A stretch of 64,000 nucleotides of DNA, from positions 1 to 64,000 of the forward strand of contig JAGWWC010000002.1 of NCBI GenBank assembly GCA_018970545.1. Reading direction: 5' to 3'. The notes below the pieces were generated by a model that was not told where the DNA came from, ran no database searches, and saw nothing but the letters and a program-made list of their open reading frames with translations. This document shows, one piece after another, positions 1-64,000 of the stretch (position 1 is the first letter of the stretch; the number at the start of each line of letters is the position of its first letter). Source of the DNA: Betaproteobacteria bacterium. Lineage in GTDB: Bacteria; Pseudomonadota; Gammaproteobacteria; Burkholderiales; Burkholderiaceae_A. Made by a program: the position numbers and the translations under genes.

Positions 1-51
1 AATGAATTGAATTTTTAGCCCCGGCCAATCGAAGTCGGGAACGGAGAAAAC

Positions 52-714
52 ATGAGCCTTGGACTGCTCGGTCGCAAGGTTGGCATGACCCGTATTTTTA
101 CGGACGACGGCGAAACAGTGCCGGTGACCGTAATCGACGTGTCAAACAACCGCGTGGCCCAAATCAAATCCGCTGAATCGGATGGCTATTGCGCCGTCCA
201 GCTCGCCTTTGGCAGCAAGCGGGCCCGACGCGTGACCAAACCCCTTGCTGGCCATTTGGCCAAAGCAGGCGCCCAAGGCGCCTCGGTGATGCGGGAGTTC
301 ACGGTGGCTGCTGACCAGCTCTCCAGCCTCAAGCCAGGCGAGGTCATCAATGCCGCCATATTTGAGGCTGGCCAGAAGGTAGATGTCACTGGTGTGACGC
401 AGGGGAAGGGCTTTACCGGCACGATTAAGCGCCACAATTTTTCCTCTAATCGCGCCTCCCACGGCAACTCCCGCTCCCACAATGTTCCTGGCTCGATCGG
501 TATGGCCCAGGACCCGGGTCGAGTCTTTCCGGGCAAGCGGATGTCGGGACACGATGGCGTGCTCAATCGCACCGCCCAGAATCTGGAGATCGCTCGGGTC
601 GATGCTGAGCGATCGTTGCTGCTGGTCAGGGGCGCAGTTCCCGGCTCCAAGGGCGGCAACGTCGTGATTCGCCCGGCCGTTCGTACCCCCGCCAAATCGG
701 CGAAACAGGCGTAA
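52..714 (+). CDS. rplC: 50S ribosomal protein L3
   Basis: L3 binds 23S rRNA early in large-subunit assembly and reaches towards the peptidyl-transferase centre. The 220-residue product begins with the typical LGRKVGMT segment. It carries the long central loop [18 protein letters not shown] near residues 148-164, with a Gln at about 153 where PrmB methylates L3 in enterobacteria. The ATG follows a GGAGA Shine-Dalgarno. Only 51 bases precede it, so rpsJ, the usual upstream gene, lies outside; the TAG at 16-18 could be its stop but this cannot be shown. It is followed by rplD after 12 bases, as expected in an S10 operon. Confidence 0.99.
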
Positions 715-726
715 GGGGCTCAGGAC

Positions 727-1347
727 ATGGAACTCAAATTACTCAATGATTCGGGCCAGGCCTCTGGCAGTGTTCAGGCCAACGACACGATTTTTAATCG
801 CGATTTCAATGAGCCCTTGATTCATCAAGTGGTTGTTGCTTACCAGGCCAACGCCCGCAGTGCGAACCGCAAGCAAAAGGGCCGCTCAGAGATCAACAAA
901 TCGACCAAAAAGCCCTGGCGCCAAAAGGGAACTGGTCGCGCCCGCGCAGGCCGCGCCTCCAGCCCGCTGTGGCGGGGCGGCGGCAAGATCTTCCCGAATT
1001 CGCCGGAAGAAAACTTCTCGCACAAGGTCAACAAAAAAATGTACCGGGCGGGGGTACGTTCGATCCTCTCGCAGCTGGCCCGCGAAGGCCGACTTGCAGT
1101 GGTCGACAAGTTCGAAGTCGAGGCCCCGAAGACCAAACTGATCGCTTCGAAACTCAAGCAAATGGGGCTCGAATCGGTGCTGCTCATTACCGATGCGTTC
1201 GATGAAAACCTTCATCTGGCATCGCGCAATCTTCAGAGCATCGCGATTGTGGAGCCGGAGTATGCGGATCCCGTATCGCTGGTGTATTTCGATCGCGTGC
1301 TGATGACACGTGGCGCGTTGGCCAAAGTAGAGGAGATGCTGTCATGA
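727..1347 (+). CDS. rplD: 50S ribosomal protein L4
   Basis: L4 lines the constriction of the nascent-peptide exit tunnel and, in enterobacteria, autoregulates the S10 operon. The 206-residue product has the extended basic loop [19 protein letters not shown] at about residues 61-79, which is the tunnel-facing arm, between two halves of an alpha/beta domain. The start follows AGGAC. The stop overlaps the rplW start in an ATGA, so L23 translation is probably coupled. Whether L4 represses this operon here cannot be judged, because the S10 leader is outside the window. Confidence 0.99.
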
Positions 1348-1643
1348 ATCAAGAGCGTCTCATGAAGGTGCTACTGGCGCCGATTGTGTCGGAGAAAAGC
1401 ACCGCGATCGGTGAGAAAAACAACCAGGTCGCCTTCCGCGTCCTACAGGACGCCACCAAGCCGGAAATCAAAGCCGCAGTGGAGCTCATGTTCAAGGTTC
1501 AGGTGAAGTCCGTCTCGGTGCTCAATGCCAAAGGAAAGGCCAAACGCTTCGGCCGCACCGAAGGCCGCCGCCGAAATGTGCGCAAGGCTTACGTGTCGCT
1601 CGCACCGGGCCAGGAAATTAATTTTGGTGGGGAGGCCGCGTAA
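1344..1643 (+). CDS. rplW: 50S ribosomal protein L23
   Basis: L23 sits beside the tunnel exit and is the docking site for trigger factor and SRP. The 99-residue product shows the [12 protein letters not shown]-terminal motif and the [20 protein letters not shown] basic loop near residues 64-83. The ATG at 1344 overlaps the rplD stop by 4 bases. A second in-frame ATG (1362) could give MKVLLAPIV, but the overlapping ATG fits the tight spacing of the operon better. It is followed by rplB after 2 bases. Confidence 0.98.
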
Positions 1644-1645
1644 TC

Positions 1646-2476
1646 ATGCCCGTCGTCAAACTCAAACCCACATCGCCTGGCCGCCGCGCAGTTGTCCAGG
1701 TGGTGCACCCCAACCTCTATAAAGGTCGGCCCCATCAGGCCTTGGTCGAGGCTCAGAGTAAAACTGCCGGCCGCAACAATAACGGCCACATCACCAACCG
1801 TCATCGGGGAGGTGGCCATAAGCAGCACTACCGGATCATCGACTTCCGTCGCAATAAAGATGGCATCGCTGCGAAGGTTGAGCGAATCGAGTACGACCCC
1901 AATCGAAGCGCTCATATCGCACTGCTGTGTTACGCCGATGGTGAGCGCCGTTACATCATCGCCCCAAAGGGTGTCGCTGTTGGCCAGAGCCTGATGAGCG
2001 GCGCCGAGGCGCCGATTCGTCCGGGTAATGCACTGCCCCTGAGAAATATTCCGGTCGGATCCACGATCCACTGTATTGAAATGCTGCCTGGCAAAGGCGC
2101 TCAGCTCGCCCGCTCTGCTGGCGGCTCGGCCCAGCTGCTGGCGCGCGAAGGCACTTATGCTCAGGTGCGGCTTCGCTCCGGTGAAATTCGTCGGGTCCAT
2201 ATTGAGTGCCGCGCCACCATCGGTGAGGTCGGCAACGAAGAACACAACCTGCGCCAGTTTGGTAAGGCTGGCGCCATCCGCTGGCGTGGAATACGGCCGA
2301 CGGTCAGGGGCGTCGCGATGAACCCGATTGATCACCCCCACGGTGGTGGTGAGGGCCGCACCGGTGAGGCCCGCGTGCCCGTGAGCCCCTGGGGCACACC
2401 GACCAAGGGCTACAAAACCCGTCGCAACAAGCGCACGACTTCCATGATCGTGACCAGCCGTCACAAGCGCAAATAA
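1646..2476 (+). CDS. rplB: 50S ribosomal protein L2
   Basis: L2 is a core 23S rRNA-binding protein needed for subunit association and peptidyl-transferase activity. The 276-residue product has the [18 protein letters not shown] signature near residues 41-58 and the universally conserved [12 protein letters not shown] segment near the C-terminus, which contains the functionally important histidine. The C-terminus is a basic tail. A long open frame on the opposite strand (1589-2464) is a composition shadow. The gene sits between rplW and rpsS in the usual order. Confidence 0.99.
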
Positions 2477-2499
2477 GCGGTAGATAAAGGGAACCTCTC

Positions 2500-2778
<279 letters not shown>

Positions 2779-2790
2779 AGGACAAACGAA

Positions 2791-3126
2791 ATGGCAATTG
2801 AAACCCGCGCAGTCCTCCGAGGTGTTCGCCTCTCCGCCCAGAAGGGTCGGCTGGTGGCCGACATGATTCGGGGCAAGCCCGTCGAGCAGGCGCTGAACAC
2901 CCTCACCTACACGCCAAAAAAAGCGGCTTCCATCGTCAAGAAAGTGTTGGAGTCGGCAATCGCCAACGCCGAGCACAACGATGGTGCTGACATTGATGAG
3001 CTCAAGGTAAAGACCATTACCGTCGAGCAGGGCACCTCACTGCGGCGTTTCGATGCCCGCGCTAAAGGCCGTGGCGTTCGGATTGAAAAACCGAGCTGCC
3101 ACATTTCGATTGTTGTGGGTAGTTAA
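2791..3126 (+). CDS. rplV: 50S ribosomal protein L22
   Basis: L22 forms part of the exit tunnel with L4. The 111-residue product has [19 protein letters not shown] at residues 14-32 and ends in the hairpin region [17 protein letters not shown], the tip and strand that line the tunnel. Length matches the family (about 110). It is placed between rpsS and rpsC as usual. Confidence 0.99.
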
Positions 3127-3156
3127 CTCGGCGGCGAAAAGAATACAAGGAATACT

Positions 3157-3999
3157 ATGGGTCAGAAAATTCATCCCACCGGCTTTCGGCTTGCGGTCTC
3201 CCGTAATTGGGCCTCCCGCTGGTTTGCGAACCATCGCGAGTTTGGCCGCATGCTCAACGAAGACATCAAGGTTCGCGAGTTTCTTCGTGGCCGATTGAAA
3301 TCGGCCGCAGTCGGCCGGGTCCTGATTGAGCGGCCTGCCAAGAATGCCCGTATCACGATTTACAGCGCGCGGCCTGGTGTGGTGATCGGTAAAAAAGGCG
3401 AGGACATCGAGAACCTGAAGACGCAGCTTGCGGGAATGATGGGCGTGCCCGTCCACGTCAATATTGAAGAGATTCGTAAGCCCGAAATTGATGCCCAGCT
3501 GATCGCCGACGGCATTGCTCAGCAGCTGGAAAAGAGGATTATGTTTCGCCGCGCGATGAAGCGCGCGATGCAAAATGCGATGCGTCTTGGTGCTCAGGGC
3601 ATCAAGATCATGAGTTCAGGCCGCTTGAATGGCATCGAGATTGCCCGTACCGAGTGGTATCGCGAAGGCCGTGTGCCGCTCCATACGCTGCGGGCGGATA
3701 TTGATTACGCGACTTCGGAAGCCAAAACCACCTATGGCGTGATTGGCATTAAGGTCTGGGTCTACAAAGGTGACACTCTCGGTCGGGCGGATGCCCCTGT
3801 GGTCGCTGAGCCTGAGGTCAAAGAGCCCCGAGAAGAGCGTAAGCCCCGTCGTGCACCGGCCAAGAAAACCAAGGACGTTGCTGCAAAAGATGCGACTGAG
3901 GCCGCGGGTGCTGCTGCACCCGCTGTCGAGGTCAAGAAACCGCCCGTTAAACGGGTCCGTAAGGCGCCGGCCCCCGCGGCCGAGAAGCCAGCTTCTTAA
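3157..3999 (+). CDS. rpsC: 30S ribosomal protein S3 with long basic tail
   Basis: S3 lies at the mRNA entry tunnel and with S4 and S5 takes part in helicase activity. The N-terminal part ([18 protein letters not shown]) and the type II KH domain with its GKKG loop at residues 78-81 are intact. The protein is 280 residues, against 233 in E. coli. The extra part, from about residue 215, is a low-complexity Lys/Ala/Pro/Glu tail that looks disordered. Such tails occur in betaproteobacterial S3. It is followed by rplP after 15 bases. Confidence 0.99.
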
Positions 4000-4014
4000 T
4001 TTCAAGGCAAAGCC

Positions 4015-4431
4015 ATGCTGCAACCTGCACGTCGTAAGTTTCGTAAAGAGCAAAAAGGCCGCAATACAGGCCTTGCCACCCGTGGCGCCGCAGTTTCCTT
4101 CGGCGAGTACGGCTTGAAGGCAACCGCCCGCGGACGCATCACCGCCCGTCAGATCGAGGCTGCCCGTCGGGCGATGACCCGACATATCAAGCGGGGCGGC
4201 CGGATATGGATTCGAATCTTCCCCGATAAGCCGATTTCCCAAAAACCTGCCGAGGTCCGGATGGGCAACGGAAAGGGCAATCCCGAGTACTACGTGGCGG
4301 AGATTCAGCCCGGCAAAGTGCTCTATGAGATGGATGGGGTGGACGAGGCGCTTGCCCGTGAGGCATTTCGTCTGGCGGCAGCAAAGCTGCCGCTGTCCAC
4401 GACTTTTGTCACCCGTCAGCCCGGCCGATAA
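4015..4431 (+). CDS. rplP: 50S ribosomal protein L16
   Basis: L16 joins late in 50S assembly and helps position A-site tRNA. The 138-residue product begins [19 protein letters not shown] and carries the [20 protein letters not shown] block and [18 protein letters not shown], the region holding the conserved arginine that is hydroxylated in some bacteria. Length is normal (136-138). It is followed by rpmC after 23 bases. Confidence 0.99.
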
Positions 4432-4454
4432 GCCGGAGAGCGCTGGAGAAAGTT

Positions 4455-4646
4455 ATGAATGCCACCGAACTAAGAACCAAGGACGACGCAGCCCTGGCCA
4501 AAGAACTGGAAGAGTTGCTGCGTGCCCATTTCAACCTGCGGATGCAGCATGCCACCCAGCAGCTGGCCAATACCGCTCAGCTCACCGCTGTGCGTCGTGA
4601 CATCGCGCGGGTGAAGACCCTGATCCGTGAAAGGAAGGCCGCATGA
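4455..4646 (+). CDS. rpmC: 50S ribosomal protein L29
   Basis: L29 is a small two-helix protein near the tunnel exit. The 63-residue product ([20 protein letters not shown] at the start, [13 protein letters not shown] at the end) matches the family along its whole length. It begins 8 bases after GGAGAA and overlaps rpsQ by 4 bases (ATGA), indicating coupled translation. Confidence 0.98.
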
Positions 4647-4918
4647 GCCCCGCCAACGACAAGGCAGTACCCAAGCGGACCCTGGTGGGCCGCGTGGTCA
4701 GCGACAAGATGAACAAAACTGTGACGGTGCTGGTCGAGCGCCGGGTTCAGCACCCTTTGTATGGCAAGTTCGTCGCGAAATCCAAGAAATACCATGCCCA
4801 CTCTGCTGAAGGCGGCCTCAAGGTGGGCGATGTTGTAGAGATTTCTGAGACTCGACCGATTTCGAAAACGAAGTCTTGGGCGGTGGTGCGACGAATTTCT
4901 GAGGCGATCGTGATTTGA
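4643..4918 (+). CDS. rpsQ: 30S ribosomal protein S17
   Basis: S17 is a primary 16S rRNA-binding protein with an OB fold. The 91-residue product contains [20 protein letters not shown] and [18 protein letters not shown], the family core, ending with [11 protein letters not shown]. It overlaps rpmC by 4 bases. It is the last gene before the only wide gap in the ribosomal cluster, so it may be the last gene of the S10 transcript proper. Confidence 0.99.
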
Positions 4919-4940
4919 TGAGCCGCTTGGCGGGCTCGAG

Positions 4941-4970
4941 TTGCCCAATGCTCAGATAATCCGTTAAAAT
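4941..4970 (+). promoter_or_regulatory. Candidate spc-operon promoter
   Basis: In the 211-base gap between rpsQ and rplN, TTGCCC (4941-4946) lies 18 bases before TAAAAT (4965-4970). This matches the sigma70 -35 at 4 of 6 and -10 at 5 of 6 positions. Transcription would start near 4977 and give a leader of about 150 bases before rplN. No other gap of this size occurs between ribosomal genes here. Start-site mapping is lacking, so this is inferred from sequence. Confidence 0.5.
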
Positions 4971-5016
4971 CGAGGGCTTTTCGCAGTAAAGCGTCAACGT
5001 TGTTGCAGTGAGGTGG

Positions 5017-5055
5017 GGCTGGTCGGGTTATCCGGTCGGCCTTGTGTGTCAACCC
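5017..5055 (+). promoter_or_regulatory. Structured leader upstream of rplN
   Basis: A 10-bp stem pairs GGCTGGTCGG (5017-5026) with CCGGTCGGCC (5032-5041), including three G-T pairs, around a 5-base loop. The GGGTT at 5025-5029 can instead pair with AACCC at 5051-5055, and the two pairings exclude each other. A further small hairpin (CCCA/TGGG) lies near 5090-5100. The position in the leader of a ribosomal-protein operon suggests feedback control, but no known r-protein binding site was recognised. Confidence 0.35.
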
Positions 5056-5129
5056 GAATGCGGGACCAAAACTGATCGCCGTGTGCCCAGCAATGGGCAA
5101 GAGGGTGATGAAGTTGGGAAGAGAAAATC

Positions 5130-5498
5130 ATGATTCAGATGCAATCGCGTCTGGACGTCGCCGATAACACCGGTGCGCGTTCAGTCATGTGTATCAAGGT
5201 CCTTGGTGGATCAAAGCGTCGCTATGCCGGCGTCGGCGATGTCATCAAGGTGAGCATTAAAGACGCGGCCCCCCGTGGCCGGGTCAAAAAAGGCGAGATC
5301 TACAACGCCGTGGTGGTCCGCACCGCGAAGGGTGTCCGCCGCCCGGATGGCTCATTGATCAAGTTTGATGGCAACGCAGCGGTGCTTCTGAATGCCAAGC
5401 TCGAGCCGATCGGCACCCGAATTTTCGGGCCCGTGACCCGCGAGTTGCGCACTGAGCGCTTTATGAAGATCGTTTCGCTCGCTCCTGAGGTGATCTGA
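5130..5498 (+). CDS. rplN: 50S ribosomal protein L14
   Basis: L14 is at the subunit interface and makes an intersubunit bridge. The 122-residue product has [20 protein letters not shown] at the start, the [13 protein letters not shown] loop and the [14 protein letters not shown]-terminal block. It is preceded by GGGAAGAG 6-13 bases upstream. It is the first gene of the spc group here, separated from rpsQ by a promoter-bearing gap and followed by rplX after 1 base. Confidence 0.99.
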
Positions 5499-5499
5499 T

Positions 5500-5826
5500 A
5501 TGGAAAAACTTCGAAAAGGCGATGAGGTCATCGTCTTGACCGGCAAGGACAAAGGCAAACGGGGCGTGGTGTCGCGTCGCGTGGGCCCTGAACATCTCTT
5601 GGTCGAGGGCGTCAATGTCGTCAAGAAACATGTCCGCCCCAACCCGATGAAAAACACAACAGGCGGCATTGAATCGAAAGCGATGCCGATTAACCAATCG
5701 AACGTGGCCATCTTCAACCCGGCCACGCAAAAGGCGGATCGCGTGGGCGTGAAGACCGAGGGCAAGAAAAAAGTCCGCGTCTTTCGCTCCAACGGCGAGG
5801 CGCTCCCGAATCCCAACGTGGCGTAA
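5500..5826 (+). CDS. rplX: 50S ribosomal protein L24
   Basis: L24 is an assembly initiator that binds 23S rRNA near the tunnel exit. The 108-residue product opens with a KOW motif ([20 protein letters not shown], residues 3-22) and has [12 protein letters not shown] and a C-terminal [13 protein letters not shown]. Length is typical (102-110). It starts immediately after the rplN stop. Confidence 0.98.
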
Positions 5827-5841
5827 CGCAAAGGAAACATC

Positions 5842-6381
5842 ATGGCGCGTTTGCAAGCACATTACCGGGAAAAAATAGTTCCAGAGCTCAAGTCAAAGTT
5901 TGGCTACAAGAGCGTGATGGAAGTGCCCCGGCTGACCAAGATCACCCTGAATATGGGCCTGTCCGAGGCTGTCGCCGATAAGAAAATTATCGAGCACGCG
6001 GTGGGCGATATGACAAAGATCGCCGGCCAAAAGCCGGTTGTCACCAAGGCCCGTAAGGCGATCGCCGGATTCAAAATTCGCGAGGGCTATCCGATCGGCT
6101 GCATGGTCACGCTGCGCGGATCCCGGATGTATGAATTTCTTGACCGTTTCATCACGATCGCACTGCCCCGTGTCCGGGATTTCCGCGGCATTTCGGGCAA
6201 GGCATTCGATGGCCGCGGCAACTACAACATCGGCGTGAAAGAGCAGATCATCTTCCCCGAGATTGAGTACGACAAAATCGACACCCTGCGTGGGCTGAAT
6301 ATCAGTATCACCACCACGGCAAAGACCGACGAAGAAGCAAAGGCACTGCTGACCGCCTTCCGCTTTCCTTTCCGCAACTAA
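5842..6381 (+). CDS. rplE: 50S ribosomal protein L5
   Basis: L5 binds 5S rRNA and contacts P-site tRNA and S13. The 179-residue product contains [20 protein letters not shown], the [19 protein letters not shown] block and the [20 protein letters not shown]-terminus, all family hallmarks. GGAAAC 7 bases upstream supports the ATG. It is followed by rpsN after 25 bases. Confidence 0.99.
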
Positions 6382-6406
6382 TTCACGGATCCTTGAGGAC
6401 AATCTC

Positions 6407-6712
6407 ATGGCAAAGCTGTCATTAATCAATCGCGAGAAAAAACGCGAGATGCTGGTTAAGAAATACGCGGCGAAGCGCGCAGCGCTTCACACCGTTATTG
6501 CAGACCAGTCTAAATCCGAAGAAGAGCGCTACGAGGCGCGGCTGGCGTTGCAGAAACTGCCCCGCAATTCGAACCCCACGCGCCTTCGTAACCGTTGTGA
6601 GCTGACGGGCCGTCCGCGCGGCACGTTCCGAATGTTTGGGCTCGGCCGGGCCAAGATCCGCGAAATTGCTTTCCGCGGTGAAGTCCCCGGCCTGACCAAG
6701 GCCAGCTGGTAA
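6407..6712 (+). CDS. rpsN: 30S ribosomal protein S14, zinc-free type
   Basis: S14 is in the 30S head. The 101-residue product carries [20 protein letters not shown] and ends KASW. It is the long form without CxxC pairs, so it does not bind zinc, unlike L36 in this same cluster, which keeps its zinc ligands. GAGGA precedes the start. Confidence 0.99.
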
Positions 6713-6726
6713 GAAGGGAATCCGAT

Positions 6727-7122
6727 ATGAGCATGAGTGATCCCATTGCCGACATGTTTACCCGCATTCGCAATGCCCAGCGGGTGGAGAAGCCCTCTGT
6801 GGCGATGCCGGCATCGAAGTTAAAAATCGCAATCGCGACCCTGCTGAAGGACGAAGGCTACATTGAGCATTTCAATGTCCATCAGTCCGGCGCCAAATCT
6901 GATCTGGAGATCGGCCTGAAGTATCACGCCGGCCGCCCAGTGATTGAGCGTATCGAGCGAGTCAGTCGCCCCGGCCTGCGCATTTATAAGAATCGCCACC
7001 AGCTGCCCACCGTCATGAATGGCCTGGGTGTAGCGATTGTTTCCACGCCCAAGGGCCTGATGACCGATCGCAAAGCCCGTGCAACTGGGTTGGGCGGTGA
7101 AGTCATCGGCATTGTTGCGTAA
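6727..7122 (+). CDS. rpsH: 30S ribosomal protein S8
   Basis: S8 binds helix 21 of 16S rRNA; in E. coli it also represses the spc operon by binding in the rplE region. The 131-residue product has [14 protein letters not shown] near the start, [11 protein letters not shown] in the middle and [20 protein letters not shown] at the end. A second ATG 6 bases downstream is an alternative start. It is followed by rplF after 11 bases. Confidence 0.99.
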
Positions 7123-7133
7123 GGGGAATCAAC

Positions 7134-7667
7134 ATGTCACGTATTGCGAAATACCCAGTTGCCCTGCCCTCGGGAACCGAGGCCATCATCTCGGCGGATG
7201 CCATCACGGTCAAAGGTCCTCTCGGCTCGCTGACTCAGGCCCTAAAGGGCGAGGTCGACGTCAAACTCGACAGCGGCACCATCACCTTTGCTGCGAAAGA
7301 CAGTTCGCGCCATGCCAAAGCAATGAGTGGCACGGTGCGCGCCTTGGTGGCCAACATGGTCCAGGGCGTATCGAAGGGCTTTGAGCGCAAGCTTAGCCTT
7401 GTTGGTGTGGGCTATCGCGCCCAGGCCCAAGGCGATGCGTTGAATCTTTCTCTGGGCTTTTCTCACCCCGTAGTTCACAAAATGCCGAAAGGCATCAAGG
7501 CGGAGACGCCGACCCAGACTGACATCGTGATCAAGGGCATTGACCGACAGCAGGTAGGCCAGGTGGCAGCCGAAGTCCGCGCCTATCGTCCGCCCGAGCC
7601 CTACAAAGGCAAAGGCGTTCGGTATGTGGACGAGGTGGTGGTCATCAAAGAGACCAAGAAAAAATAA
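7134..7667 (+). CDS. rplF: 50S ribosomal protein L6
   Basis: L6 lies near the sarcin-ricin loop where translation factors bind. The 177-residue product has two tandem repeats of the L6 fold, with [10 protein letters not shown] in the first and the family signature [16 protein letters not shown] near the C-terminus. The length is the family norm. It starts after a GGGGAA Shine-Dalgarno. Confidence 0.99.
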
Positions 7668-7703
7668 ATCGTCTCAAGACAAGAGCAGATCAGGAATTCG
7701 ATC

Positions 7704-8060
7704 ATGGATAAAAAACAAAGCAGACTCCGTCGTGCACGTCAGACCCGCCTCAAGATTGCGCAGCTGCGGGTCAATCGTCTGGCAGTGCATCGGACCAATA
7801 CCCACATCTACGCCAGCATCATCGATGCATCGGGCTCCAAGATTCTGGTGTTCGCCTCAAGCCTCGAGCCGGAGCTGCGTAAAACCCTGGCCGGCAAGGG
7901 CAGCAATATCGCGGCAGCAACAGCAGTTGGCAAGCGCGTTGCCGAAAAAGCCAAGGCCGCTGGCATTACCAGTGTTGCGTTCGATCGCTCAGGCTTTAAA
8001 TACCACGGCCGCGTGAAGGCCTTAGCCGATGCCGCCCGCGAAGGCGGACTGCAGTTCTGA
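7704..8060 (+). CDS. rplR: 50S ribosomal protein L18
   Basis: L18 brings 5S rRNA into the 50S subunit with L5. The 118-residue product has the basic N-terminus [20 protein letters not shown] and the C-terminal [20 protein letters not shown] block that defines the family. The 36 bases between rplF and this gene contain no obvious signal other than a weak Shine-Dalgarno (AGGAA). Confidence 0.99.
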
Positions 8061-8088
8061 TCTCGCAACGATAACTCGGAGCTTTCTA

Positions 8089-8607
8089 ATGGCAAAGATG
8101 CAAGCAAAAGTGACCACCGAAGACCGTGATGACGGAATGCGCGAGAAGATGATCTCCGTGAACCGTGTCACCAAGGTCGTGAAGGGTGGCCGTATTCTTG
8201 GATTCGCCGCGCTGACGGTAGTGGGCGATGGCGATGGCCGCATTGGCATGGGCAAGGGCAAGTCCCGTGAGGTGCCGGTCGCGGTCCAAAAGGCGATGGA
8301 TGAGGCCCGCCGTAAGATGATCAAGATCCCCTTAAAAGGGGGCACCTTTCATCACAGCGTGACTGGCAAGCATGGCGCTTCGACTGTGATGATTTCACCC
8401 GCACAAAAAGGTACCGGCATCATTGCGGGCGGTCCGATGCGGGCCATCTTCGAAGTGCTCGGCGTGACCGACGTGGTTGCCAAGAGCCTCGGCTCTACCA
8501 ACCCTTACAACATGGTGCGTGCGACCTTAAATGGCCTGCGCCATATGCAGACGCCTGCCGAGATCGCCAACAAGCGCGGCCTGTCGGTCGAGCAGATGCT
8601 GAACTGA
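8089..8607 (+). CDS. rpsE: 30S ribosomal protein S5
   Basis: S5 is part of the mRNA entry site and of decoding-fidelity control. The start at 8089 ([16 protein letters not shown]) is chosen because CGGAG lies 7 bases before it. An in-frame ATG at 8029 would add 20 residues unlike S5 and lie inside rplR. The 172-residue product carries [17 protein letters not shown], the double-stranded RNA-binding part, and [20 protein letters not shown]. Confidence 0.98.
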
Positions 8608-8620
8608 CCGGAGCGCATTT

Positions 8621-8800
8621 ATGGAAAAGAAAACCCTCAAGGTGACGCTGGTCAAAAGCCCGATTGGCACGCGCGAGTCCCATCGCGCGACAGTCCTCGG
8701 CCTTGGCCTAAAAAAGCTTCATCAGAGCCGCACGCTGGAAGACACACCGGCGGTGCGCGGCATGATCAACAAAGTCTCTTACCTCGTGCGGGTGGAGTAA
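8621..8800 (+). CDS. rpmD: 50S ribosomal protein L30
   Basis: This gene encodes 59 residues beginning [18 protein letters not shown] and containing [20 protein letters not shown], the conserved middle of bacterial L30, and ending YLVRVE. GGAG stands 7 bases before the ATG. It fits exactly between rpsE and rplO, its standard place in the spc operon. L30 is present in proteobacteria but missing from some other phyla. Confidence 0.98.
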
Positions 8801-8804
8801 CGCC

Positions 8805-9284
8805 ATGACTGAACAGAACAAAGATTCGATGCGCTTAAATACCATCGCTCCTGCCGAGGGTTCGAAGCATCCCAAGCGCCGTGTAGGCCGCGGCATTGGC
8901 TCTGGCCTCGGCAAGACAGCAGGCCGTGGACATAAGGGCCAAAAATCACGCTCCGGCGGTTTTCATAAAGTGGGCTTTGAGGGAGGCCAGATGCCTTTGC
9001 ATCGCCGTCTGCCCAAGCGCGGGTTCAAGGCCCCATTTGCCCGGTTTAATGCCGAAGTTCGGCTTTCTGATTTACAGGCCTTGCCGATTGATGAGATTGA
9101 TCTTTTGGCGCTCAAGCAGGCCGGCGTAGTGGCTGAGCTCACGCGATCTGCCAAGGTCATCAAATCAGGTGAGTTGTCTCGCAAAGTGACCCTCCGCGGT
9201 TTGGGCGTTACCGCCGGTGCGAAGGCAGCCATTGAGGCAGCCGGCGGCACCGTCATTGTAGAGGCAGTGGCTGCCGCGAAGTAA
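8805..9284 (+). CDS. rplO: 50S ribosomal protein L15
   Basis: L15 is a late-assembling 50S protein. The 159-residue product has the Gly/Arg/Lys-rich N-terminal arm ([20 protein letters not shown], about residues 22-41), then [20 protein letters not shown] and a C-terminal globular part with [14 protein letters not shown]. It begins 4 bases after rpmD. The in-frame ATG at 8829 (MRLNTIAP) is an alternative start and closer to E. coli L15. Confidence 0.98.
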
Positions 9285-9309
9285 TCGCGACAGCACCGCG
9301 TATCCCGCC

Positions 9310-10629
9310 ATGGCCTCTGTCATGTCAATGAAAACCGACCGTTACGCCGATCTGCGTAAGCGGCTGGTCTTTTTGTTGCTGGCACTGGTGGTTTATCGGA
9401 TTGGGGCCCATATTCCGGTGCCCGGCATTGATCCCGATCAGCTGGCCCAGCTGTTTAAGTCGCAGGCCGGCGGTATCCTTGGGCTGTTCAACATGTTTTC
9501 GGGGGGCGCCTTGTCGCGCTTCACCGTATTTGCCTTAGGCATCATGCCGTACATCTCTGCTTCGATCATCATGCAGCTGATGACCGTGGTCTCGCCCCAC
9601 CTTGAGGCACTGAAAAAAGAGGGTGAGGCGGGCCGAAGAAAAATCACGCAGTACACACGCTATGCCACCGTCGGCTTGGCGATTGTTCAGGCCATCGGAA
9701 TTTCGGTGGCCCTCGAGTCCCAGCCTGGCCTGGTTGTGGATCCCGGCCTGATGTTCCGGTTTGTGACGGTGGTATCGCTGGTAACCGGCACCATGTTTCT
9801 GATGTGGCTCGGCGAGCAGATCACCGAGCGCGGCCTGGGTAATGGCATCTCCATCATCATCTTTGCAGGCATCGCAGCAGGCCTGCCGAGCGCCCTGGGC
9901 GGACTCTTTGAGCTTGTGCGAACGGGCTCCATGACCGCAATCGCGCTGCTTTTCATCGTATTCCTGGTTGTGCTGGTGACGGCATTCGTTTGTTTTGTTG
10001 AGCGCGGACAGCGCAAGATTTTGGTGAATTACGCCAAGCGTCAGGTGGGCAACAAGGTCTACGCAGGTCAGACATCACATCTGCCGTTAAAGCTCAACAT
10101 GTCGGGCGTCATTCCACCGATTTTTGCCTCCAGCATCATTCTCTTTCCCGCGACATTGTCGTCTTGGTTTAGCTCGGGCGAGGGCGGCATGCGCTGGCTA
10201 TCGGACATCGCTGCGTCGTTGTCTCCGGGACAGCCGCTTTACATTGCCTTGTATGCAGCCGCAATTGTCTTTTTCTGCTTTTTCTACACCGCGCTGGTGT
10301 TTAATAGTAAAGAGACCGCTGATAACCTGAAAAAATCAGGTGCCCTGATCCCGGGCATTCGTCCTGGCGATCAGACCGCGAAATTCATCGACAAGATTCT
10401 GATGCGTCTGACCCTGGTGGGCGCGGCCTATATCACTTTGGTCTGCCTGCTGCCCGAGTTTTTGGTGCTGAAGTGGAATGTACCGTTTTATTTCGGTGGC
10501 ACCTCGTTGCTGATTATTGTGGTGGTCACGATGGACTTCATGGCACAGGTTCAGGCCTACATGATGTCGCAGCAATACGAGAGCCTGCTGAAAAAATCGC
10601 ATTTCAAAACAGGAGGGTTCGCGCGTTAA
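9310..10629 (+). CDS. secY: Preprotein translocase subunit SecY
   Basis: SecY is the channel of the SecYEG translocon in the inner membrane. The 439-residue product has ten hydrophobic segments. Family motifs include PGIDPDQL in the first periplasmic loop (plug region), [28 protein letters not shown] and [16 protein letters not shown], with the cytoplasmic loop [16 protein letters not shown]. ATGs at 9322 and 9328 are possible alternative starts. The stop TAA shares its last base with the infA ATG (TAATG), so infA is probably translated by re-initiation. Confidence 0.99.
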
Positions 10630-10847
10630 TGGCGAAAGATGATGCGATTCAGATGCAGGGAGAGGTCATTGAAAACCTGCCCAATGCGACGTTTCGCGTG
10701 AAACTGGAAAACGGCCATGTCGTTCTGGGCCACATCTCCGGCCGGATGCGGATGCACTACATCCGTATTCTCCCCGGCGATAAGGTCACGGTCGAGATGA
10801 CCCCCTACGATTTAACCCGTGCACGGATTGTGTTCCGTGCCAAGTAA
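10629..10847 (+). CDS. infA: Translation initiation factor IF-1
   Basis: IF-1 binds the 30S A site during initiation. The 72-residue product ([20 protein letters not shown] to ARIVFRAK) is a complete S1-type OB fold with the [19 protein letters not shown] block. The ATG overlaps the secY stop by one base, although a longer frame starts upstream within secY. Gene order secY-infA-rpmJ-rpsM is usual for betaproteobacteria; E. coli has infA elsewhere. Confidence 0.98.
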
Positions 10848-10865
10848 GAAAAGAGGAAACGGCCT

Positions 10866-10979
10866 ATGAAAGTGTTGGCATCCGTTCGGCGTATCTGCCG
10901 TAACTGCAAGATTATTCGTCGCCATGGCGTGGTCCGCGTGATCTGTACAGATCCGCGTCACAAGCAGCGCCAGGGCTAA
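10866..10979 (+). CDS. rpmJ: 50S ribosomal protein L36, zinc-binding type
   Basis: This 37-residue protein is one of the smallest in the cluster. It reads [20 protein letters not shown] and continues to [11 protein letters not shown], with Cys11, Cys14, Cys27 and His32 forming the zinc-ribbon ligands. GAGGAAAC precedes the start. Zinc-free L36 paralogues are induced under zinc starvation in other bacteria; this copy is the zinc form. Confidence 0.98.
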
Positions 10980-11003
10980 CTTTAGGGAAATCAGGAGCAC
11001 ACC

Positions 11004-11369
11004 ATGGCACGTATTGCCGGCATCAACATCCCGAATCATCAACATGCAGAGATCGGCCTGACGGCGATCTTCGGTATTGGACGCCCCCGGGCCCGCGATA
11101 TTTGCGACGCGGCCGGCGTTCCCTATGCGAAGAAAGTCAAGGACCTGACCGATGACGAACTCGAACGTCTGCGGGCTGAGGTCGGAAAATTCACTACCGA
11201 GGGTGATTTGCGCCGTGAGGTTTCGATGAGCATTAAGCGGCTAATGGATTTGGGCTGCTATCGCGGAATGCGTCATCGTCGCGGCCTGCCGGTTCGGGGC
11301 CAGCGGACCCGAACGAACGCGCGCACCCGCAAGGGCCCGAAAAAGGCCGCAGCATCACTGAAGAAATAA
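11004..11369 (+). CDS. rpsM: 30S ribosomal protein S13
   Basis: S13 bridges the 30S head to the 50S subunit and P-site tRNA. The 121-residue product has [38 protein letters not shown] (helix-hairpin-helix type) and the C-terminal [19 protein letters not shown] tail. AGGAG lies 9 bases upstream. It is the first gene of the alpha operon part. Confidence 0.99.
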
Positions 11370-11387
11370 GTCTCGAGAGGCAAGATC

Positions 11388-11795
11388 ATGGCAAAAGCAG
11401 GCACGACGACTGGCGCATCGCAGCGCACCCGTAAAAAAGTTCGTAAAAACGTGACGGATGCGGTCGCACATATCCACGCGTCCTTTAACAACACCATCAT
11501 CACCATCACTGACCGGCAAGGCAATGCGCTGTCTTGGGCCTCCAGTGGCGGTGCGGGATTCAAAGGCTCGCGCAAAAGCACTCCGTTTGCCGCTCAAGTG
11601 GCCGCCGAGTCCGCTGGCCGGGTGGCGCTCGAGTGCGGTGTGAAAAACATTGAGGTCCGCATTACGGGCCCCGGACCGGGCCGCGAGTCGACGGTTCGTG
11701 CGCTCAATGCACTGGGCATCAAGGTGACACAGATCTCGGATATCACGCCGGTGCCGCACAACGGCTGCCGGCCCCCGAAGCGCCGTCGCATTTAA
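11388..11795 (+). CDS. rpsK: 30S ribosomal protein S11
   Basis: S11 lies on the platform, near the E site and the mRNA exit. The 135-residue product has [20 protein letters not shown], the [19 protein letters not shown] block and the C-terminal [18 protein letters not shown] signature. It is followed by a 119-base gap before rpsD that holds an imperfect CCCGG/CCGGG hairpin at about 11812-11836 and no clear promoter. Confidence 0.99.
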
Positions 11796-11914
11796 TTTTG
11801 TAGTACAGGCCCCGGCGATCATGCGTTGTCCGGGTTATTGAAAGACCACCGTCGGAGATCGCTCTGACATCTCGTAGCTAATCAAATGCTGCGTTTTTCG
11901 AAAAAGGAATCGAA

Positions 11915-12538
11915 GTGGCACGTTACTCTGGACCACGTTGTAAATTATCGCGGCGGGAAGGCACCGACCTTGGGCTGAAAAGCGCCCGACGCTCGCTTGA
12001 TTCAAAATGTAAGCAAGACAGTAAGCCTGGCCAGCATGGCCGAACCTCGGGCGCGCGCCTGTCGGACTACGGCAAGCAGCTGCGCGAGAAACAGAAGGTA
12101 AAGCGTATCTACGGCATGCTGGAGCGCCAGTTCCGCCGATACTTTGCCAATGCCAGCCAGGCCAAGGGCAATACGGGCGAGAGTCTGCTGCAGTTATTGG
12201 AGTCGCGGCTCGACAATGTCGTCTATCGCATGGGGTTTGGTTCGACCCGGGCCGAGGCCCGTCAGCTGGTCAGCCATCGGTCCATTCTGGTCAATGGCAA
12301 GTGCGTCAATATCCCCTCTGCCCACATCCGGCCGAATGATGTCATCTCACTGACCGACAAATCAAAGGCTCAGGCACGCGTGATCTCCTCGGTGCAGCTG
12401 GCCGAACAGAATGGGTTTCCCGCCTGGGTCTCGGTGGATCCGAAAAAAATGGAAGGTGTTTTTAAGCAGCTTCCCGACCGCTCCGATCTACCTGCCGACA
12501 TCAATGAGAGCTTGATTGTTGAGTTGTACTCACGCTAA
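11915..12538 (+). CDS. rpsD: 30S ribosomal protein S4
   Basis: S4 nucleates 30S assembly and in E. coli represses the alpha operon. The 207-residue product starts at GTG ([19 protein letters not shown] follows) with AAGGAA upstream, and contains the S4 RNA-binding domain [20 protein letters not shown] and [15 protein letters not shown]. The GTG start and the 119-base upstream gap may reflect its own translational control. Confidence 0.98.
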
Positions 12539-12556
12539 TCACCGCGAAGGAACCGT

Positions 12557-13531
12557 ATGCAAACAGCATTTCTAAAGCCACGCATTATTGAAGTCGAGCC
12601 GACTGGGTCGAATTCGGCCAAGATCGTGATGGAGCCCTTTGAGCGGGGCTTTGGCCATACGCTGGGCAACGCCCTGCGTCGCGTATTGCTCTCTTCGATG
12701 GAGGGCTTCGCACCGACCGAGGTGCAGATCGCAGGCGTGGTCCACGAGTACTCCACGATCGAAGGTGTTCAAGAAGATGTCGTGGATCTGCTGCTCAACC
12801 TCAAAGGCGTCGTGTTTGACCTCGAGGGCCGTAACGACGTTCTGATCTCGCTGCGCAAGCAGGGCGGCGGCGTTGTGAAGGCCTCTGATTTCGACCTCCC
12901 GCATGATGTCAAAGTGATCAATCCGGATCACGTGCTGGCCCATGTATCGGATAACACCAAACTCGAGTTGCAGGTTCGGGTTGAGAAAGGCCGTGGTTAC
13001 GTGCCGGGCACGCTCAGGACAATGGCTGACGAGGGCAGCCGCGCGATCGGTCGCATCGTGCTGGATGCATCGTTTTCGCCGATTCGTCGCGTCAGCTACA
13101 CCGTAGAGAGTGCCCGCGTGGAGCAGCGCACCGACCTCGATCGGCTGGTCATCGAGGTGCAGACCAATGGCGTGATCAATCCTGAGGATGCCGTTCGTCG
13201 GGCGGCCCGCATTCTGGTGGACCAGCTCTCTGTGTTTGCGGCCCTTGAGGGCGGCGAGCAGGTCGCCGAGGCAGGCCGCGGCGTGAGCGTGGATCCGATG
13301 TTATTACGCCCGGTCGATGATCTGGAGCTCACCGTACGTTCGGCCAACTGCCTAAAGGCAGAGAGCATTTACTACATCGGTGATTTGATTCAGCGGACTG
13401 AAAACGAGCTGCTCAAGACCCCGAACCTTGGCCGTAAATCGTTAAATGAAATCAAAGAGGTCCTTGCCTCGCGTGGCCTGACTCTTGGCATGAAGCTAGA
13501 GAACTGGCCGCCCGCAGGAATGGATCGTTAA
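12557..13531 (+). CDS. rpoA: RNA polymerase alpha subunit
   Basis: The alpha subunit dimerises to start RNA polymerase assembly, and its C-terminal domain contacts UP elements and activators. The 324-residue product has the N-terminal domain ([19 protein letters not shown] near residues 33-51), an acidic linker, and a C-terminal domain ending with [18 protein letters not shown] and [18 protein letters not shown] (about 260-315). All regions are intact. It follows rpsD by 18 bases. Confidence 0.99.
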
Positions 13532-13547
13532 TCAACAGCAATGACGT

Positions 13548-13569
13548 CGGGGGCCGCTTCCGGCCCCCG
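13548..13569 (+). repeat. GC-only hairpin between rpoA and rplQ
   Basis: CGGGGGCCG (13548-13556) pairs perfectly with CGGCCCCCG (13561-13569) over a CTTC tetraloop. No T run follows, so it is not an ordinary terminator. It sits 19 bases before the rplQ ATG and could protect the upstream mRNA end or tune L17 output relative to alpha. Confidence 0.7.
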
Positions 13570-13588
13570 GATGTTTGAGGAGAATCCC

Positions 13589-13990
13589 ATGCGTCACCGT
13601 CTCGGATTACGCAAATTAAATCGAACCTCCAGCCATCGGCTGGCGATGCTGCGCAATATGGCCAACGCCCTGTTGCGTCACGAGTCGATCCGAACCACAC
13701 TTCCTAAGGCCAAAGAGCTTCGTCGGGTGGTTGAGCCTCTGATTACGATAGGCAAGAGCCCAACGCTGGCCAACCGGCGTCTTGCCTTTGATCGACTCCG
13801 TGATCGCGAGATCGTTGGCAAGCTATTTGCGGAGATCGGTCCCCGCTATGCATCGCGTCCGGGTGGCTACTGCAGGATTTTGAAGTTTGGTTTTCGGCCT
13901 GGTGATAATGCGCCAATGGCCCTCATGGAGTTGGTGGATCGGCCCGAGCCCGCTGCGGAGGCGGCTCCTGTTGAGCAGAAGGCAGCCTGA
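13589..13990 (+). CDS. rplQ: 50S ribosomal protein L17
   Basis: L17 is a 50S surface protein near the tunnel exit. The start at 13589 ([17 protein letters not shown]) is set by GAGGAGAA just upstream; the same frame extends further upstream without similarity. The product has 133 residues, with the [20 protein letters not shown] core and a short acidic Ala/Glu-rich tail. It is the last gene of the ribosomal cluster. Confidence 0.98.
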
Positions 13991-14023
13991 GTAATCCAAC
14001 GTTAGCCGTCTTGAGAAAACCAA

Positions 14024-14059
14024 AGCCCGGGTGAGCGCGCGTTCGCGTAAGTCCGGGCT
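14024..14059 (-). terminator. Probable terminator of hemB
   Basis: AGCCCGG (14024-14030) pairs with CCGGGCT (14053-14059); the loop itself can fold (GCG/CGC). Read on the minus strand the stem is followed by TTGGTTTT, which suits termination of hemB. The plus-strand side has no T run, so rplQ transcripts may be stopped only partly. Confidence 0.6.
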
Positions 14060-14062
14060 GAA

Positions 14063-15076
<1,014 letters not shown>

Positions 15077-15095
15077 TTATCTTGTGTGGTTATTA

Positions 15096-15125
15096 TTGGA
15101 AAGTTTTCTGTCTTAGACATATCAT
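15096..15125 (+). promoter_or_regulatory. Candidate promoter of the engB-linked small RNA
   Basis: TTGGAA (15096-15101) and TATCAT (15120-15125) are separated by 18 bases on the plus strand, matching sigma70 at 4 of 6 and 5 of 6 positions. Transcription would begin near 15132. No plus-strand protein gene lies downstream before the terminator, so the promoter would serve the small RNA only. The hemB start lies divergently about 25 bases away. Confidence 0.45.
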
Positions 15126-15131
15126 GAACAC

Positions 15132-15225
15132 AGGCGACTTGTCGTCTCCCGCTTCTCCTCCCTGAGCGGGTGCCTAACCCATTTAGGCGTTCCCGCCCGG
15201 CGATCACCTCGCCGGGTTTTTTTTT
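15132..15225 (+). ncRNA. Candidate small regulatory RNA between hemB and engB
   Basis: About 94 nt between a sigma70-like promoter and a strong terminator fold into three clear stems. CCCGCT (15148-15153) pairs with AGCGGG (15165-15170) and exposes the 11-nt loop TCTCCTCCCTG, a pyrimidine-rich sequence complementary to Shine-Dalgarno sites. GCCTAA (15172-15177) pairs with TTAGGC (15183-15188). The terminator stem is CCCGGCGA (15196-15203) with TCGCCGGG (15209-15216), followed by nine T. The orientation is convergent with engB and overlaps its last codons. Spot 42 (enterobacteria) and ErsA (Pseudomonas) also lie beside engB, so this may be a positional counterpart. Expression is not shown. Confidence 0.6.
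15196..15225 (+). terminator. Strong intrinsic terminator on the plus strand
   Basis: A perfect 8-bp stem CCCGGCGA/TCGCCGGG with loop TCACC is followed directly by nine T. It is the best terminator in the window, yet no plus-strand protein gene lies upstream of it (hemB and engB are both on the minus strand). Part of it encodes the engB C-terminus (Lys-Lys-Asn-Pro-Ala-Arg). Confidence 0.85.
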
Positions 15226-15905
15226 GCAACTTTCGGCTCGGGCTGGGCAGATGGCAGGTGCCACCATTGTGCAATTTTTTCGACCGCCTCGTCGCGGCCC
15301 AGTCTCTGGGAGGCCGAAAAAAGGCTGACTGAACAGTCTCTTCCCCAGGACGCTTTTTCTGCAGCAATTAGCCTGCGGGCCTGTGCCAGGGCGATCGCCT
15401 GCTCATTTCGGGTGAGTTTGTCGGCCTTGGTGAGCAGCACGTGAATTGGCCGATTGCGGCGATCGAACCATTGCAGCATTTGTCGATCAAGCGGCCCGAA
15501 GGGATGGCGAATATCCATGACCAAAATTAGGCCAACCAAGCTGGCCCGCGTCTCTAGAAATGTTGCAAGCTCCCTCTGCCAGCGGGCCTTGATTGCCTGG
15601 CTGACGGCCGCATAGCCATAGCCCGGAAGATCAACAAGCCGGCCCACCTCTTGCTCGTGGTGGTGCAGGGTGAAGACATTCATCAGCTGGGTACGCCCCG
15701 GGGTTTTGCTGCTAAAGGCGAGCCGTCGGCGGTTGCAGATTAAATTCATGGCCGATGACTTGCCTGCGTTGGAGCGGCCGGCGATGGCGATCTCGCCAGG
15801 CCCGTCGGCGGGCAGTTCGGCCGTTTTTGATGCGCTGGTCAGAAAGCTGATGTTTTGGATCCAATCCTTCAGAGGCGGCATTAATCCGTGGGCTGACGCG
15901 GTCAT
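15204..15905 (-). CDS. engB: Ribosome biogenesis GTP-binding protein EngB (YsxC/YihA)
   Basis: EngB is a TRAFAC-class GTPase needed for late 50S assembly. The 233-residue product has the P-loop GRSNAGKSS at about residues 43-51, switch I TPGRTQLMNVF, G3 VDLPGYGYAAVS and G4 LTKADKLTRNE. It is somewhat longer than E. coli YihA (210), with a Lys/Pro-rich C-terminal end whose DNA overlaps the plus-strand terminator. An ATG at residue 9 is an alternative start. It diverges from the cytochrome c4 gene. Confidence 0.97.
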   Translation of the reverse strand: MTASAHGLMPPLKDWIQNISFLTSASKTAELPADGPGEIAIAGRSNAGKSSAMNLICNRRRLAFSSKTPGRTQLMNVFTLHHHEQEVGRLVDLPGYGYAAVSQAIKARWQRELATFLETRASLVGLILVMDIRHPFGPLDRQMLQWFDRRNRPIHVLLTKADKLTRNEQAIALAQARRLIAAEKASWGRDCSVSLFSASQRLGRDEAVEKIAQWWHLPSAQPEPKVAKKNPAR

Positions 15906-15964
15906 CTCGACGGTGGACTCGACTAAAATAAGACAGTTAAATGTAATCGTTGCTGGGAGTGATT

Positions 15965-16672
15965 ATGCGTTGCAAGTTTGACATGGTTCATAAGCGCCTT
16001 CGCGTGCTGAAAAATGCACTGCGGGGATCGTTGTCAGTGGCCTTGTTTTCATCGGCTATGGTGGTGGGAGTCTCAACATCCGCAATGGCCGCTGATCCCG
16101 TGACCACAAAGAAACCCGTTGACATCGCCAAAGGCAAGGTTGCTGCAGCGGCAGTCTGCGCAGGCTGTCACATGCCGGATGGCAACAGCGTGATTGCTCA
16201 GAACCCGATTCTTGCCGGGCAGCATGCCGCCTACATTGAAAAGCAGCTTGTGAACTTTCGCCTAAAGCCAGGCGCCAAGGCGCCAGAGCGCAACAACGCC
16301 ATCATGCAGGGCTTTGCCACCATGCTCTCTGAAGACGACATGCGTAATCTCGGCGCTTTTTATGCATCGCAGACACCGAAATCCGCCTCACCCAAGCGCA
16401 AGGAATTGGTCGCAGCAGGCGAGCGTATTTATCGCGCAGGTATTCCGGAAAAGGGTTTACCAGCTTGTGCAGGATGTCATGGCCCTGGCGCTGCGGGGAT
16501 TCCGGCGCAGTATCCGAGACTTGCAGGTCAGCATCCCGAATACACTGAGGCCACGCTGAACGCATTTCGTGGCGGCCAGCGCAAGAACAGCAGCCAGATG
16601 ACCACCATCGCCTCGAAGATGTCCGACGCCGAGGTGGCCGCAGTCTCCGAGTACGTTGCCTCACTGCGCTGA
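15965..16672 (+). CDS. Cytochrome c4, dihaem
   Basis: Cytochrome c4 is a periplasmic electron carrier to terminal oxidases. The chosen ATG (15965) follows GGGAGT and gives 235 residues. An N-terminal signal peptide ends near SAMA-ADP. Two class I cytochrome domains each contain CAGCH (VCAGCHMPDG and ACAGCHGPGA) with axial Met candidates in QGFATMLS and SSQMTTIASKM. The System II haem-ligation genes follow, and they would attach its haems. The pair c4-engB is also found in pseudomonads. Confidence 0.95.
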   Translation: MRCKFDMVHKRLRVLKNALRGSLSVALFSSAMVVGVSTSAMAADPVTTKKPVDIAKGKVAAAAVCAGCHMPDGNSVIAQNPILAGQHAAYIEKQLVNFRLKPGAKAPERNNAIMQGFATMLSEDDMRNLGAFYASQTPKSASPKRKELVAAGERIYRAGIPEKGLPACAGCHGPGAAGIPAQYPRLAGQHPEYTEATLNAFRGGQRKNSSQMTTIASKMSDAEVAAVSEYVASLR

Positions 16673-16724
16673 TTACGTGAGCGGCCTGTAAAGCGCGGCC
16701 CGCCCGTTCGCTTGCGACGCGCAC

Positions 16725-18845
16725 ATGAATCAGACTCCTGCTTCCCTTGAGGGGGCCGATTCGTCGGGCCCCTCTACTTCTGGCCTAGAACTCAAAGCCC
16801 AACACCCTCTCGTTGCCGAGGCGGTCGAGCTCCTCAGCTCGATGCGTTTTGCAATTTCTGCCTTGGTGGTGGTCTGCATTGCCAGTGCGATTGGCACCAT
16901 CGTTGGCCAAAACGCGCCATCCATCAATTATGTAAATCAGTTCGGGGCGTTTTGGGCCGAGGTATTTTCTGCGCTTGATGTGGTGCGGGTTTATAACGCG
17001 CCTTGGTTTTTGGTCATCATGGGCCTGATGCTGGTCTCAACGAGCCTGTGCCTGATTCGCAATACACCGAAGATGCTCCGAGAGGCCCGCTCTTGGCGTG
17101 ACCAGGTTCGTGATTCCACCTTTCCAGCATTTAAGCATCGTGCGGCTGTTGCGCTTGCGGCGTCATCAGCCGAGCAGCGACTGGCAGAATTTTCAGTGGC
17201 TCTTCGTGAGCGCGGTTATCGTCTGCGCACCGTTGAGCCGCAGGCAGCCGGTCGGCTTCCCCTGCTGGTGGCGCGCAAGGGCACGTCGAATCGGCTGGGC
17301 TACATCTCGGCCCATCTCGCGATTGTGGTGATCTCTTTGGGCGGCCTACTGGACAGCGAGTTGCCGCTTCGAACCATGGCCTGGTGGACCGACAAAGCCC
17401 CGCTGCAGATGAATCAATTTCAGGGCAATGAAGTTCCAGGCAGTGCACGGCTGCCTGCACACACGCCGAGCTATCGGGCCAATTCGCTGGTGCCCGAGGG
17501 TGGCACCACGGATGTTGCAGTGGTGGCCCAGGGCAATGGCTCGCTGCTCTTGGACCTGCCATTTGAATTGCATCTCAAGCAGTTTCGTATTGAGTACTAC
17601 CCCACCGGCATGCCCAAGCTTTTTGCAAGTGATGTGGTCTTGAAAGACAAAGAAACAGGCCAAGAGAAGACCGCGACCATTGAAGTTAACAAGCCGCTGA
17701 TCCACCGGGGTGTGGCGATTTATCAGTCAAGTTTCGACGATGGCGGCTCCCATCTAAAACTGACTGCGTATCCGATGGCGGGCCCGATACGCAGCGGACT
17801 GCCGGTGGATCTGACGGTTGGGCAGAGCGTTGGCTTAAAAAATTCCCAGAGCAATCTCTCTTTGGAGCTCACAGGATTTAAGCCGATTAATGTTGAAAAC
17901 ATGGGTGAACCGCCGGACGACCGTGAGGCCGAAGATCCTTTCAAAAAACATGTCGCCACCGTGTTATCGCCCGCGTTGAATTCCGAAAAATCCAAGCAGC
18001 TGCGCAATGTTGGGCCATCGATTAACTACAAGCTTCGCGATGGCAGCGGTCAGGCAAAAGAGTTTCATACCTACATGCTGCCGATCGAGCTTGAGGGTGC
18101 GCGAGTTTATCTGGCGGGCGTGCGCAACTCGCCGGATGAGCAGTTTCGTTATCTGCGGATTCCCGCCGACGCGAAAGACTCCCTTGATGAATTCATGCGG
18201 CTGCGGGCTGCCATGGCGGATCCGGCCATGCGGGCGGCGGCCTCACGCCGGTTCGCAGCTCAGTCGGCGCCTGTGAACGTTTCAGCAACGCTGGCCGAGA
18301 GCGCCCAGAAAGCCTTGGAGGCGGTCGCGGAAGGGGGCATCAATCAACTGGGACAGCTGCTGGAAAAAACCGTGCCCGAGGCTGAGCGCGAGCGGGCTGC
18401 CGAGATCGTGCTGCGGCTCCTCACAGGCGCCTTCTGGGAGCTCTGGCAGCAGGCTCGAACCAAAGATGGCCTTCGGCCACTTGAGCGTAACGAAGACAAT
18501 GTCCGATTTGCCCAGCTGGCCCTGAATGCGGTGAGTGATGCCCAGCTCTTCGGTGCGCCCCTGCTGGTGGCGCTTAATGACTTTCAAGAGGTCAAGGCCA
18601 GTGTGTTTCAGGTCACGCGCTCACCGGGCAAGACCACCGTCTATATAGGGTGTCTGTTGCTCACCCTGGGCGTTTTCGCGATGCTCTATGTCCAGGAGCG
18701 TCGGGTCTGGCTGTGGTCTCAGAATCAGGGGGGCGAGGTTGAGCTGAAGATGGCTGCCTCGACACCCCGCCAGACTGTCGATTTTGAAAAGGAATTTTCC
18801 GCTCTGTCAGCGGTCTTATCGGCCAACGGAGAACGTCGAACATGA
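16725..18845 (+). CDS. resB: System II cytochrome c biogenesis protein ResB (CcsB-like)
   Basis: ResB with CcsA forms the complex that moves haem and ligates it to apocytochromes on the periplasmic side. The 706-residue product has three N-terminal membrane segments (AISALVVVCIASAIGTIVG; WFLVIMGLMLVSTSLCLI; LGYISAHLAIVVISLGGLL), a periplasmic region of about 400 residues, and a last segment near residue 650 (TTVYIGCLLLTLGVFAMLYV). The stretch QLLEKTVPEAERERAAEIVL inside the periplasmic part looks helical. Its stop overlaps the ccsA start by 4 bases. Confidence 0.96.
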   Translation: MNQTPASLEGADSSGPSTSGLELKAQHPLVAEAVELLSSMRFAISALVVVCIASAIGTIVGQNAPSINYVNQFGAFWAEVFSALDVVRVYNAPWFLVIMGLMLVSTSLCLIRNTPKMLREARSWRDQVRDSTFPAFKHRAAVALAASSAEQRLAEFSVALRERGYRLRTVEPQAAGRLPLLVARKGTSNRLGYISAHLAIVVISLGGLLDSELPLRTMAWWTDKAPLQMNQFQGNEVPGSARLPAHTPSYRANSLVPEGGTTDVAVVAQGNGSLLLDLPFELHLKQFRIEYYPTGMPKLFASDVVLKDKETGQEKTATIEVNKPLIHRGVAIYQSSFDDGGSHLKLTAYPMAGPIRSGLPVDLTVGQSVGLKNSQSNLSLELTGFKPINVENMGEPPDDREAEDPFKKHVATVLSPALNSEKSKQLRNVGPSINYKLRDGSGQAKEFHTYMLPIELEGARVYLAGVRNSPDEQFRYLRIPADAKDSLDEFMRLRAAMADPAMRAAASRRFAAQSAPVNVSATLAESAQKALEAVAEGGINQLGQLLEKTVPEAERERAAEIVLRLLTGAFWELWQQARTKDGLRPLERNEDNVRFAQLALNAVSDAQLFGAPLLVALNDFQEVKASVFQVTRSPGKTTVYIGCLLLTLGVFAMLYVQERRVWLWSQNQGGEVELKMAASTPRQTVDFEKEFSALSAVLSANGERRT

Positions 18846-20152
18846 ATACAGCCTCATCCACGTTGAATGCCTCTGATGGTTTCTTGATCCGCCGCTGGGG
18901 CCTCTGGGATTTGGGCTTCGGCCTGCTGGCCGCCCTTGGCGCGGCCTTTGCCACCCAACGCTATGCCTCGTTCATGGACATCTATGAACTGGTCATTCTC
19001 TGGTGTTGCGTGCCTGCTGCCGTTTTATTGGGCTATTTCTGGGCTGCACTTCGGCCATTTTTTATTGGATGTGCGGCGGCTTCGATTCTTGCAGTGGCAA
19101 TGTATGGCGGTGCTGCAGCGGCCGCGGAAAGTAATGTTCTCCTGAAGTATTTCCTGGCCTCACAGTCCGCCATCCTGTGGATGTGTGCATTATTTGCTTT
19201 TGCCACTGTTTCTTATTGGGTTGGGCTCTTCGCGCAGGGCCATACTGCCCTCTGGATGGGCAGCCTGCTGACCTGGTCGGCCTGTGTCATGGGATCGATT
19301 GGCTTGCTGGTGCGTTGGTATGAGTCGTATCTGATCAGCCCCGATGTCGGCCACATCCCGGTAAGTAATCTCTACGAAGTCTTCATCTTGTTTGCGGTGA
19401 TCACCGCGATGTTCTATCTCTACTACGAGAGCCGCTATAAGACGCGTAGCTTGGGTGGGTTTGTCTCGCTCATCATTACTGCTGCAGTCGCATTTTTGCT
19501 GTGGTACATCGTGGCCCGTTCTGGCCATGAAATTCAGCCGCTGGTCCCCGCCTTGCAGTCGTGGTGGATGAAAATTCACGTGCCCGCTAACTTTGTGGGC
19601 TACGGTACATTTTCCTTGGCAGCCATGGTGGGCTTTGCCTATCTGATTAAAGAAAATGCCCATACGACTTCAACTTGGAAGCTTGCGCCATTGTTTATTC
19701 TTGGCGTGCTGCTGTGTGCTGAGCCTCTGGTCTTTCGTCGCTCAGGCTTGCCCGATTATTGGGCCCTGTATTTCGGGTTTTCTGCAGCCTTCATTGGCGC
19801 CGTGATTGCGTTGCGACGACGCATCGGTGCAGCCCTTCCGGCGCTTGAGGTGCTGGACGATGTCATGTATCGGGCCATTGCAGTGGGCTTTGCATTTTTT
19901 ACCGTCGCCACCATTCTCGGAGCGCTTTGGGCAGCGGAGGCCTGGGGAACTTACTGGCAGTGGGATCCCAAGGAGACCTGGGCGCTGATCGTTTGGTTGA
20001 ATTACGCCGCCTGGCTCCATTTGCGCATGATGAAGGGCCTGCGGGGCCAGGTGGCCGCCTATTGGTCCTTGATCGGTTTACTGATTACTGGATTTGCATT
20101 TCTCGGTGTGAACATGTTCCTCTCTGGACTGCATTCCTATGGCACGCTCTGA
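18842..20152 (+). CDS. ccsA: System II cytochrome c biogenesis protein CcsA (ResC; also annotated CcsB)
   Basis: This is the haem-handling partner of ResB. The 436-residue protein is polytopic and contains the WWD haem-binding loop WGTYWQWDPKETWALIVW near residues 377-394, flanked by conserved His residues (for example in WLHLRMMKG after the motif and KIHVPANFVGYGTF before it). ATGA overlap with resB shows coupled translation. The end overlaps the msrP start by 14 bases, so msrPQ are probably on the same transcript. Confidence 0.96.
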   Translation: MNTASSTLNASDGFLIRRWGLWDLGFGLLAALGAAFATQRYASFMDIYELVILWCCVPAAVLLGYFWAALRPFFIGCAAASILAVAMYGGAAAAAESNVLLKYFLASQSAILWMCALFAFATVSYWVGLFAQGHTALWMGSLLTWSACVMGSIGLLVRWYESYLISPDVGHIPVSNLYEVFILFAVITAMFYLYYESRYKTRSLGGFVSLIITAAVAFLLWYIVARSGHEIQPLVPALQSWWMKIHVPANFVGYGTFSLAAMVGFAYLIKENAHTTSTWKLAPLFILGVLLCAEPLVFRRSGLPDYWALYFGFSAAFIGAVIALRRRIGAALPALEVLDDVMYRAIAVGFAFFTVATILGALWAAEAWGTYWQWDPKETWALIVWLNYAAWLHLRMMKGLRGQVAAYWSLIGLLITGFAFLGVNMFLSGLHSYGTL

Positions 20153-21116
20153 TGCGAAGCGTTTGATACGCGGCGACCACCTGTCGGGCCAGATCACGCC
20201 CGAGTCGGTGGTTCATCGCCGGCGCGCGATTGTGCTTGCAGGCGCTGCGCTGGCTGTAGCAGGCCCGGGCCGGGTGCAGGCCTCCACACCGAAGCCCGCC
20301 TCTGCCTATGCATCACTTGCCGCAAAGCCGAGCCGCTACTCGATTCTTGAGCGGCCCGTGCCGTTTGAAGAAGCGTCCACCTACAATAATTTCTACGAAT
20401 TCGGCCTCGAAAAGGAAGATCCCGCAGAGCGGGCTCCGGGCCGCCTGAAGACTGCGCCTTGGAAAGTGACTGTTGAGGGTCTAGTTGCACGGCCTCGCGA
20501 ATTCGATATCGACGAATTAAGGAAGCTTGCGCCGATGGAGGAGCGCATCACGCGCCTACGCTGTGTCGAGGGCTGGTCGATGGTGATTCCTTGGGTCGGC
20601 TATTCGCTCTCAGAGTTGATCAAACGGGTACAGCCGCTGGGCTCAGCAAAATTTATTGAATTCACAACCCTGGCGGATTCCAAGCAGATGCCGGGTCTTT
20701 CTTACCGTGCCCTGCGTTGGCCCTATCGCGAGGGCCTGCGGATGGATGAGGCCCAGCACCCACTGTCACTGCTGACCTTTGGCATGTATGGCGTGATGTT
20801 GCCTGAGCAAAATGGCGCGCCACTTCGGCTCATGGTGCCGTGGAAGTATGGCTTTAAAAGCAGCAAGTCGATCGTCAAGATCCGGTTTGTTGAAGCCCAG
20901 CCGCCGACACTCTGGACGCTCACCGCGCCAAAAGAATATGGCTTTTACGCCAATGTAAATCCTGAGGTGGCCCATCCACGCTGGTCACAGGCCACAGAGC
21001 GAGTTTTGGGCACCGACGCTTTGTTTGCTCCACGACGCAAGACTGAGCTCTTTAATGGTTATGCGGATCTGGTGGCACCGATGTATGCGGGCATGGATCT
21101 GAAGACCTTCTATTGA
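20139..21116 (+). CDS. msrP: Protein-methionine-sulfoxide reductase catalytic subunit MsrP (YedY)
   Basis: MsrP is a periplasmic molybdenum enzyme that repairs oxidised methionines using electrons from MsrQ. The 325-residue product has a twin-arginine signal (HRRRAIVLAGAALAV, residues 26-40). It carries an N-terminal FNNYYEF-like block (YNNFYEFGLEKEDP, about 82-95) and the molybdenum-ligand Cys142 in RLRCVEGWSM. PWKYGFKSSKSIVKI further on matches family members. The ATG lies inside ccsA; a GTG at 20207 just before the twin arginines is an alternative start. Confidence 0.96.
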   Translation: MARSDAKRLIRGDHLSGQITPESVVHRRRAIVLAGAALAVAGPGRVQASTPKPASAYASLAAKPSRYSILERPVPFEEASTYNNFYEFGLEKEDPAERAPGRLKTAPWKVTVEGLVARPREFDIDELRKLAPMEERITRLRCVEGWSMVIPWVGYSLSELIKRVQPLGSAKFIEFTTLADSKQMPGLSYRALRWPYREGLRMDEAQHPLSLLTFGMYGVMLPEQNGAPLRLMVPWKYGFKSSKSIVKIRFVEAQPPTLWTLTAPKEYGFYANVNPEVAHPRWSQATERVLGTDALFAPRRKTELFNGYADLVAPMYAGMDLKTFY

Positions 21117-21691
21117 TGTCACCGCGAACTGCATGGCAGCTGGTCTGGCTGCTCTGCGCACTGCCGTTGGCCGATCTTGTGTTTCGGATTGTGGGCCAAC
21201 AGCTGGGGGCCAATCCGCAGGAGGCCATCCTGAGAGCGACGGGCCTCTGGAGCCTGACGCTGCTCCTGGTCACACTTGGTGTAACGCCGTTTCGCCAGTG
21301 GCTGCGCTGGCCTGAACTGATTCCGCTGCGAAGAATGCTGGGCCTGTGGGCGTTCGGTTACGCCTGTATTCATCTGCTCGCATTCTGGGCCTTCGAGCAC
21401 GATTTCGATCTGGCTGGCGTTGCCGCTGATGCCGTCAAGCGGCCGTTTGTAACGGTGGGGCTGCTGTCATTCGGACTCATGCTGCCAATGGCCTTGACCT
21501 CCAATACCGCCGCAATGCGGCGCCTGGGCCGCGGATGGAAGCGGCTACATCGTGTGATTTACGCGATTTCACTCTTGGCATGCGTGCATTTTTTTCTGCA
21601 TCGGGCCGGCAAGAGTAATTTTATTGACCCGGCGATCGCAAGCGCTGTTGTGCTGATCCTTCTGGGATCAAGAATTTATTTTCGAAGATAG
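21116..21691 (+). CDS. msrQ: Haem-binding membrane subunit MsrQ (YedZ)
   Basis: MsrQ passes electrons from the respiratory chain or flavin reductase to MsrP. The 191-residue product is an integral membrane protein of the ferric-reductase-like family, with histidines in YACIHLLAFWAFEHD, WKRLHRVIYAISLLACVHFF and the family lead LTSNTAAMRRLGRGWKRLH. The ATG overlaps the msrP stop (TGATG). The 3' end overlaps the convergent lysA by 16 bases, leaving no room for a terminator. Confidence 0.95.
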   Translation: MSPRTAWQLVWLLCALPLADLVFRIVGQQLGANPQEAILRATGLWSLTLLLVTLGVTPFRQWLRWPELIPLRRMLGLWAFGYACIHLLAFWAFEHDFDLAGVAADAVKRPFVTVGLLSFGLMLPMALTSNTAAMRRLGRGWKRLHRVIYAISLLACVHFFLHRAGKSNFIDPAIASAVVLILLGSRIYFRR

Positions 21692-22995
21692 TCGGGAATT
21701 GATTCGGCTGCGATGAGGTCGGCGAACTCCTCTCGACGGCGAATCAGGTGGGCCTGGCCCTGCGCATCAATCAATACTTCGGCAGCCCTCGGGCGGCTGT
21801 TGTAGTTCGAGCTCATGCTCATGCCATAGGCGCCTGCCGAAAGTACTGCGAGCAGGTCACCCGCTGAAAGCGCAAGCCGGCGGTCTCGGGCCATCCAGTC
21901 GCCACTCTCGCAGACCGGTCCGACCAGATCCCAGGTGGCTTCAGGTACACCCGAGGGCGTGACTGCGACGACGGCATGCCATGCCTCATATAGCGCAGGC
22001 CGCATCAGATCATTCATGGCGGCATCGATAATCGCAAAATTCTTATGCGGTCCTGGCTTTAGTAAATCAACGCGCGTGAGCAGCACACCGGCGTTGCCGA
22101 CAATGGCCCGGCCAAATTCGAACAGGATTTCGGGCCGAGGACTGCGGCGTGTCTGCTGCCATTGCTGCAGCCGATCGAAAACCGCTGACAGAAGTGCAGC
22201 AGGCGTGGGCGGTGTCTCATCGTCATAGCAGATGCCCAGGCCGCCACCTAGATCAAGATGTTGAATCTCAATGCCTGTAGCGGCAAGCCGATCAGCAAGC
22301 GCAAGCACGCGATCCACGGCCTGCAGAAAGGGTGACAGGCTCGTGATCTGAGAGCCGATATGGCAGTCAATACCCGCGATCAGCACAGAAGGCATTGCCT
22401 TGGCCTGCCGATAGACCGCCTCAGCCTGATCCATAGGAATACCAAACTTATTTTCCTTTAGGCCTGTTGAGATGTAGGGATGGGTCTTCGCATCGATATC
22501 GGGATTGACACGCATTGAGATCGGCGCCACCCGCTTCAGTCCCGCTGCCACCTCTGCAACCCGATGCAGTTCTGCCTCTGATTCAATGTTGATGCACTTG
22601 ATGTTGGCAGCTATGGCGGCCGCGATCTCGGAGTCGGCTTTCCCAACCCCAGAAAATACGATTCGATCGGGCTGCCCTCCTGCTGCAAGCACCCGCTGGA
22701 GCTCGCCTACCGAGACAATGTCAAAGCCCGCGCCCTGGGCGGCCAGCAGCGCAATTAAAGCGAGATTGGAATTTGCTTTCAGCGCATAACAGATGAGCGC
22801 ATTTTTTTCCGCGGCAGCTGCCGCGAATTGCTGATAGGCCTGAAGCAGTGTCCGCTCGGAATAGACATAACACGGCGTGCCAAAGGCCTGAGCAATCTCG
22901 GTCAGTGGCCGGCCTTCGCAGCACAGTACGCCGGCTGAATTTCGATGGAAACGCGTCCCCGCAAGGGGGCCAGAGGATGAGGCTGTGGTGTTCAT
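21676..22995 (-). CDS. lysA: Diaminopimelate decarboxylase
   Basis: LysA decarboxylates meso-diaminopimelate to lysine, the last step of the pathway. The start at 22995 (MNTTASSSGPLAGTRFHRNS) gives 439 residues; the frame is open further upstream but overlaps lptM. The fold-type III PLP enzyme shows the PLP lysine in CYALKANSN (Lys73), the phosphate-binding GGGLGI, and the substrate motif GPVCESGD. The gene overlaps the lptM stop by 4 bases, so both are one operon. Confidence 0.97.
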   Translation of the reverse strand: MNTTASSSGPLAGTRFHRNSAGVLCCEGRPLTEIAQAFGTPCYVYSERTLLQAYQQFAAAAAEKNALICYALKANSNLALIALLAAQGAGFDIVSVGELQRVLAAGGQPDRIVFSGVGKADSEIAAAIAANIKCINIESEAELHRVAEVAAGLKRVAPISMRVNPDIDAKTHPYISTGLKENKFGIPMDQAEAVYRQAKAMPSVLIAGIDCHIGSQITSLSPFLQAVDRVLALADRLAATGIEIQHLDLGGGLGICYDDETPPTPAALLSAVFDRLQQWQQTRRSPRPEILFEFGRAIVGNAGVLLTRVDLLKPGPHKNFAIIDAAMNDLMRPALYEAWHAVVAVTPSGVPEATWDLVGPVCESGDWMARDRRLALSAGDLLAVLSAGAYGMSMSSNYNSRPRAAEVLIDAQGQAHLIRRREEFADLIAAESIPDYLRK

Positions 22996-23180
22996 TTTCT
23001 TGGCGGCTGCGTTGGCACGTTGGCCGGCGGACTGGATGACGCAGGGTCGGGTGCGTTTGGCGCTGCAGGCGCAGGGAACTGGGGCTTGGGCAGGGACAGC
23101 GGCCCTTTTTGGCCGCAGCCGACTAGAATCGTTGCCATCAATGGCGCCAGCCAATAGCCGAAGGTGCGCTTTCTATTCAT
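22992..23180 (-). CDS. lptM: LPS translocon maturation chaperone LptM (YifL-type lipoprotein)
   Basis: This 62-residue protein has a lipoprotein signal peptide with lipobox LVGC (residues 19-22), followed at once by GQKGPLSLP, the hallmark of the LptM/YifL family, then a Pro/Ala-rich tail. In E. coli LptM helps LptD form its disulfides. It is translationally coupled to lysA. Its ATG is 11 bases from the divergent cyaY start, the conserved cyaY/lptM arrangement. Confidence 0.9.
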   Translation of the reverse strand: MNRKRTFGYWLAPLMATILVGCGQKGPLSLPKPQFPAPAAPNAPDPASSSPPANVPTQPPRK

Positions 23181-23191
23181 GGAAGAGAAGT

Positions 23192-23521
23192 ATGACCGAA
23201 ACTGAATTTCTGGATCAGGCCGCTAAGGTCTTGGATGCAATCGAACGTAGGGTGGATGCATGGTCACAGGACGATGACACTGAAATTGAATCAGGCCGTC
23301 ATGGACCAGTCCTAGAATTGGAGTTTCCCTCCGGCCGAAAGTTGGTCTTGAATTTGCAGACGCCGATGCAGCAGATCTGGCTTGCCTCGCCGCGTGGCGC
23401 ATTTCATTTTGGATGGCGAGAGGGCGCCTGGGTTGACACACGCTCCGGGTCTGATTTTTGGAAGGTCTTTATGGAACAGGCCAGCCTGGAGGTGGGCCGG
23501 CGGCTGGCCGACACCGACTAG
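23192..23521 (+). CDS. cyaY: Iron donor protein CyaY (frataxin)
   Basis: CyaY binds iron through an acidic ridge and modulates Fe-S cluster assembly by IscS. The start at 23192 (MTETEFLDQAAKVLDAIE) is preceded by GAAGAGAAG and gives 109 residues. The frataxin motif is seen in LELEFPSGRKLVLNLQTPM and QIWLASPRGAFHFGW. TAGAAT at 23124-23129, inside lptM, is a possible -10 element. The stop is 6 bases from the stop of convergent mrcA. Confidence 0.96.
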   Translation: MTETEFLDQAAKVLDAIERRVDAWSQDDDTEIESGRHGPVLELEFPSGRKLVLNLQTPMQQIWLASPRGAFHFGWREGAWVDTRSGSDFWKVFMEQASLEVGRRLADTD

Positions 23522-23527
23522 GCCGCT

Positions 23528-25759
23528 TTATCTCAGGCCGACACTGGCCACCCCCACGCCTGGCCGACTCTCCTGGGTATAGAACTCCCCCCCGATATTC
23601 AGCACGCCATTGGGCATGGCCCGACTGCTGGCCGGCGCCTTGGCAAGCGCGACTTTGGCGAACTCCATCCAGATGGGCAGCGCGAGGCCACCACCGGTCT
23701 CGCGGTCGCCCAATTTTTTTGGCTGATCGAAACCTACCCAGGCCACTCCCACCATGCTGGCGTTGTAGCCTGCGAACCAGGCATCCATCGAGTCATTGGT
23801 TGTACCCGTTTTGCCTGCCAGATCCGAGCGGCCCAAAGAGAGGGCCCGCATTGCCGTTCCTGATCGCACGACTTCCTGCATCATGCTGTCGGCAATAAAG
23901 ACATGCCGTGGATCCATCACCCGCTGGCTTTCATTACCCGCCTTGGTGGGCTGCGCCTTGGCAACGGTTTTTCCCTTTAAATCGATGATGCGATCAATCA
24001 GGTAAGGATTGATTCGAAAGCCGCCGTTGGCAAAAACGGCATAGCCACCTGCCATCTGCATCAGGCTCACCGAACCTGCCCCAAGCGCCATGGTGAGGTA
24101 CGGCGGATTCTTTTCGGGCTCAAAACCGAATCGCGTGATGAAGTCCTGTGCGTATCGGGGGCCGATGGAGTGCAGCACACGAATCGAGACCATATTTTTC
24201 GATTTGGCCAAGCCGGTTCGCATGCTCATCGGACCATCAAATTTCCCGTCGTAATTTTTTGGTTCCCAGGCCTGGCCGCCCGTCTGGCCCGGATCAAACT
24301 GCACCGGCGCATCATTCACGATAGTGGCTGGAGAAAACCCTCGACTTAAAGCAGCCGCATAGATAAAAGGCTTAAACGCAGACCCTGGCTGCCGCCAGGC
24401 CTGTGTGACGCGATTGAATTTATTGCGATTAAAGTCAAAGCCTCCTACGAGTGCGCGGACTGCGCCGGTCTGGGGATTCAGTGCCACAAAGCCGGACTCG
24501 ACTTCAGGCATCTGTGTAATTTCAAAGTTGTTATCGGCCAGTCGAACAATGCGCACGACCGCACCTCGTCGCAGGCGCTTCGCAGGCGGCGCTACCGATG
24601 ACAGCCCGGGGCTTGCAAACTTCAGTCCATCTCCAGAGATCTCAATGCGCTGGCCTCGGGCGCGGCGGACAACCACTTTTGTATCGCTCACATCAATCAC
24701 GATTGCGGTCAACAGTTCATCGCTGTCGGGCCGATCATTTAACGCGTCTTCGATCGCGTCTTCTTGGGCGTCGCGCGCGCTCGGAAGCGAAATAAATGCT
24801 TCGGGCCCACGCCAGCCCTGACGCCGATCGTATTCCATTAGCCCATTGCGGACCGCTTTGTGGGCGGCCCGTTGCTCTTCGGCTGTGATCGTGGTGTAAA
24901 CCGTCAGGCCGCGCGTATAAGCCTCTTCTTTGTATTGATCGAAGACCAACTGGCGGACCATCTCAGCGATGTAGGGGGCCCGCACTGGAAAATCATCGAT
25001 GCGGCCGATGACCGTGATTTTTTCTTTTTTTGCGGCCTCGGCCTGTCGTGGGTTAATCAGGCCAAGCTTCTCCATTCGGCCGAGCACGTAATGCTGCCGC
25101 AGAGTTGCCCGCCGCATATTGGCGGCTGGGTTAAACGCCGAAGGTGCTTTCGGCAGGCCCGCCAGCATTGCGGCCTCGGCCAGCGTGATTTGCGAGATCT
25201 CTTTGCCGAAATAGGTTTGTGAGGCTGCGGCAAAACCGTAGGCTCGCTTGCCCAGATAAATCTGATTGAGGTAGAGCTCAAGAATCTGATTCTTGGTGAG
25301 CTTGCGCTCAATTTCAGAGGCGAGCAGCACTTCATAAATTTTTCTTGTGAATGTTTTTTCCGATGACAGGAAAAAATTTCTCGCGACTTGCATGGTGATG
25401 GTGCTCGCCCCCTGGGACTTGCTGCCAGAGAACACGTTGGCGACCATGGCACGTGCAATGCCAAGAAAATCAATGCCACGGTGCTGAAAGAAGGAGTCGT
25501 CTTCGGCGGCGAGAATGGCTTGCACCAGGACTTTGGGCACATCGGGCAGTCGGACCAGGCTACGACGCTCTTCGCCAAACTCTCCGATCAGCACGCCATC
25601 GGCTGTCAGGACACGCAGCGGCATTTTCGGCTGGTAATCTGCTACGGCATTAATGGGCGGCAGTCGGGGGGTGGCCAGGGCGATCACCAGCAGGCCGATG
25701 GCCACAACTGCCACCAGTGCCGCAAGCAAAATTCCGAGCCAACGCAGGACCACACCCAT
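23528..25759 (-). CDS. mrcA: Penicillin-binding protein 1A
   Basis: PBP1a polymerises and cross-links peptidoglycan. The start at 25759 (MGVVLRWLGILLAAL) gives 743 residues; the frame extends 34 codons upstream across aroK, which is unlikely. Order: membrane anchor (about 5-28), glycosyltransferase GT51 with AEDDSFFQHRGID and QGASTITMQVARN, an OB-like insert, then transpeptidase with SAFK (in PGSAFKPFIYAA), SKN (in KSKNMVSIRVL) and KTG (in AGKTGTTNDSMD). It diverges from aroK with only 34 bases between; pilM, usual here, is missing. Confidence 0.96.
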   Translation of the reverse strand: MGVVLRWLGILLAALVAVVAIGLLVIALATPRLPPINAVADYQPKMPLRVLTADGVLIGEFGEERRSLVRLPDVPKVLVQAILAAEDDSFFQHRGIDFLGIARAMVANVFSGSKSQGASTITMQVARNFFLSSEKTFTRKIYEVLLASEIERKLTKNQILELYLNQIYLGKRAYGFAAASQTYFGKEISQITLAEAAMLAGLPKAPSAFNPAANMRRATLRQHYVLGRMEKLGLINPRQAEAAKKEKITVIGRIDDFPVRAPYIAEMVRQLVFDQYKEEAYTRGLTVYTTITAEEQRAAHKAVRNGLMEYDRRQGWRGPEAFISLPSARDAQEDAIEDALNDRPDSDELLTAIVIDVSDTKVVVRRARGQRIEISGDGLKFASPGLSSVAPPAKRLRRGAVVRIVRLADNNFEITQMPEVESGFVALNPQTGAVRALVGGFDFNRNKFNRVTQAWRQPGSAFKPFIYAAALSRGFSPATIVNDAPVQFDPGQTGGQAWEPKNYDGKFDGPMSMRTGLAKSKNMVSIRVLHSIGPRYAQDFITRFGFEPEKNPPYLTMALGAGSVSLMQMAGGYAVFANGGFRINPYLIDRIIDLKGKTVAKAQPTKAGNESQRVMDPRHVFIADSMMQEVVRSGTAMRALSLGRSDLAGKTGTTNDSMDAWFAGYNASMVGVAWVGFDQPKKLGDRETGGGLALPIWMEFAKVALAKAPASSRAMPNGVLNIGGEFYTQESRPGVGVASVGLR

Positions 25760-25793
25760 AAGCGCAAGTGTATCGCCTGCTAGACTGCATTCC

Positions 25794-26327
25794 ATGCGAA
25801 ACATCGTGTTTATCGGCCTGATGGGCGCTGGAAAAACCACCGTGGGCAAGCGGCTGGCCAAGCGCCATGGGCTGCCGTTTCTAGATACGGATCAGGAAAT
25901 AGAGCGGCGCTGTGGTGCGAGTGTCTCGACCATTTTCGATCTGGAGGGCGAGGCCGGCTTTCGCCGGCGTGAGGCAAAGATGATTGCGGAGGCGATGGCC
26001 CTTCAGGACACGGTGGTGACCACCGGTGGCGGCGCCATTTTGTCGGAAGAAAATCGCAAGGCCCTCAGCCGAGGATTTGTGATCTATCTGGATGCACAGC
26101 CACAGCACCTCTGGACCCGCCTCAAGCTCGACACCAGCCGGCCGCTTTTAAGACAATCCTCTGATCCGCGGGCAGCCCTCGAGGCGCTCTACCGGGATCG
26201 TGATTCCCTTTATCGCGCGATTGCGAATCTGATTGTTCCCACGACCCGGGCTTCGGTGAGTGTCGTCATGCGCGCGATTGAGCAAGGCCTTAGTGATGCA
26301 GGATATTTTCATCATGAAAACGCTTAA
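25794..26327 (+). CDS. aroK: Shikimate kinase
   Basis: AroK phosphorylates shikimate in chorismate synthesis. The start at 25794 ([18 protein letters not shown]) gives 177 residues; upstream codons in the frame are antisense to mrcA. Walker A is GLMGAGKTT (8-16), followed by the shikimate-binding DTDQEIERR and the TTGGGAIL loop. The lid arginine is in DTSRPLL. A possible -10 element, TAGACT, lies at 25781-25786. The end overlaps aroB by 14 bases. Confidence 0.97.
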
Positions 26328-27414
26328 GGTGTCACTTGGAGATCGGAGTTATCCGATCTGGATTGGATCAGGCGTCAATCGTCTGCAGTCGTGTTGGCAG
26401 GAGGCGTTGGCGCCGGGCCGTGTTGCGCTTGTCACCAATGATCGTGTTGGCCCCCTGTATGCCGAGGCACTCGCGCAGCAGCTGCGCGAGTGGAAATTTT
26501 CAGTCGTGGTGATTGAGCTGCCGGATGGCGAGCAGAACAAGGACTGGCAGCACCTCAATCTGATTTTTGATCAGCTCATGGCACATCGATTTGAGCGGGG
26601 CGATACTCTCGTGGCACTCGGCGGTGGCGTCGTTGGTGATGTGGCAGGCTTTGCGGCGGCCTGTTATCAGCGCGGCATGCGATTCGTTCAGGTGCCAACG
26701 ACACTGCTTGCGCAGGTAGATTCATCGGTTGGCGGAAAGACTGCAATCAACCACCCGCTGGGCAAAAATATGATTGGCGCTTTTTATCAGCCCTCCGCGG
26801 TGCTGATTGACACCGACACGCTGGCCACCCTAGCCCCCCGTGAGTTCAGCGCCGGTCTTGCAGAGGTCATTAAGTACGGCTGTATTTTGGATACCGAATT
26901 TTTTTCTTGGCTTGAGCAATCCATTGACGCTTTGCTTGCACGCGAGCCTGCGGCACTGACGACAGCCATTACGCGTTCCTGCGAACTGAAGGCCCAGGTG
27001 GTGGCCGCTGATGAGCGCGAGTCAGGCCTGCGGGCGATTTTGAATTTCGGCCATACTTTTGGCCATGCGATTGAGGCGGGCCTGGGCTTCGGGTCTTGGC
27101 TGCATGGTGAGGCGGTCGGCTGCGGCATGGTCTTGGCAGCCAATCTCTCGCGCCGACTCGGCGGCATTACTGCGGAGCAACAGCAGCGTATTGTTCGGCT
27201 GGTGGCCCGGGCAGGCCTTCCCATTGCTCCGCCAAAATGGCCTGCGGCGCGTTTTCTTGAGCTGATGTCGCATGACAAAAAGGCCCAGTCCGGCCGTATT
27301 CGTTATGTGGTGCTACGCAGCATGGGTGCCGCAGAGATTTCGGCGGTCGAATCAGAACTGATCACCGAGGTCATAGAAAAAGCGATTGCATCGGGGTCAG
27401 ACTCGGGCGCATGA
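26314..27414 (+). CDS. aroB: 3-dehydroquinate synthase
   Basis: AroB converts DAHP to 3-dehydroquinate using NAD and a metal. The start at 26314 ([18 protein letters not shown]) lies inside the aroK end and gives 366 residues. Motifs: [28 protein letters not shown] (NAD binding), [28 protein letters not shown], and [11 protein letters not shown] with the metal histidines. The final residues (SGSDSGA) are encoded by DNA that includes the left 9-bp inverted repeat of the adjoining transposase unit, so the C-terminus may have been altered by insertion. Confidence 0.97.
27394..27402 (+). repeat. Left 9-bp inverted repeat
   Basis: GGGTCAGAC, the exact reverse complement of 28198-28206. It is located in the aroB coding sequence 12 bases before the stop. 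Confidence 0.6.
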
Positions 27415-27443
27415 TGTAGACGATTAGTGCCCAAGAGGAAGCC

Positions 27444-28142
27444 ATGGCGCGACAGGCCCGTGATGCACGTCCCGGAAGAACCTATCACTTGGTTCAGCGT
27501 GGGCATGATCGTGCCGAGATTTTTCGGGATGATCAGGATCGTAAGTCTTACCTTGAATCTTTTCTCCAGGCATCGGTAAGTTTTGGCCTGCGCGTGCATG
27601 CATTTTGTTTGTTAAAAAGCGAGGCCCACTGGCTGGTCACGCCACAGCGCGCGGATGCCATGGCCGATGTCGTTCAGCAGGTCGGCCGCAGCTATGTTCG
27701 GCGATTTAATTCTCGGTGGTCACGGCAGGGCACGCTCTGGGAGGGCCGTTACCGTGCATATTGGATTGATGAGCCGGCTTTTGGACTCTTGGTGCAGCGG
27801 GCCATCGAATGTCTTCCTGCGCGTGAAGGCCTGTGCAGCCGGCCCGCTGAGTGGGCCTGGTCAAGTCTGGCCAGTCATCTTGGACAGATGCCCGAGCCAC
27901 GGCTGACAGCACTCCCGACCTATTGGTCAATGGGCAATACGCCCTTTGAGCGGGAGGCCAAATATTCCGGGGTCTTCGATCAGGCTCTGGCCGAAGACAT
28001 TTGGGAAAACATTCGACGCGGACTTGCCAGTGGCCGACCATGGGCAACCGATCAGTTGATGGCCAGCCTCTCAGCAGAGGAGCGGGCTCGATGGGTCCGC
28101 AGGCCAAGGGGCAGGCCGTCCAAGGATGTCGGAGAATTCTAA
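27444..28142 (+). CDS. REP-associated tyrosine transposase-like protein (Y1_Tnp), catalytic motif altered
   Basis: The 232-residue product aligns with the IS200/RAYT superfamily: ARPGRTYHLVQRG at the N-terminus, VHAFCLLKSEAHWLVTP at 51-67, GRSYVRRFNSRWSRQGTLWE at 81-100 with the candidate nucleophile Tyr84. The canonical HUH pair (N-H-x-H) reads S-E-A-H, so the first metal-binding histidine is Glu60. The C-terminal part ends in a basic PRGRPSKD tail. A preceding AAGAGGAAG serves as Shine-Dalgarno. The intact frame with a lost histidine suggests either a decayed mobile gene or a host-adopted DNA-binding protein. Confidence 0.8.
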   Translation: MARQARDARPGRTYHLVQRGHDRAEIFRDDQDRKSYLESFLQASVSFGLRVHAFCLLKSEAHWLVTPQRADAMADVVQQVGRSYVRRFNSRWSRQGTLWEGRYRAYWIDEPAFGLLVQRAIECLPAREGLCSRPAEWAWSSLASHLGQMPEPRLTALPTYWSMGNTPFEREAKYSGVFDQALAEDIWENIRRGLASGRPWATDQLMASLSAEERARWVRRPRGRPSKDVGEF

Positions 28143-28197
28143 TAATTATATGTCCCTAATTTTTATCGAACATCAATAAACACCTTTCAAAATTGTC

Positions 28198-28206
28198 GTC
28201 TGACCC
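28198..28206 (-). repeat. Right 9-bp inverted repeat
   Basis: GTCTGACCC on the plus strand, exact reverse complement of the repeat at 27394-27402. It lies in an AT-rich stretch between the transposase gene and the gltB promoter. Confidence 0.6.
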
Positions 28207-28250
28207 TAAATAAAATTCAACTTTTACAAGGCTTTAAGAGCGATTTTTTC

Positions 28251-28280
28251 TTGATGTGATGGCGGGCTCGCGGCTATAGT
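28251..28280 (+). promoter_or_regulatory. Probable gltBD promoter
   Basis: TTGATG (28251-28256) and TATAGT (28275-28280) are 18 bases apart, with an A/T-rich block upstream (28207-28250) that could act as an UP element. Both hexamers match sigma70 at 4-5 of 6 positions. The start would fall near 28287, leaving a leader of only about 12-24 bases before gltB. Confidence 0.7.
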
Positions 28281-28310
28281 TGTCGGCCCGAAAACTTATT
28301 GCCACGCATC

Positions 28311-32930
<4,620 letters not shown>

Positions 32931-34397
32931 ATGGGCAAGATCACAGGCTTCATGGAGTTTGAGCGGTTAGAGGAAGGCTATTTACCGGTCGAGCAGCGAC
33001 TCAAGAATTACAAAGAGTTTGTGATCGGCTTAGACGATACGCAGGCAAAGGTCCAGGCGGCGCGGTGTATGGATTGCGGCACCCCCTTTTGCAACAACGG
33101 CTGCCCGGTGAACAACATCATTCCGGATTTCAATGATCTGGTGTTCCGGCAGGATTGGAAGAATGCCTTGGAGACGCTGCATTCGACCAATAACTTTCCT
33201 GAGTTCACGGGCCGTATTTGTCCTGCGCCCTGCGAGGCTGCCTGTACCCTCAACGTCAACGATGACCCCGTTGGCATTAAGTCGATAGAGCACGCCATCA
33301 TTGATCGTGGGTGGGCAGAGGGCTGGGTCGTGCCACAGCCGGCCGCTACAAAAACCGGCAAGACCGTTGCGGTCGTCGGCTCCGGTCCGGCGGGCCTTGC
33401 GGCGGCCCAGCAGCTTGCGCGGGCTGGACATACGGTGACCGTCTTTGAAAAAAATGACCGCATCGGCGGACTGCTGCGCTATGGCATTCCTGATTTCAAG
33501 ATGGAAAAGATTCACATTGATCGCCGCGTCGAGCAAATGCAGGCCGAGGGTGTTGTGTTCAAAACCGGAGTGCTGGTGGCAGTCCTTCCCGCTGAGGCCA
33601 AGGTCACCAACTGGGCGAAGACTTCGATCAGCCCCCAAGCGCTGATGGCCGAATTTGACGCGGTGCTGCTGACCGGTGGCGCCGAGCAGCCACGGGATCT
33701 GCCCGTGCCGGGCCGTGAGCTGCGTGGCATTCATTTCGCGATGGAGTTTCTACCGCAGCAAAATAAAGTGAATGCGGGCGATCCGCTTGAGGGCCAGATT
33801 CGTGCTGACGGAAAGCATGTCATCGTCATTGGCGGTGGCGATACCGGCTCGGATTGTGTGGGTACATCGAATCGCCATGGTGCGGCAAGCGTGACCCAGT
33901 TTGAACTGATGCCACAGCCGCCCGAGCATGAAAACAAGGCCCTGACTTGGCCGTATTGGCCGATTAAGCTGCGAACATCTTCGAGCCATGAAGAAGGTTG
34001 TGATCGGGAGTTCGCAATTGCGACCAAAGAGTTCATGGGCGAAAACGGACAGGTCACCGCCTTAAAGAGCGTGCGGGTCGAATGGAAAGACGGCAAGATG
34101 GTAGAGGTCGCCGACTCAGAGCAGATCCTGAAGGCCGATCTGGTGTTGTTGGCCATGGGCTTCGTTTCGCCAATCGGGTCTATTGTCGAGGCATTTGGTG
34201 TTGACAAGGATGCACGTGGTAATGCGCGGGCCAGCACCGAGGGCGATCGTTGCTATGCCACAAACGTTAAAAAAGTGTTTGCCGCCGGAGATATGCGTCG
34301 CGGTCAGTCACTGGTGGTCTGGGCGATCCGAGAGGGCCGCCAGGCGGCCCGGGCGGTGGACGAATTTTTGATGGGCGCATCGGCACTGCCCCGCTAA
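32931..34397 (+). CDS. gltD: Glutamate synthase small subunit
   Basis: GltD feeds NADPH electrons to GltB through FAD and 4Fe-4S clusters. The 488-residue product has the N-terminal cluster cysteines in [18 protein letters not shown] and [11 protein letters not shown], the FAD-binding [18 protein letters not shown] at about residue 147, and the NADPH-binding [17 protein letters not shown] near 305. It starts directly after the gltB stop. The C-terminal [20 protein letters not shown] is the usual end. Confidence 0.98.
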
Positions 34398-34428
34398 ATG
34401 CACGCTCAGCGGAACCGGTAAGCTTGCC

Positions 34429-35580
34429 GTGCGAAATGAAGCGATGAGATCACGCCTGCCGAACGTGGGCACCACCATCTTCACGGTGATGTCCGCCCTT
34501 GCCAATCGAAGCAGTGCCGTCAATCTCGGCCAGGGCTTTCCCGATTTCGAGCCCGATTCGGAGCTCTTGGATGCGGTGAATGCGGCCATGCGATCTGGCC
34601 ATAATCAATACGCGCCGCTCAATGGGGTTGCTGCCTTACGTGAGGCGGTCGCCGAAAAAATTAGCGTGCTGTATGGCCACCGTTATGACCCCGAGACCGA
34701 GGTCATGATTACCGCGGGGGCAACCCAGGCCCTGATGACCGCCGTCTTGGCGCTGGTACATCCGGGCGATGAGGTCATTGTTCTTGAGCCGGTATACGAC
34801 AGCTACATCCCCAGCATTGAATTGGCCGGAGCGCAGGCGATTCGCGTGCCGATGACATCGGCCTACCGCGTCGATTGGGATCGCGTTGCATCGGCCGTTT
34901 CGCCCAAGACCCGGGCCATTATGGTGAACTCTCCGCACAACCCATCGGGAATGATTCTTCGCGAGGCAGAACTGCGAATTCTTGAGTCCATCGTATTGCG
35001 ACATAACCTGCTGGTGATTTCGGATGAAGTCTATGAACACATGATTTTTGATGGCGAGCCACATCGCAGTGTCAGTGCATTCCCGGCCCTGGCCGAGCGG
35101 GCCATTGTGGTGTCGTCGTTTGGTAAGACCTTTCATGTCACCGGCTGGAAGGTGGGTTCGGTCGTCGCCCCCCGGGAGATCATGGCCGAGTTTCGCAAGG
35201 TTCATCAGTTCAATGTCTTTGTGACCAATAGCGTTATGCAGGTTGGCCTGTCGGCCTATATGCAGAATGCTGAGCGCTACCTAACGCTGCCGCAGTTTTA
35301 TCAGCGAAAGCGGGATTTTTTCCGCCAGGGCCTCGCAAAGACGCCATTTCGGCTCTATCCCTGCGAGGGAACTTTTTTTCAGCTGGTGGATTACTCAGCC
35401 ATCTCGACGCAGTCAGAGCTTGATTTTTGTAAGTGGCTGACCACCGAGGTTGGGGTAGCGGCGATCCCTATGTCGGCGTTTCATCAGGATCCCGTCGAAA
35501 ATAAAACCATTCGGTTTTGCTTTGCCAAAAAAGAGGAGACCCTGACGCGGGCGCTGGAGCGGCTCGCGACGCTGGCATGA
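34429..35580 (+). CDS. Methionine aminotransferase-like PLP enzyme
   Basis: This is a class I/II aminotransferase of the YbdL/kynurenine-aminotransferase III group, which act on methionine, glutamine or aromatic amino acids with 2-oxo acids. The GTG start gives 383 residues; ATG at 34444 is also possible. Visible motifs: AVNLGQGFPDFEP, NQYAPLNGVAALREAVAEK, VNSPHNPSGMIL, ISDEVYEHMIFDG, and the PLP lysine in SSFGKTFHVTGWKVG. The stop overlaps the nuclease gene by 4 bases. The exact substrate is not evident; the neighbouring gltBD may be relevant. Confidence 0.9.
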   Translation: MRNEAMRSRLPNVGTTIFTVMSALANRSSAVNLGQGFPDFEPDSELLDAVNAAMRSGHNQYAPLNGVAALREAVAEKISVLYGHRYDPETEVMITAGATQALMTAVLALVHPGDEVIVLEPVYDSYIPSIELAGAQAIRVPMTSAYRVDWDRVASAVSPKTRAIMVNSPHNPSGMILREAELRILESIVLRHNLLVISDEVYEHMIFDGEPHRSVSAFPALAERAIVVSSFGKTFHVTGWKVGSVVAPREIMAEFRKVHQFNVFVTNSVMQVGLSAYMQNAERYLTLPQFYQRKRDFFRQGLAKTPFRLYPCEGTFFQLVDYSAISTQSELDFCKWLTTEVGVAAIPMSAFHQDPVENKTIRFCFAKKEETLTRALERLATLA

Positions 35581-36971
35581 TCCTTCCGACCATTCCAGAG
35601 ATGGTGTTTGTCGATCTGGAAACGACTGGGGCTACCGCGACCCGGGACCGCATCACCGAGATCGGTATCGTGCACGTCTCGGAGCGGGGCGTAGACCGAT
35701 TCAATCAGCTGATTCACCCACAGGCGCGGATCCCCGATTTCATTGCGCGGCTTACCGGCATTAGCGATGAGATGGTGGCGGATGCACCCGTATTTGAGGC
35801 AGTTGCCGGGGACCTGATGGATCGTCTGACGGGCAAGCTGTTCATCGCGCACAACGCCCGCTTTGATTACGGTTTTTTGAAAAACGAATTCAAGCGATGC
35901 GGCATCGACTTTCGAGCCCGTGTCTTGTGCACGGTGAAACTCTCTCGGGCCCTGTTTCCTGATGCGCCACGCCACAATCTTGATGCCTTGATTGAGCGGC
36001 ATGGACTGATTCCTTCGGGCCGGCATCGCGCCCTCGCCGACGCTGATCTGATTTTTCAATTCTGGGAAAAGCTCTGGCCGTTGTTTTCAGCTGAGGTGTT
36101 ACAGCAGACGATTGCAACATTGACGGCCCGGCCTGCCTTGCCGGCACAGCTTGAGCCTGATCTTCCGGAGAGAATTCCCGAGGGCCCTGGGGTGTATATT
36201 TTTTATGGCGAGAATGGCCTGCCCCTGTATGTTGGCAAGTCCAATCATCTGCGCAAGCGAGTGCTCTCGCATTTCGCATCGGATCACGCGCGCGGCAAGG
36301 AGATGAGCCTATCGATGCAGGTGCGGCGTGTTGATTGGATAGAGACTGCTGGTGAGATTGCGGCCTTGTTGCTGGAGTCATCGCTCGTTAAAAAATTATT
36401 GCCGACCCATAATCAGCGCCTCAGGCGTAATAAAGAACTCTGCTCATGGCGAGTCGCCCCCCAGCTGGAGCCCGTGACGGATGGCCCCAACGCCGTGCAG
36501 GTGGAGCTGGTCTGGGCCAGAGATTTAAATCTTGGGGCCCAGCCAGATTTGTATGGGATTTTTCGCAGTCAGCGCGATGCCGTGGAGACGCTCACCGAGA
36601 TTGCACGCAAAGAAAGTCTGTGCAAGGTCTTGCTGGGGCTCGAGAAGGCCGCGCCAGGCGCAGCGTGCTTCGGCTTTCAGTTAAAGACCTGCCGCGGTGG
36701 CTGTATCGGCCGCGAGCGTTTAGCGTTGCATCACGCGCGGCTGCTCATGGCGCTGTCGAAGATGCGCCTGCCGGCTTGGCCGCATCGGGGTCCGATTGGT
36801 CTGCGTGAGGCTTCGGTTGTGCATGTGGTGGACGCCTGGTGCTATCTTGGCTCGGCCAGTCGAGAAGACGAAATCCACGGGCTGCTGGCAAACGGCAGGC
36901 CTGAGTTCGATCTGGATGTTTATAAAATTTTGCGTAAAGCCATGCGCTGTCTGCCCACGGTTGCGCTATAA
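35577..36971 (+). CDS. DEDD exonuclease fused to GIY-YIG (UvrC/Cho-like) nuclease
   Basis: The 464-residue protein joins two nuclease domains. Residues 1-175 are a DnaQ-type 3'-5' exonuclease: FVDLETTG supplies Asp-Glu, HNARFDYGFL the second Asp, HRALADADLI the His and last Asp. Residues about 198-290 are a GIY-YIG domain (GVYIFYGENGLPLYVGKS, then RKRVLSHF and the Glu in AALLLESSLVKK) like the N-terminal half of UvrC and like Cho. The rest is a UvrC/Cho-like linker with a cysteine group (AACFGFQLKTCRGGCIG). It probably acts in DNA repair. It is coupled by ATGA to the aminotransferase gene. Confidence 0.88.
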   Translation: MILPTIPEMVFVDLETTGATATRDRITEIGIVHVSERGVDRFNQLIHPQARIPDFIARLTGISDEMVADAPVFEAVAGDLMDRLTGKLFIAHNARFDYGFLKNEFKRCGIDFRARVLCTVKLSRALFPDAPRHNLDALIERHGLIPSGRHRALADADLIFQFWEKLWPLFSAEVLQQTIATLTARPALPAQLEPDLPERIPEGPGVYIFYGENGLPLYVGKSNHLRKRVLSHFASDHARGKEMSLSMQVRRVDWIETAGEIAALLLESSLVKKLLPTHNQRLRRNKELCSWRVAPQLEPVTDGPNAVQVELVWARDLNLGAQPDLYGIFRSQRDAVETLTEIARKESLCKVLLGLEKAAPGAACFGFQLKTCRGGCIGRERLALHHARLLMALSKMRLPAWPHRGPIGLREASVVHVVDAWCYLGSASREDEIHGLLANGRPEFDLDVYKILRKAMRCLPTVAL

Positions 36972-36995
36972 AACACTTTTCTTACCATTCTGGGC

Positions 36996-37259
36996 ATGGA
37001 TACCAAAACCTTTACCATCGGACGAATTCAGCGTGCCGACTACGAGCCTCGCGATCGGCAGCTCGTATTGCATTTTCAAGATGGCAGCCTGCGTCGCTAT
37101 CAGTCGGTCCCCAGTGAGGTCTTTCGGCGGCTGTGCAATGCCCCCAATCCCACAACGTATTGGGAAGATCGCATCGCCGAGGAATATCCCCAGGCCCGGG
37201 GCAAGTCGCATGCGGATGCCGAGACAGCGCAAAAAAAGCTTGACGATCTCTTTGGCTAA
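36996..37259 (+). CDS. KTSC-domain protein
   Basis: The 87-residue product matches the KTSC domain: IQRADYEPRDRQLVLHFQDG, then YQSVPSEVFRRLCNAPNP and a final YPQARG. The domain is widespread, often joined to lysyl-tRNA synthetase or nucleases, and its biochemical role is unsettled. ATG and length fit the family. It follows the nuclease fusion by 24 bases, so a nucleic-acid link is possible but unproven. Its stop overlaps the likely TTG start of the next gene. Confidence 0.8.
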   Translation: MDTKTFTIGRIQRADYEPRDRQLVLHFQDGSLRRYQSVPSEVFRRLCNAPNPTTYWEDRIAEEYPQARGKSHADAETAQKKLDDLFG

Positions 37260-37950
37260 TCCGGAGTCCGAACCCATCACACCAGCACCAGCACGAGCAA
37301 GCGATTCAGACCGTCGGCGCCACGGGCGCCGGCAGGCGATGGCGGCGCTTGCTGCAACCCCCTTTGCCGTACTGACGTGTCCAGCCTTCAGTCAGGATCG
37401 GGCAGCCGCCGGCCAGGATCGGCAGGCGATTGCAGCCCTGCAATCCGGTGGCCTTGCCTTGATTCGCCATGCCATCACGGTTTCCGGTGTCGGAGATCCG
37501 CCGAACTTTCGGCTTGGTGATTGCAGCACCCAACGCAACCTCTCACCGCAGGGACGTGAACAATCCCGAGCGATTGGCCGCTGGTTTTTGGAGCGCGGCC
37601 TTCGGCCGGATCTCGTACGATCCAGTCAGTGGTGCCGATGCCTGGAGACGGCAAGTGAGGCGTTTCGCTCGATGGGCCGAGGGCCCGAGATCCCCATTCA
37701 GCCCTGGGCCCCGCTGAACTCCTTTTTCCAGGGGCAGGGCGATCGTGAGCGTCAGCTGCAGCAGGCCTTTCAGGCAGCCCGCACTCTCGCGCAGCGGCCC
37801 GCAGCATCAGGCTTTGAGGTCTGGGTTACGCATCAGGTTACGGTGACTGGCCTGACCGGCCAGTATGTGGCGATGGGAGAAATGCTGGTGGTTTCCTACG
37901 ATGGCCCGAACAAACCTCTGAAACTACTGGCCGCCCCGATTGCCTTTTAG
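37252..37950 (+). CDS. Exported histidine phosphatase family protein
   Basis: The TTG at 37252 gives 232 residues with a twin-arginine-like leader ([20 protein letters not shown]) ending near AFSQ; ATG at 37339 would remove the arginines. A longer frame running back into the nuclease gene is rejected. The catalytic core reads [18 protein letters not shown], with the phosphoacceptor His after Arg, then [29 protein letters not shown], and the second His in [12 protein letters not shown]. The substrate is unknown. The 3' end overlaps uvrA (convergent) by 27 bases. Confidence 0.85.
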
Positions 37951-40827
37951 AACATTGGCCAGATAGCGTCCAGTATGACTTTCGGCACACTGGGCCACCG
38001 TCTCTGGCGTGCCGGCTGCCACCAGTTGTCCGCCACCATCGCCGCCTTCGGGGCCGAGATCGATGATCCAGTCTGCGGTTTTAATGACATCAAGATTGTG
38101 CTCAATGATGATCAGGGTATTGCCACCATCTCGCAGTGTTTGTAAGACTTTTAACAGCAGGGCGATGTCATGAAAGTGCAGTCCAGTCGTCGGCTCATCA
38201 AGGATGTAGAGAGTTTTCCCGGTGTCGCGCTTGGAGAGTTCTTGCGAGAGCTTGACTCGTTGGGCCTCGCCTCCGGATAACGTCGTGGCACTCTGCCCCA
38301 GCTTGATATAGCCTAGCCCAACATCAATCAGTGTCTGCAGTCGTCGCGAGACATTCGGCACTGCACGGAAAAATTCCATTGCTTCATCGATTGTTAGACC
38401 GAGCACCTCAGCAATATTTTTTCCGCGATATCGCACATCGAGGGTCTCACGGTTATAGCGCAGGCCATGGCAGACATCGCAAGGCACGTACACATCCGGC
38501 AGAAAGTGCATTTCAACGCGGACAAGGCCATCGCCCTGGCAGGCCTCACAGCGGCCACCCTTCACATTAAAAGAGAAGCGGCCCGTGTCATAGCCACGCT
38601 CACGGGCGGTGGGCGTCTGCGCGAAGAGCTCGCGGATCGGCGTAAAGAGGCCCGTGTAGGTGGCGGGATTGCTTCTCGGTGTTCGTCCGATAGGGCTCTG
38701 GTCCACACTGATGACTTTATCGAAGAACTCCAGGCCCTCAATGGCCTCCATGCCTGCGGGCTCAAGATGGGCACCATTGATTTTTTTGGCCGCTGCAGCC
38801 ACAAGCGTATCGTTGATCAGGGTCGATTTACCGGAGCCTGATACCCCCGTAATGCAGACCATGAGCCCGCAGGGAATTTCTGCTGTGACCTGTTTGAGGT
38901 TATTGCCGCAAGCACCTACCACGCGCAGCCAGCGCTCACCTGGGCGTTGACGCTGTTTTGGAATCGGTATGCTGCGCTGCCCGTTGAGGTACTGTCCAGT
39001 GAGCGAGTGCGGTGCGCTCAAAATCTCTTGCAGGCCGCCAATGGCGACGACTTCGCCACCATGCTGGCCTGCACCTGGCCCCATGTCGATGATGAAGTCG
39101 GCGGTACGAATGGCATCCTCATCATGCTCGACAACGATTACTGTATTGCCCAGATCACGCAATTTACGCAACGTCGACAGCAGGCGGTCGTTGTCACGCT
39201 GATGTAATCCGATTGAAGGCTCATCGAGTACATACATCACACCGGAGAGGCCTGCGCCGATCTGACTGGCCAGCCGAATACGCTGGCCCTCACCGCCCGA
39301 GAGCGTGGTCGCAGAGCGATCCAGTGTGAGATAGTCCAGACCGACATTAATGAGAAATCCGAGGCGTTGAGAAATTTCTGAAAGAATTTTTTCACCAATC
39401 GCTGCCCGCATGCCCGAGAGCTGTAACTGCTCGAGCCGCTGCAGCGCGGATTTCAGCGGCATCGCCGCTAGGCTCGGCAGATCAATGTCATGGCCAGGCG
39501 CCCCAACTCTGACAAAGCGGGCCTCGGGCCGAAGCCGAGATCCCGCACAGGCCGGGCAGGCCTGAATACTGCGGTAGCGGCCGAGCTCTTCCTTGACCGC
39601 CGTTGCATCGGTTTCACGCCACCGGCGTTCCAGGTTGGGCAAGATCCCTTCGAAGGGATGCTGCCGTGTGATGAGTGCGCCTCGATCACCCGGATAGCGT
39701 AGCGGCAGCGCCTCATCGCCCGAGCCGTAAAGAATCACCGACTGAATACGCTCGGGCAGCTGCTCATAAGGCATCTCCAAGTCGAAGTGATAGTGACTTG
39801 ATAGGCTTTGCAGCAGCTGAAAGTAAAACGCATTGCGTCGGTCCCAGCCTTTGATCGCGCCCGATGCAAGGCTTAGGCTGGGGAATTGAACAACTCGCTT
39901 GGGATCAAAAAACTCAACGGTGCCGATGCCGTCACATGAGACGCAGGCGCCGGCTGGACTATTGAACGAAAAAAGTCCGGGCTCCAGATCTTTTAGGCTA
40001 AATCCACACTCCGGGCAGGACAGCGTGGTCGAAAAGACATGGGTGTTGGCCGGTGCCGACGCCGCACCACCGCCGTCGACTTCGCAGCTGACCAGGGCCC
40101 GCCCATCGCCGAGTCGCAGTGCGGTTTCCAAAGACTCGGCCAGCCGCTGTGTGATTTCCGGCTTCACTCGCAGCCGATCAATCACCACATCGATTGAGTG
40201 TTTTTGGTTTTTGTTTAATCCGGTGAGCTGGTCGAGATCACGTAAAAGTGGCGGCTGATGCTCAGTCTGCACTTGGACTCGCACAAAGCCCTGGGCCCGG
40301 AGGCTGTTAATAAGCTCCGCATGTTCCCCTTTGCGCTGTGAAAGCACTGGCGCCAGAATGATGAGTCGAGACTGCTCTGGCCAGCTCAGGAGTTGATCCA
40401 CCATCTGAGAGACCGTCTGAGATTCCAGTCGGTGATGGGGATGCTGAGGGCAGTGGGGAACGCCAGCGCGCGCAAATAACAGACGGAGGTAGTCGTGAAT
40501 TTCCGTCACCGTGCCAACGGTGGAACGGGGATTGTGGCTGGCCGCCTTCTGCTCAATGGCGATGGCTGGCGACAAGCCCTCAATGAGATCGACATCGGGC
40601 TTTTCCATCAGCTGTAAAAACTGTCGGGCGTAGGCCGATAACGATTCGACATAACGTCGCTGGCCCTCGGCATATAGCGTGTCAAATGCCAGGGAAGATT
40701 TTCCCGACCCGGAGAGTCCGGTAATGACAATCAGCTGATGCCGCGGTAAATCCGCATCAATATTTTTTAGGTTATGGGTCCGGGCGCCGCGTACTCGAAG
40801 TAGCGATTGCGGAAAAAGCGGTTGCAT
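37924..40827 (-). CDS. uvrA: Excinuclease ABC subunit A
   Basis: UvrA finds bulky DNA damage and loads UvrB. The 967-residue product has two ABC ATPase modules with Walker [13 protein letters not shown] (about 35-46) and [13 protein letters not shown] (about 660), signatures [13 protein letters not shown] and [13 protein letters not shown], and zinc-binding cysteines in [10 protein letters not shown]...CVSCDG and CEACQGDGL...CDVCHG. It is slightly longer than E. coli UvrA (940). TATAGT on the minus strand (40921-40926) is a possible -10 with a leader of about 85 bases. No LexA box (CTGT-N8-ACAG) is seen upstream. Confidence 0.98.
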
Positions 40828-40935
40828 AAGCCGGGCCGTGAAGGGTTCGCGTGTGGGTTGGGGTCAGTGTGGTTGGGCCAGAGCGACGTCGTGCAGCTAA
40901 GTCGAAAGGCCAATCGACTACTATACCCCGTGGTT

Positions 40936-42141
40936 ATGACTCAAGCAGCCTCACCGATTCGTTTCACCGGCCAAGAGTGGCGGGCCTGCCTGGCCCTCTC
41001 CATGTTGTATGGCCTGCGAATGCTGGGCCTATTTTTAATCTTCCCCGTGCTGGCCGCTGAATCTCAGGCGCTTCAGGGCGGGGATGATCCGATGTGGGTG
41101 GGCATTGCCGCAGGTGTCTACGGGCTGACCCAGGCACTCCTGCAGATCCCATTTGGCGCAGCCTCGGATCGCTATGGCCGACGCCGCGTGATTCTGATCG
41201 GCCTGGCGATCTTCGCTTTCGGAAGTGTCGTCGCAGCGCTCGCCACAAGTATTGTTGGCCTGGCCATTGGCCGGGCCCTGCAGGGTGCCGGCGCAATTTC
41301 GGCTGCGGTGACTGCGTTTTTGGCGGACTCAACACGTGAGGAGGTTCGCACGCGAGCGATGGCGCTGATCGGCGCGACCATTGGACTCGCGTTTGCGTTG
41401 TCGCTGGTGGTGGCGCCGGTGCTATCGGCGATGTTTGGAATGCCTGGACTCTTCTGGCTAACAGCAGCACTGGTTGTTATGGCAATGATTCCCGTCATGC
41501 GAATGGCAGAGCCCGCCCGACGGCAGACCCCCAAGATTTCGTTGATTGAAATCCGTCGCATCGTATTGCGTGATGGTCAGCTGATGCGGCTGAATCTTGG
41601 CATCTTCATGATTCACATGACCCAGACGGCGATCTTCGTTGTGATTCCCTTAGCCCTGATTCAGATGGGCCTGGGTCTACATGATCATTGGATGCTGTAC
41701 CTGCCTGTGGTGATGCTCTCTTTTGGCCTGATGCTGATGCCGATTTTCTGGTCCGAACGAACGGGCCGCAGTCGGCCCGCATTTCTTTTCGCGATCGCGT
41801 TGATGGGCGCATCGATTGCGGGCTTTGGTCTTGCGACTGCCTCTCTGTGGGCCTGGGCGTTGTTGCTACTTGGGTTTTTCACCGCATTCAATGCCTTGGA
41901 AGCATTTTTACCCTCTTGGGTCTCCCGGGTCGCACCGCCCTCCCATCGCGGGCTTGCCCTTGGGGTCTACAACACCACGCAATCTCTCGGGCTTTTCTCG
42001 GGCGGCCTGTTGGGTGGGGCCATGGCCAAGGCCTTTGGTGCGACAGCAGTCTACTGGGCCTGTGCGGCCGCGATTCTGGTTTGGGGCATCATCTCTCTTG
42101 GACTGAGAGAGTTGGGCCCCCGTCGGCCCCGGGCAGCCTAG
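40936..42141 (+). CDS. MFS transporter, YajR-like
   Basis: This is a 12-segment major facilitator. The ATG at 40936 (MTQAASPIRFTGQEWRACLALS) gives 401 residues; the frame is open to 40807 but that part lies in the uvrA leader. The start LSMLYGLRMLGLFLIFPVLA and the loop ASDRYGRRRVILIGL after segment 2 are typical of the YajR/drug-efflux group next to uvrA and ssb in betaproteobacteria. The ferredoxin-like C-terminal domain of E. coli YajR is absent. The substrate cannot be told. Confidence 0.88.
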   Translation: MTQAASPIRFTGQEWRACLALSMLYGLRMLGLFLIFPVLAAESQALQGGDDPMWVGIAAGVYGLTQALLQIPFGAASDRYGRRRVILIGLAIFAFGSVVAALATSIVGLAIGRALQGAGAISAAVTAFLADSTREEVRTRAMALIGATIGLAFALSLVVAPVLSAMFGMPGLFWLTAALVVMAMIPVMRMAEPARRQTPKISLIEIRRIVLRDGQLMRLNLGIFMIHMTQTAIFVVIPLALIQMGLGLHDHWMLYLPVVMLSFGLMLMPIFWSERTGRSRPAFLFAIALMGASIAGFGLATASLWAWALLLLGFFTAFNALEAFLPSWVSRVAPPSHRGLALGVYNTTQSLGLFSGGLLGGAMAKAFGATAVYWACAAAILVWGIISLGLRELGPRRPRAA

Positions 42142-42224
42142 CCATATGGCATATCGTCAGGATTGGGCTGCTCGTCCATGCTGTGGCTGTCCCACTTCCG
42201 GGCGTTTTATCAGGAGATAAAGTT

Positions 42225-42659
42225 ATGTTGATGGTTGGAGTAGCAAGAGTTGGAAATGATCCGGTCGCACGTTACACCCCCGATGGCAAGCCGGTCATGG
42301 ATATTTCATTGGCTTTTGATTACGGTCGCAAAGGCAGCGATGGACGCCGGCCGACCCAGTGGGTCAACGCCACCATGTGGGGCGAGCGTGTTGAGCGCTT
42401 GCAGCCCTATTTGTCAAAGGGTTCTCAGGTCTTTGTGACGCTGTCTGAGCCGCACATCGAGACTTACGAGAAGAAGGATGGCAGCGGCCAGGGCTTTTCG
42501 CTGCGTGCGCGTGTCACTGAGCTGGAATTCGTGGGCGGTCGGCGCGAGGAATCTGCAGGCGAGTCCTCGGATGCGCCCGCTGCGGCCCCTGCCCGGCCGA
42601 CGAAGTCGGCAGCCAAGGCGCCAGGTTTTGATGACCTGGACGACGACATTCCGTTTTAA
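42225..42659 (+). CDS. ssb: Single-stranded DNA-binding protein
   Basis: SSB coats single-stranded DNA and recruits repair and replication proteins through its tail. AGGAGATAAAG supports the ATG at 42225. The 144-residue product has an OB fold (VGVARVGNDPVARYTPDGK to LRARVTELEFVGGRREE), a short Ala/Pro/Ser linker and the acidic tip DLDDDIPF. It is shorter than E. coli SSB (178) because of the linker. It follows the MFS gene by 83 bases, as in related genomes near uvrA. Confidence 0.96.
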   Translation: MLMVGVARVGNDPVARYTPDGKPVMDISLAFDYGRKGSDGRRPTQWVNATMWGERVERLQPYLSKGSQVFVTLSEPHIETYEKKDGSGQGFSLRARVTELEFVGGRREESAGESSDAPAAAPARPTKSAAKAPGFDDLDDDIPF

Positions 42660-42726
42660 GCAAAAACCTCCCCCGATTTGGGGGCGGGGTGGCCCGCTGT
42701 GGTGCCCGAAGGCCGATGGTGTCGGG

Positions 42727-42777
42727 TAAAATCAGGCTTCTATTCCGATCGCGCCGCCTTTGCGGCGCGCGTTTTTT
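42727..42777 (+). terminator. Promoter-like element and intrinsic terminator in the zinc-ribbon gene leader
   Basis: TAAAAT (42727-42732) resembles a -10 box, but its -35 is poor. Downstream GCGCCGC (42751-42757) pairs with GCGGCGC (42762-42768) and is followed after GCG by six T (42772-42777), 17 bases before the next start codon. It may end ssb transcription, or, if the promoter is real, act as an attenuator for the zinc-ribbon/DUF502/aspS genes. Confidence 0.6.
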
Positions 42778-42794
42778 GAGCACAGCGAAACGCC

Positions 42795-43169
42795 ATGCCC
42801 ATTTATTCCTACCGTTGCGAAAACTGTGGCTTCCAGAAAGATGCCCTGCAAAAACTTTCTGACACTCCGCTGCGGGACTGCCCCGAGTGTGGTCAGCCCC
42901 GTCTGGTGAAGCAGCTTACTGCCGCAGGCTTTGCCCTGAAGGGTACGGGCTGGTATGTCACGGACTTTCGTGATTCAGGAAAAAAATCGGCCTCATCGGA
43001 TGCAGCGAAACCGGCCGCCGCGGCTGCCGAGGCCGGCGGCACCACTTCGGCACCCTCCGCCGCATCCACGGATTCCGCATCGACCGCTTCGAACACCGCA
43101 TCGGCTTCGGGGTCGTCGGCCTCAGCACCATCGTCGGCAGCGCCACCAGCATCGGCTGCCGGAGCCTAA
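42795..43169 (+). CDS. FmdB-family zinc-ribbon protein
   Basis: The 124-residue product starts MPIYSYRCENCGFQKDALQK and has CENC and CPEC pairs at residues 8-11 and 33-36, the FmdB-type zinc ribbon, followed by KGTGWYVTDFR. Residues 60-124 are an Ala/Ser-rich low-complexity tail. FmdB proteins are annotated as regulators in methylotrophs, with little proof. The gene precedes DUF502 and aspS, an arrangement common in betaproteobacteria. Confidence 0.85.
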   Translation: MPIYSYRCENCGFQKDALQKLSDTPLRDCPECGQPRLVKQLTAAGFALKGTGWYVTDFRDSGKKSASSDAAKPAAAAAEAGGTTSAPSAASTDSASTASNTASASGSSASAPSSAAPPASAAGA

Positions 43170-43180
43170 CGCAGGTGCCC

Positions 43181-43801
43181 ATGCAGATCGTTCGGTCGCA
43201 CTTTAAGCGCTACCTCCTCGCAGGCCTGCTGCTGTGGACGCCGATTGCCATCACGATTTGGGTCATCACCTGGGTCTTTGATGCCCTGGACAACGTTTTG
43301 CCGGTTGCTCTGCGATCCGAGGTGCTGTTTGGGGTCCATGTACCGGGATTTGGTGTTTTGGTGGTGTTGTTGTTCATTCTGATCACCGGATTTCTTGCTG
43401 CGAATCTGATTGGCCAAAAGCTGGTGCAGGTATGGGAGGGTGTGATGCGACGCATCCCGCTCGTCCGGTCCATCTACTCTTCGGTGAAACAAGTCAGCGA
43501 TACGATTTTGTCGCCCAACGGCCAGGCCTTTCGTCAGGCTGTCTTGGTCCAATATCCGCGACACGGCAGCTGGACCATCGGCTTTTTGACTGGCACACCC
43601 TCAGCAGAGGTGGCCACTCATCTACCCGCCGATTGCGTCTCCATTTACGTGCCCACTACCCCGAACCCGACATCCGGATTCTTTTTGATGGTGCCCCGGA
43701 CTGAAGTAGTTGAGCTTTCGATCGGCGTGGATGCGGCCTTAAAGTACGTGGTGAGCATGGGCACGGTGCCACCACTTCCCACCGCTCGGCCAAAGCCATA
43801 G
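43181..43801 (+). CDS. DUF502 membrane protein
   Basis: The 206-residue product has two N-terminal membrane segments (LLAGLLLWTPIAITIWVITW and VLVVLLFILITGFLAANLIG) and a soluble part with RIPLVRSIYSSVKQVSDTIL, VPTTPNPTSGFFLMVP, features of DUF502. A plant member has been linked to vacuolar trafficking; the bacterial role is unknown. ATG at 43181 is used; GTG at 43175 is possible. It lies between the zinc-ribbon gene and aspS. Confidence 0.88.
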   Translation: MQIVRSHFKRYLLAGLLLWTPIAITIWVITWVFDALDNVLPVALRSEVLFGVHVPGFGVLVVLLFILITGFLAANLIGQKLVQVWEGVMRRIPLVRSIYSSVKQVSDTILSPNGQAFRQAVLVQYPRHGSWTIGFLTGTPSAEVATHLPADCVSIYVPTTPNPTSGFFLMVPRTEVVELSIGVDAALKYVVSMGTVPPLPTARPKP

Positions 43802-43840
43802 GGCTAACGCCGCCGGGCGACCTCTCGTTTAGGAAACGTT

Positions 43841-45637
43841 ATGCGATCTCAATACGCCGGCTCTGTTTGTTCGAAGCAGCTTGGACAACAGGTGACCTTA
43901 TGTGGCTGGGTCCACCGACGCCGGGACCACGGTGGTGTTATTTTTATCGATCTGCGTGATCGCGAGGGCCTGGCCCAGGTGGTGTGTGATCCTGACCGGC
44001 CCGAAATGTTCAAAACTGCCGAGACGCTGCGCAATGAGTTTTGTATTCAGATTGTGGGCATGGTGCGTCCTCGGCCCGCCGGCACCGCGAACCTGAATTT
44101 AAAAAGTGGCGAAATTGAGATTCTTTGTCATGAAATTTTGGTGCTTAACCCATCGGTGACGCCGCCATTTCAGCTCGATGACGAGAATCTGTCGGAGACG
44201 ACGAGGTTAACGCATCGGGTGCTTGATTTGCGGCGGCCTGCTATGCAGAAAAATCTCATGCTGCGTTATCGGGTCGCGATGGAGGTGCGCCGCACTCTTG
44301 ATGCGGAAGGCTTCATCGATATCGAGACACCGATGCTTACAAAATCAACGCCCGAAGGCGCGCGGGATTATCTTGTGCCTTCGCGGGTCAATGCGGGGGA
44401 GTTTTTCGCGCTGCCGCAGTCGCCTCAGCTATTTAAGCAGCTGCTGATGGTCTCGGGATTTGATCGCTACTACCAGATTACCAAGTGCTTTCGCGATGAG
44501 GATCTGCGGGCTGACCGGCAGCCGGAATTTACCCAGATCGACTGCGAGACATCGTTTCTGAATGAGACCCAGATTCGGGAATTATTTGAGCGACTGGTTC
44601 GGCGTGTCTTTAAAGCCGCCATCGACGTTCAGCTTGCTGAGCCTTTTCCGGTGATGACTTACGCCGAGGCCATGCAGCGTTTTGGCTCGGATAAGCCAGA
44701 TCTTCGGGTCGGGCTGGAGTTTACTGAGCTGACCGATGTGATGAAGTCTGTCGACTTCAAGGTCTTTTCCGAGCCCGCGAATCATTCTGCAGGCCGAGTG
44801 GCTGCCCTGCGTGTTCCTGGGGGTGCGGCAATTTCGCGCGGCGAGATTGATGCTTATACGGAATTCGTCAAGATCTACGGCGCGAAGGGCCTGGCCTGGA
44901 TTAAGGTGAATCAAGTGGCCATGGGCCGCGATGGCCTGCAGTCGCCGATTGTGAAGAATATTCATGATGAGGCGCTCGCTGCAATTCTGAAGCGTTCAGG
45001 CGCGCAGGACGGCGATCTGATTTTCTTTGGTGCTGACAAAGCGAAGATTGTGAACGATGCCCTTGGCGCCCTCAGACTGAAAGTGGGCCATAGTGATTTC
45101 GGTAAGTCACAGGGTCTTTTTGAGGCGGGCTGGCGTCCGCTATGGGTGATTGATTTTCCGATGTTCGAGTACGACGATGACGCCAAGCGCTGGGCGGCAG
45201 TCCATCATCCGTTTACAGCCCCGAAAGACGGCCACGAAAATCTCATGGACACAGATCCTGGTGCCTGCCTGGCCAAGGCTTACGACATGGTGCTCAATGG
45301 CTGGGAGCTGGGCGGCGGCTCGGTTCGAATCCATCGGGCCGAGGTCCAGGGCAAGGTGTTCAGTGCTTTGAATATTGGCGCAGAAGAGGCCCGCGCGAAA
45401 TTTGGTTTTCTTTTGGATGCGCTTCAGTACGGCGCACCACCCCATGGCGGCATTGCCTTCGGATTGGATCGGTTGGTCACGCTGATGACCGGCGCTGAGA
45501 GCATTCGTGATGTGATCGCATTTCCAAAGACACAGCGCGCCCAATGCCTGTTGACGCAGGCCCCATCGCAGGTCGACGAAAAGCAGCTCAGAGAGCTGCA
45601 CATCCGGCTGCGGGAGGCGCCGCGAGTCTCAGGATGA
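43841..45637 (+). CDS. aspS: Aspartate-tRNA(Asp/Asn) ligase, nondiscriminating type
   Basis: AspRS charges tRNA with aspartate. The 598-residue product has the OB anticodon domain ([21 protein letters not shown]), class II motifs 2 ([17 protein letters not shown]) and 3 ([14 protein letters not shown]), and the bacterial GAD insertion (about 280-420). His30 in RRRDHGG is, in Pseudomonas-type enzymes, the mark of nondiscriminating AspRS, which also charges tRNA-Asn for later amidation by GatCAB; E. coli has Leu there. GGAAAC precedes the start. The end overlaps the next gene by 4 bases. Confidence 0.97.
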
Positions 45638-46248
45638 TTCGGCCGCTCAGTGGCCTTGGCTACTTGGCATCGGCTGTGCTGATGGGGGCTGCTTTGGGCC
45701 TGCTGCGCGGTCCGGCAGCGATTGCGGCCAACCCCGCGTTACTGTTGATCCCATTTTTTTTGGCAGCCGCGATTCAGTTTTTTGGCAGCAAGGCGGCGCC
45801 GGCCTTGTCGTTGGGCGGTCTGAGCTGGGGCGGGCAGCTTCAGTCAGCCCTCATGTTTGGCCTTCCCATTGCAGCCCTCGTGTTGGCCAGTGAGTCGATT
45901 CTGGTGGTGGACTTGCCGTCGGCCGCCGCGGCTGCCGCAGGCTGCGGCGCTGGTGTTGTGGCGGGACTCGTAGCGCAGCCAACGAGTCAGACTGCGGCCT
46001 CCCTTCGAATTCGAGTGCTGCTGCTGTATTTGGCCGCTGGCGTTGTTGCCATTTCAACACTTCTGACAAGTCTGCCGCCTGCAGCATTTTGGGTGGTCAG
46101 CGCAGTGATTCCCGCATGGCAGGCCCGCCGCCTTGCTTTGCGCGATCAGACGCAGGATGCAGCAAAAATGCTGGCCGCATCGATTCGATTATTTATAGGT
46201 GTCTTGACGCTTGCACTCGTGCTGCCGGCGGGCCTGATGCTGCGATGA
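45634..46248 (+). CDS. Short UbiA-like membrane protein of unknown function
   Basis: The 204-residue product starts by ATGA overlap with aspS and has six or so hydrophobic segments. The N-terminus ([20 protein letters not shown]) resembles the RP-start of UbiA-type prenyltransferases, and the C-terminal [20 protein letters not shown] and [20 protein letters not shown] resemble their last helices. The Asp-rich motifs (NDxxD, DxxxD) are missing: the expected place reads [12 protein letters not shown]. If related, it is a shortened, catalytically dead member. No other function is suggested. Confidence 0.55.
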
Positions 46249-46273
46249 CAAAGAGGCAGGCGATTTTCGAGCG

Positions 46274-46735
46274 ATGACAGGATTCAAGATACCGGAATCC
46301 GTACTGGTGGTAGTGCACAGAGTTGATCTTCTGGTGCTGCTCATGGAGCGGGCAGATCGACCCGGCTTTTGGCAGTCGGTAACCGGCAGCCGCCATGCCC
46401 TTGATGAGCCTCTGCGCGAGACCGCGCGTCGGGAGTTATTTGAAGAGACCGGAATTGCTGCCAACGATTCGTCAGGCCCCAATCTGGTGGATTGGAATTT
46501 TTCGCAGACCTACGAAATTTATCCTCACTGGCGTCACCGCTACGCGCCGGGTGTAACGGAGAATGTGGAGCATGTTTTTAGCATTTGCGTTTCACATGAC
46601 ACGCCGATTCTGCTGTCGAGCCGGGAACATACCCGTTTTCAGTGGCTGCCCTATCGCGATGCAGCCGAGCGCTGCTTTTCGTGGAGCAACGCAGAGATGA
46701 TCCGTCAGCTGCCCGCTCGATTTCGTTTGGGGTGA
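46274..46735 (+). CDS. nudB: Dihydroneopterin triphosphate diphosphatase (NudB)
   Basis: NudB removes pyrophosphate from dihydroneopterin triphosphate in folate synthesis. The 153-residue product starts KIPESVLVVVHRVDLLVLLM and has the Nudix box around TGSRHALDEPLRETARRELF, ending EETGI. The box has one more residue than the classical spacing, normal for this group. It lies downstream of aspS and upstream of a cardiolipin synthase, the betaproteobacterial order. Confidence 0.9.
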   Translation: MTGFKIPESVLVVVHRVDLLVLLMERADRPGFWQSVTGSRHALDEPLRETARRELFEETGIAANDSSGPNLVDWNFSQTYEIYPHWRHRYAPGVTENVEHVFSICVSHDTPILLSSREHTRFQWLPYRDAAERCFSWSNAEMIRQLPARFRLG

Positions 46736-46737
46736 GC

Positions 46738-47985
46738 ATGCCGGATGCTTCAATCCGGCCCTCGATGAAGCTCCTTCAGGGGTCTGAGGAATATTTTCCA
46801 GAGCTTATTGCCGCGGTTGAGGATGCCCGGACAACAGTCTATCTTGAGTCTTACCTGATTCATGACGACCCTCCCACACGGCGTGTGCTCGATGCGTTGA
46901 TCCGGGCCCGGCAGCGCGGGGTCGCGGTGTTTATGCTGCTCGATGGCTTTGGCGCCGCTTCGGAGATAGGCTGGACACGGACCCTACTGGCCGAGCACGG
47001 GATACAGATTGAGTTTTATCGGCCGGGGGTGAAGTGGCGGATGCCGAACACCTGGCGTCGGCTCCATCGAAAATTGGCATTGATTGATGAGCAGACGGCA
47101 TTTGTCGGTGGCATAAATTTGATTGGCGATCATTTTGATCTGGTCCACGGCCAGCTTTCTCAGCCGCGGTTTGACTTTGCGATTCGTGTCGATTTGGCAT
47201 TGCCGGTGGCCACGATTTCGCGAGTGATGCGGCGCACCTGGTGGCGCGTAAGCCTAAGAAATGCATTTCGTGGCAGTCTGGGCCGATTGTTTCGGCCCGA
47301 TGAGCCTCAGGCTGAATTCACCCGACTCCGCGAGGCCTGGCGCCGCACTCGGCGACATCTGCGGTGGAGGGCGCCCCGGACGCGGCGCCGAATGTCTCGG
47401 CGGGTTCGCCTGTTGCTGCGGGATAACCTGCGGCATCGACGCGACATTGAACGCTGGTATTTGGTCAACATCAGTGCCGCTCGCACCGAGATTCTGATTG
47501 CCAACGCGTATTTCGTGCCGACCTACCGTTTTCGTCAGGCCCTCTTGCGCGCAACCCAGCGGGGGGTTCGGGTCCGGCTTTTGATTCAGGGCAATAGTGA
47601 TCAGTGGTGGACCCACTGGGCGACCCAGGCGCTGATTGGCGAACTGGTAGCGGGCGGGGTCGAGGTCTATGAATACACGGAGAGTTTTTTGCATGCGAAG
47701 GTTGCCGTGATTGATGATGCAGTGACAGTGGGTTCGTCCAATATCGATCCCTTTTCATTGGCGTTCTCACTCGAGGCAAATTTGATTGCCGAGGATGTGA
47801 TCCTGGCCAATCAGCTAAAACAGCGGCTCGAGTCGGCCATTTACGGCGCTTCATACCGCCTGCAGGCCACCCGGCAGCCGCGTGGCCTGCTGCGCTCTTT
47901 GGGCCGAGCTGCGCTCATCACGTTTGCACTGACGGCCCTCCGGGTGTTTATCGCCTTCAGTGGCAGCAGCCTAAGGATGCGCTGA
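46738..47985 (+). CDS. Cardiolipin synthase-like phospholipase D protein (ClsB type)
   Basis: The 415-residue product has two phospholipase D motifs: HRKLALIDEQTAFVGGIN (about residues 102-119) and HAKVAVIDDAVTVGSSN (about 318-334), each with the HxK-x4-D core. Together they form one active site for making cardiolipin by phosphatidyl exchange. Between them is a very Arg-rich stretch (RRTRRHLRWRAPRTRRR) that may bind acidic lipids. A hydrophobic segment lies near the C-terminus (ALITFALTALRVFIAF). The ATG is 3 bases after the nudB stop. Confidence 0.88.
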   Translation: MPDASIRPSMKLLQGSEEYFPELIAAVEDARTTVYLESYLIHDDPPTRRVLDALIRARQRGVAVFMLLDGFGAASEIGWTRTLLAEHGIQIEFYRPGVKWRMPNTWRRLHRKLALIDEQTAFVGGINLIGDHFDLVHGQLSQPRFDFAIRVDLALPVATISRVMRRTWWRVSLRNAFRGSLGRLFRPDEPQAEFTRLREAWRRTRRHLRWRAPRTRRRMSRRVRLLLRDNLRHRRDIERWYLVNISAARTEILIANAYFVPTYRFRQALLRATQRGVRVRLLIQGNSDQWWTHWATQALIGELVAGGVEVYEYTESFLHAKVAVIDDAVTVGSSNIDPFSLAFSLEANLIAEDVILANQLKQRLESAIYGASYRLQATRQPRGLLRSLGRAALITFALTALRVFIAFSGSSLRMR

Positions 47986-47989
47986 GACG

Positions 47990-48856
47990 ATGAAGGTCAA
48001 GAAAGATTCCGGCCGTGTTTACGGCGTTGACTTTAGCTCTGCGCCGAGTCGGCGTAAGCCCATCACCATTGCGATCGGCCATTGTCGAGGCGAGCACTAT
48101 CGCCTCGACCGGGTGGTCGCGGCGCCGAATTTTGAGGCTTTTGAATCTTTTTTAAATCATGCAGGTCCCTGGATTGCTGGGTTCGATCTGCCTTTTAGTC
48201 TTCCGCGGCAATTGATTGAGCATTACGGCTGGCCAAGTGAGTGGGCCGAGTTTGTTCAATGGTATGGCGCACAGGATCGACAACAGCTACGCCAGTCGTT
48301 TAAGGCGTTCTGCGATGGCCGGCCCGCCGGTAGCAAATACGTGTATCGCAAGACCGATCGGCCCGCAGGATCAAGCCCCGCGATGCGCTGGACCAATCCG
48401 CCAGTGGCCTGGATGGCACATGCGGGCGCACCGCGAATTCTTCAGGCGGGCCTCTTTGTGCCGGGGCAGCAGGCCATCGATCATCCTCCCGTTCAAGCCC
48501 GTATCGCACTGGAAGCTTACCCGGGATTTACGGCACGGCAGGTGAGTCGCAGCTCCTATAAAAGTGATGAATTGGCCAAGCAGACGCCTGAGCGCCGTCG
48601 AACCCGTCAGCATATTCTGGAGGCGTTGATCGCCGGGTCAGCGGGCCTGAATTGCTCACTGATGGTGACGGCGACATGGCATCGGCATCTGCTCAATGAT
48701 GGCAGCGGAGATCTCTTGGATGCAGTGATTTGTGCGCTTCAGGCAGCCCATGCGAGTCGGCTACCGCGTTATGGATTTCCTCTTGACCTGGATCCTCTCG
48801 AGGGCTGGATCGCTTCGGTACCAGCCTCCCCGAGCGCTTTCGATAAGATCGGCTGA
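47990..48856 (+). CDS. DUF429 protein, predicted RNase H-like fold
   Basis: The 288-residue product has the DUF429 pattern: GVDFSSAPSRRK near residue 12, the Asp in IAGFDLPFSLPR, IALEAYPGFTARQ, and DLLDAVICALQAAHA near the C-terminus. These acidic positions match a predicted RNase H-like nuclease core. No substrate is known. It follows the PLD gene after 4 bases and abuts the ABC exporter, so it is probably in one transcript with them. The long insertion GRPAGSKYVYRKTDRPAGSS precedes the conserved core. Confidence 0.8.
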   Translation: MKVKKDSGRVYGVDFSSAPSRRKPITIAIGHCRGEHYRLDRVVAAPNFEAFESFLNHAGPWIAGFDLPFSLPRQLIEHYGWPSEWAEFVQWYGAQDRQQLRQSFKAFCDGRPAGSKYVYRKTDRPAGSSPAMRWTNPPVAWMAHAGAPRILQAGLFVPGQQAIDHPPVQARIALEAYPGFTARQVSRSSYKSDELAKQTPERRRTRQHILEALIAGSAGLNCSLMVTATWHRHLLNDGSGDLLDAVICALQAAHASRLPRYGFPLDLDPLEGWIASVPASPSAFDKIG

Positions 48857-50703
48857 TGCGACATTTCCCCGCTGTGGAGCGGCCCAGCAAAGATTTTCCC
48901 CTTCCGCCCGGTGCGCCGCGGGGTGAATGGCAGACACTCGCGGCGTTATTGCCGTACTTATGGCAATACAAATGGCGGGTCGGCATTGCATTGTCTTGCC
49001 TCGTGCTGGCCAAGGCGGCCAATGTGGCGGTGCCGGTTGCATTAAAAGAAATTGTCGATGCGGTCAGTCGCAATCCGACGGCCGCCCTGGCGGTAGTACC
49101 GTTGGGTCTGATCGCTGCGTATGGCCTGCTGCGCGTTCTGACGAGCTTATTCACTGAATTGCGCGAGGTGGTTTTTGCCCGTGTGACCCAGCAGGCAGTG
49201 CGGCGGATTGCGTTGCAGGTGTTTGAACATTTGCATGCCCTCTCACTGCGGTTTCATCTTGATCGGCAGACTGGCGGCCTCACACGGGATATTGAACGTG
49301 GTACGCGCGGGGTGTCGAGCCTGGTGTCATTCACGCTGTACTCCATTTTGCCGACGATTATCGAAGTGGGCATGGTGCTCGCATGGCTGATCGTGCACTA
49401 CGAAATCTGGTTTGCGGTGATCACCATCTCTGCTCTGGTGGTCTACGTGACGTACACCATTGCGGTGACCAATTGGCGGACTAATTTTCGCCGAGAGATG
49501 AATGACCTTGACTCGCGGGCCAATACGCGGGCTGTGGATTCTCTGCTGAATTACGAGACCGTTAAGTATTTCAACAATGAGGCGTTTGAGTCGCAACGTT
49601 ACGACCGAAGCATGGCCCGCTGGCAGGAGGCGGCCATCAAGAGTCAGACTTCGCTCTCAATTCTCAATGTGGGTCAGTCGCTCATCATTGCCATCGCAGT
49701 TACTCTGATGGTCTGGCGGGCGACCCTTGGAGTGGTGGAGGGCCGCATGAGCCTGGGGGATCTCGTGCTGGTCAATGCCTTCATGATTCAGCTGTATATC
49801 CCTTTGAATTTTCTTGGCGTGCTCTACCGGGAGATCAAGCAAAGCCTTGCCGATATGGAGCGGCTCTTTGGATTGCTGGCCGAGAATCGTGAGGTGGACG
49901 ACGCGCCGAATTCCCAGCCGCTGACGCTTGTCCGTGGTGAGGTTGAACTGGATCGAGTTGTGTTTTCCTACGATCCCGCGCGGCCAATTCTTCGCGAAGT
50001 GAGCCTGACACTTCCCGCGGGAAAGACCACAGCGGTGGTGGGCTCATCGGGCGCAGGCAAGTCCACGCTCTCTCGGCTGCTGTATCGCTTTTACGATCTT
50101 CAGTCGGGCGCGATTCGGATTGACGGCCAGGAGATCCGCTCGGTGACCCAGGCCAGCTTGCGTTCCGTCATCGGCATCGTGCCTCAAGACACCGTACTTT
50201 TTAATGACACGCTGGAGTACAACATCCGGTACGGCCGGCCGGGCGCCTCGGATCAGGAGGTTCTGGCGGTGACGGAGGCGGCCCATCTCTCTGCTTTCGT
50301 GGCCAGCCTGCCGGAGGGCTTCAAGACCCGAGTGGGTGAGCGGGGCTTAAAGCTCTCGGGCGGAGAGAAGCAGCGAGTCGCAATCGCTCGGGCTCTGCTC
50401 AAGCAGCCTGCGATACTGATTTTTGATGAGGCCACCTCGGCCCTGGACTCGGAGTCTGAAAAGGCCATCCAGCAAGAGCTCAACGAGATCTCCCGCGGCC
50501 GCACCACATTGGTGATTGCCCACCGGCTCTCGACCATTGTGGATGCTGATCAGATTGTGGTGCTGGAGTCAGGCCGGATCATTGAGCGGGGCCGGCATAC
50601 CGAACTCTTGGCGCTTGGCGGCCGTTACGCGGAGCTTTGGGAGTTGCAGGCCAAAGAAGCCCAAAACATTAGTGTTTTCCCGCAGGTCCCGAAGAATGTT
50701 TAG
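48856..50703 (+). CDS. Atm1/HMT1-type ABC exporter (half transporter)
   Basis: The 615-residue product joins a six-helix membrane domain (about 30-330) to a nucleotide-binding domain. Walker A is GSSGAGKSTL, the Q-loop GIVPQDTVLF, the signature [16 protein letters not shown], Walker B ILIFDEATSALD. Motifs DLDSRANTRAVDSLLNYETV and NEAFESQRYDRSM are those of Atm1/HMT1 exporters, which move glutathione-sulfur or metal-glutathione compounds. The ATG shares one base with the DUF429 stop. Confidence 0.92.
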   Translation: MRHFPAVERPSKDFPLPPGAPRGEWQTLAALLPYLWQYKWRVGIALSCLVLAKAANVAVPVALKEIVDAVSRNPTAALAVVPLGLIAAYGLLRVLTSLFTELREVVFARVTQQAVRRIALQVFEHLHALSLRFHLDRQTGGLTRDIERGTRGVSSLVSFTLYSILPTIIEVGMVLAWLIVHYEIWFAVITISALVVYVTYTIAVTNWRTNFRREMNDLDSRANTRAVDSLLNYETVKYFNNEAFESQRYDRSMARWQEAAIKSQTSLSILNVGQSLIIAIAVTLMVWRATLGVVEGRMSLGDLVLVNAFMIQLYIPLNFLGVLYREIKQSLADMERLFGLLAENREVDDAPNSQPLTLVRGEVELDRVVFSYDPARPILREVSLTLPAGKTTAVVGSSGAGKSTLSRLLYRFYDLQSGAIRIDGQEIRSVTQASLRSVIGIVPQDTVLFNDTLEYNIRYGRPGASDQEVLAVTEAAHLSAFVASLPEGFKTRVGERGLKLSGGEKQRVAIARALLKQPAILIFDEATSALDSESEKAIQQELNEISRGRTTLVIAHRLSTIVDADQIVVLESGRIIERGRHTELLALGGRYAELWELQAKEAQNISVFPQVPKNV

Positions 50704-50768
50704 TGGCACTATCAGGCGCTCATTTTTTAGCTTTAAAGTCTTGTTCATTCACTCTCAGGAGTAATCGC

Positions 50769-51665
50769 ATGAAAAAGCAGCTGGCCGCTCTCGCGGTGGG
50801 TTTAATGGCAATGGGGGCCTCGGGCCTTGCGCTCGCAGACACCTTGGCCAAGGTGAGGCAGTCGGGGGTGATCACGGTCGGTCATCGCGACGCTTCGATC
50901 CCGTTTTCTTACTATGACGACAAGCAGCGTCCGGTGGGCTACTCAATGGACCTCTGCGCCCGAGTGGTGGAGGCCGTTGAGCGTGCAGTCGGCCGCAAAC
51001 TCGAGGTGAAATACCAGCTCGTGACATCTGCAAACCGTATCCCACTGCTGGCCAACGGCACCGTGGATATGGAGTGTGGCTCCACGACCAATAATGCCGA
51101 TCGCCAAAAGCAGATCTCATATCTGCCGACCACTTTCGTTACGGCAAACCGTATCGTCTACAAAAAGAATTCAGGCATCAAGAAGCTGGCCGATTTGAAG
51201 GGCAAGACGCTCGTCTCAACCGCCGGCACGACCAACATTCGCCAGGTGACCGAATTGAATGCGGCTCAAAACCTAGGGATCAACATTGTGACGGCCCCAG
51301 GACATGCCGAGGCGTTTCTGATGGTGGAGACCGGGAGAGCCGCCGCATTCGCGATGGACGATATTCTGTTGGCCGGGCTGGTGGCCAACTCGAAAACCCC
51401 TGGGGACTTTGAGATTTCGACTGAGGCGCTCTCCGTAGAGCCTTACGGCATTATGGTTCGCAAGGATGATCCCAAGTTTAAGGCGGTCGCTGATCAGGCG
51501 ATCAAAGACGTTCTGTCGACCTCAATGATCAACCGTATTTACGAGCAATGGTTCCTCAAGCCGATTCCGCCAAAGGGTGTTAACCTGAACATTCCGATGA
51601 GCGGGAGCCTGAAAAAGACGGTAGCCCGTCCGACAGACTCTCCGGATCCCAAAGACTATCAGTGA
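50769..51665 (+). CDS. gltI: Glutamate/aspartate-type ABC transporter substrate-binding protein
   Basis: A periplasmic binding protein of 298 residues. The ATG follows CAGGAGTAATCGC. A signal peptide ends at GLALA-DTLAK. The body matches family 3 (GVITVGHRDASIPFSYYDDK, GYSMDLCARVVEAV, NGTVDMECGSTTNNADRQK) as in GltI/AatJ. Residues in NRIPLLANG and AGTTNIRQ form the ligand site. Given its position before tartrate and glycerate genes, a dicarboxylate ligand cannot be excluded. It is followed by a terminator, so it is likely made in excess over gltJKL. Confidence 0.92.
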   Translation: MKKQLAALAVGLMAMGASGLALADTLAKVRQSGVITVGHRDASIPFSYYDDKQRPVGYSMDLCARVVEAVERAVGRKLEVKYQLVTSANRIPLLANGTVDMECGSTTNNADRQKQISYLPTTFVTANRIVYKKNSGIKKLADLKGKTLVSTAGTTNIRQVTELNAAQNLGINIVTAPGHAEAFLMVETGRAAAFAMDDILLAGLVANSKTPGDFEISTEALSVEPYGIMVRKDDPKFKAVADQAIKDVLSTSMINRIYEQWFLKPIPPKGVNLNIPMSGSLKKTVARPTDSPDPKDYQ

Positions 51666-51690
51666 ACGCCTAAGATGGTCTTGGGCGTCT

Positions 51691-51722
51691 AAAAAAAGGG
51701 GGCTTCTGCCCCCTTTTGTTTT
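51691..51722 (+). terminator. Intrinsic terminator between gltI and gltJ
   Basis: AAAAGGGGGC (51694-51703) pairs with GCCCCCTTTT (51708-51717) over loop TTCT, then GTTTT. The A-run before the stem also makes it work in the opposite direction. Partial read-through would lower gltJKL relative to the binding protein, as often seen in ABC operons. No separate promoter is obvious in the 24 bases before gltJ. Confidence 0.85.
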
Positions 51723-51746
51723 AGTGAAATCGAAAGTGTTGCGACG

Positions 51747-52505
51747 ATGAATTACAACTGGAATTGGGGAATTTTTTTCGAGCTAGAGCCTGGCGCCTCG
51801 GGCAGATATCTTGACTATTTAATCGGGGGGCTCGGATGGACCGTCGTCACCGCCGTCTTTGCGTGGATGCTCGCCTTGGTGCTGGGCCTCGTGGTGGGAA
51901 CCTTGCGGACCACCGGCCACAAAGGCATTGAGCGAATCTGTTTCGCGTATACCGAGTGTTTTAGAAATATTCCTCTGCTGGTGCAGATGTTTCTTTGGTA
52001 TTTTGTGCTTCCCGAATTGCTTCCCCAGCAACTCGGAGATGCCATGAAGGCGATGGCGCCCCCATGGGGCTCGCTTGTGCCCGCAGTGCTTTGCCTGGGG
52101 CTTTTTATGTCCGTTCGAGTTGCGGAGCAGGTACGATCAGGAATCCAGTCGTTGCCGCGGGGCCAGCAGCTGGCTGGACTTGCCATCGGGCTCACGCGTA
52201 CTCAGACGTATCGATACGTTCTCCTGCCGATGGTGTTTCGCATCATTCTTCCCCCGCTGACATCCGAGTTTCTCAACACCATTAAAAATACGTCCCTGGC
52301 GCTCACCATTGGTTTAATGGAGCTGACGGCTCGCGCCCGAGCGATGCAGGAATTTAGTTTTCAGGTGTTTGAGGCTTTCGCGGCGGCAACTGTGATCTAT
52401 CTTTTGCTGAATCTTTTGGTCGTTCTGGCCATGCGCAAGCTTGAACAAAGAATTCGAGTTCCGGGCTTTATTGGAAGTCAGCAGCAGACCGTGGCGGGGC
52501 ACTGA
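51747..52505 (+). CDS. gltJ: Glutamate/aspartate-type ABC transporter permease GltJ
   Basis: A 252-residue inner-membrane permease of the His/Glu/Gln/Arg family. It starts MNYNWNWGIFFELEPGASGR, as GltJ proteins do, and has the EAA motif in EQVRSGIQSLPRGQQLAGLA (about 127-146), which contacts GltL. Segments FRNIPLLVQMFLWYF and TSEFLNTIKNTSLALTIGL are typical. It starts after the terminator, 24 bases downstream, and is followed by gltK after 2 bases. Confidence 0.94.
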   Translation: MNYNWNWGIFFELEPGASGRYLDYLIGGLGWTVVTAVFAWMLALVLGLVVGTLRTTGHKGIERICFAYTECFRNIPLLVQMFLWYFVLPELLPQQLGDAMKAMAPPWGSLVPAVLCLGLFMSVRVAEQVRSGIQSLPRGQQLAGLAIGLTRTQTYRYVLLPMVFRIILPPLTSEFLNTIKNTSLALTIGLMELTARARAMQEFSFQVFEAFAAATVIYLLLNLLVVLAMRKLEQRIRVPGFIGSQQQTVAGH

Positions 52506-52507
52506 TC

Positions 52508-53200
52508 ATGGGCGGCGGTTTTGATTTTGATGTGATCGAGCGTTCATGGGTTTACCTATTTCGGGAGGGCATGAGCTTTACAGTCACGCTGACGCTCTTG
52601 GCCACGATGGGGGGGATCGTACTCGGTACGCTACTGGCCCTGATGCGATTGTCCTCCTACCGAACACTGAACCTGATCGCCGGCACCTATGTGAATACCA
52701 TGCGGTCATTACCGCTCGTTTTGGTGATTTTTTGGTTTTTCTTTCTGGTTCCTTATATCGGTGGCTGGCTCGTGGGCAGCAATCAGCCGATAAAAGTGGG
52801 TGCTTTTGCAAGCGCGCTGATTACCTTCACGATGTTTGAGGCTGCTTTTTTCTGCGAAATCATGCGGGCCGGAATTCAGTCCATTCCAAAAGGGCAGATG
52901 GCGGCCGGATATGCTTTGGGACTGAACTATCGCCAGACCATGGCAACGATCGTACTGCCGCAAGCCTTTCGCAACATGCTGCCGGTCTTGCTCACGCAGA
53001 CCATCATCTTGTTTCAAGATACCTCGCTGGTGTACGTCATTTCCAGCACCGATTTTCTTGGGGCGGCAGTCAAGGTTGCCAATCGTGATCATCGGCTTGT
53101 CGAGATGTACACTTTTGCAGCCCTCATCTACTTCATTATTTGCTTTACCGCATCCCTTTACGTTCGCCGGCTTCAGGCTCGCATTTCAATTATTCGATAA
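52508..53200 (+). CDS. gltK: Glutamate/aspartate-type ABC transporter permease GltK
   Basis: The second permease, 230 residues, forming a heterodimer with GltJ. It contains NTMRSLPLVLVIFWFFFLVP, the EAA loop AGIQSIPKGQMAAGYALGLN, and DTSLVYVISSTDFLGAAVKV, all typical of GltK. The start codon ATG lies 2 bases after the gltJ stop with a weak GGCACTGATC upstream. Confidence 0.94.
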   Translation: MGGGFDFDVIERSWVYLFREGMSFTVTLTLLATMGGIVLGTLLALMRLSSYRTLNLIAGTYVNTMRSLPLVLVIFWFFFLVPYIGGWLVGSNQPIKVGAFASALITFTMFEAAFFCEIMRAGIQSIPKGQMAAGYALGLNYRQTMATIVLPQAFRNMLPVLLTQTIILFQDTSLVYVISSTDFLGAAVKVANRDHRLVEMYTFAALIYFIICFTASLYVRRLQARISIIR

Positions 53201-53218
53201 CTTAAGATTGACTTGAAC

Positions 53219-53947
53219 ATGATTGAATTTAAAAATGTCAGCAAATGGTATGGCGCGTTTCAGGTGCTCGATGATTGCTCTACACATGTTTCTAAAGGGG
53301 AGGTCGTCGTGGTCTGCGGCCCCTCGGGCTCAGGAAAATCAACGCTCATCAAGTGCGCGAATGGCCTTGAGCCTTTTCAGAAGGGAGAGTTATTTTTTAA
53401 TGGCATCTCAGTGGGAGACCCAACAACAAATCTGCCGAAATTGCGGGCACAGATTGGTATGGTCTTTCAGCACTTCGAGCTCTTTCCCCATCTTTCCGTC
53501 ATTGAGAATCTCACGTTGGGTCAGATGAAGGTGCTTGGCCGGTCGCCGGATGAGGCGGAGAAAAAAGCCCTGCAACTGCTTGACCGCGTGGGACTCAGTG
53601 TTCAGGCAAAAAAGTTCCCCGGCCAGCTCTCGGGCGGCCAGCAGCAGCGTGTCGCCATTGCCCGGGCCTTGTGCATGGATCCCGTGGCCATGCTGTTTGA
53701 CGAGCCGACCTCTGCCCTGGATCCCGAAATGGTCAACGAAGTCTTGGATGTGATGGTGGCCTTGGCGGGCGATGGCATGACGATGATGGTGGTCACCCAC
53801 GAGATGGGCTTTGCCCGAAAAGTCTCGGATAGGGTGATTTTTATGGATTCCGGAAAAATCGTCGAGGACTGCAATACCGATGAGTTCTTCGGGGCGCCGC
53901 GAAGCCCGCGGGCCCAGGAGTTTCTCTCCAAGATTCTGAGTCACTGA
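53219..53947 (+). CDS. gltL: Glutamate/aspartate-type ABC transporter ATPase GltL
   Basis: The ATPase of the importer, 242 residues (ATG 53219; TTG at 53213 is possible). Walker [21 protein letters not shown]-loop [12 protein letters not shown], signature [17 protein letters not shown], Walker [15 protein letters not shown] and switch His in [12 protein letters not shown] are all intact. It is followed by the dehydrogenase gene after 17 bases, suggesting one transcript. Confidence 0.95.
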
Positions 53948-53964
53948 TCGGCGATAATCGCCGC

Positions 53965-55068
53965 ATGACTTCCTTTTCTATCGCAGTCATTGCGGGCGAC
54001 GGTATCGGCACCGAGGTCATGCCCCAGGGGGTACGCGTGCTGGAAGCGGCTGCGCGCCGGCTGGACCTACACCTAAGGCTGGATCATTTCGAATTCGCCT
54101 CCTGCGCTTACTATCAAAAGCACGGCGAGATGATGCCGGCGAACTGGAAAGAAATTGTTGGCGGCCATGATGCAATTTTTTTCGGCGCTGTGGGCTGGCC
54201 CGCCACCGTGCCTGATCATGTGTCACTCTGGGGTTCGCTGCTGAAGTTTCGCAGAGACTTTGATCAGTATGTCAATCTGAGGCCGGTGCGGCTGATGCCC
54301 GGTGTCCCCTGTCCGCTGGCAGGCCGCGAGCCGGGTGATATTGATTTTTTTGTCGTGCGAGAAAATACGGAAGGCGAGTATTCGTCTGTCGGTGGCATTA
54401 TGTTTCCTGATACTGAGCGCGAGATCGCTGTCCAAGAGACCATCATGAGCCGCGCTGGCACCGATCGGATTCTTCGTTTTGCCTTTGAGCTTGCCAAGCG
54501 GCGGCCAAAATGTCATCTGACCTCCGCGACAAAATCCAATGGCATCGCGATTACCATGCCATGGTGGGATAGCCGGGTTGCTGAGATGTCAAAGGCCTAT
54601 CCCGGAGTTCGCGTCGACAAATACCACATTGATATTCTCACGGCGAATTTTGTACTGCATCCGGATTGGTTTGATGTCGTGGTGGCCAGTAATTTGTTTG
54701 GCGATATCCTGTCGGATCTCGGTCCTGCTTGTGCGGGAACGATTGGAATCGCACCCTCTGCTAACTTAAATCCCGACCGTCGATTTCCATCCCTATTTGA
54801 GCCCGTGCATGGCTCGGCGCCCGATATCGCTGGAAAGGGCGTCGCGAACCCGATCGGCCAGATTTGGTCAGCGGCACTGATGTTGGAGTTCCTTGGCTTT
54901 CCTCAGGGCCACGATCTCATCCTCAATGCGATTGAGCAGGTTCTTGCGGCCGGCCCGAAGACGAGAGATCTTGGTGGATCAGCAGGCACCGAGGAGGTGG
55001 GCCGAGCGATTGCTGATGCAGTGGCTGACATCCGTCTCCCGCCGACACGGCCTTCGCTGATCACTTAG
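53965..55068 (+). CDS. Tartrate/D-malate dehydrogenase (TtuC/DmlA family)
   Basis: This NAD- and metal-dependent decarboxylating dehydrogenase belongs to the isopropylmalate/isocitrate dehydrogenase superfamily. The 367-residue product has IAGDGIGTEVMP at the start, the substrate residues in VVRENTEGEYSSVGG, SATKSNGIAITMPWWD, the metal Asp residues in ASNLFGDILSDLGP and the NAD motif EPVHGSAPDIAGKGVANP. TtuC enzymes turn meso-tartrate into D-glycerate, and some act on D-malate. The next gene encodes a glycerate kinase, which favours tartrate use. The exact substrate is inferred. Confidence 0.88.
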   Translation: MTSFSIAVIAGDGIGTEVMPQGVRVLEAAARRLDLHLRLDHFEFASCAYYQKHGEMMPANWKEIVGGHDAIFFGAVGWPATVPDHVSLWGSLLKFRRDFDQYVNLRPVRLMPGVPCPLAGREPGDIDFFVVRENTEGEYSSVGGIMFPDTEREIAVQETIMSRAGTDRILRFAFELAKRRPKCHLTSATKSNGIAITMPWWDSRVAEMSKAYPGVRVDKYHIDILTANFVLHPDWFDVVVASNLFGDILSDLGPACAGTIGIAPSANLNPDRRFPSLFEPVHGSAPDIAGKGVANPIGQIWSAALMLEFLGFPQGHDLILNAIEQVLAAGPKTRDLGGSAGTEEVGRAIADAVADIRLPPTRPSLIT

Positions 55069-55082
55069 CCGAGCCCGATTCC

Positions 55083-56381
55083 GTGGACTTTCTCGAGCTC
55101 AAATCTTTGCTGCAAAAGAGCTTTGATGCTGCTGTTGCGGCGGCTGATCCGAGAAAAATTGTTGCTGCCCATCTTCCGAGGCCACCCGCGCAGGGCCGCA
55201 CCTTGGTCGTGGGGGCGGGTAAGGCAGCAGCCAGCATGGCCGCTGCGGTGGAGGCCGTTTGGCCTTCCGATGCGGCGCTATCGGGAATCGTGATCACGCG
55301 TTACGCACATGGCCTTCCTCTGAAGCGGATTCGCTGTGTTGAGGCAGGCCATCCCGTGCCGGACCAGGCCGGCGAGCAGGCCGCACAGCAGATTTTTGAT
55401 GCGGTGATGGGCCTTGGCCCGCAGGATCAGCTCATCGTTCTGGTGTCGGGTGGCGGATCGAGTCTGCTATCGCTGCCGGCCGAGTCCATCAGCATGGCGG
55501 ATTTGAAGTTCCTGACCCAGGCCTTACTGAAGTCTGGCGCTCCCATTACCGAGATGAATACAGTGCGTAAACATCTGTCGCGTATCCAAGGGGGGCGACT
55601 GGCACTTGCCTCAAGGGCGCCTGTCGTGGCTTTGGTGATTTCTGATGTGGTGGGTGACGATCCGTCGGCCATTGCATCTGGCCCCTGCACGGCAGATCCC
55701 ACCACATTTCAGGACGCTGCAGATGTGCTTAAGCGGTGGTCAGTCACACCGCCTGCCTCAATTGCCGCACACCTGAGCGCCGGACTCTCAGGCGCAATTC
55801 CCGAGACCCCGAAGCCGGGGGATCCCCGGCTGCAGCATGCGCAAACCATCGTGATTGCGACTGCTCGCGAGAGTCTTCAGGCCGCATCCGAAGTTTTTTC
55901 TAATGCTGGATTTCAAATCATCATGCTGGGCGATGCCGTCACCGGTGAGGCCCGAGATGTGGCCCAAGTGATGGCCTCTTGGGCCCGTGAGATTGCGCTT
56001 TTTACTCAGCCCCGCCCCGCTATCCCTGTGGTGTTGATATCGGGTGGCGAGTGCACTGTGACGGTTCGGGGAAATGGCCGTGGAGGCCGGTGTGTTGAGT
56101 TTCTTCTGGCGTTTGCACATGCCTGTGATGAGTTGGGAATCTCCAGTCGGATTGCTGGAGTTGCAGCCGACACAGATGGAATCGATGGTGTGAGCCCACA
56201 CGCTGGTGGAATTCTTCTGCCCGATACGATTGTGCGGGCTCGAAACAGAGGGCTTGGCTTGCGGACGCTTTTGGATGATAACGATGGCCTTGGTCTTTTT
56301 GAGCCACTCGGAGATGTGATCACCACCGGCGCGACACTGACCAATGTCAATGATTATCGGGCTCTTGTGGTGATGCCATGA
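55083..56381 (+). CDS. Glycerate 2-kinase, MOFRL family (TtuD/GckA)
   Basis: The GTG start gives 432 residues. The family phosphorylates D-glycerate to 2-phosphoglycerate and is often annotated as hydroxypyruvate reductase TtuD. Visible features: TLVVGAGKAAASMAAAVE, VLVSGGGSSLLSLP near residue 118, NTVRKHLSRIQGGRLA, and the C-terminal MOFRL domain (GGECTVTVRGNGRGGRCVEF; ADTDGIDG). Its product enters glycolysis. It follows the dehydrogenase by 14 bases and overlaps pyrC by 4 bases, an odd join of a catabolic and a biosynthetic gene. Confidence 0.92.
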   Translation: MDFLELKSLLQKSFDAAVAAADPRKIVAAHLPRPPAQGRTLVVGAGKAAASMAAAVEAVWPSDAALSGIVITRYAHGLPLKRIRCVEAGHPVPDQAGEQAAQQIFDAVMGLGPQDQLIVLVSGGGSSLLSLPAESISMADLKFLTQALLKSGAPITEMNTVRKHLSRIQGGRLALASRAPVVALVISDVVGDDPSAIASGPCTADPTTFQDAADVLKRWSVTPPASIAAHLSAGLSGAIPETPKPGDPRLQHAQTIVIATARESLQAASEVFSNAGFQIIMLGDAVTGEARDVAQVMASWAREIALFTQPRPAIPVVLISGGECTVTVRGNGRGGRCVEFLLAFAHACDELGISSRIAGVAADTDGIDGVSPHAGGILLPDTIVRARNRGLGLRTLLDDNDGLGLFEPLGDVITTGATLTNVNDYRALVVMP

Positions 56382-57439
56382 CATTGCAGCACTTTGTCAT
56401 GACACAGCCCGATGACTGGCATCTGCATCTGCGCGATGGTGAGATGCTCAAGGCAGTGTTGCCTTACACGGCCCGCCAGTTTGCGCGAGCCATTGTGATG
56501 CCAAATCTGAAGCCACCCGTTACCACCGTTGGACATGCGACAGCGTATGCCCAGCGCATTCGTGCTGCTCTGCCGACGGAACTCATCGAACAGGGCGTCA
56601 CCTTTGAGCCCTTGATGACGTTGTACCTGACTGACCAGACTGCTGCCGAAGAAATTCAACGTGCCAAAGACAGCGGGATTGTGCAGGCTGTGAAGCTCTA
56701 CCCAGCTGGCGCCACCACCAACTCGGAGAGCGGTGTGACCGATCTGAATCGCTGTAGCAAGGCCCTGGAGGCAATGCAGAAAAATGCAATGGTCTTGTGT
56801 ATTCACGGCGAGGTAACCCATCAGGACATCGATGTATTTGATCGAGAGGCAGTTTTTATTGATCGGGTATTGATTCCCCTGCGCCACCGTTTTCCTGAGC
56901 TGAGGATTGTCTTTGAGCACATTACAACCCGCCAGGCTGCTGAATATGTGCAGTCTGCATCTGGGCCGATTGCCGCAACCATTACACCTCAGCATCTGCT
57001 CTACAACCGCAATGCACTTTTTCAGGGCGGTATTCGGCCTCACTATTACTGCCTGCCAGTGCTCAAACGCGAAGTGCACCGGCAGGCGCTGCTGGCCGCG
57101 GCAACCGGTGGTAGCCCGAAGTTTTTTCTCGGAACAGACAGCGCTCCCCATGAGCAGGCGGCCAAAGAGACCGCTTGTGGCTGCGCGGGATGCTTTTCTG
57201 CGCCTTTCGCGTTGGAGCTGTATGCCCAGGCATTCGCGTCGGTGGACGCCTTGGATCGTCTGGAGGCCTTTGCCTCATTTTATGGGCCAGATTTTTATGG
57301 CCTGCCGCGCAACACCAAGAAAATTAAGCTCAGCCGTGTCGCACAGAAAATTTCATCGCCCATTGCTGCAGCAGGCGGGTTTCTGGTGCCGCTGGGATTT
57401 GGCGAGCCGCTCGAGTGGCAATTTGAGGGCCCGACCTGA
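56378..57439 (+). CDS. pyrC: Dihydroorotase, class II
   Basis: PyrC closes carbamoyl-aspartate to dihydroorotate in pyrimidine synthesis. The 353-residue product has metal ligands His15 and His17 in DDWHLHLRDG, the carbamylated Lys106 in VKLYPAGATTNS, further His in CIHGEV and FEHITT, and the catalytic Asp in LGTDSAPH. Its ATG overlaps the kinase stop. Its TGA overlaps a CTG that may start the next gene, a betaproteobacterial pyrC-DUF3025 pair. Confidence 0.97.
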   Translation: MTLQHFVMTQPDDWHLHLRDGEMLKAVLPYTARQFARAIVMPNLKPPVTTVGHATAYAQRIRAALPTELIEQGVTFEPLMTLYLTDQTAAEEIQRAKDSGIVQAVKLYPAGATTNSESGVTDLNRCSKALEAMQKNAMVLCIHGEVTHQDIDVFDREAVFIDRVLIPLRHRFPELRIVFEHITTRQAAEYVQSASGPIAATITPQHLLYNRNALFQGGIRPHYYCLPVLKREVHRQALLAAATGGSPKFFLGTDSAPHEQAAKETACGCAGCFSAPFALELYAQAFASVDALDRLEAFASFYGPDFYGLPRNTKKIKLSRVAQKISSPIAAAGGFLVPLGFGEPLEWQFEGPT

Positions 57440-57456
57440 GCTCAGAGGAGTACGCG

Positions 57457-58203
57457 CTGCTCTCGCCCTGGTGGACCCCATCTGAGGCTAGTCTCGTTGC
57501 ACGTTTGCAGGCCTTGCCTTTTGTCGAGTTTCTGGAGGCAGTAAATCGGCATGCCAAAGAACACGGTCTGCGCTCTGGCGGACATCAGCCCTTGCTTTTC
57601 GTGCCGCAGTATGAATTGCCGATCGAACAGAACTACGAGACCTGGATCTTTCACACGGGCAAGGTGCCGACCCGAGATCTGGCTCATGATCGATTGAACG
57701 CCATGATGTGGATCCTCTATCCCCAAACCAAGGCGGCCCTGAACCTACTTCAGGCAGATGAAATCGCACGCCGTGGACTGCAAGCATCGCGTGGATCAGC
57801 TCGGGATGCTGCTACCCTCTGGGATGAAAATCTTTTAATTGTTATTTGTCTCGATCATGCTGATCACCTGGCGGAATTGCTGAATACGCACGATTGGACT
57901 GGGCTCTTTCTCACCCATCGCGACCGTTGGACCAGCATATGGCACACAAGAATTTTTGGACATGCCCTCGCGGAGAAATTGATTCGCCCCTTTAAGTCGA
58001 TCACCGCACATTGTCAGATTTTGGAGTGCAGCTCATTGGCGCCGGAAGCAATTGATACTGGCCTGACGATGCTCATTTCGGATCATCTCAGCCCTGAAGA
58101 TTTTTATCCGTTGCCTGTGATGGGACTGCCCGGCTGGCACCCTGAGAATTTTCAGCCGGCGTTTTATCAAGACCGCTCGGTATTTCGGCCCCCTAGACGC
58201 TGA
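57457..58203 (+). CDS. DUF3025 protein, probable CTG start
   Basis: The family core is clear: LLFVPQYELPIEQNYETWIF, GKVPTRDLAHDRLNAMMW, PQTKAALN, and the final PGWHPEN. The only conventional start is TTG at 57505, which has no Shine-Dalgarno and drops the coding-like stretch LSPWWTPSEASLVARLQ. CTG at 57457 has GAGGAG 6 bases upstream and gives 248 residues. CTG at 57436 overlaps the pyrC stop as CTGA and has GAGGG at good spacing. No function is known. The 3' end overlaps the convergent kinase gene by 37 bases. Confidence 0.8.
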   Translation: MLSPWWTPSEASLVARLQALPFVEFLEAVNRHAKEHGLRSGGHQPLLFVPQYELPIEQNYETWIFHTGKVPTRDLAHDRLNAMMWILYPQTKAALNLLQADEIARRGLQASRGSARDAATLWDENLLIVICLDHADHLAELLNTHDWTGLFLTHRDRWTSIWHTRIFGHALAEKLIRPFKSITAHCQILECSSLAPEAIDTGLTMLISDHLSPEDFYPLPVMGLPGWHPENFQPAFYQDRSVFRPPRR

Positions 58204-60497
58204 ATACCTTGCGGATGGCGAATCAATTCGAGTAGTGCATGAAAGTCGATTGGCTTACTCAGGTGAAGATCAATCCCAGCAGCGAAAGAGGCCCGGGTGT
58301 CCTCCGAAAAGGCATGGCCAGAGATGGCGATCATCAGGCTTCGCTGGCTTGGACCCTCTGCCATTCGAATACGCCGCGCGGCCTCGCGGCCCGAGATACC
58401 GGGAAGGTCGATATCGATCAGGATGCAGTCATATGCAGTGGCCATGCTTTTGGCCACCGCCTCTTCCCCGCAGGCGGCGGAGTCGGTCCACGCACCGTGA
58501 TGCGACAGCCAGCGGATAAGAATTTCCCGATTCATTGCGACATCATCGACCACAAGAATTCTTCGTTGGCTGGCCACTGCGGCCGAAGACTCGTTGGGCG
58601 ATTGCGTTGTCTTCATCTCCGGCACAGCCGCCGTCACGGCTGAGAGATGGATGACGAAGCAGCTGCCTTGGCCAGGTGCTGAGCGTAGCGCTAACCGTCC
58701 GCCCATTGCCGCGAGGAGACTGCGGGCAAGGGTCAGGCCGAGGCCGCTGCCGCCATAGCGCTGCGCAATCGAGGTACCGGCCTGCTGGAAGCGGCCAAAT
58801 ACAATTTCTTGTTGATCCCGTGTCAGGCCAATGCCAGTGTCTTCTACCTCGATCATAAGTTCGACTGTCTGGGGATTGATCGAATCCAGTGGTGTGAGAA
58901 GACTACTACGCAGTTCCACACTGCCCTGCGCTGTGAATTTGATGGCGTTGGAGATCAAATTGTTTAGGATTTGGCTTAAACGCGAAGCATCGATTCGGAT
59001 GGCGAGATGCTCTGGAATGCCCTGCTGCAGTCGCAACGACAATCCTTTTTGTTCGGCAGTCGCTCGGAAAAGCGCAATACTCTGTTCGATCAAAAACCTT
59101 GGCTGTGTGGGCTGTGGATCAAAACGAAGCCGGCCTTCCTCAATCGCTGAAAAATCAATGAGATCAGAGAGCAAGGTATTGAGTTCCTTGCCGCATCGAG
59201 TCAATGATTCGAGGTCGGCCTGGTCTTGTGGTGTCTTGGCCCGTTGCTTCATCAGTTCAGCCAATCCCACCATACCATTTAAAGGCGTGCGAATTTCGTG
59301 GCTCATATCCGCAATAAACCGAGATTTATTTTGATCCGCCGCCTGTTGTGCTTTTAGAGAGCGAATCATCTGGTTGGTCACTTGGGTCAGCACCTGAAAT
59401 TCGCGCGGAGGATTGTGGCTCATGGCCAGGCTACCTCCCTCGCGAGAGATTTTTTCGACGTCTCGAGTCAATCTTTCCATGGGTCCGAGGGTTCGATTCA
59501 ACAGCAGAGCCAGCGCCGCCAGAAATATTAGGCCAGTGATCGTCAGGGCAGCCCAAATACCTGCTACGACGGGCGCGATTTCCGAATTGACTTCCTCGTC
59601 AGGCAGGCTGATCAGTGTGATCCATCCGAGCTGATGACGGCTGCCATAGCCCGGGTTGCGAACATAGCCGACCAGGTAATGACGGCCATCGGGCCATTGC
59701 TCTCGAAGCCAACCTTGTTGGCCAGCCCGGGCCTGTCGCACGCTGTCGAGGTCAGCGTACTCCCCGGCATGAGCAACAGGCGCCATGAGTCTGGTTTTTC
59801 CGTCTTCTCCGAGGACAATAATCTCGGCATGCAAATGTTTTGGAATTGATGTCAGAAAGCGCTTGTGCTGGGCCAGCAACCAGTCCCAACTCAGGTGAGC
59901 ACCCAACACGCCGAGGGTTCTGCCCGACGCATCTTGAACGGGTGTCGCGAGATCAATAAATCGCCAATGGCCTCCAGAAGGGTGTTGGCCGAGGAGGTCC
60001 GCAAGCAGCACGGCCTCGTGAAGATCAATCGTTGTTGAGCGTTTCAGCCCCTGTTGAAACCAGTCTCGTTCAAGCACATTTTTTCCGACCAGCATGCCCT
60101 GGTTTGCGGCCCGGACCGTTCCTGTGCGATCTGCAAATCCAATCCAAGTGTATTCAGGAACATGCTGCTGAATCGTATCAATCCAGAGTGAGAGCAGATC
60201 GGGCCGCTCGTGAAGGCCAAGAACTGGCAGCAAGGCGGCCCGTGACCGTAGGTCATCAAGCCGCTGGCCGATGGTGGTATCTATGATTTCAGCGATCGCC
60301 TGCGCTTGTGCTGAGAGCTTCTGCCCCTCGCTGGCCGAAATCGTGCTGCGCGCCGTATGCATCATGGCCCAGCCCAGCGCAATCAGCGCCCCGATCAATG
60401 GCAGCAGCGCCAGTAGCAGTAGCGTGGACCGCAGCGGCCGGCCTGGGCCCTGCGCTCCCCAGATCCAACGCGCGATAGGGGGCCCTTTAATGCTCAT
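58167..60497 (-). CDS. Hybrid sensor histidine kinase with Cache-like sensor
   Basis: A 776-residue membrane kinase. Order: transmembrane helix about 24-46; a periplasmic region 50-305 resembling dCache (TWIGFADRTGTVRAANQG, GKNVLERDWFQQG); second helix about 309-334; HAMP about 335-390; HisKA with His400 in ADMSHEIRTPLNG; ATPase with NNLISNAIKF, DTGIGL and GGSGLGL; receiver 646-765 with acceptor Asp695 and Lys748. No response regulator or Hpt gene is nearby, so the partner is unknown. It sits between DUF3025 and rnpB, where many relatives have no gene. Confidence 0.93.
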   Translation of the reverse strand: MSIKGPPIARWIWGAQGPGRPLRSTLLLLALLPLIGALIALGWAMMHTARSTISASEGQKLSAQAQAIAEIIDTTIGQRLDDLRSRAALLPVLGLHERPDLLSLWIDTIQQHVPEYTWIGFADRTGTVRAANQGMLVGKNVLERDWFQQGLKRSTTIDLHEAVLLADLLGQHPSGGHWRFIDLATPVQDASGRTLGVLGAHLSWDWLLAQHKRFLTSIPKHLHAEIIVLGEDGKTRLMAPVAHAGEYADLDSVRQARAGQQGWLREQWPDGRHYLVGYVRNPGYGSRHQLGWITLISLPDEEVNSEIAPVVAGIWAALTITGLIFLAALALLLNRTLGPMERLTRDVEKISREGGSLAMSHNPPREFQVLTQVTNQMIRSLKAQQAADQNKSRFIADMSHEIRTPLNGMVGLAELMKQRAKTPQDQADLESLTRCGKELNTLLSDLIDFSAIEEGRLRFDPQPTQPRFLIEQSIALFRATAEQKGLSLRLQQGIPEHLAIRIDASRLSQILNNLISNAIKFTAQGSVELRSSLLTPLDSINPQTVELMIEVEDTGIGLTRDQQEIVFGRFQQAGTSIAQRYGGSGLGLTLARSLLAAMGGRLALRSAPGQGSCFVIHLSAVTAAVPEMKTTQSPNESSAAVASQRRILVVDDVAMNREILIRWLSHHGAWTDSAACGEEAVAKSMATAYDCILIDIDLPGISGREAARRIRMAEGPSQRSLMIAISGHAFSEDTRASFAAGIDLHLSKPIDFHALLELIRHPQGIQRLGGRNTERS

Positions 60498-60533
60498 GTT
60501 ATTTATTTCTATGTTTTATAGTAAAAATAACAC

Positions 60534-60563
60534 TCGACCAAATTCCAAGCAATTGGCTATGAT
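60534..60563 (+). promoter_or_regulatory. Probable rnpB promoter
   Basis: TCGACC (60534-60539) lies 18 bases before TATGAT (60558-60563), 4 of 6 and 5 of 6 matches to sigma70, with an A/T-rich stretch upstream. Transcription would start near 60570, at the first bases of the RNase P RNA. Confidence 0.65.
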
Positions 60564-60571
60564 CAAAATAA

Positions 60572-60930
60572 GAAGTAAGTCGGGCGGCCGCTGCCGTGCA
60601 CAGCACGGGAGAGGAAGGTCCGGACTCCGTAGGGAAGGGTGACGGCTAACGGCCGTACGCAGCAAGCGATCGCGAGATCGCCCAAGGCGAGGAATAGGGC
60701 CACAGAGACGAGTAAGCGCGGGAAACTGTGCGGATGTGAAACGCGGTAACCTCCACCCGGAGCAACACCAAATAGGCGCATGCCCGGCTGAGCCGGAGAG
60801 GATGTCCCGTCCGATGTGCGCGGGTAGGTGGCTTGAGCCTGCTGGTAACGGCAGGCCTAGAGGGATGGTCGCTATAAGGCCCTGCATTGCAGTGCCTCGT
60901 AACAGAATCCGGCCTATAGACTTACTTCAT
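60572..60930 (+). ncRNA. rnpB: RNase P RNA (type A)
   Basis: This RNA is the catalytic subunit of RNase P, which matures tRNA 5' ends. The ends pair: GAAGTAAGTC (from 60572) with GACTTACTTC (60919-60928), forming P1. The universally conserved 5' P4 strand and J3/4 region is GGAAGGTCCGGACTCC within 60611-60628, and the conserved 3' partner is ACAGAATCCGGCC (60902-60914). Length, about 360, fits type A. A run of seven T (60930-60936) follows. The mature ends are approximate. Confidence 0.97.
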
Positions 60931-60949
60931 TTTTTTCACAGGGGTACTC

Positions 60950-61351
60950 ATGCAGATTTTGCATACGATGTTGCGTGTTGGTGAACTTCAGCGATCGATT
61001 CATTTTTACACCGAGATCTTGGGAATGAATCTTCTGCGCACGACGGATCGACAGGATCAGCAGTATTCGCTTGCGTTTGTCGGCTTTGGCCGTGGCAACA
61101 AAGATGGCCATGCAGAGATTGAATTGACGTATAACTATGGTGTGGCCAACTACGAGATGGGCAGCGCCTACGGCCATATCGCGATTGCTGTTCCGGATGC
61201 GGCAGCGGCGTGCGAGCGGATCCAGGCCGCTGGCGGACGGGTCACTCGGCCCGCTGGACCTGTGAAGGGTGGATCCACCGTGATTGCCTTCGTTCAGGAT
61301 CCCGATGGCTACAAGATCGAGTTGATTGAGCGGCCAGTCTCCTCGGTCTGA
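60950..61351 (+). CDS. gloA: Lactoylglutathione lyase (glyoxalase I)
   Basis: GloA isomerises the hemithioacetal of methylglyoxal and glutathione to lactoylglutathione. The 133-residue product matches the nickel-type bacterial enzyme: LLHTMLRV-like start ([19 protein letters not shown]) with His5, IELTYNYGV with the Glu ligand, [11 protein letters not shown] with the second His, and [11 protein letters not shown] with the last Glu. It starts 14 bases after the rnpB T-run, after CAGGGG, so it may be read partly from the rnpB promoter. Confidence 0.96.
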
Positions 61352-61369
61352 TGCCGTTACAATCCAGGC

Positions 61370-61864
61370 ATGAAGGTATTTAATCTAAAGTGTGAGCATG
61401 GCCATCCATTTGAAGGATGGTTCAAAAGTCATGTCGCGTATGAGGATCAGCGCTCCCGTGGCCTGCTGACATGTCCGTTTTGCGATAGCCGCTGCGTGGA
61501 GAAAACGCTCTCGGCACCGAGATTGAATCTCTCAGGGGCTCAGGCCAGCGCAGAGGCTCCCGTCACTGCGACTGAAAAGCCGGAATCGGCGGCCGATACG
61601 CAAACCCCGGTATCGGCCGCGATCGATCCGAAGTCCTCTCCGACGCTCGCGCAGGCTTTGAAAGTCGTGCGCCAGTTGCTCGAGCACAGTGAAGATGTGG
61701 GCGAGCGTTTCGCCCAGGAGGCCCGATCCATGCATCGCCAGGAGGCGCCCCTGCGGCCGATTCACGGCAGTACCAGTCTTGAGACCGCTCGCGAGTTGGC
61801 CGATGAGGGCCTGCCGATCGTCCCAATCCCCTTTGCCGGCCTTCTTAAAAACTCTCTGCACTGA
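61370..61864 (+). CDS. DUF1178 protein
   Basis: The 164-residue product begins MKVFNLKCEHGHPFEGWFKS and has CPFCDSRCVEKTLSAPRLN, together the DUF1178 signature (Cys8, Cys35, Cys38 look like a zinc site). A low-complexity Ala/Thr/Pro linker separates this from a C-terminal helix pair with VRQLLEHSEDVGERFAQEAR and ADEGLPIVPIPF. The function is unknown. It follows gloA by 18 bases and probably shares its transcript. Confidence 0.85.
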   Translation: MKVFNLKCEHGHPFEGWFKSHVAYEDQRSRGLLTCPFCDSRCVEKTLSAPRLNLSGAQASAEAPVTATEKPESAADTQTPVSAAIDPKSSPTLAQALKVVRQLLEHSEDVGERFAQEARSMHRQEAPLRPIHGSTSLETARELADEGLPIVPIPFAGLLKNSLH

Positions 61865-61930
61865 TGTTGCTCCCTCCTTTGGCGTTGGTCGCCAAAGCTT
61901 GGACCGGGCGAATTCCCCAGTTGTCCTTAT

Positions 61931-61953
61931 AAATCACTTCATAAGTGATTTTT
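61931..61953 (+). terminator. Possible terminator after the DUF1178 gene
   Basis: AAATCACTT (61931-61939) pairs perfectly with AAGTGATTT (61943-61951) across CAT, followed by TT. The stem is A/T-rich and so weak. A second hairpin, CTTTGGCG/CGCCAAAG with loop TTGGT (61877-61897), stands just after the DUF1178 stop, without a T run. Both lie in the 251-base gap before mraZ, whose second half is unusually A/T-rich. Confidence 0.45.
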
Positions 61954-62044
61954 ATCCTATTGATTTATATGAATTTTTATTTGAAAATCATTTTTGAAAT
62001 AAGGCCTAAGTCGTTGTTTTAGAAAGAAAAAATCCCCATTTGAC

Positions 62045-62073
62045 TTGACCGGTAACACTGATTTCCATAAAGT
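62045..62073 (+). promoter_or_regulatory. Probable dcw promoter upstream of mraZ
   Basis: TTGACC (62045-62050) and TAAAGT (62068-62073) are 17 bases apart (5 of 6 and 4 of 6 matches). TTGACT at 62040 is an alternative -35. The start would fall near 62080, within the MraZ repeat array, a layout that suits repression by MraZ. Confidence 0.55.
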
Positions 62074-62106
62074 GGGAAATCGTGCAAAAAAGTGGTTTTT
62101 TGTGGG
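62073..62106 (+). promoter_or_regulatory. MraZ-binding direct repeats
   Basis: TGGGA (62073), TGCAA (62083), TGGTT (62093) and TGGGG (62103) occur at exact 10-base steps. The known E. coli site is TGGGN repeats with 5-base spacers, hence the same period. The first and last match fully, the middle two partly. They overlap the -10 region and the transcription start, fitting autorepression of the dcw cluster by MraZ. Confidence 0.7.
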
Positions 62107-62115
62107 GGTTTTCTT

Positions 62116-62544
62116 TTGGCGCTATCGCTCGCCTTTTCCGGGGTCTCGGCCCTCAGCCTAGACGTCAAGGGCAGGATGACTATTCCGACGCGCTATCGGG
62201 ATGAACTGCTGGCGCGCTCGCGGGGCGCGCTCGCTTTGGTGGAGAGTGATGACGGCTGTCTGATGCTCATGGCCCAATCGCTGTGGGCGGAGAAGGTGGC
62301 GCTGTTCTCTTCCGATGAGCACGATGCGGAGCGACGGCGGTTCTGGATGGGGTTAAGCGACACCCCGGAGATGGATGCTCAGGGACGGGTGCTCATCAAT
62401 CCGGTGCTGCGTGAGGGTGCGCACATTCAACGCGATGTGATTTTGCTCGGGGTCGGAGACTTCTTCGAGATCTGGGATGCATCTGCATTGGAGTTGCACA
62501 AGCAGTCTGTCCGCCAGCGCAAGCGCGGCGGGAGTGCGATGTGA
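62116..62544 (+). CDS. mraZ: Transcriptional regulator MraZ, TTG start
   Basis: MraZ is a DNA-binding regulator that controls the division and wall cluster. The family starts just before the F-x-G-x-x-A-L-x-L-D-x-K-G-R motif, here FSGVSALSLDVKGRMTIPTR, and the only in-frame start near it is TTG at 62116, with GTGGGGG upstream. This gives 142 residues with two SpoVT/AbrB-like halves; the second has DTPEMDAQGRVLINPVLRE. A GTG at 62092 would start inside the repeats. It overlaps rsmH by 4 bases (GTGA). Confidence 0.93.
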   Translation: MALSLAFSGVSALSLDVKGRMTIPTRYRDELLARSRGALALVESDDGCLMLMAQSLWAEKVALFSSDEHDAERRRFWMGLSDTPEMDAQGRVLINPVLREGAHIQRDVILLGVGDFFEIWDASALELHKQSVRQRKRGGSAM

Positions 62545-63605
62545 CCGCAGCTGGACCACGCGGCGATCTTCGACAATCGTTCCCTGAAGTGCAGGCCTTT
62601 GATCATCGCTCGGTCTTGCTGCAAGAGGCGGTCCGCTGTCTGCGTGTGATTCCGGAGGGAAGTTATGTCGACGCAACTTTCGGCCGTGGCGGCCACAGTG
62701 CGTTGATTCTTCAGCAGCTCGGCCCATCGGGCCGACTCATCGCATTCGATCGCGATCCTGCCGCAGTAGCGGTCGGCCAAAAGATTCACGATCAGCGTTT
62801 TCAAATGATTCACGCACCGTTTAGCGAGCTGACCGAGCGACTTGCTGAGCGAGGGATTGATCAGGTCGATGGTGTGCTTGCCGATCTCGGCGTCTCGTCT
62901 CCGCAACTTGACGATCCTCAGCGCGGTTTTAGCTTTCGATCGCATGGCCCACTCGATATGCGAATGGATCCAACCCGGGGCGAACCCGTATCTGCCTGGA
63001 TTGCCAGGGCATCTCCCGATGAACTTCAGAAAGTGATTCAAGACTATGGCGAAGAACGGTTTGCTGTTCCGATTGCAAACGCGATTGCGGCTCGCTGCGC
63101 ATCCGCAGCTGAGGGAGAGGCAGAGCCCCTTCGGAGCACCGAGGACTTGGCTGAGCTCGTCGTCCAAACGCTTCGGCGGTGTCGCGCACGTCGTGAGCCG
63201 GGCCAGCATCCGGCGACAAGAACGTTTCAGGCTCTACGGATTCACATCAATCGCGAGCTGGAGGAGCTCACGGCTTTACTTGAGGCCGCCGTCCGCCTGC
63301 TGCGCGAGTCTGGGCGCCTTGCGGTTATCAGCTTTCACTCGTTGGAAGATCGGGTCGTTAAACAGTTCTTTCGTGATGCCGCGCGGGAGGCGCCGCCTGT
63401 TCCCGGCCGTGGCATAAGTCGTGGCCAACGGGCATTGCTGTCCGGACTGCAGGATCGGACTGGAAGGCCCGCATCCAATTTCCGGCTTCGGGTGATTGCG
63501 CGGATTCGTCCGCGTGAAGAAGAAATTATCGGAAATCCCCGGGCACGTTCTGCGATGCTGCGGGTAGCTGAGCGATGTGGCGCAGCATTGGAGTCTTCTC
63601 GATGA
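62541..63605 (+). CDS. rsmH: 16S rRNA (cytosine(1402)-N(4))-methyltransferase RsmH
   Basis: RsmH methylates C1402 of 16S rRNA in the decoding centre. The GTG at 62541 overlaps the mraZ stop. The 354-residue product has FDHRSVLLQEAVRCL, the S-adenosylmethionine motif YVDATFGRGGHSALIL, LADLGVSSPQLDDPQRGFSF, and the C-terminal SFHSLEDRVVKQFF. It is slightly longer than the E. coli enzyme (313), with a charged insertion near 200 (SAAEGEAEPLRS). Its stop overlaps ftsL. Confidence 0.97.
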   Translation: MTAAGPRGDLRQSFPEVQAFDHRSVLLQEAVRCLRVIPEGSYVDATFGRGGHSALILQQLGPSGRLIAFDRDPAAVAVGQKIHDQRFQMIHAPFSELTERLAERGIDQVDGVLADLGVSSPQLDDPQRGFSFRSHGPLDMRMDPTRGEPVSAWIARASPDELQKVIQDYGEERFAVPIANAIAARCASAAEGEAEPLRSTEDLAELVVQTLRRCRARREPGQHPATRTFQALRIHINRELEELTALLEAAVRLLRESGRLAVISFHSLEDRVVKQFFRDAAREAPPVPGRGISRGQRALLSGLQDRTGRPASNFRLRVIARIRPREEEIIGNPRARSAMLRVAERCGAALESSR

Positions 63606-63886
63606 CGCGACATCAGTGGCTTTTAGTCGGACTGATCACGGCGTCATCACTTTCTCTGGTCAACGCCCGATATCACGAGCGCCGACTCTTTGCGCAGATG
63701 GATCGGACGGAGCGTGCCGGTCTGAAACTCGATTCCGATATTGAGGTGCTCCAGGTGGAGCTCACTGCCTTGCGCAACCCCGGCCGCATTGATACTGCTG
63801 CTCGGCGTGATTTGAAAATGATCCCGCTGCGTCCGACGGAGCCAATGTATTACCGGCCAGCCGGCAGTTCAGGAGTCGCCCGTTGA
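63602..63886 (+). CDS. ftsL: Cell division protein FtsL
   Basis: FtsL is a bitopic divisome protein that works with FtsB and FtsQ. The ATG overlaps the rsmH stop (ATGA). The 94-residue product has a membrane segment (WLLVGLITASSLSLVNARY) followed by a heptad-like periplasmic region (LFAQMDRTERAGLKLDSDIE) and the RNPGRIDTAARRDLKMIPL ending typical of FtsL. Similarity is best judged by position and topology. Confidence 0.93.
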   Translation: MTRHQWLLVGLITASSLSLVNARYHERRLFAQMDRTERAGLKLDSDIEVLQVELTALRNPGRIDTAARRDLKMIPLRPTEPMYYRPAGSSGVAR

Positions 63887-64000
63887 ATAGTCAGAGCAGC
63901 GCTTTGCCTGGCCGCGTCCAATCTCGGGCAGCGGGCCGCTCGGCGGTGCCGGTACTGACGTGGCGGGCCACTCAAGGCCGATCGCGTTTCGTGTTGTTGT
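63883..64000 (+). CDS. ftsI: Penicillin-binding protein 3 FtsI, 5' end only
   Basis: The window ends 118 bases into this gene. TTG at 63883 overlaps the ftsL stop as TTGA, and the frame reads MNSQSSALPGRVQSR and on to TWRATQGRSRFVLL, the cytoplasmic lead of FtsI before its membrane helix. The position after ftsL is the standard one. The rest, including the transpeptidase domain, is outside the window. Confidence 0.85.
   Translation, partial: MNSQSSALPGRVQSRAAGRSAVPVLTWRATQGRSRFVLL

Follow-up and report, generated by a model that had tools for sequence, protein, structure and literature searches.

Organization of the locus

The window (the whole stretch of 64,000 nucleotides that we analysed, from a betaproteobacterial genome) carries hemB, engB, and a cytochrome c4-like gene side by side. 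The plus strand of the gap between hemB and engB contains a promoter-like site, four hairpins, and a run of nine T at 15217-15225 (Table 1). The polA gene of this genome is on another contig (C64).

Table 1. Features of the hemB-engB region, with one further RNA gene of the window. The 5' end of the sRNA is set by convention at the first base of hairpin H1.
Feature	Position	Strand	Remarks
hemB, delta-aminolevulinate dehydratase	14063..15076	-	divergent from the sRNA
sigma-70-like promoter, TTGGAA-18-TATCAT	15096..15125	+	9/12 consensus positions
anti-hemB sRNA gene	15132..15225	+	RF02837 core 15145-15225; roughly 94 nt
5' hairpin H1, AGGCGA/UCGUCU	15132..15147	+	outside the Rfam model
hairpin H2, CCCGCU-loop-AGCGGG	15148..15170	+	97.8% of cells paired
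C-rich loop UCUCCUCCCUG, proposed Shine-Dalgarno seed	15154..15164	+	core CCUCCCUG invariant
hairpin H3, GCCUAA-CCCAU-UUAGGC	15172..15188	+	double changes in 6/6 pairs
intrinsic terminator, H4 plus nine U	15196..15225	+	9-pair stem (7 G-C); loop UCACC
engB (yihA), ribosome-biogenesis GTPase	15204..15905	-	convergent with the sRNA; ORF plus tblastn partner in relatives
cytochrome c4-like gene	15950..16672	+	beyond engB
RNase P RNA, bacterial class A (Rfam)	60572..60932	+	210 bits

Using cmscan, we matched Rfam family RF02837 (anti-hemB) to 15145-15225 (+) with 69.4 bits (the gathering cut-off is 49.5), and the alignment covers model positions 1-81 of 81. Our extended covariance model R1, which was built from 82 mainly betaproteobacterial RNAs, gives 85.5 bits at 15125-15225. 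The window RNA is a member of the anti-hemB family, which has been little studied, and the RNA itself is not new. A first-pass annotation had proposed a candidate sRNA here, with a promoter, two hairpins, and a terminator with nine T on the plus strand. All of these elements are present, as judged by the sequence, the fold, and the RF02837 match. The sRNA is real, but it is already catalogued (as Rfam anti-hemB and as ncS04), and besides the two hairpins before the terminator there is one more, H1, which folds and is conserved.

In Burkholderia cenocepacia, anti-hemB is known as ncS04, an isolated transcript of 105 nt whose start was mapped by dRNA-seq (PMC5688073). Its 3' end was found by RACE, it gives a Northern blot signal, and it is bound by Hfq (PMC5688073). 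Its expression did not change significantly across seven conditions, and its authors proposed that unpaired CU-rich stretches occlude ribosome-binding sites (PMC5688073). Anti-hemB is also catalogued in B. pseudomallei (PMC3521395). The window RNA shares with ncS04 its sequence, its H2-H3-terminator structure, its position between hemB and engB, and its orientation. They differ in that the terminator loop of the window RNA is not C-rich; also, the Rfam model lacks the 5' hairpin. We add three things to what is known about anti-hemB: the 5' hairpin, an extension of the family to polA-engB loci that ties in ErsA and sX13, and a sigma-E-type promoter. We did not find the 5' hairpin, the gammaproteobacterial polA-engB extension with its link to ErsA and sX13, or the promoter in the open-licence literature on anti-hemB.

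Four hairpins are maintained by compensatory changes

The predicted fold of the sRNA has an energy of -40.1 kcal/mol, versus a mean of -25.9 for 200 shuffled sequences (z = -4.5; none of the 200 was as low). The first-pass annotation had suggested a covariance search with an alignment of relatives. The stems and the loop are conserved in 82 mainly betaproteobacterial RNAs, with two-sided changes in 23 of the 26 pairs. Across these RNAs, 92.1% of cells are paired in the four-helix structure, versus 30-53% when the alignment is slid. In a set of 85 sequences, whose alignment was fitted to the structure, all 26 pairs covary and 94.2% of cells are paired (32-52% when slid). H1, which is missing from the Rfam model, has six pairs, and each of them shows compensatory changes (73 cells with double changes in the 82 sequences, versus 24.8 in shuffles), and 92.3% of its cells are paired, versus 31-51% when slid.

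The plus-strand hairpin with the loop TCTCCTCCCTG is present in the window as described, and the loop core CCUCCCUG is unchanged in 82/82 aligned RNAs, although these loci were chosen via the H2 hairpin or the model, so the invariance of loop and hairpin is partly by construction. Runs of at least three C occur in loops 2 and 4 of the betaproteobacterial RNAs. The window's terminator loop is an exception, with UCACC where most relatives have CUCCCC.

We considered that the gap might hold just a terminator for transcripts from the hemB and engB sides, and no sRNA. A strong terminator does sit in the gap. However, hemB points away from it and no plus-strand gene needs one; upstream of it lie a promoter and three more hairpins that covary; and ncS04, the orthologue, is known as an isolated transcript of 105 nt (PMC5688073). 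We consider this reading very improbable.

Conservation and position in betaproteobacteria

Within the family, 15 of 26 genomes have a match above the RF02837 cut-off, and within the order 190 of 300 do. At least 120 genome contigs carry the exact 23-nt H2 hairpin, among them contigs of Methylophilales, Hydrogenophilales, Thiobacillus, Oxalobacteraceae, and Burkholderiaceae. At 142 of the 177 loci that we first examined, the loop adjoins a convergent engB. (Some of the 177 were picked by the hairpin, so conservation of the hairpin is partly by construction; conservation of position is not.) Two contigs, L055 (titled Klebsiella pneumoniae) and L144 (titled Bordetella parapertussis MAG), have hemB-RNA-engB loci of betaproteobacterial kinds that are characteristic of lineages other than those named; the Klebsiella title seems to be mistaken.

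The terminator extends over the final 22 bases of the engB ORF. From its overlap with engB codons, the first-pass annotation had described the RNA as partly antisense to the 3' end of engB. The overlap in the window is as described, but its extent varies among relatives and it is probably incidental. Might the RNA nevertheless be a cis-antisense regulator of engB (or hemB), with no targets in trans? The overlap speaks for this, and so does the adjacency of the RNA to hemB or to engB, which holds with few exceptions among betaproteobacteria. But engB begins anywhere from about 47 to 400 bases away from the loop, it is the loop that is conserved, comamonad-type copies lie away from engB, and in gammaproteobacteria polA is found in place of hemB (see below). 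As the overlap is not conserved, we rejected a direct cis-antisense role on engB, and cis-antisense control in general seems unlikely. One comamonad-type locus, L195, has a pair of the RNAs away from engB.

A sigma-E-type promoter upstream of most relatives

The window's sigma-70-like promoter sits where most relatives carry a sigma-E-type promoter. Four sigma-70-like sites occur in the 4.5-kb region, versus 1.7 in shuffled sequences, and the window match alone is weak; its -10 box is not conserved at locus L003.

We take GAACTT-N14-18-TCTNA to be the sigma-E/AlgU pattern. Directly upstream of the RNA, 31 of 150 betaproteobacterial regions have an exact match to this pattern and another 33 match with one mismatch. 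At the same stringency, the opposite strand of the 150 regions gave no match, and neither did two control windows placed upstream. The motif starts are clustered within 11 positions, at -64 to -54 from the loop. Among 34 gammaproteobacterial loci, there are 7 exact and 6 one-mismatch motifs, versus 0.2 in shuffles. At the ErsA loci, GAACTT-like boxes are combined with TCAGA, TCACA, or TCATA. We did not find the motif at the sX13 loci that we examined.

The sigma-E motif is also absent upstream of the RNA in the window genus. There and in the Burkholderiaceae, sigma-70-like promoters are found instead of the sigma-E/AlgU type. Specifically, TATATCAT or TATATGAT (TATAT(C/G)AT) is present upstream of the RNA in 22/22 Burkholderiaceae regions, versus 3/130 elsewhere. 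The transcription start in B. cenocepacia, as computed from the published length of 105 nt, falls a few bases after TATAT(C/G)AT. A sigma-70-like promoter with the start just after it fits the unchanging expression of ncS04.

Related RNAs between polA and engB in gammaproteobacteria

R1 matches 110 of 274 genomes from across the class (E <= 0.001). We examined 38 loci from outside the Burkholderiales, comprising the top R1 matches and a spread of weaker ones. At 16 of these, polA lies upstream on the same strand and engB lies downstream on the opposite strand. Another 9 have engB only, 7 have polA only, 2 are inverted, and 4 have neither; where there is a single neighbour, the missing side is often beyond the piece of sequence that we fetched. 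Overall, polA or engB adjoins the RNA at 34 of the 38 loci, and 32 of these show the usual gene order and orientation. Since R1 carries no information about neighbours, this agreement is independent evidence. So the first-pass annotation's idea of a positional family that includes ErsA and Spot 42 was largely right: a downstream, opposite-strand engB is found at 25/38 loci and an upstream, same-strand polA at 23/38.

The Rfam anti-hemB model, which was built independently of our analysis, matches nearly all of the loci that we tested (E from 4e-11 to 0.005). Its cut-off is passed at 10 of 18 top loci and at 1 of 20 further loci. In an alignment fitted to the model, the gammaproteobacterial RNAs keep all four helices, with covariation. 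Runs of at least three C are found in loops 2, 3, and 4 of 38, 31, and 29 of the 38 RNAs. Like the window RNA, these RNAs combine the four-helix structure with a polA or engB neighbour, as expected for members of a proposed engB/polA sRNA family. Many gammaproteobacteria have the same RNA, with four hairpins, between polA and engB; in betaproteobacteria hemB takes the place of polA. This suggests that the family is old and is spread over beta- and gammaproteobacteria.

Among 398 genomes from across the phylum, Alphaproteobacteria and other classes gave few matches (E from 6e-5 to 1e-3), which we treated as background. For two gammaproteobacterial RNAs on the polA side (L249 3025-3128 and L254 3008-3120), we obtained matches to ar14 (E = 5e-4) and ar7 (E = 0.12), two families of alphaproteobacterial RNAs, hinting that the link may reach further. 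Matches to ar14 and ar7 occur at L249, L224, and L254, on the same strand and at the same place as the anti-hemB matches.

Some loci have more than one copy: there are four tandem RNAs between polA and engB in L248 (3001-3759) and two in L246. L233 and L240 have pairs of RNAs without polA or engB nearby, and the pair in L240 is close to tmRNA. L326 comes from a genome in which polA and engB are not neighbours; there the RNA (1227-1337, minus strand; 35.5 bits) still follows polA and has a sigma-E-like promoter.

Relationship to ErsA, sX13, and Spot 42

In pseudomonad genomes, Rfam matches confirm that ErsA (Pseudomon-1, RF01719) occupies the gap between polA and engB and that cytochrome c4 follows on the far side of engB. 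This bears out the earlier remark that pseudomonads share the cytochrome c4-engB neighbourhood. The spf gene of E. coli, which encodes Spot 42, is also located between polA and engB, and the RNA downstream of polA in Xanthomonadaceae is sX13 (RF02232). (Hits of an E. coli YihA probe were confirmed from their position and from a tblastn search that used the annotated E. coli gene as query.)

ErsA resembles the window RNA in converging on engB with cytochrome c4 beyond, and it resembles most relatives of anti-hemB in its C-rich terminator loop and sigma-E-type promoter, although the window copy lacks the latter. ErsA is strictly sigma-22 dependent (PMC7565897). It differs in its other neighbour (polA instead of the window's hemB), in having a U-rich single-stranded domain, and in lacking the CCUCCCUGAG hairpin. 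Like the gammaproteobacterial relatives, sX13 adjoins polA, and its C-rich loops were reported to repress via G-rich motifs near start codons. It is not beside engB, it was reported to be Hfq-independent, and we found no sigma-E motif. The window RNA departs from sX13 in that it is not beside polA and its terminator loop is not C-rich. Neither RF01719 nor RF02232 matches the window region, even when searched to E = 1. Spot 42, from enterobacteria and vibrios, shares the polA-spf-engB position and direction with the gammaproteobacterial relatives, but it lacks the C-rich hairpin, and its published regulation and targets differ.

We built a second model, R2, without ErsA, sX13, or Spot 42. It gives 21.8-31.3 bits at the ErsA loci, 29.3 bits for sX13, and a weak 15.5 bits for Spot 42. 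Elsewhere in those loci, the best R2 match is 13.1 bits, except at L321 (20.6 bits) and L320 (13.9 bits), where the match follows polA, in L321 on the opposite strand. With R1, spf is the best match of its region, with only 12 bits. The R1 and R2 scores of ErsA (12-31 bits) overlap those of RgsA (RF00628), which lies at a different genome site in Pseudomonas (L265, L269, L270, L272, and L275) and scores 21-32 bits with R1. So the scores of ErsA, sX13, and Spot 42 are not decisive alone, and we did not accept R1 scores of 20-32 bits as proof of membership. RgsA could be a distant paralogue or could share a C-rich architecture. We set aside the sampled genome-wide R1 matches from Pseudomonadaceae: none were at engB, and 5 of the 8 that we ran through Rfam were RgsA.

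Scans of intermediate RNAs against 4227 Rfam families give better evidence than these scores. RNAs matched by anti-hemB are also matched, on the same strand and at the same place, by sX13 (E = 0.001-0.02) at L231, L249, L254, and L251 and by ErsA (E about 0.06) at L222, L225, and L239. Thus the three Rfam models overlap weakly on the intermediates; none of the three belongs to an Rfam clan.

Homology of anti-hemB with ErsA and sX13 is probable, and homology with Spot 42 is possible. We lean towards the view that a single ancestor, an sRNA under sigma-E control at polA-engB, gave rise to anti-hemB, the polA-engB RNAs of many gammaproteobacteria, ErsA, sX13, and perhaps Spot 42. In betaproteobacteria it would have stayed beside engB when hemB took the place of polA, and some lineages would have rewired it to sigma-70. 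Less probably, anti-hemB, ErsA, and sX13 acquired the position, the C-rich loops, and the sigma-E promoter independently and converged on a favoured site. In favour of this, C-rich sRNAs are frequent, and our models score RgsA as well; the sX13 loci lack a sigma-E motif; and sX13 was reported to have no sequence similarity to Spot 42 or alpha-r7 (PMC3771888). Against convergence stand the graded intermediates at the same site, which match anti-hemB plus sX13 or ErsA, if weakly, on the same strand, and the sigma-E promoter that is common to ErsA and the relatives of anti-hemB. If descent from a single ancestor is correct, then this would be among the oldest traceable trans-acting sRNA genes. 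In 2013, the sX13 paper asked whether sRNAs at polA loci elsewhere are related and act alike (PMC3771888). Our intermediates suggest that they are.

Proposed role

We propose that the window encodes a trans-acting anti-hemB sRNA of about 94 nt with four hairpins, which represents the betaproteobacterial branch of the polA-engB family. We put the probability of this explanation at roughly 0.78. Its identity, structure, position, and promoter motif were computed; the pairing mechanism, the use of Hfq, the targets, and the role in stress are inferred, as follows. The invariant CCUCCCUG loop of H2 would pair with G-rich Shine-Dalgarno regions and block translation. In many relatives, the C-rich loops of H3 and the terminator may assist the pairing, and the U tail would serve Hfq. 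The first-pass annotation had also viewed the loop as anti-Shine-Dalgarno; it is indeed a conserved C-rich sRNA loop, and the function is our inference too. The C-rich loops of sX13, which act on G-rich motifs, are a precedent for covering the Shine-Dalgarno sequence (PMC3771888). In seven genomes of the window genus, the 14-nt complement of the loop is no more frequent than the reversed pattern. With no enrichment of such long complements, pairing, if any, has to be short, and we name no targets.

In the ancestor, the RNA presumably had a promoter of the sigma-E/AlgU type and hence probably acted as a repressor under envelope stress. Relatives that retain the sigma-E promoter are expected to use the RNA in this way, and the shared promoter makes such a role of anti-hemB in betaproteobacteria directly testable. 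A sigma-70-like promoter appears to have replaced the sigma-E type in the window genus and, separately, in the Burkholderiaceae, so expression of the RNA in the window genus is probably constitutive.

The Betaproteobacteria toxic sRNA or double-hairpin RNAs (RF02278), NcS27, and S17 are found in the same bacteria and also have CU-rich loops against ribosome-binding sites. However, these RNAs have two hairpins only, and in the window genome they are at a separate locus: a second C-rich sRNA, matching RF02278 with 68.6 bits, lies at C15:6832-6894 on the minus strand (L175).
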